Program-made: the position numbers and the translations under genes
The notes under the pieces: model-generated
Told to the model about the DNA's origin: nothing
What the model saw: the letters and a program-made list of their open reading frames with translations, nothing else
Databases searched by the model: none
Shown: in pieces, positions 1 through 38,994 of the stretch
How positions within the stretch are numbered: the first letter of the stretch is position 1
Layout of the letters: the number at the start of each line of letters is the position of its first letter
DNA from: a virus
Strand: one strand, 5' to 3'
Length of the DNA: 38,994 nucleotides
Virus record (IMG/VR): IMGVR_UViG_3300042922_001035
Location: 1-38,994 of that record

Positions 1-7
1 CCTACAC

Positions 8-640
8 TCAAAAAAGAAAAAACAACCTATCAGTCTTAATCACATATTTAACTTCCCATCCGACATTCTTCTTAACATCGCCAGCGTCTTGGTGCGCCTC
101 GGCCTCAATAGCTTTATCCTTACTGTAATTACGCTGTAAACCTATTGGAATATACCCTTCGCCCTTGTGCTGACCATACCCCATAGACCATTCCCAATTA
201 CGATAGTTATTCACCTTAAACACGCCGACATCCCAATTAGCATCAGGTGTTTTAGTCTCATTCGGGATTATCACGGTCCTGTCTGTTTTTTCTAAAGCCA
301 ATGGCGGCAGAGTCTTATCTTGCTGGTTAATCTGCTCTGCCACCTTATCAGCTGCTGCAGAGATCGTTGGTGCCTGCACAATATAACGGACTTCCGGCTG
401 TCGCTGACCAGTTTTGGCTTCGACAACTGCGGCCGCCAGAGACTCGGCATTCTGCTTAGATATTTTTAATTCGTTCTGCAATGAGTTAATATTCCTGGCT
501 TGTGCCTCCGTCAGCACCGTTGCCTGCTGCAGCCGAGCCTCCCGATCCGCATTGTGCTGGTACAACATCCACCCGGCCACCGTCACCAATAAAACAACGC
601 CAAGCAGTATAGCCGCCTGGCGCTTGGTTAAACTAAACAT
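8..640 (-). CDS. Membrane-anchored coiled-coil protein, spanin candidate
   Basis: This is the last gene of the lysis cassette, read after the amidase. The start used here is MFSLTKRQ at 640, because a GAAGGGG sequence lies about 8 nt upstream. An in-frame ATG at 658 is preceded only by a hairpin. The protein is about 210 residues. It has a short basic N terminus, one membrane segment at roughly residues 9-27 (AAILLGVVLLVTVAGWMLY), then a charged heptad-rich stretch to about residue 85, and a C-terminal part rich in aromatic residues that ends in LFFLF. One N-terminal anchor with an extracytoplasmic coiled coil next to holin and endolysin genes is the layout of Rz-type inner-membrane spanins. 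No lipobox partner gene was found, so a one-component spanin or an unrelated membrane protein remains possible. I did not recognise a named family. Confidence 0.6.
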   Translation of the reverse strand: MFSLTKRQAAILLGVVLLVTVAGWMLYQHNADREARLQQATVLTEAQARNINSLQNELKISKQNAESLAAAVVEAKTGQRQPEVRYIVQAPTISAAADKVAEQINQQDKTLPPLALEKTDRTVIIPNETKTPDANWDVGVFKVNNYRNWEWSMGYGQHKGEGYIPIGLQRNYSKDKAIEAEAHQDAGDVKKNVGWEVKYVIKTDRLFFLF

Positions 641-660
641 AACTCCAACCCCTTCCATTA

Positions 661-710
661 AGCGCCGTTAAGTCGGCGCTATTTTTATGTAGGTGGCAAT
701 TGTGCCACCT
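661..710. repeat. Two tandem perfect hairpins between amidase and spanin candidate
   Basis: Two inverted repeats follow each other. AGCGCCG (661-667) pairs with CGGCGCT (674-680), and AGGTGGCA (691-698) pairs with TGCCACCT (703-710). On the plus strand the first is followed by ATTTTTAT, which is terminator-like. On the minus strand, the direction of the lysis genes, neither has a U-run after it. They may stabilise or process the late mRNA, or stop transcription entering from the left. The rest of the 115-bp gap shows nothing else. Confidence 0.55.
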
Positions 711-773
711 ACAACAGATATCCAAACCATAACTACCGCCCTCGATAGCCCCTAACTTAGTGTATTCTGTTAA

Positions 774-1322
774 CTAGCATTGTGTTACATAATCAGTTAC
801 ACCTCTGGCGATAGCGCGGGCGAAATCATCCTGCCTGGTAACCAGCAACTGCTCATCCTCCGCATTTGATATAAACGCCAACTCAACCAGGCAAGCTGCC
901 ATATCGGTATTGGTCAGTACATATAGCCCGCTGATACCGGGCACAGCTTCTTTTAGTCCTCTATCGGTAAGTGGTAACGCAGCTATAATTTGCTTTTGGA
1001 TATAGTCAGCCAGCGCTTTTCCTTTGGAGGACCCCTGACAATACCAGGGTTCAGTCCCGTCGGCTTTGCTGTCCTTTACGCTGTTACAGTGAATACTCAC
1101 AAATAAGTCTGCACACCATTGATTTGCAGCGCCGACCACTTGAGCTAGGCTATTACTTTGTAAAATCTGCACTTCGCACCCTGCCTCCTGAAGGTACTTG
1201 CCGACTAACGCACCCACGGCTGCCACAACATCTGATTCCCGCAGACCGGTAATCGGATTAACTGCGCCCGGATCGGGCCGACCATTTGGAGCATGACCGG
1301 GGTTAATGAAAATTTTAGCCAT
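774..1322 (-). CDS. N-acetylmuramoyl-L-alanine amidase (Amidase_3), endolysin
   Basis: The endolysin cleaves the amide bond between MurNAc and the stem peptide at the end of infection. The 182-residue protein is a single Amidase_3 domain with no separate wall-binding domain. Zinc ligands fit His10 (in INPGH), Glu29 (in GLRES) and His78 (in SIHCNS), and the catalytic acid fits Glu147 (in LVELAFISN). The start at 1322 (MAKIFINPGH) has GGAGGG 8 nt upstream. The longer reading frame upstream belongs to the overlapping holin gene. The start overlaps the holin stop by 8 nt, so the two are probably translationally coupled. There is no signal peptide, so export depends on the holin. Absence of a wall-binding module is common in endolysins of diderm hosts, where release into the medium is less of a hazard; that link is inference. 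Confidence 0.93.
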   Translation of the reverse strand: MAKIFINPGHAPNGRPDPGAVNPITGLRESDVVAAVGALVGKYLQEAGCEVQILQSNSLAQVVGAANQWCADLFVSIHCNSVKDSKADGTEPWYCQGSSKGKALADYIQKQIIAALPLTDRGLKEAVPGISGLYVLTNTDMAACLVELAFISNAEDEQLLVTRQDDFARAIARGVTDYVTQC

Positions 1323-1659
1323 TACCATTTCCCTCCCTGTGCAGATCCGGCGTATCCGTAGCCTGCTGAATCTTTCTGATCGCGGCCACTTCGGCATCGA
1401 TCAGCCAACCAACCAAAACTTTAGGCACGATAATCCGGCGCCAACCCAAAATATCCATAACTGACTGAATAGCCGTTGCCCGCTGTTCATGGTTCTCCAT
1501 ATCATCCGCATGCCGATCCAGCTCATAGATAATTTTTTGCAACCCGTCCTTAGCAGTACCGGCCGGCAACCCCCGATACACTACATGGACAATCAATACT
1601 AAAATTAAAGCCGCCAGGATAGTCCCGGCGGCCGCAGCGGCAATTTGCATTTCTGTCAT
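1315..1659 (-). CDS. Holin, LLH-like (superfamily 6 type)
   Basis: This 114-residue protein has one hydrophobic segment at about residues 6-28 (AAAAAGTILAALILVLIVHV) followed by a charged helical region with several Glu and Arg residues. The C-terminal stretch LIDAEVAAIRKIQ resembles the conserved end of the phage LL-H holin family. A GGGGGA site lies 6 nt before the start. It sits directly before, and overlaps, the amidase gene, which is the usual place for a holin. The likely role is to form membrane lesions that release the endolysin. The family assignment is from the pattern only; a generic membrane protein is the alternative. Confidence 0.7.
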   Translation of the reverse strand: MTEMQIAAAAAGTILAALILVLIVHVVYRGLPAGTAKDGLQKIIYELDRHADDMENHEQRATAIQSVMDILGWRRIIVPKVLVGWLIDAEVAAIRKIQQATDTPDLHREGNGNG

Positions 1660-1670
1660 AGTATCTCCCC

Positions 1671-1853
1671 CTACTTAACTATTTTTTCAAGCAGAACAAC
1701 TAAAACCGCTGTTACAATACCGCTAGTCCCGGCAGCCTTCCACACCGCCATTTCCAATTCGCGTAGCCGTTTGAAAATGTCAGCATCATTTTTTTCTAGA
1801 GTTTCAATTGCTTTGCATTGACCGCTATGCTCCATGCAAACTTCTTGTACCAT
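1671..1853 (-). CDS. xhlA: XhlA-like haemolysin/holin accessory protein
   Basis: This 60-residue protein starts at 1853 (MVQEVCMEH), with GGTGGGG just upstream. It carries an amphipathic N-terminal half, with the motif DIFKRLRELE at about residues 26-35, and a single C-terminal membrane segment (IVTAVLVVLLEKIV). This is the layout of the XhlA family of Bacillus PBSX, which is membrane-associated and cooperates with a holin and amidase in lysis. It precedes the second holin and the amidase, matching the xhlA-xhlB-xlyA order. The upstream extension to a GTG at 1904 lacks a ribosome binding site and was left out. Confidence 0.8.
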   Translation of the reverse strand: MVQEVCMEHSGQCKAIETLEKNDADIFKRLRELEMAVWKAAGTSGIVTAVLVVLLEKIVK

Positions 1854-1930
1854 TACCCCACCCCCGTATATTTTTTCGTAAAAATAACCGCTCAATAGCG
1901 GCACGGCTCTCTTGGCATTAAATTATCACC

Positions 1931-4567
1931 TCATATCACAAAGGCGTATCCTGTTTTAAATCTGTCTGATAATGTAACATTTATTGACCTTAGATAAGCT
2001 AATTTTGGAGCGGCATATACTGTGCCGTTCCATCCATAGTTAAAAACAATGCTACTCGGATATTTTTCATCAACCCCGTCAAAGGTTAAATATGGGTGGT
2101 TGTTACTTGATGTCCATCTAGCTACCACTTTTGACGTCCCGTCAGAATAATAAGCTATAATACTGTCACCAGTGCCCAAAGACGAGTCGGCTTTTGTTAT
2201 AAGAAAATATTCGTCCCCCCATGTGTATCTAGCATATGTTGCTGGAAAGCTATAAACTAATGCATCTTTAGATATGTCTACATAGGCACTAAGCTTATTA
2301 TCCAAATGCACTGCAAAATCCAAAGAAGTTGACGTAAATACATCTGCCCATTGAGCGGAAGTAATGCTGTTAATAACATCTTCCGATAAACCAACGGTTG
2401 CAATATTTTCGATACCAGCATCATACCAGCCGTCCACGCCGTAGCTTTTCCAAATCTCGCCTTGATCGAAGGACACAAGAATCTTTGCTCCGCTAGCATC
2501 AATATTGACTCCTAGCACACCTCTGTTCTTCGTTAGTGAAATACTGGTATAATCAGTTGTTTTAATCAAAGTGGAGGTAGAGTCTTCAGGGACGAGAAAG
2601 CAAGGAGATTTTGAAATGCCAAAGGGAGCCGAATTCAGCCAGGAACCATCATAACCGCCGTCATATCTCTTAAATGTTCTTTCAACCAATGTTCTGCGCG
2701 GCTCTTCCTTTAATACCTCAAAATCTAGGAATTCTGTGGAATCGTTTGGAAACAAGTATTCTAAACGACATTTGTTAACACCATAGTCCAGCATTGCCTG
2801 AGTTATATTGCATTCAACATTAGCTAAGTCTGAATCAACTGCGCCATACGGAATAGCTTCATTTTCCCCAACTTTAAGTCTATATTTACCAGTAAGACCT
2901 AAATTTGGTCTATAATTGCTGACAACGTTAGCTAATTGTGTTCTAAACACGTGGGTAGGTGTAACCATCAAATCAAATTTGTAAGCGGCATTAGAATCAT
3001 GGAATAATTCCATGAATTTGCCAAGATATTGAGCCGCATTGCGAGAACCAATGCCACCTAATATAGTAACGCCTGCGGCATTTGCAGGTGCATAATTACC
3101 TTTACCTAAAGGTAAAATCGGCTTGCCAAAGTAATTTTGCGACAGTGACTGACCTTTATTTAGAAAATCAAACGTTTTCCCGGCTGAATTAGATATACTT
3201 TTGTTGCCATTTATCACGGTTAATTGCTTACCAGGAGCAACAAATTTGCGATTTCCTTTAGGAATTGCTAATAATTCCATTCCCTGTTCTGGTGCTGATG
3301 ATATTGAATACGGCTCTTCTGGCGGGGTAAAATTGTCTGTGTGCATGCATATTCCCGGTAATACCAACAACTCTTCCATATAGCAGGTTTGGTAGGTAGT
3401 CCAACGGCCTAACATACCGTAACTAGGGGAAGCTAATCTAATAGGTGAGGGGCATACCACAGCATGTTTAAGTGTTCCATCAAGAAAAACGTAAAGCATT
3501 TTTGATGATTCTCTATAGCACACTTCCCAATGAGCCCACCTATTAATTACATTGGCAATTGACTCTATTAGAACAGCATCCGCGATGTTCCACGAACTGC
3601 TTGATCCTGCATATAAATATTTGCTGCTAGCAGAGCCGTTGTACCCAATTATTAAACCGTTAGTGGTAGGAGTCGGCGATGAACTGTTGTTTATATACAG
3701 CGAAGCTGACAAATTAGGCCCGTTTATCAGATATTCCCAAAAGCTTATGGTGAAGTCTCGAGAAGTATCAGTTAATGCAGAGTCTGCCGGGAATGACAAG
3801 CTATTGCCACCAGATAAATACAATGAACTGCCGCCAAATTTACTCTGCACATCCGATATCATGGGATGAATAGCTTTGGTTATTGCTGTGGATGTTGGTG
3901 GATCAGGTGTAAAATCAGATGTGTGGTTGCATGTTCCTGCAGTAAAGGAGAAATCTGCCATCAATGAAGCATTTACAACAACTCCGTTGTAACAACCAAT
4001 AGTTAAATACCTGGCTGTGCTATATATGGGGTCAGCAGTAAGAGTGAAAGTGTTCAACAAAACACCATTCTTAAAAATATACAACTTCTTGTTTGGTCTG
4101 TCATACCCTGCTTCCCAATGTACCCATTCATTATAAACAGGTGTACCTAGATTATATTGACTTATTTGATCCCAACTTGTTCCATTGCTAGAACAATACA
4201 ATTGCCTTCTGTCACCAGTTCCATCAGACATATTGTTGTATCCAAATATTAAACCACTATGTGATACATTAACAGCAGTGGACAACCCAAACAAGGCAGA
4301 AGAGTGGGTGGCAGTTTTTAAGAGATTCTCCCACACGCTTATGGTGAAACTGCCAGATGAATCTGGATTAGCCCCATTTTGAGTTTGAACGTATTTAGAG
4401 CCATCTATATATATAGTCTCTCCAGCTACAGAATCGGCCCCTTTAATTATAACCTTATTACCAACTGTGCCATAAAGCACAACGTTTTGCACAATATCTT
4501 TTGACGAGTCAACTATATTGTCATCAAAATGCATCAAAAGCGACGGTCTTTTTGGTAAGATAGGCAT
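1931..4567 (-). CDS. Tail fibre/tip protein with two LamG-like domains
   Basis: The 878-residue product is the most distal structural gene before lysis, where receptor-binding proteins usually lie. The N-terminal 420 residues hold two tandem concanavalin A/LamG-type sandwich domains, at about 10-220 and 235-420. Each has the pattern FTIS(V/F)WE, then W(V/A)HWE, then K(K/M)LY(I/V)F and a D/N-G turn. Residues 440-600 and 600-878 form further beta-rich regions with no recognised family. The base composition looks more AT-rich than that of the neighbouring tail genes, as is common for exchanged receptor-binding genes. GGTGGTGATT lies before the ATG. Carbohydrate or surface-ligand binding is inferred from the fold type. 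Confidence 0.75.
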   Translation of the reverse strand: MPILPKRPSLLMHFDDNIVDSSKDIVQNVVLYGTVGNKVIIKGADSVAGETIYIDGSKYVQTQNGANPDSSGSFTISVWENLLKTATHSSALFGLSTAVNVSHSGLIFGYNNMSDGTGDRRQLYCSSNGTSWDQISQYNLGTPVYNEWVHWEAGYDRPNKKLYIFKNGVLLNTFTLTADPIYSTARYLTIGCYNGVVVNASLMADFSFTAGTCNHTSDFTPDPPTSTAITKAIHPMISDVQSKFGGSSLYLSGGNSLSFPADSALTDTSRDFTISFWEYLINGPNLSASLYINNSSSPTPTTNGLIIGYNGSASSKYLYAGSSSSWNIADAVLIESIANVINRWAHWEVCYRESSKMLYVFLDGTLKHAVVCPSPIRLASPSYGMLGRWTTYQTCYMEELLVLPGICMHTDNFTPPEEPYSISSAPEQGMELLAIPKGNRKFVAPGKQLTVINGNKSISNSAGKTFDFLNKGQSLSQNYFGKPILPLGKGNYAPANAAGVTILGGIGSRNAAQYLGKFMELFHDSNAAYKFDLMVTPTHVFRTQLANVVSNYRPNLGLTGKYRLKVGENEAIPYGAVDSDLANVECNITQAMLDYGVNKCRLEYLFPNDSTEFLDFEVLKEEPRRTLVERTFKRYDGGYDGSWLNSAPFGISKSPCFLVPEDSTSTLIKTTDYTSISLTKNRGVLGVNIDASGAKILVSFDQGEIWKSYGVDGWYDAGIENIATVGLSEDVINSITSAQWADVFTSTSLDFAVHLDNKLSAYVDISKDALVYSFPATYARYTWGDEYFLITKADSSLGTGDSIIAYYSDGTSKVVARWTSSNNHPYLTFDGVDEKYPSSIVFNYGWNGTVYAAPKLAYLRSINVTLSDRFKTGYAFVI

Positions 4568-4579
4568 GTAATCACCACC

Positions 4580-5446
4580 TTAGGCTGTTCTGACAAGTAA
4601 GACCGGGTAAGGGAAGGAGCTATTTCCTATTACGTGACATACCAACTGGTAGTAGGTATTGCCATCCATAGTTATTGTGTTTCCTGTCTGTGCGGCCATA
4701 TTTGGCATGTTTAACACGCCGTCTAACATCCCCCGGATTCCCTCAGTAGCCGACTGATAATATAGCCCGGATTGAAAATATATCCCTTCATTGTTCGGAT
4801 TTTTGAGGATATTAAACCCGGTCACTGTCATGGCGTAAGGCGCGGCAACAGAACCTATTCCATCTGATGTATTGCACTTTATCAAGCTGGTAGCAGTGGT
4901 TGCATTGGCAGTGGTGGCAAATACAGTGCTGCTGCTACCAGCCTCTGCCACAAATGCAGAATCAGGAGCACCCAGGTAAAATAACAAAGGACTCAAGGAA
5001 GTAGCTGGAGGGTACTCAATTGCCATGATAATTTTAGAAGCATCGGCATAGACTTTGTAATTTACCGTAGTGTCTGGCGGTAAAACACCAGAAGCCGCAA
5101 CAGGAGCAATATACATATCTGTCCAAGCAAGTGCTGGTCTACCGAAAGTGCCAGCCACACCAGATGTACCAGGAGTGTAAGCAGATTGCAACCTGATAGA
5201 CATCTGGCAATATGTACTGGTTTTAACAGTATTAGCCGCAGTGCCAGCCGCAGGTATTGGCCTGAGATTGAGCACCAAAGCCTTGTCTCCAGAATTGCCA
5301 ACAGATGTTAAAACATCAAAATCTGTGGTGGGATTCGAAGCTACCGATTCCCACCCAGCCGCAATCAACTTGCTAATTATCAAATCATAAATCTCGTTTT
5401 TCAGGCATGTGCCTGAGGTAAAAATATAATCTGTCGGAATTGCCAT
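4580..5446 (-). CDS. Tail structural protein, related to the proteins at 12,764-16,756
   Basis: The 288-residue protein begins with a helical segment (NEIYDLIISKLIAAGWESV) and goes on to beta-rich sequence. Features shared with the three larger proteins encoded at 12,764-16,756 are an N-terminal helix ending in an Ala-Gly/Asn-Gly-Trp motif, a YKVYAD..KIIMAIEY strand pair, and a FYLGAP turn corresponding to GFxxP in the others. It is probably a fibre or baseplate-like component, placed between two fibre genes. GGGGG precedes the ATG by 9 nt. I did not recognise a Pfam name for it. Confidence 0.6.
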   Translation of the reverse strand: MAIPTDYIFTSGTCLKNEIYDLIISKLIAAGWESVASNPTTDFDVLTSVGNSGDKALVLNLRPIPAAGTAANTVKTSTYCQMSIRLQSAYTPGTSGVAGTFGRPALAWTDMYIAPVAASGVLPPDTTVNYKVYADASKIIMAIEYPPATSLSPLLFYLGAPDSAFVAEAGSSSTVFATTANATTATSLIKCNTSDGIGSVAAPYAMTVTGFNILKNPNNEGIYFQSGLYYQSATEGIRGMLDGVLNMPNMAAQTGNTITMDGNTYYQLVCHVIGNSSFPYPVLLVRTA

Positions 5447-5463
5447 TGTAAATTCCCCCTCTA

Positions 5464-6591
5464 TTAATTGTTTTCTATGACTGTCGTGAATACTAAGCCT
5501 GTGTCGTCGCCTACTAATGTAGCTCTTATCACATCTCCGGACGTAATTGCTTTGCCACCACCAGCAACAGGGTATTCCTTGTAAGTTTGGCCTGCTGGCA
5601 GGATATATGTCCCAACATTTTGCCAGATGTTTAATTGGTCAATATAGTCCGCTTTTGCTTGAAATTCAACAACAAATTCAACGTCTTCTGCTCTTACTTC
5701 TGCGTTATTAACTTTAATTGTTTTAATGATACCTGTCCAATCATATATAAGTTCAGCATCACCCCCAACGAATTTAACTGCTCTAATGTCCTTGTATATG
5801 GCAGAGCCTTTGTATGTTAACTTCCCGTCTGAATCGGAAAGGTCTTTCAGAACCTGCGGCACATTTTGGACATTGGCAAAGTCAAGAACCACATCTATGC
5901 TTTCTTTTTCACCAGTTTTAATCCATGTGGTGTTTGCAGCGTCATATGAATATTCAGCCCATCCACTGCTAACCGTGGGATCTCCGGTGGCATCCATCAC
6001 TCTTACCCTCAAACCGTCATACAATTCTGGTTCAGTTATTGCATTTCGTACGGCTATGTTTGCCACAACTCGCATTTCCTTCAACCCAGAAGGAAGTTGC
6101 GTTATTGGCACTTTTCCATTGGAATCCAAATCAGGGTAGCCATTGGCCTGGCCTTTTTCGCTGGTGGATTGTTTGCCGGCCAGTTCATCCGCTAACCCGG
6201 TTATTGCAGATATTGGATGTTGGTTAGGTAAAGTTCTGCCAGCCAGGTTGCCGTGACTAATCTCGCCATTGATCTGTCGCAGGGTCCACACCGCAGATCC
6301 GTCGGCAACGGTATCCCCAGGAGCATAGGGGCTTGCCGGTGAAGTCTCGCCGCTAGTCCCGGCCATCGTACACTCCAGGTAGCCCCAGGACGGCATTTCT
6401 TCAAGCCGGATAACATCTTTCAAGACATGCGGTTTACCCTGCACCCAGCCATCCCAGTGAACACTGCTATCCTTGTGCGTTTTCGGCAACGCGTTCAAGT
6501 CAGCAGCTTCTAATGCAGTATTGATCCGGTCCCGGTTGACAAGGTGATCGCCTTCCAGCAGTGGAATTAGTAAATTCTCAGTATTAGCCAA
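5464..6591 (-). CDS. Tail fibre-type protein (TTG start)
   Basis: The 375-residue product starts at a TTG at 6589-6591. A perfect AAGGAGG (6600-6606) lies 8 nt upstream, while the in-frame ATG at 6609 overlaps that ribosome binding site and has none of its own. The mature start therefore reads ANTENLLIPLLEGDHL. The start overlaps the end of the J-like gene by 8 nt. The N terminus contains NRDRINTALEAADLNAL, and the middle has a linker typical of fibre proteins, with GKQSTSEKGQANGYPDLDSNGKVP at its core, followed by a collar-like beta region. The C terminus (about 260-375) is unassigned. It is probably a tail fibre or fibre connector attached to the tip. Confidence 0.7.
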   Translation of the reverse strand: MANTENLLIPLLEGDHLVNRDRINTALEAADLNALPKTHKDSSVHWDGWVQGKPHVLKDVIRLEEMPSWGYLECTMAGTSGETSPASPYAPGDTVADGSAVWTLRQINGEISHGNLAGRTLPNQHPISAITGLADELAGKQSTSEKGQANGYPDLDSNGKVPITQLPSGLKEMRVVANIAVRNAITEPELYDGLRVRVMDATGDPTVSSGWAEYSYDAANTTWIKTGEKESIDVVLDFANVQNVPQVLKDLSDSDGKLTYKGSAIYKDIRAVKFVGGDAELIYDWTGIIKTIKVNNAEVRAEDVEFVVEFQAKADYIDQLNIWQNVGTYILPAGQTYKEYPVAGGGKAITSGDVIRATLVGDDTGLVFTTVIENN

Positions 6592-9500
6592 TCTCAACAC
6601 CTCCTTCATGGTAAATGTACATGTTACTGCCGCCTTGACCGTTAGCCACATAATTAGATTTAAAGGTGTAAAACTCACCCATGGTCATAATTTCATAGCT
6701 ATTGAGCCCAGTTACCACCATGATTTGACCATTAGGGATGATTCCTTCGCGGTTATGGGAGGTCACAGAGCCGGTTGTTCCTCCTGGTACCCTTTCACCG
6801 ATCAGGAATATATTCAGTTGGGAGTAATTGCGCTGGAATGCAGGCGAATAGTCCCCTTCCGGGACAGCGATAACGTTGGCATTGCCCCAGGTGTTCAGCG
6901 TAGTGTGAGCATCCAAGACGGTCTCACAGGCATCAATCATTAATGGGATCTCCCACTCAAAAGTTCTAGTATGCGGCTGATGCGACTCCAACCCATTCTG
7001 CACTGTGTACACTTGGACTGTGGTGGTATCGGCCAGATTGCTGCTATCCCGGCACCGATCAGCCCAGGTATAGGTAAAGTCCTTGCCGTCAATAACGTAC
7101 TCGGCAACTTTAGTTAGACCAACCATAACCTTAGCTAAATAATGAGCGCCTGGCGGCAGATCAAATTCCTGTTGCGTAAAATGCTCTAATTCGTCACCCT
7201 GGGCCGCAATCCCGTAAGTTTGCATAACTTTGTTACGATGCACCCAGCTAAACCGCACATCCCCGGCCACTTGCGCATACTGAATCGCGCCCGCCTTTTT
7301 CCAGCAGCTCATCATAAAATGACCAGGCGCATTCGGCCGCTCGGCCCGCCTGGTCGTAGTGAGTTGCTGGACTTTATTGTTGTCAAACTCCTCGGTGATA
7401 TTAGTGACCGAGGTTGTCGTTATGTTATAAAATTCCGTAATGGTTAATCCCTGCTTGCAGACCGGGCCGCCGGTGGTAACGTTAGCGTAAGTCTGCGGCT
7501 CCAAGAAGAAAAACATGGAGCCAGACGCATGATTCTGGGGAACGGTATCATAAGCCCCGCGAATCAGACCTTTGATCTGCCAGTTGCCACTCGGCAGCTG
7601 CTCGATACTGCTCCAGGCCATCAGCTCATTGCCCACAGCAATCAGTTTATCCCCGTTCCGGGCCGCGGAAATATCAGGAGCGCCATTCGGCAGGGTTACA
7701 GAAGTCAGATCCTTTAACCCATACATGTCAATCAGTTCAACACCAATCATATCAATCTGATCAGCAAATTCCGATAGAGCGTAAATCAGCCGGCCTGCTG
7801 CTGTCCACTTATTAAGGCTTGTAGTGGCAGTCCAGCCAATTGGCTCCTTGTTACGCCAGATATTCCATTGCACGGTTTTTACGTCCGGCTGGGCAGCAAG
7901 GGCAAATACATGGGTGTCCTTGTCCGGGATCAGCTCCCAGGGCAGCTCCAGGTACCGGAAATGCTGAACGCCAGTTGGATATTTGACTTCGTCTTTCCAG
8001 CCGGTGCTGCCATCAAAATTGTAGTCCGCTTTACCAAGGCCGAATACATCCTCCATAAACTCTATGGTGATCTTGCCATCAACAAAGTCCCCCAGGTCAA
8101 TGCCGGTGACGCGGATCGGAAGATTCTTGATCCCGTAGGGCTGCCAGTTGAGTAACGCCACATCGCCGGTCCTTAAACTATATAGGGTCCTATCTCCGGT
8201 AATAGAGCCGGTGGCCAAAGGATATCCTTGCTGGTAGGACTCCCGCTTGGCTGCCCATAAGGCGTTTTCAGCCACCGTGAAATAAGGATAGTCATAGCTC
8301 TTGGTGACCTTGTTCCCCTCTGACAACTCGATCACCGCCGGATCATTGTCGTTAATGCTGCTCTGCTCATATTGTGCGGCCCGGTCAGTATAGGTCACGC
8401 AGATCTCACCGACCGTTTCCCGCCAGTCCAATCGGTTAAAGGTAATCCTGCTGCAGTTACTCTGGTTAAGTAGCACCAGCTGCTCCGGATCATAATCATC
8501 ACGGATCAGTTTATAGACTAATTTACCGGTTTGGGGGTCCTGGTACCGAACCATATTTATGTGGTCACAAATAGAATCAATGATTGTTCTAGCAGCGGCC
8601 TTATTGGATATGGTCAGCGATATTCCCAGTCCCTCTTCTTTTAGTTTAGTCCCAGCCGCTACTAAGGACTCTTTGTCAATCAACTCTGGGCTTTGGCCAA
8701 GCCCCCAGTTATTATTGGCGTGTATCTCATACAGACTCTCTGCCGGGTTAGTATCTTCTCCGACAGCGCCGATCCCAAGCCAGTTAGGAGTCACCTGCAA
8801 TTCCAGCCACAGCTCCGGGATAGTAGCCTGCTTGCCAACATAGGCGGTAGGCACAACCACCGACACAAAAGGCCGGTATGCCGGTGTCAGCCCGCGCAGC
8901 TCCTCCTGTACGGATTCGGCCATCATTTGCTCTTGCATCCACGGATCGGCCTGCTGGCTGTCACCGCCAAGATAAACGTGCAATTCACCGATAAAACCGC
9001 CGTTTTCATCCGGGCCGCCGAATAGCTCAGCCTCATTGACATGGATAACAAAGGGACCAGAGCCAACCGATTCGCGGGACACATCGCCTTCCCAGACCTT
9101 GTTCTGCCCTAGATACACAGTCCGCAGACGCATACCGGGACTTGACCAGCAGACCAATTGCTGATAGCCGAGATAATATTTGAAGCCTTTTTGCATAGTG
9201 GTTTTAAGATTGCGGCCGTTAATCAGCCAACTGAGTAGCCAAGTTGCTAATGCCATTAAATAATTAGGGCCTTCAGTCTCTTTTACGTCATGGTCATGCT
9301 GCCCACTCGGTGTATTCTGTCCGGTCAGCGTGGCCTGTCCTGTTACACGCAGTTGGGGGTGGGTATGTTCATCTTTGGCGTGTCCATTCGTAACTGAATC
9401 TACCGAACTCCCTGTTTTTGGTTTTAAAGCCCACTCCAACAACATCGTCAGCAAAATCGGCCAGGCAGAAAACTTGGCATGAGCCGAATAGGTTTCCGTG

Positions 9501-9712
9501 TACTTATCCGCTCTAAAATCTCCGTAATAAATCGTCAGCGGAGACTTAATCATGACTTTGCCTTGTATTACGGGAATAGGCGTCCCGGTCTTGGTCTCGG
9601 TTAGGGAAAGTTCTTCCGGTTTCTCCTCGCTTTTGTCACTGTTACTGTTCTTATTAAGCAGAAATATCGCCAATGTAGAGAGCGACCACCCCACCCAGGG
9701 ATTCATAGCCAT
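6584..9712 (-). CDS. Tail tip/host-specificity protein, J-like
   Basis: This is a 1042-residue protein in the position of lambda gpJ, or of the TIM-barrel protein in gene transfer agents: after the DUF2163 protein and before the fibres. The first 150 residues hold TKTGTPIPVIQGKV, which matches the start of tip proteins, and a hydrophobic patch. The centre (about 270-620) fits the phage tail tip hub beta domains. The C-terminal 400 residues are a run of fibronectin-like beta sandwiches. GAGGTG lies 5 nt before the first ATG; the ATG at 9706 is a less well spaced alternative. It should form the tail tip and contact the host surface. Confidence 0.75.
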   Translation of the reverse strand: MAMNPWVGWSLSTLAIFLLNKNSNSDKSEEKPEELSLTETKTGTPIPVIQGKVMIKSPLTIYYGDFRADKYTETYSAHAKFSAWPILLTMLLEWALKPKTGSSVDSVTNGHAKDEHTHPQLRVTGQATLTGQNTPSGQHDHDVKETEGPNYLMALATWLLSWLINGRNLKTTMQKGFKYYLGYQQLVCWSSPGMRLRTVYLGQNKVWEGDVSRESVGSGPFVIHVNEAELFGGPDENGGFIGELHVYLGGDSQQADPWMQEQMMAESVQEELRGLTPAYRPFVSVVVPTAYVGKQATIPELWLELQVTPNWLGIGAVGEDTNPAESLYEIHANNNWGLGQSPELIDKESLVAAGTKLKEEGLGISLTISNKAAARTIIDSICDHINMVRYQDPQTGKLVYKLIRDDYDPEQLVLLNQSNCSRITFNRLDWRETVGEICVTYTDRAAQYEQSSINDNDPAVIELSEGNKVTKSYDYPYFTVAENALWAAKRESYQQGYPLATGSITGDRTLYSLRTGDVALLNWQPYGIKNLPIRVTGIDLGDFVDGKITIEFMEDVFGLGKADYNFDGSTGWKDEVKYPTGVQHFRYLELPWELIPDKDTHVFALAAQPDVKTVQWNIWRNKEPIGWTATTSLNKWTAAGRLIYALSEFADQIDMIGVELIDMYGLKDLTSVTLPNGAPDISAARNGDKLIAVGNELMAWSSIEQLPSGNWQIKGLIRGAYDTVPQNHASGSMFFFLEPQTYANVTTGGPVCKQGLTITEFYNITTTSVTNITEEFDNNKVQQLTTTRRAERPNAPGHFMMSCWKKAGAIQYAQVAGDVRFSWVHRNKVMQTYGIAAQGDELEHFTQQEFDLPPGAHYLAKVMVGLTKVAEYVIDGKDFTYTWADRCRDSSNLADTTTVQVYTVQNGLESHQPHTRTFEWEIPLMIDACETVLDAHTTLNTWGNANVIAVPEGDYSPAFQRNYSQLNIFLIGERVPGGTTGSVTSHNREGIIPNGQIMVVTGLNSYEIMTMGEFYTFKSNYVANGQGGSNMYIYHEGGVEIG

Positions 9713-9724
9713 TTTATCACCTCA

Positions 9725-10624
9725 TTACATGGAAATTGTGCCAACATAGCCATCTGTATCCCTTTGCACAATAGCAGAATCTACCCAGTATACACCCCGG
9801 CCAGTTGCCGTGCGTTCGGGATTGGCCGGCGGCACATAGGGGCAGCCGGTGAAGTTAAGGGTATTGTTAAACCTTTTTGCACAAGTAGAAAAAAGATGGT
9901 CGCAGCCAGGGGACACGACTACCTCCTCATAAGGCAGTTGCGTAAAGGGGTATTTTAGTCTAACTCGGTTCCCTTTATGCTCAACGATAAGCCGTGAACT
10001 GCCATTAAACCGGAAGATACCGTTGGCAAAATAGCCATCGGCATAGGCCGCAAACTGTTGGCTGACGATAGTCAAGCTATTCAACACGCTGTCCACAAAA
10101 ACAGGTACCTTCCAGTCATCTTCCACCAGCTGGCAGTTATGATCATAGATCACGTTGTTGCAGTAGAATTGTCGCATCCCGTTTGGAATTTCCCGGTTGG
10201 CCCAGCTCTCCAGCGTAACCGTCAGCGTACAGGTAGAATCCTCAAAAGACGCTTGGCCGACTCGACCGGCATAAACAATATCCTTCTTGCTTTTATCTTG
10301 GGCATGGAACCGGAAGATTGTTAGCGTGACCGGTTTTTCCGGTGGAAATCCCTGATAGAGTTTAGCAATGGGATTATCCTTTGTCACCGTAACACCCAGA
10401 GCCGAGGAATCCCCTTTACATACCGGCTTGATCGCATCCCGCTCAATGTAGGTGGCATAGTACGTTTCAGTCCGGGTCAGCCCATTATCGTTGAAGGTCA
10501 GCATCACATCATCGGCATTAGAGGTATACGTGTAATTACTTAAATCGTGCGTAAACCGGTAGCACTCCACCGGCTGCCCGTCCTGCTGGGAAAACTCATG
10601 CATAGCAATATTGGTATTGGCCAT
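9725..10624 (-). CDS. DUF2163/phage BR0599-family tail assembly protein
   Basis: The 299-residue protein has an N-terminal beta-rich DUF2163-like part (YRFTHDLSNYTYTSNADD and following). The C-terminal motif SPGCDHLFSTCAKRFNNTLN then FTGCPYVPP is diagnostic of the BR0599 C-terminal domain: Cys-Asp-His, then Cys-x(2)-Arg-Phe-x-Asn, then a Phe-x-Gly-x-Pro-Tyr-x-Pro loop. Homologues such as gene transfer agent orfg13-type proteins are tail hub parts placed just before the J-like gene, exactly as here. Its stop adjoins the neighbouring start with a GGAGGTG site 9 nt away. An NlpC/P60 gene often present in this block is missing. Confidence 0.85.
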   Translation of the reverse strand: MANTNIAMHEFSQQDGQPVECYRFTHDLSNYTYTSNADDVMLTFNDNGLTRTETYYATYIERDAIKPVCKGDSSALGVTVTKDNPIAKLYQGFPPEKPVTLTIFRFHAQDKSKKDIVYAGRVGQASFEDSTCTLTVTLESWANREIPNGMRQFYCNNVIYDHNCQLVEDDWKVPVFVDSVLNSLTIVSQQFAAYADGYFANGIFRFNGSSRLIVEHKGNRVRLKYPFTQLPYEEVVVSPGCDHLFSTCAKRFNNTLNFTGCPYVPPANPERTATGRGVYWVDSAIVQRDTDGYVGTISM

Positions 10625-11845
10625 CTACTGATTCACCTCCATTAATGTAAATGCGGTATTGGCCACATCAACGGTTTCATAATTGGTGACCATGGCATCA
10701 TTGTCCAGCCGGTACCGGCAGAGAAAACTAATCATTTCGATATTCTTCGTCGGTAGCGCAAAGGAGAGCGGCTTATCCAGCATGACCTTGCCGAACTCGC
10801 CGGTGTCGTCCGTAGTGTAGCCGGCAATATCTATAATCTGAGCCGTCCCGTCTTTGAAAAAGACGACGGCTTTTTTCCTTCGGTTGTTATTGGCATAATA
10901 CTTCCAGTAAAACGGAAATTTTGTTATGAGCGCGGTAGCTCCGGCCGCTGCGCCCGATTCAATCAATTCAATATCCGACAGCCATGTCGGCGCATAAAAA
11001 GAATGGGCTCTCCCCTTAAGCCTGATGAAGAACCTTTGCATGTTATTAATCTCTCGGCGGCTGCTTAGAACGTATTCCAGTTGCCGCGTTTCCGTGGGCG
11101 TTGTACTCTTCAAATCATATAAAAAAGACCCGGACTGATTGTCCAGGCGATTAGCATTGCGGGAGAAATTCGCGCTCATATCATTGGCCCAATTGGGGCT
11201 TTTTAGAAACAGCTCATAGCCGTTATGTTCAGTCGGCAGGTTTTTGCCATACCTGATCGGTTCTGCTTCGTTATGAAACTGGTCTAAGGCGGTTGGCAAA
11301 ACTGGGGCCTCGGCCTCTCGCATCAGCTCAACGTTAATATTCAACGCAGTTACACTTCCAGTCATATTCACATAGCTGTCTGACTGCGATAAAACACCCC
11401 AGGCTACAGGCATGATGCCCACAGTCCCTTTTTCAATATCTGAATCAACTTGTTTACCTAATCCCACTTCTCCATTAGCCGTAAATCCTACTAAGGGGTA
11501 ATACGTCCCGCCATAATGATCATTCCACCATATGTTGCAGCCGCTGCATCCCCGCCACTGCCAGATATTCTCCGGATTCAGCTTAACCATAGCCTGGCTC
11601 TGGTACAATTTATGCCCCAGCCGATCGCCGGCGTGCCATAGCGGCATTGGAAACATCTGCGTTTGCTGGGCATAGACCAGGGACCGCAGATATTGGCTTT
11701 GCCGAGTCTCAGTACCGATGTATTCATAGGATATGCTCCGGCGCGGCCGAGTCCTTATGGCGGCCCGCTGCTCGTTGTTGTCCCAGGACGTGTGGATCTG
11801 GGTCAGGAATTCAATGGTTTCCGATAATTTGACATCATTGGCCAC
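10625..11845 (-). CDS. Tail assembly structural protein (DUF2460-like position)
   Basis: The start used is a GTG at 11843-11845 with GGTGGGGG 7 nt upstream, 4 nt after the stop of the preceding gene. Longer upstream readings overlap that gene entirely. The product is 406 residues. Near the N terminus, NNEQRAAIRTRPRRSISYEY resembles the EQRxALRxxPR motif common in siphophage tail proteins. Near residues 280-295, RFFIRLKGRAHSFYAPTW matches the FFxxRRGRxxxFWxPTW motif of the same group. It has the genomic position of the DUF2460/TIGR02217 protein that precedes DUF2163. It is probably a distal tail ring or hub component. Confidence 0.65.
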   Translation of the reverse strand: MANDVKLSETIEFLTQIHTSWDNNEQRAAIRTRPRRSISYEYIGTETRQSQYLRSLVYAQQTQMFPMPLWHAGDRLGHKLYQSQAMVKLNPENIWQWRGCSGCNIWWNDHYGGTYYPLVGFTANGEVGLGKQVDSDIEKGTVGIMPVAWGVLSQSDSYVNMTGSVTALNINVELMREAEAPVLPTALDQFHNEAEPIRYGKNLPTEHNGYELFLKSPNWANDMSANFSRNANRLDNQSGSFLYDLKSTTPTETRQLEYVLSSRREINNMQRFFIRLKGRAHSFYAPTWLSDIELIESGAAAGATALITKFPFYWKYYANNNRRKKAVVFFKDGTAQIIDIAGYTTDDTGEFGKVMLDKPLSFALPTKNIEMISFLCRYRLDNDAMVTNYETVDVANTAFTLMEVNQ

Positions 11846-11849
11846 ACAA

Positions 11850-12746
11850 TCACCCCCACCATGGCGACAAGTCAAATACGCGTTCCCGCGACACGACAAC
11901 ACCGCTCTTGCCCATCCACTGCCAGAGATACCACAGCATCCAGGGCTCATATACAGGCTTGGACATTTCATTAATCGAAGCAAACACCTGGATCATGAGC
12001 ATTTGCCCCATAATATATGATTCCGCTTGCTTATCCTTAAGCACCTTTTCCACCACTGTGTTAATATCTTTTTCAAGCAATTCAGCCGGGAAGTTGCCGG
12101 TGGCCGATAAAGTGGCCACATGGGCAAATACCAGTGATCGGATTAAGCCGGTCACATCGGCGTCAATATATTGTACATCGGCCGCCTCTGCATGGTTGGC
12201 CGGGACTAAACGCCGGTGTTCAACATGAATATACCCCAGAAGATACTTTTCAAATTCTCCCCAGAGATACAGCATCATGTGTCCCTGGACAGGGGGCTCA
12301 TACCAGTCTCCGTCGGTTCCTCGCCGATATCGCCGGGCTATTAAAAAAGCATCATTTTCAAACTTTCCTGAGATGTGAATGGAAAATTGATGGCTCTCGA
12401 AGATCTGCCAGGTAATACCCAGATCGCTCAAGGTCTTGACCTTCTCAACGGTGGCATTACCTAGCTCATCAGTCACGGTAAAGTCCCAGGTGCCGATCTC
12501 CCACCAGTAGGTCCATCCGGGCTGCAGCACAGCATACTTGATGGTGGTGTTATTGCCCCAGGGAATTTGCAAACTGCCTAACTGGTCCCAAGTGATTTCA
12601 TCCCCGTAATAGTCGGCGAATTGCTTGCCGACATGGCCCAGGTGTTTCAGTTTTACAGATATGTACGGCAGCGGCGTCCGTCCCAATTGACGGTAGCGCC
12701 GTATCCCCTGTACGCCGGGTTGTATCCAGCCGCCACGGTCAGCCAT
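11850..12746 (-). CDS. Conserved-looking tail protein of unknown function
   Basis: This is a 298-residue protein with no recognised domain. It is rich in Trp and Tyr (for example QPGWTYWWEIGTWDF near residue 75), suggesting a beta-rich N-terminal half. The second half is alpha-helical with an acidic stretch (LLEKDINTVVEKVLKDKQ), and the end is hydrophobic and aromatic (EPWMLWYLWQWMGKSG). It lies between two tail protein genes with 4-17 nt gaps, so a structural or assembly role in the tail tip is likely. There is no signal peptide or catalytic motif. Confidence 0.65.
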   Translation of the reverse strand: MADRGGWIQPGVQGIRRYRQLGRTPLPYISVKLKHLGHVGKQFADYYGDEITWDQLGSLQIPWGNNTTIKYAVLQPGWTYWWEIGTWDFTVTDELGNATVEKVKTLSDLGITWQIFESHQFSIHISGKFENDAFLIARRYRRGTDGDWYEPPVQGHMMLYLWGEFEKYLLGYIHVEHRRLVPANHAEAADVQYIDADVTGLIRSLVFAHVATLSATGNFPAELLEKDINTVVEKVLKDKQAESYIMGQMLMIQVFASINEMSKPVYEPWMLWYLWQWMGKSGVVVSRERVFDLSPWWG

Positions 12747-12763
12747 AGCGCCACCCCCTAATG

Positions 12764-14218
12764 CTATTGCTTAATACTAAACCCGTCATAGCCGAATGCC
12801 CCTTTGCGGTGCACGTGTGGGAACACCTGATGCAGGTTGCCGCTCTGCGGATAGCTGATTTCATACAACTGGGTAGGCGTGATGTTAAACAAAGATATGG
12901 CATATATCCCGGGTACATAACCCACCTGGCTAAAGTTCCGCAGGGAATCGGGGTCCCGCATCACGTACAGCGCCATTGGCAGGTTGACACTAATGCAGTT
13001 CAGTGTGTTGGTATTCCGGCCGGAATCCTTGCTGTTTTGGCTTTGCAAATAACCATAGTGGGGCACCTTCGGCAGCCAGGTGGCTGTCAGGCAATCGTTG
13101 TTCATGACTCCCAGCGCCAGCATCTTACCGGTATAACAAGCCTGAGCATCACTGGTATCAGGACCCGCGCTGGCCCACAGAACAGAAGGCATCCGCAAGG
13201 GAGCGGCATCAATATCTATGCGTAAGAAAGTGCTTGCATATTTGGACATCCCGAATAGGTGGTTGCTTTCCGATTCCACTGTGTTTAAATCTTCGACATT
13301 GGCGGAAAACATTCTTACACTATTCCTGCTTCCGGAATATATGGTGCCACCAGTCCAAGCCCCAACTTTATTAGTATTTGCTACAGCTAAATGTTGAAAA
13401 TATCCCGGTCGTATTTCTAAGCTAAACACCAACAAATCCGAAGGGTCATTTATATAATTGCAATAGAGTCGGTAATTTGAGCCTGGGTTACAAGGAATGC
13501 CAACACCTATAACCTCTTGTGTTGATCTCAGTTTGGTAGCATTTGGTTGATCGAACCAATATCCAGTTATTGGTGTTGCGCTATAGTTGGTGGAGCAAAC
13601 TAGCCCTATGCCAAAAGCATTAGCGGGAATAGCATTTAATTGGGTTTGAAAAATTGGTTTACCGTTGGCAGACCTAAAACAAGCATAAACATCACCTTTT
13701 TTGATGGTTAGTCTCTTGCCGTCAGTACCTGGTATAACAATAGTGTGTTTTCTTACTGTAAATGACCAAGTATCGCCTGCTACATAAGTAAATGGGCCTA
13801 ATCCACCAGCAGCAGCTTGCAAAATCCTAATATTCTTTTCTAAGTGCACCATGGAGATACTACTCATAGTCAGCTCTGCGCTCCAAGGACCACCATTTAT
13901 TCTCCATTTAATAACAGGCATCATGACTGAAACTTCACGCACTATTATAATTTCCCATACGTCTCCATCATTGCCTTCATATTCCAAGGGAACGTTGCCG
14001 TCATATTTAGACCACAAGAAACCATTAGTAGAAGTATTTCCAGAAGAAGGTATGGTGTATTCTTGCGTGTTTTCTGGTGTTTCCACAATTTGCCCATCTA
14101 TCGGGATATCATCTGTGAGATTTTCCAAGATAGACCAGCCATTGGCTAAAGCAAAATCTCTCATTTTGGTCAAAACGTCATTTGGCCCACCTAAATACTC
14201 ATACATTTGAAAAGCCAT
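12764..14218 (-). CDS. Tail structural protein, family member 3
   Basis: This 484-residue protein belongs by pattern to the same group as the two genes upstream. It has an N-terminal helix (DVLTKMRDFALANGWSILE), then a beta-rich middle, then DLLVFSLEIRPGYFQHLAVA, which corresponds to the RxxxVxQ..Y..xGF stretch of the others, followed by a Gly-rich GGT(I)YSGS loop. The C-terminal third carries MRMPSVLWAS-like and YVPGIYAIS segments. GGAGG lies 8 nt before the ATG, and only 3 nt separate it from the stop of the upstream gene. The probable role is a tail tip or baseplate-like ring. Its middle part (about 13,300-14,200) looks more AT-rich than its own C-terminal half, which suggests domain exchange. 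Confidence 0.65.
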   Translation of the reverse strand: MAFQMYEYLGGPNDVLTKMRDFALANGWSILENLTDDIPIDGQIVETPENTQEYTIPSSGNTSTNGFLWSKYDGNVPLEYEGNDGDVWEIIIVREVSVMMPVIKWRINGGPWSAELTMSSISMVHLEKNIRILQAAAGGLGPFTYVAGDTWSFTVRKHTIVIPGTDGKRLTIKKGDVYACFRSANGKPIFQTQLNAIPANAFGIGLVCSTNYSATPITGYWFDQPNATKLRSTQEVIGVGIPCNPGSNYRLYCNYINDPSDLLVFSLEIRPGYFQHLAVANTNKVGAWTGGTIYSGSRNSVRMFSANVEDLNTVESESNHLFGMSKYASTFLRIDIDAAPLRMPSVLWASAGPDTSDAQACYTGKMLALGVMNNDCLTATWLPKVPHYGYLQSQNSKDSGRNTNTLNCISVNLPMALYVMRDPDSLRNFSQVGYVPGIYAISLFNITPTQLYEISYPQSGNLHQVFPHVHRKGAFGYDGFSIKQ

Positions 14219-14221
14219 CGT

Positions 14222-15760
14222 TTAATCCTCCAATCGGATGACACATTTCATTGTTTCTGATTTTTTGGCAATTCGGCGCTGCGTGGCCAATAGGGTGATT
14301 GGATCGACAACACGGGTGAAGCCGTGCGGGTAATGGAACTGCCGGCCTTCCCACCCACAGGGAATGACCAAATGCATTTTTCCGTCCAATACCTGCTCGC
14401 CGTACCGGGCCACCTTCCTGCTGGGCCAGTAGATCCGCCATAGGTCCCCCAGGATAGCCCTCCGGGGATTGGCAGTGTTTTCATTTTGCATCAGCCGTAC
14501 CGGTTCCAGTTGGTACTTAATGAGATGTTCATCAGTAGTGTCGTAGACATTTTGCAGCTCCGTCACATCCAGGTAAGTGGGGTAAATGGTATAGTTCATG
14601 CCGCTGGGCTGTTCGGGTTCCTTGTTGGCAAAATAGTATATAGGGACTGTGCCACCGCTTCTTTCCGATAATATTTCCTTTGTTACCGCCCAATTAGCAA
14701 AGCATTTCCATGTACCGTCCGGCAGCATAGCCTGCACCTGGGACACACAGTTATTATCGTTCCAGGTTCCCCCGGTCCAGGGAGCGGCCGCGTACATCAT
14801 GTTGCCGTGGCTCAATTGGGTATTGGTTAGGCTATAGTCAAATTTGTAACCCGTTTCCAGAGTCGGGGCAGAAGCGCCAGGATAAGTAAACGGCTCAATG
14901 ACAGGCATGGCTCCGGAATGGCTGCCAACCACAACAGCCGGAAAGGCATATTCCGTGGGGTTGTGGTTAGGTACCAGGAAACCGGCTTGTGCCACATCCC
15001 AGTAATCTCTGTTCTGAATGACAATAGTAAGCCTGTGGCGGTCCTTTACCATCCACAAGGTAGCAATACCGTCAATAAACCCCAGGGCATCACAGCCGAT
15101 GGCGGGGAAACCAACACCGGGATAAGCCGGCGGTACCCAGTTAGTCGGGTTGGGGCTTCTAGAGGTATAGTATTTTATGGCTTTGGGTTTAACTGGTGGT
15201 GTCGGCGCGCCAGGCTGTTCATGCCAGTTTAAATCCTCATCATACTGTTTGAACACGCCGAAAAATAACGCCTGGCTGTTGCCGGCAAAGATCTCAGGGT
15301 TGGAAAAGGTATAGGTTGTCGAACTATTACCATCCATCTTCCGGACGCCAACTTTGTAGGTAAATTGATCATTGACTTCATGTTCCTGCCACTCATAAGA
15401 AACAGATTGAACTGTGACGGACAAATCGTCCACGACAAACGGAGTGCCATGGGGCAGGTTCAAGCCGTTCTTGTTATATACAAACTCGGTGGCAATGACT
15501 TCCTTATTGCCGAGGACACTGCCCTGGAACCAGTTCCTGTAGCTTGATCCCATATACATGGCTGTAGTCATCAGGCCGATGTATTGCTTTTCACCTGGCT
15601 GCCAGCCATGGGCCCTGAGGATGGTCCCCTTTGGCCAAGGCTCATGCTGGATCAGTTGCCAGGCATCTTCACCGTGCAGTTCTTCCGATGTTACATAAGC
15701 AATAATCTGCTCTATGGCATCGGCAAAGCTGTATATCTGTCTTTTTTGATACGGAGCCAT
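14222..15760 (-). CDS. Tail structural protein, family member 2
   Basis: This is a 512-residue protein. The N-terminal region has FADAIEQIIAYVTSEE, then the strand GEKQYIGLMTT. The centre contains DEDLNWHEQPGAP, then RHRLTIVIQNRDYWDVAQAG with FLVPN following, then FPAVVVGSHSG. The C-terminal half has LPDGTWKCF and a basic aromatic end. The EDLxWxEQPGA block and the R..L.VQ..Y....GF.xP block also occur in the protein encoded at 15,773-16,756. The ribosome binding site is GGTGGTGG, close to the ATG. It is a structural tail component, by position and by kinship to its neighbours; its precise location in the virion cannot be told. Confidence 0.65.
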   Translation of the reverse strand: MAPYQKRQIYSFADAIEQIIAYVTSEELHGEDAWQLIQHEPWPKGTILRAHGWQPGEKQYIGLMTTAMYMGSSYRNWFQGSVLGNKEVIATEFVYNKNGLNLPHGTPFVVDDLSVTVQSVSYEWQEHEVNDQFTYKVGVRKMDGNSSTTYTFSNPEIFAGNSQALFFGVFKQYDEDLNWHEQPGAPTPPVKPKAIKYYTSRSPNPTNWVPPAYPGVGFPAIGCDALGFIDGIATLWMVKDRHRLTIVIQNRDYWDVAQAGFLVPNHNPTEYAFPAVVVGSHSGAMPVIEPFTYPGASAPTLETGYKFDYSLTNTQLSHGNMMYAAAPWTGGTWNDNNCVSQVQAMLPDGTWKCFANWAVTKEILSERSGGTVPIYYFANKEPEQPSGMNYTIYPTYLDVTELQNVYDTTDEHLIKYQLEPVRLMQNENTANPRRAILGDLWRIYWPSRKVARYGEQVLDGKMHLVIPCGWEGRQFHYPHGFTRVVDPITLLATQRRIAKKSETMKCVIRLED

Positions 15761-15772
15761 TGCACCACCACC

Positions 15773-16756
15773 TTAAAACCACTCAATGGCGAAGTATTCG
15801 TCATTATCACGGCGGAAAACGTTGTTGAATACCTTATAGGGCTTGCCTTCGTGAATGAGCGTGTCCTTGGCCGCCAGGTCCTCCCGGTTGCCAATAAAAT
15901 AGATGCCGGCCAGTTGGCCAATCACCCCTGCCGGATAGGTTTCATAAAGAAGGTAAGGGAACATGATGACATTTTCTATTGTTAAGCTGTTGTCCAGCAC
16001 AGTCAATACATTGGTCGGTTCAGTATTTGTCGGCCAGACGCAGAGCCTTTCATATTTCAGGGCCGTTTCGCCGGGCCCTTTATTCTGAGCGGCCCGCCAG
16101 GTACCGTCCGGTCTGCGTATCCGTAAAGAGGTGGTATCTTGCGCGGCTGTTTCTGTAGGTGTTACGCCTAAGGCACCTAGCCCGGCATACGAGTCGGAAC
16201 CAGGATTCATAAAACCACTATGCCCGGCAGAAGTACTGGCCCAGGACTTGCCCTGGATGTAACTGCCACCGATGGCCAGGGGATATGGGTACTGCCTTTC
16301 TACTGCCACCGGCTTAAAGAAACCAATGTAACAACACTCATATTGCGTGGATAATTGCACCACCAGCATAAACCGGGAGGTATTAGCTGTTAACCAGCAA
16401 TTCAGCCGGGATATCTCCACCAGGGGCATAGTTGGCAGGAACTCATGGTAGATGGCTCCCGGCTGCTCTTCCCATTCTAAGCCGGAATCATATCCGGCAA
16501 AGCCGTTGAAAACGATGGCCGCATCTGTGCCGGCAGCGCCGGTAGATTCGATTTTAATGCCAACATAGATTTCATCTTCGCCATCACCCACTCCCTTAAG
16601 GATCACCTTGTCAGTTATGGTGATAGCTTCCACGGTGGCAGGCCGGATCAGTGTCCATTGATTATTTGTGCCAAAGTTTTCTGGATCAGTCAAGAAGGTT
16701 ACCACGGTCTTGACCAGTTCCAGCGTACCGTTGGCGATAAATTCTAATGCCGCCAT
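15773..16756 (-). CDS. Tail structural protein, family member 1
   Basis: This 327-residue protein opens the distal tail block after the accessory island. AAAGGAGG lies 6 nt upstream of the ATG. Motifs in order are ELVKTVVTFLTDPENF near the N terminus, GDGEDEIYVGIKIES (about 75-90), SGLEWEEQPGA (about 110-120), RFMLVVQLSTQYECCYIGF then KPVAVERQYPYPLAIGGSY (about 145-185), RRPDGTWRAA, and a final AIEWF. The protein is the shortest and cleanest version of the family shared with the next two genes. The tyrosine-rich GF.xP..YP.P...GGS block looks like an exposed beta-hairpin module. No enzymatic motif is seen. Confidence 0.65.
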   Translation of the reverse strand: MAALEFIANGTLELVKTVVTFLTDPENFGTNNQWTLIRPATVEAITITDKVILKGVGDGEDEIYVGIKIESTGAAGTDAAIVFNGFAGYDSGLEWEEQPGAIYHEFLPTMPLVEISRLNCWLTANTSRFMLVVQLSTQYECCYIGFFKPVAVERQYPYPLAIGGSYIQGKSWASTSAGHSGFMNPGSDSYAGLGALGVTPTETAAQDTTSLRIRRPDGTWRAAQNKGPGETALKYERLCVWPTNTEPTNVLTVLDNSLTIENVIMFPYLLYETYPAGVIGQLAGIYFIGNREDLAAKDTLIHEGKPYKVFNNVFRRDNDEYFAIEWF

Positions 16757-16789
16757 GTGATGCCTCCTTTCAAACTTAAAGTAAGAACC

Positions 16790-16806
16790 CTCCGGAAATT
16801 CCGGAG
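16790..16806. repeat. Perfect inverted repeat CTCCGGA-AAT-TCCGGAG
   Basis: Two 7-bp arms separated by 3 bp lie just before the first distal tail gene. On the minus strand the hairpin is followed by GGTTCTTACTTT, a weak T-rich tail, so it may be a leaky terminator between the accessory island and the tail genes. It could also be a binding site. Confidence 0.4.
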
Positions 16807-16820
16807 AGTTCGGTTAACAC

Positions 16821-16850
16821 TTGGCAATGAAGGTAATTAATGGTTATTGT
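16821..16850 (+). promoter_or_regulatory. Candidate sigma-A promoter of the plus-strand small gene
   Basis: TTGGCA (16821-16826) and TATTGT (16845-16850) are separated by 18 bp. They lie 34 bp before the ATG at 16884, in a non-coding stretch. The -10 overlaps the TGTCGAA box at 16848-16854. Confidence 0.45.
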
Positions 16851-16854
16851 CGAA
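16848..16854 (+). promoter_or_regulatory. TGTCGAA box (Spo0A-box-like), copy 1
   Basis: This is an exact match to the Spo0A consensus TGTCGAA in the context TATTGTCGAATTTT, 36 bp before the ATG of the plus-strand gene at 16884. The box overlaps the candidate -10, a layout that would suit repression. Binding is inferred, not shown. Confidence 0.45.
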
Positions 16855-16883
16855 TTTTCACCCCTGAAGGGAGGTGATACCGA

Positions 16884-17153
16884 ATGCATAATATTCCTGC
16901 CATTGCTAAAAAGCTATTGGAGATTTCCTGCGAGTACCATCAGAATTCCGACATGAAAAACCTTTTTGTTCCTGCAGATGAGGTTATTACATTGTATCAA
17001 GAGAAAGAAGGAAATCTGCCCGAAAAGGTCTTTTACCTCGCCTTTAACACTCTTGAAGAAAGAAAATTTATTGTAATAAGAAAGAGAGGTTTTTACCGAA
17101 TGCCAACGCATTTTGACATCACAGCAGATGGGTTCGAAAAAGTAACTGAATAG
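16884..17153 (+). CDS. Small plus-strand protein of unknown function
   Basis: This 89-residue gene runs against the late operon. The ribosome binding site is AAGGGAGGTGAT (16867-16878), 5 nt before the ATG. The product alternates helices and short strands: helix PAIAKKLLEI, a long middle helix, then RKFIVIRKRGFYRMPTHFDI followed by a final TADGFEKVTE. The last part looks like the wing of a winged-helix fold, so a small DNA-binding regulator is possible but unproven. Its stop lies 6 bp from the stop of the converging coiled-coil gene at 17160. It is preceded by a TGTCGAA box and a possible promoter, so it can be expressed independently of the phage late genes. Confidence 0.75.
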   Translation: MHNIPAIAKKLLEISCEYHQNSDMKNLFVPADEVITLYQEKEGNLPEKVFYLAFNTLEERKFIVIRKRGFYRMPTHFDITADGFEKVTE

Positions 17154-17159
17154 CTTTAT

Positions 17160-17465
17160 TTACACTTCCTTCTTGATTTCTTTACGCAATAGTTGCGCGA
17201 TTACGAGGCCTGTACACTCAAAAAAATTGCCAAAGGATTCACTAATAAGGTTAAGGTCTTCGTGTTCCTCTCTTCTGAAAGAAGCAGGAATTTCACTCAC
17301 TGCTGTCTTGATGTAAACGGCGTAATTTCCTACTCTCGCCCAATTCTCATCTTCATATTTAACAGTTTGCCGTTCTTCAAGCTGCAACTTGAGCGCGGCA
17401 TTTTCTTTTTCCAAAAGCACAATGTGCTGTTCCGGGCTAAGCTTTGACTTGTCAATGAAGTCCAT
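17160..17465 (-). CDS. Small coiled-coil protein A
   Basis: The start at 17465 (MDFIDKSKLSPEQ) has GGGGG 8 nt upstream; longer readings overlap the membrane peptide gene upstream in another frame. The 101-residue protein has the segment HIVLLEKENAALKLQLEERQ at about residues 14-33, a leucine-zipper-like coil closely similar to proteins B (17683-18045) and C (18530-18808). The rest is ELARVGNYAVYIKT-like and an acidic C-terminal half that ends in RKEIKKEV. The function is unknown; it probably oligomerises. It is the second copy of a duplicated membrane peptide-coiled coil unit. Confidence 0.75.
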   Translation of the reverse strand: MDFIDKSKLSPEQHIVLLEKENAALKLQLEERQTVKYEDENWARVGNYAVYIKTAVSEIPASFRREEHEDLNLISESFGNFFECTGLVIAQLLRKEIKKEV

Positions 17466-17502
17466 AATATAATCCCCCTTATTCCTTAACGCATAAGCTA
17501 GG

Positions 17503-17661
17503 CTATTCCTTTTTAATAGTGACTTGAACTCCTTTAAGAGTGATGTGAATACCGTTGGCAACAGCTTTATTTCCAGCAATGAACCAGCGAACCAATGTAG
17601 CTAGTGCCACTATATGAATTATTAAAAGCAAAATCTTATTTACCATATCCAAAGGTTCCAC
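17503..17661 (-). CDS. Membrane microprotein, copy 2 (GTG start)
   Basis: This 52-residue gene is easily missed. It starts with GTG at 17659-17661, with GAGGTG about 6 nt upstream. The protein begins MEPLDMVNKILLLIIHIVAL and has one membrane helix at about residues 8-26, followed by RWFIAGNKAVANG and a short beta-like tail ending in VTIKKE. The first 11 residues are nearly identical to those of the 34-residue peptide at 18092-18196 (MEPLDVVNKIL), and the upstream DNA is also repeated (17641-17700 against 18176-18235). It lies between coiled-coil genes B and A on the same strand. A small membrane effector or adaptor is a reasonable guess; no family was recognised. Confidence 0.65.
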   Translation of the reverse strand: MEPLDMVNKILLLIIHIVALATLVRWFIAGNKAVANGIHITLKGVQVTIKKE

Positions 17662-17700
17662 GCATTTCACCTCACTAAGAGATTATTTTCCGTTCACTAT
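17641..17700. repeat. Imperfect direct repeat, copy 2 (of module at 18176-18235)
   Basis: About 47 of 60 positions match 18176-18235 in the same orientation. The repeat covers the start, the ribosome binding site and the upstream flank of the membrane microprotein gene. Together with the paired coiled-coil genes this shows that a two-gene unit was duplicated in tandem. Confidence 0.7.
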
Positions 17701-18045
17701 CTCATCCCATTTTTCAAAAGTCATTCCCTTAAAGAACTTTCCTATCTCAGTTTGGACTAACTCTTCAATGTGTTGCGGCCGGTCCTCAATTTGACGCTTG
17801 AGCGCGGCTGCTTCTTTTTCCATAATAGCAACTTGGGTTTCCATCACTTGCACAATATCCTTTTGGAATAATTCGAAGGCCCGTTGCAGATCCCCTCGCA
17901 ATGCAACATATGCCATTTCAAGATTTGAAATTCGCATATCAGAGCTTTGCCGCTCCTCAAGTTGCCGCTTGAGACCGGCATTTTCTTTTTCCAGAATAAT
18001 AATACGTGTCTCTGTATCAAGCTTTGAAATATCTCCAAAATGCAT
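17683..18045 (-). CDS. Small coiled-coil protein B
   Basis: This 120-residue protein has GGAGG 7 nt before the ATG. It begins MHFGDISKLDTETR and continues with RIIILEKENAGLKRQLEERQ (about 14-33), a coil shared with proteins A and C. A second coil (QVAIMEKEAAALKRQIEDRP) follows at about residues 73-92, so the coil unit is itself repeated within the protein. The C terminus (IEELVQTEIGKFFKGMTFEKW) is amphipathic. It lies downstream of the 34-residue membrane peptide. The function is unknown. It could pair with coiled coils A and C or with the membrane peptide. Confidence 0.75.
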   Translation of the reverse strand: MHFGDISKLDTETRIIILEKENAGLKRQLEERQSSDMRISNLEMAYVALRGDLQRAFELFQKDIVQVMETQVAIMEKEAAALKRQIEDRPQHIEELVQTEIGKFFKGMTFEKWDEIVNGK

Positions 18046-18091
18046 AGTAATTCCTCCTCATTATTTCAGTATCAAAATAGCAAAACCTAAA

Positions 18092-18196
18092 TTACCGCTT
18101 TCTGATAAACCCCCGGGCGATAATTACCATTGCTATTATGGCAGTTATACTCACTATTGAATTTAAAATTTTATTTACCACATCCAGGGGTTCCAT
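18092..18196 (-). CDS. Membrane microprotein, copy 1
   Basis: This 34-residue peptide starts at 18196 with GAGGT 7-8 nt upstream. The N terminus is MEPLDVVNKIL, then a single membrane helix (SIVSITAIIAMVIIA), then a short basic tail (RGFIRKR). A longer reading to 18385 on the same frame overlaps the plus-strand gene and lacks a ribosome binding site. The basic tail suggests that the N terminus faces outward or that the tail binds anionic lipid. It resembles type I toxin-sized peptides, but no antisense RNA was identified here. It is the ancestral or shorter copy of the 52-residue peptide at 17503-17661. Confidence 0.65.
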   Translation of the reverse strand: MEPLDVVNKILNSIVSITAIIAMVIIARGFIRKR

Positions 18197-18235
18197 ACTT
18201 TTTACCTCGCTAAGAGAGTATTTTCCGCTTGCAAT
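18176..18235. repeat. Imperfect direct repeat, copy 1
   Basis: Partner of 17641-17700, covering the start region of the 34-residue membrane peptide. See that entry for the comparison. Confidence 0.7.
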
Positions 18236-18257
18236 ATCCTTTCTTTTAAAGGATATT
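18233..18257. repeat. Perfect AT-rich inverted repeat upstream of box 2
   Basis: AATATCCTTT (18233-18242) pairs with AAAGGATATT (18248-18257) over a 5-nt loop. On the plus strand a TTT follows it, making it terminator-like. It ends 12 bp before the TGTCGAA box at 18269, so an operator role is also possible. Confidence 0.4.
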
Positions 18258-18268
18258 TTTGTAAAGGG

Positions 18269-18275
18269 TGTCGAA
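18269..18275 (+). promoter_or_regulatory. TGTCGAA box (Spo0A-box-like), copy 2
   Basis: TGTCGAA in the context GGGTGTCGAATAATTGG, 40 bp before the ATG of the plus-strand gene at 18309. Same orientation and similar distance as copies 1 and 3. Confidence 0.45.
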
Positions 18276-18308
18276 TAATTGGATGGGGCCCAGGCGGGAA
18301 GGAGTATC

Positions 18309-18533
18309 ATGAAATTTAAAGAGACACATCTTCCAATAACGTCCTCAGCTGATACAAGAAGAGAACGTATTAACCAAATACTCACCCCTATACAATCGTC
18401 ACTTTCAGAAAAAATGAACGCCGCTTTCTCTAGCGATGAAGAAAGGAAAGCGGCTCAAATCGCTATTACGGTCTGCCTTGAAGCGTTTCGCGAGTTCATG
18501 GAGTTTCGCATGAAACACGGCGAAAATTATTAA
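18309..18533 (+). CDS. Small plus-strand helical protein of unknown function
   Basis: The start at 18309 (MKFKETHLPITSS) has GGAAGGAG 4 nt upstream. The 74-residue product is predicted to be almost all helix after residue 15. It contains two amphipathic helices (RRERINQILTPIQSSLSEKM and DEERKAAQIAITVCLEAFRE) and ends in HGENY. There is no recognised family. Its stop overlaps the stop of the minus-strand coiled-coil gene C by 4 bp or less, so the two genes converge. This is the same geometry as the 16884/17160 and 18887/19111 pairs. Transcripts would be complementary at their 3' ends. Confidence 0.7.
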   Translation: MKFKETHLPITSSADTRRERINQILTPIQSSLSEKMNAAFSSDEERKAAQIAITVCLEAFREFMEFRMKHGENY

Positions 18534-18808
18534 TCTTCGTCTATGCTAATGCATTGAATTGCTCCGTTAGCCCTTAAAAAGACAATGTCCGTTATATCGC
18601 ATTTTTCATTATCTAAATTATTTTGCTGTGATCGAAACTGCTGTAAAATATTACGGATATCTTCGCAAGCTTGTTTAGAATTTATAGGCCCGGGCGCTTT
18701 TTCTTGTCGGTCTGTTTTTAGACCGGCTTTTTCTTTTTCCAATGCAGCAATACGCTGCTCCAGAGCTGCCAGGGTCTCCGGAAGCTTACCAAACTCTTCC
18801 CATGTCAT
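18530..18808 (-). CDS. Small coiled-coil protein C
   Basis: The start at 18808 (MTWEEFGKLPETL) has AGGAGG 8 nt upstream. This 92-residue protein carries EQRIAALEKEKAGLKTDRQE at about residues 18-37, related to the coils of proteins A and B. The C-terminal half has SKQACEDIRNILQQFRSQQN and an acidic end (SIDED). It is the most diverged of the three paralogues. It is not accompanied by a recognisable membrane peptide on its upstream side. The function is unknown. Confidence 0.7.
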   Translation of the reverse strand: MTWEEFGKLPETLAALEQRIAALEKEKAGLKTDRQEKAPGPINSKQACEDIRNILQQFRSQQNNLDNEKCDITDIVFLRANGAIQCISIDED

Positions 18809-18847
18809 AATCAATTCCTCCTTTGTTTACAGGAAACATCTTCCTAT

Positions 18848-18854
18848 TGTCGAA
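18848..18854 (+). promoter_or_regulatory. TGTCGAA box (Spo0A-box-like), copy 3
   Basis: TATTGTCGAATGTTTT, sharing TATTGTCGAAT with copy 1. It is 39-42 bp before the two adjacent ATG codons of the broken plus-strand reading frame at 18887. Confidence 0.45.
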
Positions 18855-18886
18855 TGTTTTAAATCGCAGCCGAAGCATATGGAGTG

Positions 18887-19121
18887 ATGATGAATTTCTA
18901 CAGTATTCGATAATGAAATAGCCTATTGCCGACACTTAGACCGGCAGGTTTCTGTTCGGTGTGAGTATAGGACCAAAAATAGCAACATGAATGCCAAGCA
19001 CGAAGAAATGATCAGAGCGCGCGTTGACCGTAAATGCCTGGAAACATCCCTGTGTAGAGACAGCGACTGCAACCAGGTCACGCGCGGCGGCATCAATTAC
19101 CTGCCCAGCCTCAGAAGTTAA
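18887..19121 (+). pseudogene. Broken small Cys-rich plus-strand gene (apparent frameshift)
   Basis: ATGs at 18887 and 18890, after GGAG, read MMNFYSIR and stop at 18914. Removing one base near 18908 would join this to an open frame that continues to TAA at 19119. The continuation reads DNEIAYCRHLDRQVSVRCEY, then a segment with RKCLETSLCRDSDCNQV. The combined product would have about 76 residues and six Cys, suggesting metal binding. Without the repair the only in-frame starts are ATT at 18894, which has GGAGTG at good spacing, or ATG at 18987 (44 residues). It converges with the minus-strand gene at 19111, overlapping it by about 10 bp. A sequencing error or a real rare ATT start are alternatives to a pseudogene. 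Confidence 0.45.
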
Positions 19122-19512
19122 CCGGGCTTGCCATCACAAGCCCCTCAACATGCTTCATAAAGAGCAACGCTTCTGACACGGTAAACCTTTCTTTCTGAAA
19201 AATATCGACTACAGCTTCGGCTGCTTTTTCTAAATCTTCCCGTTCCCGGTTACGAACCATCATTAAGAAAATCAGATCGTCTCCAAAGTCTTTGTCCGCT
19301 GCGCAAGTTTTAAGATAATCAAAATTCCACGCTGCCGCCCGGTGAGACATTAGCCCATCAGGGTTAAGATTTAATAGGCTGGCTCTTCCTAAATCATTGC
19401 GGATTTTTTCAAGGGCTTCTTGTTCAAGTTTGCGATTTTCTTTAATCATGCTTTCATGGGCTTCTTTACGGTGCTTATTGATGATGTAATTGGGGCTATT
19501 GATAATTGACAT
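19111..19512 (-). CDS. Accessory protein of unknown function
   Basis: This 133-residue protein has AGGAGG 9 nt before the ATG. It is mostly helical and charged: MSIINSPNYIINKHRKEAHE, then KLEQEALEKIRNDLGRASLL, then a Trp/Asp-rich middle and a helical C-terminal half (EKAAEAVVDIFQKERFTVSE). There is no membrane segment, signal peptide or catalytic motif. It forms a chain with the two upstream small genes on the same strand (19528-19719 and 19716-19961). Confidence 0.65.
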   Translation of the reverse strand: MSIINSPNYIINKHRKEAHESMIKENRKLEQEALEKIRNDLGRASLLNLNPDGLMSHRAAAWNFDYLKTCAADKDFGDDLIFLMMVRNREREDLEKAAEAVVDIFQKERFTVSEALLFMKHVEGLVMASPVNF

Positions 19513-19527
19513 TTTTATATTCCTCCT

Positions 19528-19719
19528 TCAATCCCATAATAGGCCGCGAATAACAACGGCATTTCTGCCCAAGCTTTCAAGCGCCGCGATGTCTTCGGCG
19601 CTGTGAATCTCAATAGAATCTAGCCGATCGACCAATTTCCGGTTCATGTCGATGAAAGCGAAAACAATTGCCCAATACTCTTGAGCGGATTTGTCATACT
19701 GATCCTTCTGATCATTCAT
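19528..19719 (-). CDS. Small acidic accessory protein
   Basis: A 63-residue helical protein (AQEYWAIVFAFIDMNRKLVD, then a Ser/Ile-Glu stretch and ALESLGRNAVVIRGLLWD). The start overlaps the stop of the upstream gene by 4 bp (ATGA), so translation is probably coupled. A weak AGAGG lies 10 nt upstream. The function is unknown. Confidence 0.6.
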   Translation of the reverse strand: MNDQKDQYDKSAQEYWAIVFAFIDMNRKLVDRLDSIEIHSAEDIAALESLGRNAVVIRGLLWD

Positions 19720-19961
19720 TGATTATCGCGCCTCTTTCCCTGCAATATCTCTATCATCCGCTTCCGCATTTCCGGATCGCTTAGGCGCTTACTGACTTCT
19801 TCCGGCGATACAGCATTAAGAATCACAGAAGACTGATGCTTGGCAGCAATAGTATCTAATTTTTCATTGATTTGCCGCAGCAGTTGGATGATTTCTTGGT
19901 TATCGTTAGTTGAAACGCGAATGCCTGGGCCTGTAAGTTGACTGATCATTCCTGTTTGCAT
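19716..19961 (-). CDS. Small accessory protein of unknown function
   Basis: An 81-residue product from an ATG at 19961, with AGGAGG 8 nt upstream. Longer readings to 20060 run through the intergenic hairpin and were rejected. It has an N-terminal MQTGMISQLTGPGIRVS, a helix IIQLLRQINEKLDTIAAKHQ that looks like a coil, and a basic tail (RKRMIEILQGKRRDNQ). It is the first gene of the minus-strand accessory chain 19961-19111, transcribed away from the plus-strand peptide unit. Confidence 0.65.
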   Translation of the reverse strand: MQTGMISQLTGPGIRVSTNDNQEIIQLLRQINEKLDTIAAKHQSSVILNAVSPEEVSKRLSDPEMRKRMIEILQGKRRDNQ

Positions 19962-19990
19962 ATGCTTTACCTCCTTAAAATTAGGCATAA

Positions 19991-20023
19991 CAATAACCCC
20001 CGGAATATATCCAGGGGTTATTG
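19991..20023. repeat. Perfect 10-bp hairpin before the accessory chain
   Basis: CAATAACCCC (19991-20000) and GGGGTTATTG (20014-20023), loop 13 nt. It lies in the divergent region between the minus-strand gene 19961 and the plus-strand promoter at 20091. The plus-strand tail TCTTTTG is only weakly terminator-like. Confidence 0.5.
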
Positions 20024-20034
20024 TCTTTTGATAG

Positions 20035-20067
20035 GCCAATTTTGACACAGATTCGGCCAAAATTGGC
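20035..20067. promoter_or_regulatory. Operator-like inverted repeat before the plus-strand peptide promoter
   Basis: GCCAATTTTG (20035-20044) and CAAAATTGGC (20058-20067), 10-bp perfect arms. The right arm ends 24 bp before the TATAAT at 20091. The position suits a regulator of either the plus-strand peptide unit or the minus-strand accessory genes. Confidence 0.4.
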
Positions 20068-20090
20068 AGCCTTTATTAATCAAAATCAGG

Positions 20091-20096
20091 TATAAT
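20091..20096 (+). promoter_or_regulatory. Consensus -10 (TATAAT) of the small peptide unit
   Basis: A perfect TATAAT. The best -35 candidates (TTGGCA at 20063-20068) are 22 bp away, which is too far, so this promoter may depend on an activator or on sequence next to the -10. A transcript would begin at about 20103, within the 5' hairpin. Confidence 0.5.
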
Positions 20097-20100
20097 AAAA

Positions 20101-20127
20101 TAGGACAGAGATAGCAGCTCTGTCCTA
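20101..20127 (+). ncRNA. Stable 5' leader hairpin of the small peptide mRNA
   Basis: TAGGACAGAG (20101-20110) pairs perfectly with CTCTGTCCTA (20118-20127) around the loop ATAGCAG. It precedes a strong ribosome binding site (AGGAGGTGA) by about 12 nt. Such 5' structures are known to stabilise or silence type I toxin mRNAs; a role here is inferred. The same ATAGCAG string recurs in the loop region of the downstream terminator. Confidence 0.5.
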
Positions 20128-20152
20128 CAAACGAATACAGGAGGTGAAAGCC

Positions 20153-20245
20153 ATGTGGATTTCTCCACGAGTACTTGTCTGGTTACTTATCGTTGCGGCG
20201 ATAATGCTACTAAAACCAGCACAAGTCACTTTTACCTTTAAGTAG
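20153..20245 (+). CDS. 30-residue hydrophobic peptide, type I toxin/holin-like candidate
   Basis: An ATG at 20153 follows AGGAGGTGAAAGCC, a near-perfect ribosome binding site. The peptide is MWISPRVLVWLLIVAAIMLL followed by KPAQVTFTFK: one membrane helix with a short basic-polar C terminus. It has its own -10, a 5' hairpin and a terminator at 20261, all on the plus strand against the late operon. The length, helix and RNA layout match type I toxins of Bacillus prophages such as TxpA or BsrG, although no sequence match is claimed. The antisense RNA that would complete such a system was not located. A short lysis or membrane-stress peptide is the alternative. Confidence 0.65.
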   Translation: MWISPRVLVWLLIVAAIMLLKPAQVTFTFK

Positions 20246-20260
20246 CCTCCAGTATCCACT

Positions 20261-20288
20261 GAACGTCCCTATAGCAGTAGGGGCGTTC
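20261..20288 (+). terminator. Rho-independent terminator of the plus-strand peptide unit
   Basis: GAACGTCCCTA (20261-20271) pairs with TAGGGGCGTTC (20278-20288) with one G-U pair and a 6-nt loop. A T-rich tail (TTTATGTTC) follows on the plus strand, 16 bp after the peptide stop. Confidence 0.75.
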
Positions 20289-20340
20289 TTTATGTTCTAT
20301 GTTTATTATAACCCATTTATACAGTTTGTAAAAGGTTTTG

Positions 20341-20388
20341 TTAGTACGGACCTTAGTACGGACCTTAGTATGGACCTTAGTACGAACT
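20341..20388. repeat. Four tandem 12-bp repeats (TTAGTACGGACC)
   Basis: Copies at 20341-20352, 20353-20364, 20365-20376 (one change, TATGG) and 20377-20388 (two changes, ACGAACT). They lie between the terminator at 20288 and the secreted-protein gene stop at 20413, and are not part of any convincing gene. The 12-bp period is about one helical turn, so each copy would present the same face. They may be protein binding sites. Confidence 0.85.
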
Positions 20389-20412
20389 ACTTGCTAACCC
20401 GGGGACTATTGC

Positions 20413-20919
20413 TTATTTCTCGGTATTGATGACTTCTTTCCACTCGGCAAGGACGGCGTCGGGGAGGACCAAATCAACGGATGCCTGGTTGTCGAAGTAG
20501 ATTCTGAATACTACCGTTTGGGCGGTTTTGATCTTGTCGGCTAGGGGTGTGAGATTAAGCATAACTGAGGTAATCATTTCTGGTTTATAGCTTGTTGATT
20601 TATAGTCGCGTGATACATCAATGGTGGAGAGTTCTTGTATTTCTCCATCTATTTTTACAGCAGATCCTTTAGGAGAAAAGAAGTACCATTCTTTGAAAGA
20701 TATTTTTGTCAGGCTTAAAAGATACATAGTAACATCATCGGGCTTATTAGGCCGTGGATAAAATTTTGTAAATAAAGATTTATCAAAAAAGCCCAAATCA
20801 TAAACCAAACTATATACCTTTTGGGAATTATCAAAAGAATCGTATTTTGAATACACTTTTGCTTCAGCGTTCAACGGCAAAAAGAAAAGCAAAGCGAAAA
20901 GGATTACTGCAAATCTCAT
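20413..20919 (-). CDS. Secreted/periplasmic protein of unknown function (moron)
   Basis: This 168-residue protein has a clear signal peptide (MRFAVILFALLFFLPLNAEA, cleavage probably after AEA), giving a mature part of about 148 residues. The mature part is rich in Tyr, Phe and Ser (for example LYDLGFFDKSLFTKFYPR) and has predicted beta strands with an IYFDNQASVDLVLPDAV end. There is no lipobox Cys. It sits directly after the tape measure in reading order, with its own candidate promoter (20944-20973), so it looks like a lysogenic-conversion gene rather than a virion gene. The ribosome binding site is AAAGGATGG. I did not recognise a family. Confidence 0.8.
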   Translation of the reverse strand: MRFAVILFALLFFLPLNAEAKVYSKYDSFDNSQKVYSLVYDLGFFDKSLFTKFYPRPNKPDDVTMYLLSLTKISFKEWYFFSPKGSAVKIDGEIQELSTIDVSRDYKSTSYKPEMITSVMLNLTPLADKIKTAQTVVFRIYFDNQASVDLVLPDAVLAEWKEVINTEK

Positions 20920-20943
20920 ATTTTGACCATCCTTTTTGCTTTA

Positions 20944-20973
20944 ATCTTACCATTATTTGCCGGTTTCCGTCAA
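20944..20973 (-). promoter_or_regulatory. Candidate sigma-A promoter of the secreted-protein gene
   Basis: On the minus strand TTGACG (20968-20973) and TAAGAT (20944-20949) are spaced 18 bp. They sit between the tape measure stop and the start at 20919, so the gene could be expressed from a lysogen. Confidence 0.55.
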
Positions 20974-23900
20974 TTAACTCCGCATTTTTAGGATATGATT
21001 AACTGTTGTTGCATTGTTTTTTACAAAATTCAGCATTACCCGTTCACCTGACCGTCCCCGCATATATCCACCAACAATTTCGTCTCTGTCAAATACGTTA
21101 ATGTTTTTGAGGTTGACGATATTGTCGCCCGTAGTCAATTCAGCCGCCAACGCTTGCGGGCCAGGTGCTTCTGTGCTAGCAATGTTCCGATTAGCAAGCG
21201 AACCGCCGCTAGCATAGGCTCTAAGCATACCAGTTGGTACAAGCCCACGATTAAGCCTGTCGAGATAGGTCCTGCCATATTTTGCAACAGCAGCCCCGCG
21301 CACTACATATTCACCGGCAGAAATTTTTAAGAAATTACCAAACCGCTGTGCATAGGCAAGGATACTATCACTTGTACTGGTTCCCGGCCCTCTCACCAGG
21401 CCGCTGTCTCCAGCGTCAAGAGAGCCGCCTTCAGCTCGTTTTGCTATGGCAGTTACGTTTTGCGTTGGAAGTGTAAACTCAGGAATTACAGATGATCCGC
21501 CTAGTCCCATAGCAGCCATAATATTTTTCGTTAATGCCTCAGCATAAACCCGCTGGATTGCACTTAAAACAGTATTAGCAAGGTTACGGAAGGCTTCGCC
21601 TAGTGTTGCGCATTGGGTGATACCTTCGGATAGGAATTCGACCAGACCATCTTCAAAGGCGTTTCGAGCAGATTTCTCTACTTTTTGCAAAATCGTTTCG
21701 TACTTCTGAGTTTCTTCATTTAAATCCTTTTGTTCTCTAGTTCGTTGCGCCATCTGTCCATCGCCCTTATCTCCACGGGCATTATAAGCCTCGGCCTGCA
21801 TCCCATATGCAACAGCCTTTTTCGCCGCCGTTGAACGCTCCGCCGCTTCAATTAGGTCTTTCTTCTGCAAAGGCGTCAGACCGCTATCCGCATTAATCGC
21901 GTCAATTTTAGCCTGTAAATCAGTATCCAGTGCCGAAATGAGATCGGAGATATAATCAATTACAGTGCCCTTAATTTCCCGAAGCTTGGTTTCAATCTCC
22001 CTTGCCCTGGCTGTCAGGCCTAACTTCTTAGCATCAACCAGCATGGCATTCAACTTGGTTACATCAGCAAGAATTTTAGCATCAAAATCAGTCTGAAACC
22101 GTTTAACGGAGTCGGCGACTGAGGTTGTGCCATTCACCACGCTTTGTATCATGTTGCCCTGCGCAAGCTGCATATCCTCAACCGCATAGCTGATACTGGC
22201 AGTCGCCTCGGTAAACTGCGCTTCAATGAGTTTGTCTGCATTGACAACTTCCAACGCTTTTATAGCGGCCTCGGATTTATTAGCGACAAGTTTGGCCAGC
22301 TTTTTGGCGTTCTCGGACTTTTGTAATTCCAGTTTGGCCGCCGCTTCCATCCTGCCCTGCGCTGTATACGCTTCAATTTGCGCATCAAGCGCCTCGTCCT
22401 TTGACTGAAGCGCAGCCTGCTGGAACTCGTAGGAATTGGCACTCAAGGCTTTTTGAAGCTCCGCCTCTTTGGCGGCAACATCATTATTTAGTTTTACAAT
22501 CTCCGCTTCAGTATTCTTCTTATCTGCAGCAGAGTAATTTTTATTAGTCAGTGTCTCGGTCTTATCCTTAATCTCTGCCTTTATGTTCTCAATTTGAGCA
22601 TAAATCTTATTAGTAAGGATCGTACCGATTTGGCTAAAATACTTATCATCGCCGATTTCGCCAACAGTGAACTTTTGTTTTACGTCCTGTTCTTCTTGTT
22701 CAAGCTGTGCAATGTACTGCTCAATAAGACCGTCCCGTTGTGCCTGCAGGTATTTTAATTGGGCATCCTTGAGGTCTTTTGCGGTTTGGGCCGGATCAAC
22801 GAGCGACAAGCCAGACGTATTAACTCCGGTCTTTGTGTTCAAGGCCAGCATAGTCTCCAATTCGCCACCTGGCCGTAAATAACGATCAATTACTGCATTC
22901 TTAGTATCCTGGGGCAGGTAATTGTCATTTTGAATACGCCGAGCACGAACATCATAAATCGCCTTGACAAGTTCGGTGTCGTCATCGCCAAATCCACCAA
23001 CCTTGTCAAACGCTTCTTTAACTATGCTGGTTGTATTATTCCGATGTTGCACCGCAGTGGACCATACGGCTTCCTGAAGTGCTTTTGACCGGGAAGTTAC
23101 ATCAACCCCCTGCCCCTGCAATGCTCTCACCTGGGGATCGTAATGAGTCTCCTTAATATATCGCTGCTGGGCTTCAATAAAACTGTCGCCAAATTTTTTC
23201 GCTGCTTCCTTCCACCGGGCGTCAAATTCAGCCGACGCAAGTTCGATACTGTGTCCGGGCAGATATGTTATTCCATCCCAAACATCATCTGCTTGTTCTA
23301 AAAAATTACCAGCTTGATAGCCTTCCTGCTTTATCCACTCGATAAAGCTTTGCAATGTGCCCATGTTGGAAGATAACTGCCACAGGCCATAAGACTTACC
23401 GCCTGGATCGCCATCTCCACTACTGACTTTTCCTGGGTCAGCATCTGGGCCTGCCTCAAACGGTACTGATTCAAAACCCAGCATGCCTTTTGGTCCATTT
23501 TGCCCGTTTTTAAACCGCAGATAAGCATCATTTGCTTTGTCTGTGCTATCGGCTAACCCCAGCATCTTTTCGGCTAGCATCCCCACGCCTACTACCAATA
23601 GCCCAATACCGGTAGAGGCAAGCAACCCTCTTACGGTTATTTTAAAAGCACCTAACCCGATATTCGCCACCCTCGTTGAGATGGCAAAGGCTTTCATATT
23701 AGTTGATCCAAGAGCAATGGCAAGATTATACGCCCGCCAAGCTACTGCACCTGTTTTCAGGACACCTTCCACCACCATAATCGCAGTGCCAACACCTTTG
23801 ATCGTACTAATGACTGCCCCTGCAATTATCCATGTGCCAAAACCGGCCGCAATTACAACAACATGATTGCCAATGAATTTTAAGATAGGTACTGCCGGAC

Positions 23901-25215
23901 TCAGAAAGCTGGACGCTGCTTTCCCAAAGGTTACAACATCATTTGCCGTTTTGGTTAAATAATCGGACACATCATTTAATGTGGCGACAAGCTTAGGATT
24001 TACTTCAACCGTTTTGATTTTTTTGTCGAATTCATCGGTTTTTGTAGTTGTAACCAGAAGATAGCCAATAATATCATCAAAAACATTCTTAGCTGAGTTT
24101 ACCAGCGGCTTAAAGCCAGCTTCCGAAACCAGGCTCAGAGCCGCGGTAAGCATATCCGTCTTACCGGCAATAGTTTTCGGGATCTCGCCTGCAACCAGCG
24201 TAAATCCTTTGAGCTTATCAGTGAGGTATTGAAATAGGCCGCCTGCCGTTTGCTTGGCTTCAGCAACTCCTGCAGCTGTAATGCCCATGGCTTTGGATAC
24301 TTGGCTGTCCATATTGATATCGCCAGAAACCATAGCTCTCAGTTCTTGAACCACCTGCATGGAGTCAAGCCCGAAGGATTTAACCGCTTTCGTACCTTGT
24401 ACAGCAAAGGCCGTCATTTCCTCCAGTGTCATCTGTGCCGCCAGTCCAGGTCCGACAATGGCCTGGAAGGCCGCAGAGGTATCTCGAATATTAAGATTAA
24501 ACTGCAAGGATTTTTGCTGTAGATTTTTAAATGTCTCTTCGGAAATAGACAGGGCCTCATTCAGTTCTAGCTGCCGGCCGTTTAGCTTGGTCATAGACAG
24601 CAAAATACCGGCAACGCCGACGCGCGCCGACTCCATTTGCTTGGTATACTCGACGCCGGGGGCAACAGCGCTCGTAATTGCATCTTTGAACTTGCCCAAG
24701 ATGGTAAAGACGCCATTAGCGATAATCGTCACGTTGGCCAAGGTCTGCCCAAAAGCAGAGGCATTCTGCTGAGCTTCTTTCAAAGCATCAGCGCCCTTCT
24801 TGGCGCCTGTTTTTATTTTCTCACCAGTGCGAGCGCCTTCATCTCCAGCACCTTGGATTTTCTTCTTTGCTCCATCAGCGGCCGTTCCAGTTGTGTCAAG
24901 ACCGGCAGCACCGGTCTTACCAGCTTGCTTTACATCACTGCCAGCCTTTTTAGCAGCAGCTGCAATCTCTGCCATGGCCTCTGCGCCAGAATGACTGGCA
25001 GCATCCATTCGACCGGACAGGCCGGTAACCACACTGGCTATTTGCTGCAGTACGGAAATGACTTGCTTGCCTTGTGCAACGAGCTCACTAAACCCGCTAG
25101 AACTCCCTGCATCGTTAACTGTTGCCCCTGTCTGCACTGCCACATCGGCCACTTGCTTCAGGGCGGCTATGGCCTGTGCATTTTCAGCTGATATCGTAAT
25201 TTGTATTTTAGCCAT
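20974..25215 (-). CDS. Tail tape measure protein with embedded muramidase-like domain
   Basis: This 1413-residue protein sets tail length. The N-terminal 180 residues are Ala/Gly-rich coil. Residues about 440-565 contain several hydrophobic segments (HVVVIAAGFGTWIIAGAVIS, then others). Residues about 590-770 hold a peptidoglycan hydrolase-like domain of the VgrG3-C-terminal type, with GDPGGKSYGLWQLSS, a WKEAAKKF..AQQRYIKETHYDP stretch and AVWSTAVQHRNN. Residues about 830-1280 are long charged helices. The C terminus has the usual tape measure signature GPGTSTSDSI then SAGEYVVRGAAVAKYG and LDRLNRGLVP. GGAGGGG lies 5 nt before the ATG. It follows the G/GT frameshift genes as expected. The hydrolase would help the tail pierce the cell wall. 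Confidence 0.92.
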   Translation of the reverse strand: MAKIQITISAENAQAIAALKQVADVAVQTGATVNDAGSSSGFSELVAQGKQVISVLQQIASVVTGLSGRMDAASHSGAEAMAEIAAAAKKAGSDVKQAGKTGAAGLDTTGTAADGAKKKIQGAGDEGARTGEKIKTGAKKGADALKEAQQNASAFGQTLANVTIIANGVFTILGKFKDAITSAVAPGVEYTKQMESARVGVAGILLSMTKLNGRQLELNEALSISEETFKNLQQKSLQFNLNIRDTSAAFQAIVGPGLAAQMTLEEMTAFAVQGTKAVKSFGLDSMQVVQELRAMVSGDINMDSQVSKAMGITAAGVAEAKQTAGGLFQYLTDKLKGFTLVAGEIPKTIAGKTDMLTAALSLVSEAGFKPLVNSAKNVFDDIIGYLLVTTTKTDEFDKKIKTVEVNPKLVATLNDVSDYLTKTANDVVTFGKAASSFLSPAVPILKFIGNHVVVIAAGFGTWIIAGAVISTIKGVGTAIMVVEGVLKTGAVAWRAYNLAIALGSTNMKAFAISTRVANIGLGAFKITVRGLLASTGIGLLVVGVGMLAEKMLGLADSTDKANDAYLRFKNGQNGPKGMLGFESVPFEAGPDADPGKVSSGDGDPGGKSYGLWQLSSNMGTLQSFIEWIKQEGYQAGNFLEQADDVWDGITYLPGHSIELASAEFDARWKEAAKKFGDSFIEAQQRYIKETHYDPQVRALQGQGVDVTSRSKALQEAVWSTAVQHRNNTTSIVKEAFDKVGGFGDDDTELVKAIYDVRARRIQNDNYLPQDTKNAVIDRYLRPGGELETMLALNTKTGVNTSGLSLVDPAQTAKDLKDAQLKYLQAQRDGLIEQYIAQLEQEEQDVKQKFTVGEIGDDKYFSQIGTILTNKIYAQIENIKAEIKDKTETLTNKNYSAADKKNTEAEIVKLNNDVAAKEAELQKALSANSYEFQQAALQSKDEALDAQIEAYTAQGRMEAAAKLELQKSENAKKLAKLVANKSEAAIKALEVVNADKLIEAQFTEATASISYAVEDMQLAQGNMIQSVVNGTTSVADSVKRFQTDFDAKILADVTKLNAMLVDAKKLGLTARAREIETKLREIKGTVIDYISDLISALDTDLQAKIDAINADSGLTPLQKKDLIEAAERSTAAKKAVAYGMQAEAYNARGDKGDGQMAQRTREQKDLNEETQKYETILQKVEKSARNAFEDGLVEFLSEGITQCATLGEAFRNLANTVLSAIQRVYAEALTKNIMAAMGLGGSSVIPEFTLPTQNVTAIAKRAEGGSLDAGDSGLVRGPGTSTSDSILAYAQRFGNFLKISAGEYVVRGAAVAKYGRTYLDRLNRGLVPTGMLRAYASGGSLANRNIASTEAPGPQALAAELTTGDNIVNLKNINVFDRDEIVGGYMRGRSGERVMLNFVKNNATTVNHILKMRS

Positions 25216-25217
25216 GC

Positions 25218-25867
25218 TTACCCCTCCACAATTCTAGCAATATACTTATCTATCCCGTCTTTATCCGTCCAGACAGCAGTTCTGACATCCAACATATAAT
25301 CAATTCTGGCCTCGACGGCATCAGCATAAAAAAAGAGCATCTGATCCAGCGTATATTCGCATATCTCACTGAATAGGTGCCCTTCCCGTTTCAATGTCTT
25401 TACGATTTGGCTCCAGGTTGTGCCTTCGTTTTGATCCGCGCCACGATGGGACGCAGGTTTTTCGTAAAAAAACTTAGGTGCCGCTCCACAATCGTCAGTA
25501 GGATTTGGCAGGCTTCTTCTATGTCAGGCCCCTTTTCTTCATCCATGAAAAATTCCTTGGGACGCCGGCAGTAGATGGCCAGTACTTCAACAACCTCTTC
25601 AAAATGCGATTCAATAAAGCTATTGATCTTATTTATAACAAGATCGTCAATTTCTAAAGTAGGCAAGCCGTCAGCCTGTATTCCTGGTTCTATTTGTATA
25701 CCTTCCCTTGCTTCAGCCAAAGACAAGACACCCACACCAATGGAATTAATTAAAGAAACCACCTTGGGCAGCTTAGCAAAGGAAAACGGTTTAATAACCA
25801 CAACCTCACCGCTGGCCAGCGTAATATCGCAATCCGGAATTAAAGTCTCCAAGTCTTTATCAATCAT
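25218..25867 (-). CDS. Tail assembly chaperone GT fusion (via -1 frameshift)
   Basis: Joining the G frame (from 25867) to the -1 frame at the T-heptamer 25466-25472 gives a 216-residue product: 134 residues of G, then 82 residues to the TAA at 25218. The extension starts YEKPASHRGADQNEG and contains TWSQIVKTLKREGHLFSEIC, then YTLDQMLFFYADAVEARIDY. It has no start codon or ribosome binding site of its own and covers the gap between G and the tape measure start exactly. This is the lambda G/GT arrangement: the G domain binds the tape measure and the T domain recruits the tube subunits. The frameshift is inferred from the sequence. Confidence 0.78.
25400..25867 (-). CDS. Tail assembly chaperone G-like protein
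   Basis: This is the 0-frame product, 155 residues from an ATG at 25867 (MIDKDLETLIPDCDITLASG), with GAGGAG 8 nt upstream. The ATGs further upstream lack a ribosome binding site. It has an N-terminal beta strand pair (ITLASGEVVVIKPFSFAKLP) followed by helices, and the C terminus after the heptamer reads TKNLRPIVARIKTKAQPGAK. It lies between the major tail protein and the tape measure, the fixed place of lambda gpG-type chaperones. The whole 0-frame protein should be the abundant form. Confidence 0.82.
   Translation of the reverse strand: MIDKDLETLIPDCDITLASGEVVVIKPFSFAKLPKVVSLINSIGVGVLSLAEAREGIQIEPGIQADGLPTLEIDDLVINKINSFIESHFEEVVEVLAIYCRRPKEFFMDEEKGPDIEEACQILLTIVERHLSFFTKNLRPIVARIKTKAQPGAKS
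25466..25472 (-). promoter_or_regulatory. Programmed -1 frameshift heptamer T TTT TTT
   Basis: Seven A on the plus strand, read on the minus strand as Ser(AGT)-Phe(TTT)-Phe(TTT). This fits the X XXY YYZ slippery rule in the G frame (codons 133-134 at 25471-25466). Slipping back by one base gives TAC and opens 82 codons to the stop at 25218. Confidence 0.75.
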
Positions 25868-25921
25868 AGTATTTACTCCTCTCAAAAATAAAGTAAAAGA
25901 GCCACCGCAAGGCAGCTCAGA

Positions 25922-27055
25922 TTATAAAACTTTAACCAGTTTATAGAATGGCTCGTCCGGATGCCCCTGCCGGTCCGATAAGCAGGTAGCCTGGATATTG
26001 TAACTGCCGAACTCGGTACCGATCAGCCCCGACAAATCCCCGTCAGGCTTCATGCTGCATTTCCAGAACTCACCGTTATAGCATGGCCCTTTATTCGGAT
26101 CGCCGATAAAGAGCAACCGACCTTCAATGCGGCCGGCAATCGCGCCCATAATCTTGGGGAAAATGGCCTGAGGTACGTGATAGCTAACTTTGACTTCCGT
26201 GTCTTCCAGGATGGATGATGTCGGCGGAATATTAATAATGCCGGCACGCGCCTCCACTTCGTAGACATGATAGTCTTTGCCCTGCATATAGGCACCACTG
26301 GCTGCAGTAGCCGTAAACTTATAGATTTCATTAGCAACAAAATTCTGAGTAGCAGCCACCGCTAACTGGACGGCAATCCCTTCTTCCAACAAGTAGGAAG
26401 TTCCATCGGCCTCAATGTCTTCACTGTACACCCCGGCGATGGAGCCTTTAGTCCATTGGAATTTGCAGCCTGCAATCGCGCCAGCGGTTGTATTGGCAGC
26501 CGTGATCCGGATAAAATAATCGACCGTTTCCGCCCCGGTATAGGTTCCACCAGCAGTCACGGTTCCGGTTGAGCCATTGCTGGTTGTGAGAGTCACTGCC
26601 CCGACTGAGGCTGCCACCGGATTTTTCAGGGATATCTCGACATCGGAAATATTATAGTACGGCAACCGTAATACAGAATCAGGTGAGACCGTATGGATTT
26701 CATCTTCTACATCCTTTTCCGTCTGCGTTTCTACTCCAGCCTCGCCGTACAGGCCCAGGGAGAGATTTGCCGGGTCGTACTCGGTAAAGGCCATTGTGAC
26801 TCTGGCGGCAACCTGTGTTGTTACTTCCGCCATCATCTCCCTGGCACTGTTCATGCTGGAGTTTTTGGTGACGGTGGTGACCTCCGTTGTCAGGTTAAAT
26901 GAATCTACGTTACCGCAATGGTGCAGGATACCGGTCGGCACTCCCTGCTTAGTAAAACGCTCAAAGTATACGGTACCTGCACCCAGCATTAAGTCCTCGG
27001 CATTGGAGCCAGACTTTCGGGCAAATCTTTGCAAGTCAAATTTGAATTCGTTCAC
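25922..27055 (-). CDS. Major tail tube protein with inserted beta domain
   Basis: The start used is a GTG at 27053-27055, giving MNEFKFDLQRFARKSG. GGAGG lies 7 nt upstream and the FDLQRFA motif is a frequent start of phage virion proteins. This gives 377 residues, long for a siphophage tube protein (about 150-250). The N-terminal and C-terminal parts form the tube-like fold (LGAGTVYFERF..GILHHCGNVDSFNL, and IIGAIAGRIEGRLLFIGD..EFWKCS). Between about residues 145 and 275 is a Thr/Ala/Gly-rich beta domain with GTYTGAETVDYFIRI, FQWTKG and IAVQLAVAA, resembling Ig-like modules displayed on tails. The stop-start overlap with the upstream gene is 20 nt. Confidence 0.85.
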   Translation of the reverse strand: MNEFKFDLQRFARKSGSNAEDLMLGAGTVYFERFTKQGVPTGILHHCGNVDSFNLTTEVTTVTKNSSMNSAREMMAEVTTQVAARVTMAFTEYDPANLSLGLYGEAGVETQTEKDVEDEIHTVSPDSVLRLPYYNISDVEISLKNPVAASVGAVTLTTSNGSTGTVTAGGTYTGAETVDYFIRITAANTTAGAIAGCKFQWTKGSIAGVYSEDIEADGTSYLLEEGIAVQLAVAATQNFVANEIYKFTATAASGAYMQGKDYHVYEVEARAGIINIPPTSSILEDTEVKVSYHVPQAIFPKIMGAIAGRIEGRLLFIGDPNKGPCYNGEFWKCSMKPDGDLSGLIGTEFGSYNIQATCLSDRQGHPDEPFYKLVKVL

Positions 27056-27473
27056 GACTTTTCCTCCATTCAATCGTAATAATCATTCGGCAGCCAAAAG
27101 TGGGCCGGGTAATTGTGCCTTCGGAAGCAATCCCCGGACAATCGACTTTGGCTGCAATTTTTAAATCCTTGAGCAACAAGTCTGACCATTCCCGGAGGCT
27201 GTTAAAAATGACCTGCTGAACATCATACTGTTGCTGATATACGGCATCGGGTTCCACATCATCAGAGGGTACCCAGGTATCTACCCAGAGAGTAATGCTG
27301 CCTTCGTTGGCCTTATGGATCGACAGGCCGGCTTCCTGGTCCCACTGCACTTCTACGCAAGGGTATTCCTTAGCCTTGCCCTTGCTCCCCGGGTATACCT
27401 GCCAGGGTTCGGCAAACTCGGGCTTCGTATTCAGGAAATCCACCAAATGCTTTGCGATAGGCCACCACAGCAT
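27036..27473 (-). CDS. Tail terminator/completion-type protein
   Basis: A 145-residue protein in the place of tail terminator proteins (just before the tube gene). It has the pattern EYPCVEVQWDQEAGLSIHKA, then SITLWVDTWVP, then VYQQQYDVQQVIFNSLREW, then RPTFGCRMIITIEWRKS. The alternation of strands and one long helix matches small tail terminators such as lambda gpU or HK97 gp10 neighbours. GGAGGTG lies 5 nt before the ATG. Assigned by position and pattern only. Confidence 0.65.
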   Translation of the reverse strand: MLWWPIAKHLVDFLNTKPEFAEPWQVYPGSKGKAKEYPCVEVQWDQEAGLSIHKANEGSITLWVDTWVPSDDVEPDAVYQQQYDVQQVIFNSLREWSDLLLKDLKIAAKVDCPGIASEGTITRPTFGCRMIITIEWRKSRERIQI

Positions 27474-27474
27474 G

Positions 27475-27852
27475 TCAGCACCTCCCTAAGGAAATGGATA
27501 TCGGGAATTTCTTGCCTAGGCTGCCGCCGCCCAGCAGGGTTTGTGCCGTAACCTGGGCTTCAAGTTCCGCCACCCGTTTGGCGTAGATCCGGCGCTTCAG
27601 TTCGTAGGCGTCAGCCCCGTCCTCGCCGCCATCGCTATTCATCCGGGTTTCATTCTGCGCCGTAATCATCAGGGCGTAGCACATGGCCAGTGTCCGCACC
27701 TGATACGGCGCCGGCAAAGGAATTCGCCCCGGGTCTACCCCGAGGCGAATAGCAATATCGTCAATATAGGCCGTACTTTCCGCCACATCCTCCGGCTTAA
27801 CAAATTTCAGCAGCAGTTTGTCCCGGATTTCGCTTGTTTCAAAATAGGCCAT
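27475..27852 (-). CDS. Head-tail connector-type protein
   Basis: A 125-residue mostly helical protein (AYFETSEIRDKLLLKFVKPE, then TAYIDDIAIRLGV, then TLAMCYALMITAQNETRMN). This helix-rich type resembles the small head completion proteins of the gp6/DUF1320 group. AGGAGGTG lies 4 nt before the ATG, which overlaps the stop of the neighbouring gp10-like gene. It is placed between the gp10-like protein and the tail terminator candidate, fitting a neck part. Confidence 0.6.
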   Translation of the reverse strand: MAYFETSEIRDKLLLKFVKPEDVAESTAYIDDIAIRLGVDPGRIPLPAPYQVRTLAMCYALMITAQNETRMNSDGGEDGADAYELKRRIYAKRVAELEAQVTAQTLLGGGSLGKKFPISISLGRC

Positions 27853-28337
27853 TATACACCTCCTGCCAGCCGTTCAAGTTGTGCGGCCAAGTCATCCAGC
27901 GCATGGGCAAATATCAGATTAATTTGCGCTACGGAATTAGTACCGGCTTCGTAGAGAAATTGATCTTTCTTGGTTCCGGGATGCCAAACGCTTTTAGCAA
28001 ACACAAACTTGCCACCCTTCGTCCACCGAAGTGCCTTTTTGGCCCTCGGCAATATCCGGTGCGGTTTTGTTCCGTCATGTACCCAGGAAGCATAAGGCGC
28101 CACGGCTTCATCCAGAAAAACCGTGGCGTTCATGTCAGCTTTATCAACTTCAAAATCAACCGACTTTTCCAGCATGGCTGCAGGACTTGAACGGAAATTA
28201 TGTTTCGCACGAGCCAACGCCTGTACTGCAAGTGCTGAATCACCTAATGCAAGCGCCATCGCCTCATGAGCCAGTTTTGGCGACCTTTCAGCCGCCGCCA
28301 GCAATTTCAGATAATCCAGTTGAAACTTGACGTCCAT
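27852..28337 (-). CDS. HK97 gp10-like neck/tail completion protein
   Basis: A 161-residue protein with the typical core VAPYASWVHDGTKPHRILPR, a KALRWTKGGKFVFAKSVWHP continuation (G-G-x-V-x-F-x(3)-V-x-H-P-G-T-K), and an amphipathic C-terminal helix. This W-V-H-D-G-T-x-P-H ... H-P-G core is shared by the HK97 gp10-type minor capsid/tail completion proteins. The start follows the capsid gene stop by 2 bp, and the stop overlaps the next start by 1 bp. Confidence 0.8.
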   Translation of the reverse strand: MDVKFQLDYLKLLAAAERSPKLAHEAMALALGDSALAVQALARAKHNFRSSPAAMLEKSVDFEVDKADMNATVFLDEAVAPYASWVHDGTKPHRILPRAKKALRWTKGGKFVFAKSVWHPGTKKDQFLYEAGTNSVAQINLIFAHALDDLAAQLERLAGGV

Positions 28338-28339
28338 AC

Positions 28340-29386
28340 CTACGCCACCGTCAAAATACGCACGCTGTCTGCCGCTTCAAAGCTCGGCAGGCAAATTGCA
28401 GATACGATCGTCAGGACGTTTACCGGATGCGGTTCAGCGTAAGTGGTAACCGCTGTACCTGTATTGACGATGGACACCTTAGCCTGAGAGGCATTGGTCA
28501 AAAGATCCGCTTCTTCCGGCGTAGTACCGAAATAGGTATTGCCAAGAGCGCCGTCCGGGATCAAGGTAAACACGTTGTCCGGGAAAAACTGCTGTGAAGC
28601 GCCGCCAAGCTTTAACAGAAACTTTTTATTATAGACCACAACAGTCAGTCCCAGTTTGTCTAGGAAATACTGTTTAAGAACATTGTCCGTCATGATAATA
28701 TTTAAGCCGCCGACCGGATTCATGTCTTTTTTGATCTTTTCGTTCTGCAACAAATAGCCCCACGTTTTGCGTGTGCAGATTGCCCGCGCAGGCCGGTTAC
28801 CGGTGGCATCCTCGGCTTCCTCCATCAGGTCTAAAATATCCTGGACAGGGTTGGAGCTTTCTGTGTCTGACCATTTGGAAGTGCCTGACAAGGATTTTAG
28901 CTGAGCCGGTTTTAGGAAGTTCGGATATTCGTAATTCTGTCCATCTGCCTTGATCTGGATCTTTCCCGACGACAGTATCTGCATCCGCATGCGCTCAGCA
29001 ACTACATTTACCCCTTTAACTAAATTTCCGGCATCGTCAAAGATCTTTTGAATCATGGGTTTCAGCAAATCCTTATTGGCGGCTTCCATCGCCATCAGGA
29101 TCTGCTGCCGGTCTTTTTCGCCAATTCGCATGGACTCACGGAAAAAAGGCATCTCGGTTTCAATTTTAGATACGCCAATCCGATCCCGAACAGGTGCTTT
29201 GGCATCAAACGCGGCCGGCGCCAGCATAATCGGTAAGCCCTGGCTGCCTTTGATATATGATAGATTTAGACCTAGTTTTTTCTTTGGAGGAAACAATACT
29301 TCCCCCAAATAGGGAATTTGATTCGAGGCAGTTTCAGTGTAATAAACCCCAATCTCTTGGGCATTAATCAAATCAAAAATGTTCAT
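28340..29386 (-). CDS. Major capsid protein, phage E (GpE) type
   Basis: A 348-residue protein with the GpE-family N terminus (FDLINAQEIGVYYTETASNQ, then PPKKKLGLNLSYIKG, then LPIMLAPAAFDAKAPVRDR) and the A-domain end (LTNASQAKVSIVNTGTAVTT, then a VNVLTIVSAICLPSFE close). Length and layout match E-type HK97-fold capsid proteins. It follows the scaffold and decoration genes, as in lambda-type phages of this class. GAGAGG precedes the ATG at a slightly long 11 nt. It forms the icosahedral shell. Confidence 0.92.
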   Translation of the reverse strand: MNIFDLINAQEIGVYYTETASNQIPYLGEVLFPPKKKLGLNLSYIKGSQGLPIMLAPAAFDAKAPVRDRIGVSKIETEMPFFRESMRIGEKDRQQILMAMEAANKDLLKPMIQKIFDDAGNLVKGVNVVAERMRMQILSSGKIQIKADGQNYEYPNFLKPAQLKSLSGTSKWSDTESSNPVQDILDLMEEAEDATGNRPARAICTRKTWGYLLQNEKIKKDMNPVGGLNIIMTDNVLKQYFLDKLGLTVVVYNKKFLLKLGGASQQFFPDNVFTLIPDGALGNTYFGTTPEEADLLTNASQAKVSIVNTGTAVTTYAEPHPVNVLTIVSAICLPSFEAADSVRILTVA

Positions 29387-29412
29387 GTAAGATTCATCCT
29401 CTCTTTTATTAT

Positions 29413-29784
29413 TTATTTCAGGAATACAACACGGCCAGCAAGTGCCGTAACCGCCGTTGCAGCAGGAACTGCTGGCAGTTTATCCAGGGATGGAAATCCA
29501 TGAATAAGCATGGCGCCAGATGCAGGCCCATAGGTCACATCCACATCGTTAAACAGGACGCCTTCAGCATCGGCATCATTCTTGACAACTACCATCACAT
29601 TATCCGGATCTTCCAGTACCTTGCCGCCGTTACCGCCAATGACAGTACCGGCCAGAACCAGCTTCTTACCATCAGCGTTCACGGTCACATCGGTATCATC
29701 TACCATGACCGATACCGTCACATAGTGATCCGGAAACCTCAGGATATTTTTAGTGCCAAGATAGTCAGTTTGTACAAATTTCAT
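29413..29784 (-). CDS. Head decoration protein (gpD-like)
   Basis: A 123-residue beta-rich protein (VTVSVMVDDTDVTVNADGKK, then VIGGNGGKVLEDPDNVMVVV, then EGVLFNDVDVTYGPASGAML). This repeated short-strand and Gly-turn design, directly before an E-type capsid gene, matches the capsid-stabilising decoration protein class. The first 15 residues are likely flexible. AAGGAG lies 11 nt upstream. Confidence 0.75.
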   Translation of the reverse strand: MKFVQTDYLGTKNILRFPDHYVTVSVMVDDTDVTVNADGKKLVLAGTVIGGNGGKVLEDPDNVMVVVKNDADAEGVLFNDVDVTYGPASGAMLIHGFPSLDKLPAVPAATAVTALAGRVVFLK

Positions 29785-29790
29785 TATGCA

Positions 29791-30564
29791 TTACTCTCCT
29801 TTTCCAAAATAGAATTCCTGGCCCTTCTGCAGAGCCGGTGTCTGCTGGGCCGTAACTTGTTGCGCCAATTCTTTACCGAAAGTGCCGGCATCGCCAGCCT
29901 TACCATTAGTCCCTCCGCCACCGCCAGCACCTGGATTCTGCGGATTGAATACGAATTCGGGATTCGCCTCTAACCAACCCTTTACACCGGTTTTCACATC
30001 AATTTCCTCGCCATCTTCTTTGAGGTACACAAGACTGTCATCGTCATTGACCTTGACCCTATCGGATAGAATCTTGAGGAGTTGGTCAGGCTTAATCGCT
30101 TTATGCTCGGTAAGCGAGGCCAGCAGGGCGCGATTGCGCTCGCTAGTTTGGCGTTTTGACCGTTCCTCAGTGGCCGTTTTTTCAGATGCCACCTGAGCCT
30201 CAGTGGCTTTTTTCAGATCACGCTGCAGCTTGGCGATATCTTTCTGCAGCTGAGAGATCTCCGGAGCAGCCTTACCGCCATTTTTCAGAGCTTCCTCCTC
30301 TTTGGCTTTTAATTCGACCAGAGCAGTTTCCAGATCTTCCACGTCATCGGCGACACCGGTATGGTCATAGAATTTCTCCAAACGCTCGGTCGTCTTTTTG
30401 AGTTTTTCCTCGGTTTCCTTAAGTGTTTTGGTCAGTGTCTTAAACTGCGTGCCTTTCTGGGTTAATTCCGCTTCTTTAGCGGCAATGATAACTTTAAGCG
30501 CTTCGGAAAATTTGGAGCCTTCGGGGAGTTTGGCCAACGCGGCCAGTAGTTCTTCAAGTGTCAA
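29791..30564 (-). CDS. Scaffold protein (GP20-like), TTG start likely
   Basis: About 257 residues. AAGGAGG (30574-30580) lies 9 nt before the TTG at 30564 (MTLEELLAALAKLP) but directly touches the ATG at 30573, so the TTG is the better start. Residues 20-150 are a long acidic coiled coil. The C-terminal 60 residues are Gly/Asn-rich and flexible (PQNPGAGGGGGTNGKAGD), ending in a Gln-rich tail. This is the design of internal scaffold proteins, which bind the capsid subunit through their tail and leave after assembly. It lies directly before the decoration and capsid genes. Confidence 0.8.
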   Translation of the reverse strand: MTLEELLAALAKLPEGSKFSEALKVIIAAKEAELTQKGTQFKTLTKTLKETEEKLKKTTERLEKFYDHTGVADDVEDLETALVELKAKEEEALKNGGKAAPEISQLQKDIAKLQRDLKKATEAQVASEKTATEERSKRQTSERNRALLASLTEHKAIKPDQLLKILSDRVKVNDDDSLVYLKEDGEEIDVKTGVKGWLEANPEFVFNPQNPGAGGGGGTNGKAGDAGTFGKELAQQVTAQQTPALQKGQEFYFGKGE

Positions 30565-30591
30565 TTGAGTCATCCTCCTTATTTTTGAGCA

Positions 30592-30672
30592 TTAAAAAAA
30601 ACGCCTCACGACGCTAATAATTACTGCGGATACCTGTGCATCCGACCCACCTCCCGTATTAAATTGAGACAT
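30592..30672 (-). CDS. Possible 26-residue microprotein overlapping a terminator
   Basis: ATG at 30672 reads MSQFNTGGGSDAQVSAVIIS then VVRRFF and stops at 30592. The only ribosome binding site candidate is AGGCGG, inside the hairpin at 30678-30696, 7-8 nt upstream. The 3' end coincides with a G-U paired stem followed by eight T on the minus strand. It may be a real microprotein, or a leader RNA with a spurious frame. The rest of the 140-bp gap between the gene at 30713 and the scaffold shows nothing else. Confidence 0.3.
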   Translation of the reverse strand: MSQFNTGGGSDAQVSAVIISVVRRFF

Positions 30673-30674
30673 AG

Positions 30675-30696
30675 AAAAACCGCCTGGTTGGCGGTT
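30675..30696 (-). terminator. Rho-independent terminator before the scaffold gene
   Basis: On the minus strand AACCGCC (30696-30690) pairs with GGCGGTT (30684-30678), loop of 5 nt, then TTTTTC. It follows the 121-residue gene directly and would separate packaging/portal genes from the capsid genes, perhaps partially. Confidence 0.75.
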
Positions 30697-30712
30697 AATA
30701 AAAGTTGAGTAA

Positions 30713-31078
30713 TTAAGCTGTTAATGTGGCAGCCTGTTCATTGTCATTTCTTAATAATACCTGGTGATTATCCAGGTCTACAATCAGTTCGCCGGATACA
30801 ACCTTGTCGATATGCGCCCACCAATTACTAAATGGTTGCGAAAAATCCGCCTTGCTAAAATTCATAAACTCATTCATTTCCTGGTAAAAGCTTTGGGCAT
30901 TATCTAGCAAAGTCTTATCTGCCAAGTCTAACAGCCTTTTTTCCTCTTTTGATAGCGATGAATAATTTTGCTCCAAGGTATCCCTCATGGCAATAGTGTC
31001 CATAAGTTCAATGCCGGAAAACTCTATGTTCTCAACATCAAATCCATATCGTTTAATCAGTTCTGCATTAGTCAGCAT
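30713..31078 (-). CDS. Acidic protein, possible immunity partner of the PBECR domain
   Basis: A 121-residue acidic protein with no recognised domain (MLTNAELIKRYGFDVENIEF, then SLSKEEKRLLDLADKTLLDN, then a SQPFSNWWAHIDKVV stretch). GGAGGGAA lies before the ATG, and the start overlaps the end of the head-nuclease gene by 11 nt, so the two are translationally coupled. Net negative charge, small size and coupled position just after a gene with a C-terminal nuclease domain are the usual marks of immunity proteins. That role is inferred; a small head accessory protein is the alternative. A terminator follows 17 bp later, which makes the pair the end of one transcript. Confidence 0.6.
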   Translation of the reverse strand: MLTNAELIKRYGFDVENIEFSGIELMDTIAMRDTLEQNYSSLSKEEKRLLDLADKTLLDNAQSFYQEMNEFMNFSKADFSQPFSNWWAHIDKVVSGELIVDLDNHQVLLRNDNEQAATLTA

Positions 31079-32633
31079 TGCCCTTCCCTCCCATTTTGGT
31101 ATACCCTTCTTTAATACTTAAATGTTCGTCATAAGGCTGTTGGTCAATAATATAGGCCGTTTCCATTACTCCATTTTCGCCGATCATTACCATCCATTTG
31201 GATTTCCTATGCGCATATACAAAAAAATTTTGTACAAATTCATCCTTGTGGTATAAATACGTGTCAACATCTTTACTATTTAATATTTCTAATATTTTGC
31301 TGTTATAATCTGCAGCTGTCCAACCTTGAGGTATATGCCCTCGGCTTTTGCGTTTTTCAACATGCTTCTCAAGCTTCCCCGACTTCCATTCAGGAGCATT
31401 TTCCAGAACTTGTTTCCGTATTTGCTCCGCTTTATCAGCCATGTTTTTCCTTATTATACCATTATCTTTACCTTGTTGCAAATCCGATTTAAGAAGCTCT
31501 AGAACCTTAGTTCGGGGCTTCGGGTCCTTATGTCCCTGCCAATGCCGCAGCCGCTTCTGCCACTGGCCATCCTGCGCAAAAGCCGTCACATTATCAATCC
31601 CAAGCATCTCTCTGAGTGCTCTGGCATCCTGAGCCTTCAGCCACGCCGCTCCTGCCTCCGGATCAAACTTGCCAGGTGTCGCCTTTCCTTTATAAATCAC
31701 AACCAGATTACAGGTACAAAACGGATGCGCCGGATGTGGCGGCATTTTGTCTTTGGGATAATTCCCTGCGCCCATACCATAATGGTCCACCTTAGCATGA
31801 AAATCACAGACATCCACCCGGGGATGCCGGCTCGACAGGCGCCAGCCAAAACCAATAATTAAAGAATCATCATAGTGTTTGGCGTAAAACATGTCCGACC
31901 ATGCCCGGGCGGACTCGGTAATGGCGACCCGGTCCGCATAGTACCGTGCCTTTTCCTGCACCGCGACCCAGGCCGCTTTCTCCATAGCTTTTACATTTAG
32001 TTTTTGCGCTGTATCCACCAACTGCTGATAGGCCACCTTCAGCGGCTTGTCCCGCTGTTCCATCTTCTTCAGTTGCTGTTCCGCCTTGCGCACGGCCAGG
32101 TTAAACTCGCGGGTGATACGTGGGTCGCCGCCGGCAGCCGAACGCGCTGCCGCAACCAGGCGCTTTAAATATTGCGGCAGGTCAGCACCATTTATAACCT
32201 TCTTGCCGCTGTTGTACCCATCATACAGATCCATAGACATGTCCTTGACGGTTTTCCCTTTACGCATGGCTGCTGATACAGTGTCAATGATCGCCTGGCG
32301 CATTTCCTGAGAGGTCCCATGCAACCGCTTGGAGAGCTTCATCTTGTCCGGAGCCCAGGAGTCACTCAGTAAATGCTCCCTGACGGCAGTTTTCATTTCC
32401 ATGGACGGGATTTTTATGCCATACCCCAGCAAAGCTGCCTTGCTGATGGTGTCAATGAGTTGATCAAAGTATTGGCCGGTAAAACCGGTATTGGCCAGAG
32501 CTGTATCAATCGCTTTGGCTAGTGGTATGCCTGCGTTAATCTGGCGTATAATCTCCTCAACCAGTTTGTCACCCAATTCGCTGCCCTGGCCCATATGCTG
32601 CCGTAATAAGGCAAGTAGCTCCTCTCGGTTCAT
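31068..32633 (-). CDS. Mu-F-like minor head protein fused to a PBECR-like nuclease
   Basis: A 521-residue protein. The N-terminal 230 residues are helical. Residues about 235-320 form the Mu F/SPP1 gp7 head morphogenesis domain, with AITESARAW, HPRVDVCDFHA and PHPAHPFCTC (Cys/His residues that probably bind metal). Residues about 405-505 form a separate basic domain with KHVEKRKSRGHI, YNSKILEIL, FVQNFFVYAHRKSKWMVMIG and MTETAY-like ending (METAYII). The H-x(2)-K-R ... G-H ... W ... T-A-Y pattern fits the phage PBECR (barnase/EndoU/colicin E5-D/RelE-type) RNase group described as C-terminal fusions to phage head proteins. ATGA overlaps the portal stop. The domain may be packaged and injected. 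Confidence 0.8.
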   Translation of the reverse strand: MNREELLALLRQHMGQGSELGDKLVEEIIRQINAGIPLAKAIDTALANTGFTGQYFDQLIDTISKAALLGYGIKIPSMEMKTAVREHLLSDSWAPDKMKLSKRLHGTSQEMRQAIIDTVSAAMRKGKTVKDMSMDLYDGYNSGKKVINGADLPQYLKRLVAAARSAAGGDPRITREFNLAVRKAEQQLKKMEQRDKPLKVAYQQLVDTAQKLNVKAMEKAAWVAVQEKARYYADRVAITESARAWSDMFYAKHYDDSLIIGFGWRLSSRHPRVDVCDFHAKVDHYGMGAGNYPKDKMPPHPAHPFCTCNLVVIYKGKATPGKFDPEAGAAWLKAQDARALREMLGIDNVTAFAQDGQWQKRLRHWQGHKDPKPRTKVLELLKSDLQQGKDNGIIRKNMADKAEQIRKQVLENAPEWKSGKLEKHVEKRKSRGHIPQGWTAADYNSKILEILNSKDVDTYLYHKDEFVQNFFVYAHRKSKWMVMIGENGVMETAYIIDQQPYDEHLSIKEGYTKMGGKGNAD

Positions 32634-34117
32634 TCAGCCCCACTTTCAAAGCCGGTAGCCTGCTGCACCCCTTCGCCCTGTTGCTCAATATCCTCCATAA
32701 CAGCGTCAAAGCGTTCCTCAGGAAGATCGGCCAGGTAAATCTCCGCAGCCTTTTTCTTAACCTCTTTCTGAAACAAGCCACCAATATGCAGATCCAGGGC
32801 CTTGGTTACATCATCCAGCGCTTCAGTGACATCCACGATTCCAAAATCATCAGGATAGACACAGGAATAGTCAATTTTGGAGTTAGTCCATTTCTCGAAC
32901 AAGAAAGCCATCTTCATTTCTGCTTCTTGGCAATTTTCGGCCATGTCACTCAAGGATTGGTTTGTATTCTCAAAGTCCCACTGCTTGGCAACACCGGATG
33001 TTTTTTGTTGTACACCAACCACGCTGCTTAATGTGGCCAGTCGGTAAATTTCTTCAACCAGGCGGCTAAGTTCATTTTGAAGCAAAACAGCCTGTTCGGC
33101 AGGCGGCGTTATAAAGAGCGGCGGGCGGCCAGTACCGTCAAAATTCAGCGCATTATCGGTGCCGGTCACCACTCCATCCATCTCCGGCGACTCAACAAGC
33201 TCGCTGACCGGCAGACATAGAATGGAAAACGCCTGGCTGCGCAAGAGTTCCCGCAGCTCGGAACACAGGTTAAAGATCGTCAAATTAATTCTTGCGATTG
33301 CGAGCATATCTCCTGTTGGCAGCATATCCCCATCATCGGCATCAGTACCAAACAAAGGAATGACCGGCACAACCCCCAGGTTATGCTCCTGCTCATCGGT
33401 TTTCCCTTCCCTTTCCCGCTTCCAGCCTGTTTGGGTCCATGTCCAGCGGGTTATGATATTGGATGCTGCATTGCCACTGAAGCGGCGGGAATAGGTTTCG
33501 TAAGTGATGGAGGTGAGAACGCCGTCCTCATTGCACTCATAGTGTTTTACCTGCTTTGGAAACACTAGATAGGCATAGGGAAAGGCTCGTTTCTCTAAAG
33601 CAGAGGCTTTGGTTACCGGCTGTTCATTAACATTATCCACCACGATAAAACAGACACCATGCAGCTTTGCTTTCTTTAATGTCTTTTTCATGAAGCGCTT
33701 AATATTGGTGCCTTTACGGTCCACATCGGCTTGAAACTTTGAAAACATTTGGCTTTCTGCATCTTTACCTTCCCAGTCACGCGTTGCCGGCTTACGAAAC
33801 ACAGGATTCACTAGGGAATTGACGACGGTTTTCACATAGTTAGCATAATAGCTTAGCGCTTTTCGCCTGATGTATTTATCCAGCGTTTCCCGTACATGCG
33901 GGACTAGATACTCGCCTGTTAAAAACCCTCCTTTACCAGCATAAGCATCTTCAAGTAACTGATAGTTGTCAGTAATAGGCACACAAGGTAAAACCATTGG
34001 TTTTTCTCTTACCTTCGGCGGCATCGCAGGTTTGGGGATCGGAGCGTTATCCTCATCATCGGGAAGCAAATCAACGTCTTCCTCGGGTACCACAAAATCA
34101 TCTTCAAAATCGACCAT
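32630..34117 (-). CDS. Portal protein, DUF4055-like
   Basis: A 495-residue protein starting at 34117 (MVDFEDDFVVPEEDVDLLPD), with AGAGGTG 6 nt upstream; the GTG at 34126 is unlikely. It lies between the large terminase and minor head genes. Motifs include YLVPHVRETLDKYIRRKALS and YYANYVKTVVNSLVNPVF near the N terminus and KRFMKKTLKKAKLHGVCFIVVDN in the body, a pattern of DUF4055 portals. The C-terminal part has a coil (VKKKAAEIYLADLPEERF). It forms the dodecameric ring for DNA entry. Confidence 0.85.
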   Translation of the reverse strand: MVDFEDDFVVPEEDVDLLPDDEDNAPIPKPAMPPKVREKPMVLPCVPITDNYQLLEDAYAGKGGFLTGEYLVPHVRETLDKYIRRKALSYYANYVKTVVNSLVNPVFRKPATRDWEGKDAESQMFSKFQADVDRKGTNIKRFMKKTLKKAKLHGVCFIVVDNVNEQPVTKASALEKRAFPYAYLVFPKQVKHYECNEDGVLTSITYETYSRRFSGNAASNIITRWTWTQTGWKREREGKTDEQEHNLGVVPVIPLFGTDADDGDMLPTGDMLAIARINLTIFNLCSELRELLRSQAFSILCLPVSELVESPEMDGVVTGTDNALNFDGTGRPPLFITPPAEQAVLLQNELSRLVEEIYRLATLSSVVGVQQKTSGVAKQWDFENTNQSLSDMAENCQEAEMKMAFLFEKWTNSKIDYSCVYPDDFGIVDVTEALDDVTKALDLHIGGLFQKEVKKKAAEIYLADLPEERFDAVMEDIEQQGEGVQQATGFESGAE

Positions 34118-34130
34118 CACTATCACCTCT

Positions 34131-35390
34131 TTAGTAATCCACTTTGCCGGACTTGAGCTTAATTTTACGTGTCATATCATCTTCGAGAGCATACCGGACA
34201 GCATCTAAGCTATGGTTTTCTTTGTCTGGAAACTCAGCCTTAAAGTTGCCATTCGCATCCTTAGCCATTTCATAATTGGAAAACTCCCTGGCCGTATTAG
34301 GGCAGCGTACCGGGTCAATAACGATAAGCTCCATATCCTGCAAGAACTTAATGCCATAGTCAACGCTGTCCGGGCCCTTTTTGGCGCCCTTAACCCGCAG
34401 ACCATAGCTTTTAAGCTCGGCAATGGATTTCGGTTCCGCACTGTCTGCTGTGATTTGTTTATTCAAGGTGTTTTCCTGCTGCATGAGAACGGCTGCCTTG
34501 CGATTGCTGAGTTGCACTTTATGGACTTCGAAGAAGATATAGAGCCGATTCCGTGTCTTATCATAATGCATCGTACCATAGTGAAATGGATGTATCGCAT
34601 ACCCAAAGTCAATACCGCGCCGAATATTATAATAGCTTGCAATTTCTTCATCACTTATCGGTCGCAGCTTTATATTGCTGAATACCTCGCCGCCGGTTCC
34701 GGTGACTTTGCCACCGTATTCATGGGCGTATGCCGTTGGATTCGTCTTTTTGAGATGTTCGGCCTCAATTAAAAACTGCTCCCCAAGCCAATCCCGGGAA
34801 ACAGATAAATAACTGCTATGATGTATTTTGCGGTCGTCCCTGGGAATGCGTACTTCCTGGTTCACCCAGTTACGCACTGATTTGGGCGGGTTGTAGGTGT
34901 AAAACACAATGAAGTTTTTCCCACCACGCATCAGGGACTGGTTGATCATGCGGATTTCTTCCATGCCGCTGAATTCGTCAACTTCTTCATACCAGATGAA
35001 TTTGAAATAGCCCTTGGATACTTTCGCCGATTTAATTTTCTTTGGCTTATCCGCACCACGAAAGAGTATCTTTTGCCCCGTAGGTGTATAGGTCATCTCC
35101 ATCGGGCTATGTTTGACGTGCCAGGAATCAGCAACACCCAAAATTTCAGTTGCCCAAACTAGCTGCTCAAAGACGCTATCTTTCAGGGTTTCTTTGACCT
35201 TGCGCAAAGCCATTGCATTGGCTAACGGATCTTTCATCATGCCTAATATGATTTCAATACTAGCAAAGGATGATTTTGTACTACCACGCCCGCCCTTTAT
35301 CCAATAGTGAGTAAAGCGATATTCTTTGATCTCATTGTGGATCTGATAGAAGCTGGCAGCGATTCGCTCAGACAGTTTAACTTGTAGCAT
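34131..35390 (-). CDS. terL: Terminase large subunit
   Basis: A 419-residue packaging motor. The start used is ATG 35390 ([13 protein letters not shown]), 6 nt from GAGGTG; the ATG at 35396 touches it. Walker A is GGRGSTKS at residues 33-40, Walker B FIWYEE at about 131-136 with E135/E136 as catalytic acids. The nuclease domain shows the RNase H-like acidic residues at [18 protein letters not shown] and a C-terminal [10 protein letters not shown]. This is the Terminase_3 type. The start overlaps the small terminase by 14 nt. The pair with an HNH gene upstream suggests cos- or HNH-assisted cutting. Confidence 0.95.
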
Positions 35391-36267
35391 GGTCATCACC
35401 TCTATTACCCGGTATGTCATCAATGATCTGGATGGTCTGTGTTGTCCCGTTGGCTCCATTACCGCCATGGACTGGTTTAGCTTCTAGGATGGCCAGTTTC
35501 TTACGCTCGATATCCAGGCGCTGTTGATCAAACCATTGCCTATGTCTATGAGCGGGGTTCATGTCAAAGTAGTCAGACAGCCAATCCAGGGCCTTCTGCT
35601 GGTCTGCAAGCTTAACCGACATTCCTTGCTTGCCTGTTTTAATCTCACTAATTAAACCGCCATCAACCTGATCTGAATTCTTGAAGTTTAGATAGTTACG
35701 TTTATAACTCGCCATACTGCCATCATCATTCATAACTTGTTTACCTGTTGACGGGTCAATAATGGGTACATCCTCTATACCAAACTCAGTAAAGTCTGTT
35801 ATATCTGCAAAGGCCATTCTCATACGCCGCTCAACGATATCATCCTCGGATAACATAATTGATTGGTTGCGAATAGCCCGTAACCGCTCTATTTCTGCGC
35901 GAATGTGAGGTTTGTTAAGGTTTTCATATCCAATCACCGAAGCTGTGTTCGGAGAATAGCCAGCTTTTATTGCCGCTTGGGTAGCATTTCGATTGTTTAC
36001 AAAGAAACGACAAAACAATTGCTCTTTTTCCGTCAATGCTTCATTGGTCGGGGCGCTGAATACTGCCTTTACTGCCGGGCTAACTTGCGCACTTTTTTTC
36101 GTGCACCCTTTTTTATGTTTGTGTGCACCCTTTTTACTTCTTTCCCATCCATGCCGCATCTTCCATGACTTAACTGTGTTAATAGTCACTTTATACTTAT
36201 CGGCAATGTCTTGATACTTCATGCCGCTAATATAATCACGTTTAGCTTGTTCATGTATTTCTCCCAT
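35377..36267 (-). CDS. terS: Terminase small subunit with N-terminal HTH
   Basis: A 296-residue protein. The N-terminal 45 residues hold an HTH ([20 protein letters not shown]), of the type found in terminase small subunits of the YqaS group. Residues about 80-160 carry the Terminase_2 core ([20 protein letters not shown], then [20 protein letters not shown] and [10 protein letters not shown]). A basic linker ([10 protein letters not shown]) lies between them. GAGG is very close to the ATG; GGAGGTGG lies further upstream. The protein binds the packaging site and loads TerL. Confidence 0.93.
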
Positions 36268-36303
36268 TACCTCATGTCACCACCTCCGGTAGAAAGTGAA
36301 CCA

Positions 36304-36687
36304 TCAATAACTACTATGTTCAGCCTTAAGCATAGCTTTCAGCGTATCCCGCATACCATTAATCTGCCCTATCCGGTCAATGGCTTTAATCTCTAAAGCT
36401 TTAGCATCCAACCAAACTTGCTTCAGCGCCCTAACTCCTTCATCAGTATTAGCCACAGCATTAATCATGGTCTGGTGATTAGCCTTTAAACCATGTGTGC
36501 TCATTGCCATTACTTTAGCTGTTGACAGTGCATCGTCATAAGCTGCCCGCGCATTTGCTCTTGCCACTTTGTACCGGCTGATTATCGGTGTTAGCTTGGT
36601 TATCTCATTTTCCGTTAATGATAATAAATACCGATAATCCTGCAATCCGGCGTTTTCCGGTATGATAATTTCCAGTATATCAGCCAT
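36304..36687 (-). CDS. Helical protein of unknown function
   Basis: A 127-residue protein starting at 36687 (MADILEIIIPENAGL). GGTGAGC precedes it, and its ATG overlaps the stop of the 37-residue gene (TAATG), showing coupling. Mostly helical and Ala-rich (YKVARANARAAYDDALSTAK), ending in LKAMLKAEHSSY. It is placed just before the small terminase, where packaging accessory genes often lie. There is no catalytic motif. Confidence 0.65.
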   Translation of the reverse strand: MADILEIIIPENAGLQDYRYLLSLTENEITKLTPIISRYKVARANARAAYDDALSTAKVMAMSTHGLKANHQTMINAVANTDEGVRALKQVWLDAKALEIKAIDRIGQINGMRDTLKAMLKAEHSSY

Positions 36688-36800
36688 TAGCTCACCCACC
36701 GCCTATGTGTCTTGCATTTAGCGCACCAATGCCGGTCTTTTACAGCCAAAGCCTTACGCCAGTGCCTCTGATGAAATAGTTTGCAGAATAGTTCTTTCAT
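36687..36800 (-). CDS. Cys-containing microprotein (37 residues)
   Basis: MKELFCKLFHQRHWRKALAV followed by KDRHWCAKCKTHRRWVS. The start overlaps the stop of the HNH gene by 4 nt (ATGA) and the stop overlaps the next start (TAATG), so the chain is tightly coupled. A Cys-x-x-Cys plus earlier Cys and several His and Trp suggest a small zinc-binding or nucleic-acid-binding peptide. The function is unknown. Confidence 0.6.
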   Translation of the reverse strand: MKELFCKLFHQRHWRKALAVKDRHWCAKCKTHRRWVS

Positions 36801-37054
36801 CTCCTACGCCTCCCGATTATTTGCCGTAGCCTGTCTTTGCTGATATTTCCGTCATGTGCCTTTCGGTGACATATGAAACACAACAAAATTAGGTTATCGT
36901 CCGAATCCGGGCCACCGCTCCCAACAGTCTTGACATGATGCTTCTCAAGCAAATAGGAGCTGCCGCATACCTCGCAGTATCCGATAGCCCCTATTCTTTC
37001 TTTGCTCTTTTTATCTACTATTCGCGGTGTTTTAGGTATTGGCGTTACCATCAT
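36797..37054 (-). CDS. Small HNH endonuclease
   Basis: An 85-residue protein with Cys-x-x-Cys (CEVCG, about 27-30), then LEKHHVKTVGSGGPDSDDNL (about 36-55), and CFICHRKAHDG (about 59-69). This is the zinc-ribbon HNH fold with the H-H ... N ... H-x(3)-H layout. Phages of the HK97 type need a small HNH protein next to terminase for cutting and packaging; the location before terS agrees. The start overlaps the upstream stop (ATGA). It could also serve as a generic nickase. Confidence 0.85.
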   Translation of the reverse strand: MMVTPIPKTPRIVDKKSKERIGAIGYCEVCGSSYLLEKHHVKTVGSGGPDSDDNLILLCFICHRKAHDGNISKDRLRQIIGRRRR

Positions 37055-37899
37055 AAGTGATTTACCCGATCATATAACTCTGCCTGCGGTTTTGTTGGCT
37101 TAAATAACTTATCTTTATCGCAATTTCTTTGCAATCTATAAAATAATGTGCTCATTGAAATTCCTGCATTTTCAGCTGCTTCAGCCAAAGTAATATTTCC
37201 CCATGGTGTTTCAATTACACGGTTATTAGTTTTATTTCTACTCTGCTCTTTTGTCGACGCCCACCTACAGTTAGACGGTTCGTAATTTCCATTTACGTCA
37301 ATCCTATCCAGAGTAAGACCTTTTTTAAATGTTGGACCCATATCTTTTAAAAATGCTTGGAAATCGTTTATCCATGACTCACAGATTTGTATTCCTCTTG
37401 CTCCATAATGTTCAAAAGAAGAAGCGTTTTTATTGTAACACCTTGATTTCATATTTCCCCAAATTCTATATAGCCTGGAATTTGACATTCCATGTATTGC
37501 TGTGCTAGCTCCTTGTTGAGCCGCTACTTCTTTATGAAAACAGCCACATGATTTTATGCTTTGATTTCTAAGACTCGTTGACGGCACACTGGTTTCATTA
37601 CCACATTCGCACAAACACCGCCAGATAATAATGCCGTTTTTTGTTTTCCCTGTAGGTTCAATAGCGGTTAATCTGTTAAACTTTAAGCCGGCAATACTAG
37701 TAAACCTGTGAATGTCTTTATTATAACAGCCGCATGATCTTGTTTTTCCCAACTTTAACGCAGAACCAATAACTGCAACTTCATTGCCACAATCGCACTT
37801 GCATAACCACTTAAATCGTTTGTTTTTCCCAAAAACAACCTTCTTAATAACTACTAACCTATTAAACCTCTGACCTGATAAATCAATAAACTTACCCAT
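37051..37899 (-). CDS. Homing-endonuclease-like protein (double zinc ribbon, HNH/AP2-type, HTH)
   Basis: A 282-residue protein. It has two tandem zinc ribbons at about 8-60 and 68-125 (each with W-x-C-x-C-x-C-G ... S-C-G-C). Residues about 135-220 contain RLYRIWGNMKSRCYN, HYGARGIQICESWINDF, LTLDRIDVNGNYEPSNCRWA and a T-K-E-Q-S-R-N run, a pattern of HNH/AP2 phage endonucleases. The C terminus holds an HTH (ITLAEAAENAGISMSTLFYR), like the NUMOD modules. GAGGAGG lies 9 nt before the ATG. It sits between packaging genes and behind a structured leader, so it is likely a mobile insertion. Confidence 0.75.
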   Translation of the reverse strand: MGKFIDLSGQRFNRLVVIKKVVFGKNKRFKWLCKCDCGNEVAVIGSALKLGKTRSCGCYNKDIHRFTSIAGLKFNRLTAIEPTGKTKNGIIIWRCLCECGNETSVPSTSLRNQSIKSCGCFHKEVAAQQGASTAIHGMSNSRLYRIWGNMKSRCYNKNASSFEHYGARGIQICESWINDFQAFLKDMGPTFKKGLTLDRIDVNGNYEPSNCRWASTKEQSRNKTNNRVIETPWGNITLAEAAENAGISMSTLFYRLQRNCDKDKLFKPTKPQAELYDRVNHL

Positions 37900-37927
37900 A
37901 AATTACAACCTCCTCTACAAGTTGTCA

Positions 37928-38013
37928 TTCCTCTGTTTTAAATAAAAACTAGCAAAGCGATGTCAGAGGAACATCTTATATCCTGCGGCCAACAGGATAT
38001 TTCTTTGCTAGTT
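37928..38013 (-). ncRNA. Structured leader with terminator and overlapping helices
   Basis: On the minus strand: AACTAGCAAAG (38013-38003), an inner hairpin ATATCCTG/CAGGATAT (38000-37993 and 37985-37978), TTCCTCTG (37971-37964), CTTTGCTAGTT (37957-37947) followed by TTTTATTT, then CAGAGGAA (37935-37928). The 11-bp outer stem plus T-run is a good intrinsic terminator. The 8-bp TTCCTCTG/CAGAGGAA pairing crosses it, so it would act as a pseudoknot or an alternative fold. This stands before the endonuclease gene at 37899. I did not match a known RNA family. Confidence 0.6.
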
Positions 38014-38018
38014 AATAC

Positions 38019-38297
38019 CTACATGTTTGGTTTTCGATTTATTAGCTCAAACTTTTTCGCATCGTTAAACCTATCTATCTCCGCAAGGTACCCAGTCAGA
38101 CGGCGAACGCGTTTCACACTCGACCGTTCAAACGACTTAACCACGATCTCATCACCTTCAATAACCATTTCCAACCGACCCAAGGTTTTACCCTTTGCCA
38201 GCCAGATTAGGCGCTCATCAGCCAATATCCGTTTTATCTCATGCTCCGTAATGGTCTCATCCGCAACAATGGTTACACTATCGATAATCAATACCAT
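38019..38297 (-). CDS. NrdD-C-terminus-like small protein
   Basis: A 92-residue protein. The C-terminal part VKRVRRLTGYLAEIDRFNDA followed by KKFELINR resembles the RxxGYLxxxxxFNxGKxxEFxxR end of anaerobic ribonucleotide reductase-related proteins that phages often carry alone. The glycyl-radical loop of the full enzyme is not present. The N-terminal half (ITEHEIKRILADERLIWLAK and a VEIEGDEIVVKSF-like strand region) is small alpha-beta. The function is uncertain. The start overlaps the stop of the upstream small Cys gene by about 10 nt, suggesting coupling. Confidence 0.5.
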   Translation of the reverse strand: MVLIIDSVTIVADETITEHEIKRILADERLIWLAKGKTLGRLEMVIEGDEIVVKSFERSSVKRVRRLTGYLAEIDRFNDAKKFELINRKPNM

Positions 38298-38473
38298 AGC
38301 CCCCTTACATGCTGTTTACCGCCTACTCTAAACGGTTCATGCACTAGTTCGGTCTTATTATTAAATCTGTATTCTACCAGGCATCTAGTACCGCTCCAAT
38401 GGATGCAGTTTGGACAATTGATTTTGTCTTGTGAATTTACCGCATGATAGTAATCGCATCGATTCTTACTCAT
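38288..38473 (-). CDS. Small Cys-rich (zinc-binding type) protein
   Basis: A 61-residue protein starting at 38473 (MSKNRCDYYHAVNSQ) with GGAGG 8 nt upstream. It has Cys6 and CPNCIHW (about 20-23) plus a later Cys, so a zinc-binding knuckle is plausible. The upstream extension to 38545 contains a terminator. Unknown function, early in the packaging operon. Confidence 0.65.
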   Translation of the reverse strand: MSKNRCDYYHAVNSQDKINCPNCIHWSGTRCLVEYRFNNKTELVHEPFRVGGKQHVRGLWY

Positions 38474-38664
38474 TCTGCATTCCTCCATTTGGATATAGAA
38501 AAAGCGCCCGTTATGGACGCTGTTATTACAGGGATGCCGCCACATTGGTTAGTTGCAGCGGTCTTGCCATTGTTCCTGGCCTTTCGCCAATAATAAATAT
38601 AGGGCGACAGCCATAAGCCATCACCCCAACATAGTTTATAGTCAAATTTCGGACTCGGCCGCAC
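38470..38664 (-). CDS. Possible small protein overlapping a terminator
   Basis: A GTG-started 64-residue frame (RPSPKFDYKLCWGDGLWLSP at the start) preceded by GGGGT at about 8 nt. Its stop overlaps the next start (ATGA), in favour of a gene. Against it, the last third contains the terminator hairpin 38498-38521, and there is no recognised domain. Confidence 0.4.
   Translation of the reverse strand: MRPSPKFDYKLCWGDGLWLSPYIYYWRKARNNGKTAATNQCGGIPVITASITGAFSISKWRNAE
38498..38521 (-). terminator. Intrinsic terminator-like hairpin in front of the small Cys gene
   Basis: On the minus strand AGCGTCC pairs with GGGCGCT (one G-U pair), then TTTTTC. It lies 25 bp before the start at 38473, so it may act as an attenuator at the entrance of the late operon. 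Confidence 0.55.
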
Positions 38665-38756
38665 AATGCTGACCCCTAATATAAGTAACTGCCTGCGGAC
38701 ATTTTGCCGGTTTCCACGGCGCTGTACATCAGCCGCGCTCGGTCAGTTCTTAAACA

Positions 38757-38794
38757 AACAAAAACATGGCCCACCAGTTAAGGTGAGCCATGTT
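38757..38794 (-). terminator. Rho-independent terminator after the partial gene
   Basis: On the minus strand AACATGGCTCACC (38794-38782) pairs with GGTGGGCCATGTT (38775-38763) with one mismatch, then TTTTTGTTTGTTT. It closes the transcript of the partial gene at the edge. The 38,665-38,756 stretch contains no clear gene or promoter; a TATATT at about 38,680 lacks a -35, so late transcription may use an activator. Confidence 0.8.
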
Positions 38795-38856
38795 ATGTAA
38801 ACAGCTTTGGGTGCTATCCACGTCCTTATTTTACCATTTTGTCAAGCATATTGCAA

Positions 38857-38994
38857 CTAATTATTAGCATCTCTATAAACTATTTTATTCTTTTTGCTAG
38901 CAAGAACATCATGCATTTGCTTGGTGCTTGGCTTACTCATCTTTTGCTTCTTGTCGCCGCTACCTTTGCTGCTCTTACTCCCACCCTTGCCACC
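38857..38994 (-). CDS. C-terminal end of a Lys/Gly/Ser-rich protein (cut by window edge)
   Basis: The last 45 codons of a reading frame enter from the right edge: GGKGGSKSSKGSGDKKQKMS, then KPSTKQMHDVLASKKNKIVY and RDANN, ending with TAG at 38857. The tail is basic and low-complexity followed by a short ordered end. The protein's identity cannot be told. The gene before this terminator belongs to the early or middle region. Confidence 0.65.
   Translation of the reverse strand, partial: GGKGGSKSSKGSGDKKQKMSKPSTKQMHDVLASKKNKIVYRDANN

Follow-up and report, generated by a model that had tools for sequence, protein, structure and literature searches.

MuF polymorphic toxins with their immunity genes were described by Jamet et al. 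2017 (PMC5576092), and MuF phage-capsid-like systems, colicin D-type toxins included, had been listed in 2012 by Zhang et al. (PMC3482391). Fusions of PBECR domains to MuF proteins were reported by Iyer et al. 2017 (PMC5512222). Most of what is known about MuF toxins comes from sequence, and in the literature we searched antibacterial testing is found only for the Apk2 and Bxa types. Both Bxa (PMC11699363), an ADP-ribosyltransferase, and Apk2 (PMC12226406), a (p)ppApp synthetase, proved toxic in bacteria, and each is neutralised by two immunity proteins from adjacent genes. A literature search for MuF proteins with colicin D returned, besides general surveys, only one unrelated structure-prediction paper.

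Here we analyse a stretch of viral DNA of 38,994 nucleotides, referred to below as the window, in which a head protein gene overlaps a small acidic gene. We consider it likely that the phage is temperate and that the pair encodes a polymorphic toxin of the MuF type, namely a head-borne RNase of the colicin D type with an overlapping cognate immunity gene. Pairs of this general type are already described, as the MuF polymorphic toxins and their immunity genes (PMC5576092). The locus shares with these systems a head gene next to the portal gene, a variable C-terminal toxin domain and a small downstream ORF of under 150 aa, as well as relatives borne on prophages and alternative toxin domains on related head proteins. 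It differs from them in that Pfam, NCBIfam and PADLOC contain no profile for the toxin and immunity families, neither the toxin domain nor the partner giving a match there above curated thresholds (PHROGs likewise gave nothing), and in that the head belongs to PHROG 1657. Both the toxin subfamily and the immunity family are therefore undescribed in the profile libraries searched. The features of the locus are given below, with related loci designated by L numbers.

32630..34126, minus strand: portal protein gene, directly upstream (PHROG 145 portal, E 4e-58)
31068-32633, minus strand: head protein gene, 521 aa (ORF list)
31599..32633, minus strand: head (MuF-type) domain, residues 1-345, with the Cys/His motif DVCDF...HPFCTC (PHROG 1657)
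31452..31598, minus strand: linker, residues 346-394; the exchanged cassette starts inside it, at about residue 375 (nucleotide identity to L048)
31068..31451, minus strand: predicted colicin D-like BECR RNase (toxin) domain, residues 395-521 (AlphaFold2, Foldseek, VIA-align, PDB sequence-profile search)
31362..31364, minus strand: codon of His424, predicted catalytic His, equivalent to colicin D H611 (invariance in aligned homologues; spacing)
31158..31160, minus strand: codon of Thr492, predicted active-site Ser/Thr, equivalent to colicin D S677 (HMMER alignment; Thr or Ser in all homologues)
31068..31078, minus strand: overlap of the toxin and partner genes, 11 nt, indicating translational coupling; also in L048, L049/L056, L070 and L071
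30713..31078, minus strand: partner gene (predicted immunity), 121 aa, acidic, mostly helical (family in 16/16 loci; AlphaFold2)
30678..30696, minus strand: intrinsic-terminator-like hairpin AACCGCC-AACCA-GGCGGTT, then a T-run; within the exchanged cassette (sequence)
29791..30573, minus strand: scaffold protein gene, the next one past the cassette (PHROG 206 head scaffolding, E 5e-13)

A sequence-only reading of this DNA had proposed a head protein extended by a nuclease-toxin domain and coupled to an acidic partner. The 521-aa and 121-aa ORFs with their 11-nt overlap are both present, the partner is acidic as claimed (pI 4.3, charge about -12), and the terminator that had been placed after the partner gene is found as a hairpin with a T-run at 30696-30678 on the minus strand, just beyond the partner stop codon. 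The extension past the head domain had been put at about 100 residues and called basic. It is nearer 150-175 residues, of which the linker takes up about 50 and the domain about 127, and the domain is only mildly basic (pI 8.1 for residues 405-521).

The head part matches PHROG 1657, head morphogenesis, over residues 206-312 (E 7e-23, PHROG profile search). The same domain gave no match in Pfam to PF04233 (Phage_Mu_F) or PF06152 (Phage_min_cap2), and comparison with one Phage_min_cap2 protein gave a weak profile match at the same Cys/His motif (E 0.001). With the portal gene directly upstream and the scaffold gene downstream, the head gene sits in the head and packaging module, next after the portal. 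A profile of the head protein matched 41 viral loci. Using tblastn we also matched the Nitratiruptor phages NrS-1/2/3, the alignment reaching into the C-terminal domain, and in both NrS-1 and NrS-3 a small gene overlaps the end of the head gene. Such a small downstream ORF accompanies 25 of 27 long head proteins as against 2 of 11 short ones (p 1.6e-5). One close relative, L049, is embedded in a bacterial genome, on a contig of 5.2 Mb, and is thus a prophage. As for the window, its record is a viral contig of 39 kb, and no integrase was recognised among the ORFs read in it.

Related head proteins carry other C-terminal domains or none. A Lucifera butyrica prophage, L046, found by scanning one genome, represents the empty site, with the same head module and a 407-aa head protein that has neither extension nor partner and is separated from the scaffold gene by about 100 nt. 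Between the window and L004 and L005 the head is approximately 57-88% identical per 60-residue segment and the C-terminal parts are unrelated. In L010 the head protein carries an ADP-ribosyltransferase domain (E 4e-11) and is accompanied by a different small gene, and in L025 it carries a JAB-like domain at E 0.003, which is below the cut-off.

Several of these loci have features of their own. The L004 head protein (L004:3001-4747) is about 66% identical to that of the window and has a different small C-terminal domain (EHSLNRIVGR...HFNEKGEIVTVTP); the downstream gene differs too, encoding an acidic 90-aa protein, and the two are possibly another BECR-type toxin pair. By eye the C-terminal domain of L005 (L005:2530-4514), which is followed by an 80-aa gene, resembles a RelA/SpoT-type alarmone synthetase (Apk2-like); it gave no Pfam match at E 0.1. 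The head gene of L040 (L040:3001-5277, and also the truncated L038) is seemingly split by an intein exactly at the Cys of HPxC (HPHC-YDKDTEVYTNEGW ... FSGN-CYC), and the L040 head gene that bears the apparent intein also encodes the toxin domain studied here.

To the toxin domain two kinds of method were applied. AlphaFold2, using nine sequences, gave a model with pLDDT 90.4 and pTM 0.84, in which helices are followed by four strands. Searching this model against the PDB with Foldseek, we found that the top six chains were all colicin D or CdiA-CT RNases (prob 0.90-1.00, E from 0.007 upward), led by 1tfk, 1v74, 1tfo and 5znm (colicin D) and 8ey4 (CdiA-CT O32:H37). The first 12 rows from VIA-align were all BECR RNase toxins with Z 4.8-8.1, the first unrelated row having Z 4.8, and comprised CdiA-CT O32:H37 (Z 8.1), colicin D (Z 7.4-8.0), two other CDI toxins and colicin E5; the tool itself describes a Z near 8 as borderline. 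Independently of the AlphaFold2 model, a family profile of 9 toxins searched against 177,635 PDB sequences placed colicin D in positions 1-3, as did a profile of 10 toxins, at E of about 0.08-0.1, where a value of 0.08 is not significant alone. The E-value by itself would be insufficient, and we propose a colicin D-like fold because the model-based and sequence-profile methods agree. That the C-terminal domain is a predicted nuclease of the colicin D/BECR fold is well supported. Searches of each protein against the PDB with phmmer returned chance matches.

The active site points in the same direction. The motif noted earlier in the C-terminal domain is present (H424-V-E-K-R...G432-H433...W480...E491-T492-A493-Y494), and we do not attribute it to chance, since H424, R428, Y443 and W480 are conserved across the toxin homologues and the downstream gene accompanies them in 16/16 loci. 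H424 is invariant and position 492 is Thr or Ser. In colicin D the general base is H611, the His of KYKHAGDF (PMC9990079). The sequence KYK-H611-AGDF aligns in spacing with EK-H424, the ungapped distance of 19 residues from H424 to Y443 equals that from H611 to F630, and S677 and W679 fall on T492 and Y494. The window domain thus resembles the tRNase bacteriocin colicin D (Tox-ColD; 1v74, 1tfk, 5znm) and CdiA-CT O32:H37 (8ey4) in its BECR fold, the His in the N-terminal helix, the Ser/Thr in the last core strand (strand 4) and the adjacent immunity gene. Unlike these toxins its predicted carrier is a phage head rather than a colicin or CdiA, and the Hxx[ED] signature of Tox-ColD (PMC3482391) is not kept, all homologues having H-x-x-[KR]-R instead. 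With this replacement the substrate may differ from that of colicin D. CdiA-CT O32:H37 requires EF-Tu, which supports a core tryptophan beside the catalytic His (PMC12585627). It is possible, as a speculation by analogy, that the invariant W480 might play a similar part.

In its layout the domain is also like the PBECR domains (Iyer et al. 2017; PBECR3, PF18812), but it falls below the Pfam threshold. The NrS-1 domain was the only relative to score against PBECR3, at 14 bits compared to a cut-off of 30, and the window domain gave no match. A profile comparison of the toxin with 12 PBECR3 domains from other genomes gave a weak match (E 0.001) over 37 columns around the His helix, and PBECR3 as a formal assignment was left unproven. 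Of the original suggestion of a PBECR nuclease, the nuclease part is well supported, with the colicin D/BECR fold reached by two methods and matching positions of the catalytic His and Ser/Thr, and the PBECR part is borne out in layout but not by the Pfam thresholds. The AlphaFold comparison proposed at the time did reveal similarity to nucleases, namely colicin D and related BECR RNase toxins. The domain is predicted to act like colicin D yet is not classed as Tox-ColD. We therefore describe it as a colicin D-like BECR domain whose subfamily is unregistered, since it lacks Hxx[ED] and stays below the PBECR3 threshold.

The 121-aa partner is tied closely to this toxin domain. A partner homologue is the gene that follows at all 16 loci where a toxin homologue has sequence downstream of it, the one in L058 being cut by the contig end after 41 residues, and the overlaps or gaps between the two genes mostly lie between -62 and +15 nt. 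Toxin and partner are correlated in their pairwise distances (r 0.905, 15 pairs). In a smaller set that includes the head domains, r is 0.934 for toxin and partner, 0.525 for toxin and head and 0.494 for partner and head. Across 380 genomes of one class, strong partner matches occur only in the same three genomes as strong toxin matches, and adjacent to them; these three genomes were in the partner profile, so that the informative part is that no other genomes appear. The Campylobacterota-type phage partners were first placed by position alone. We count them as the same family because partner profiles of the Bacillota and Campylobacterota types, built separately, matched each other (hhalign probability 87%, E 4.5e-6).

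AlphaFold2 predicts the partner to be mostly helical (pLDDT 85, pTM 0.79), and the model gave no fold match in the PDB; 14-3-3 chains at E of about 1 were taken as a helical-bundle artefact. With hhalign no similarity was found between the partner and ImmD, the immunity protein of colicin D, and the partner was rejected as an ImmD relative. The proposal that the neighbouring gene protects the producing cell is strengthened by linkage, co-variation and the cassette transfer described below, and because of these a protective (immunity) role for the partner, through probable neutralisation of the toxin, is well supported. Many partners (window 30713-31078 and homologues) end in -LTA, -RTA, -HAA, -EAA, -LVA or -EVV, which could be a degradation signal.

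When the window is compared with L048, the nucleotide identity of the head domain is 72.5% and that of the gene after the cassette 73.2%, but the toxin reaches 91.2% and the partner 93.2%. Identity climbs from about 73% to about 90% near 31500 and drops just past the terminator at about 30678. L058 and L059 showed a similar step, with 66% in the head and 88.5% in the toxin. Judged by these identities, toxin, partner and terminator move between phages as one cassette, and the pair shows a toxin and its presumed antidote being exchanged as a unit.

The same pair was found on other carriers. In viral contigs no match was obtained when the toxin, the partner or the head protein served as a single-sequence query, and alignment queries alone worked. 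Over the 380 genomes, from the class of L046's genome, the toxin profile gave three strong matches, L048, L049 and L050, and trimmed toxin profiles located L055, L056, L058 and L059 in viral contigs, the L056 proteins being those of L049. A plasmid set yielded L069 and a phylum sample L070 and L071. In the last two the carrier of the pair is a Phage_min_cap2 protein (E 4e-36 and 2e-32). In L069, a Rossellomorea plasmid, the pair stands alone without a head protein, with a 128-aa toxin gene that overlaps the partner by 4 nt. The weak profile matches L051, L052, L063, L064-L067, L072 and L073 were judged chance or unrelated. In L069 (L069:3571-4728) the toxin gene begins 2 nt after another small gene, perhaps in one operon. 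L050 (L050:920-1648) is a remnant, with a truncated toxin and an intact partner next to ORFs that by eye are transposase-like, and without a head gene.

Sequence comparison supplies the fold match, the conserved catalytic positions, the strict pairing, the co-variation and the cassette exchange; the RNase activity, the RNA target, neutralisation, packaging and injection are what we infer. The N-terminal part would be a minor head protein bound near the portal, and the C-terminal domain a metal-independent RNase of the BECR fold and colicin D type. His424 would bring about general acid-base cleavage, with Thr492 and conserved basic residues binding the RNA, most likely a tRNA. In cells that produce the phage or carry the prophage the 121-aa protein would bind and block the nuclease. 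The head domain would bring a few copies of the toxin into the virion, and these would pass into the next cell together with the DNA and act on cells without the immunity gene. A neutralised toxin is a reasonable expectation because Bxa and Apk2 are both toxic and neutralised by adjacent genes. Like those two, the window protein is a MuF head fusion with a predicted C-terminal enzyme and a predicted immunity gene beside it; their toxicity has been shown experimentally, whereas that of the window toxin, a predicted RNase, is itself a prediction. The pair makes delivery directly testable, as it offers a small predicted nuclease whose active site is probably located, together with a candidate antidote, closely related head modules with and without the cassette and a stand-alone version.

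A fuller version of this proposal we advance tentatively, giving it somewhat less than an even chance. The toxin would be a tRNase of a new BECR subfamily and the partner would belong to a new helical immunity family, the two circulating with their terminator as a self-contained cassette among distant phage head proteins and plasmid gene pairs. Virions would inject the tRNase, harming non-lysogenic competitors and sparing immune lysogens.

It is conceivable, if rather doubtful, that the RNase is an early effector carried in the virion and not a weapon against competitors. It would cut host mRNA, tRNA or defence RNA for host takeover or to steer lysis and lysogeny, and the partner would limit damage during assembly and in lysogens. 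Such roles were proposed for PBECR and MuF effectors by Iyer et al. 2017 and Jamet et al. 2017 (PMC5512222, PMC5576092), and since few MuF copies are thought to be present per head (PMC12226406) a moderate effect is plausible. However, the frequent exchange of toxin with partner, and the unrelated domains on related head proteins, look like the diversification of a toxin-immunity arms race. We think it unlikely that the pair is a toxin-antitoxin module acting inside the lysogen, in prophage maintenance or in abortive infection against other phages, with the head fusion incidental. The stand-alone plasmid version would fit such a module, as would the -TA, -AA and -VA endings of several partners if these are a degradation signal, but nearly all copies are fusions, and the late-gene neighbours in nearly every phage locus read imply that the toxin is made in the lytic phase. 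A structural head domain with a capsid accessory protein or chaperone as its neighbour, which the position in the head gene cluster and the lack of a curated nuclease family match might suggest, is very improbable and already disfavoured, given near relatives that lack extension and partner (L046) or have a different domain and small gene (L004, L010), the conserved catalytic residues and the colicin D fold.

Two further observations were made elsewhere in the window. At 17160-18814 adjacent small ORFs have a common coiled-coil motif (LEKENAALKLQLEERQ, LEKENAGLKRQLEERQ, LEKEKAGLKTDRQEK), as if duplicated. At 37051-37899, upstream of the terminase genes, an ORF of 282 aa combines repeated Cys motifs with a C-terminal half that is HNH/AP2-like (YGARGIQICESW...DRIDVNGNYEPSNCRW), and by eye appears to be a phage homing-type endonuclease.
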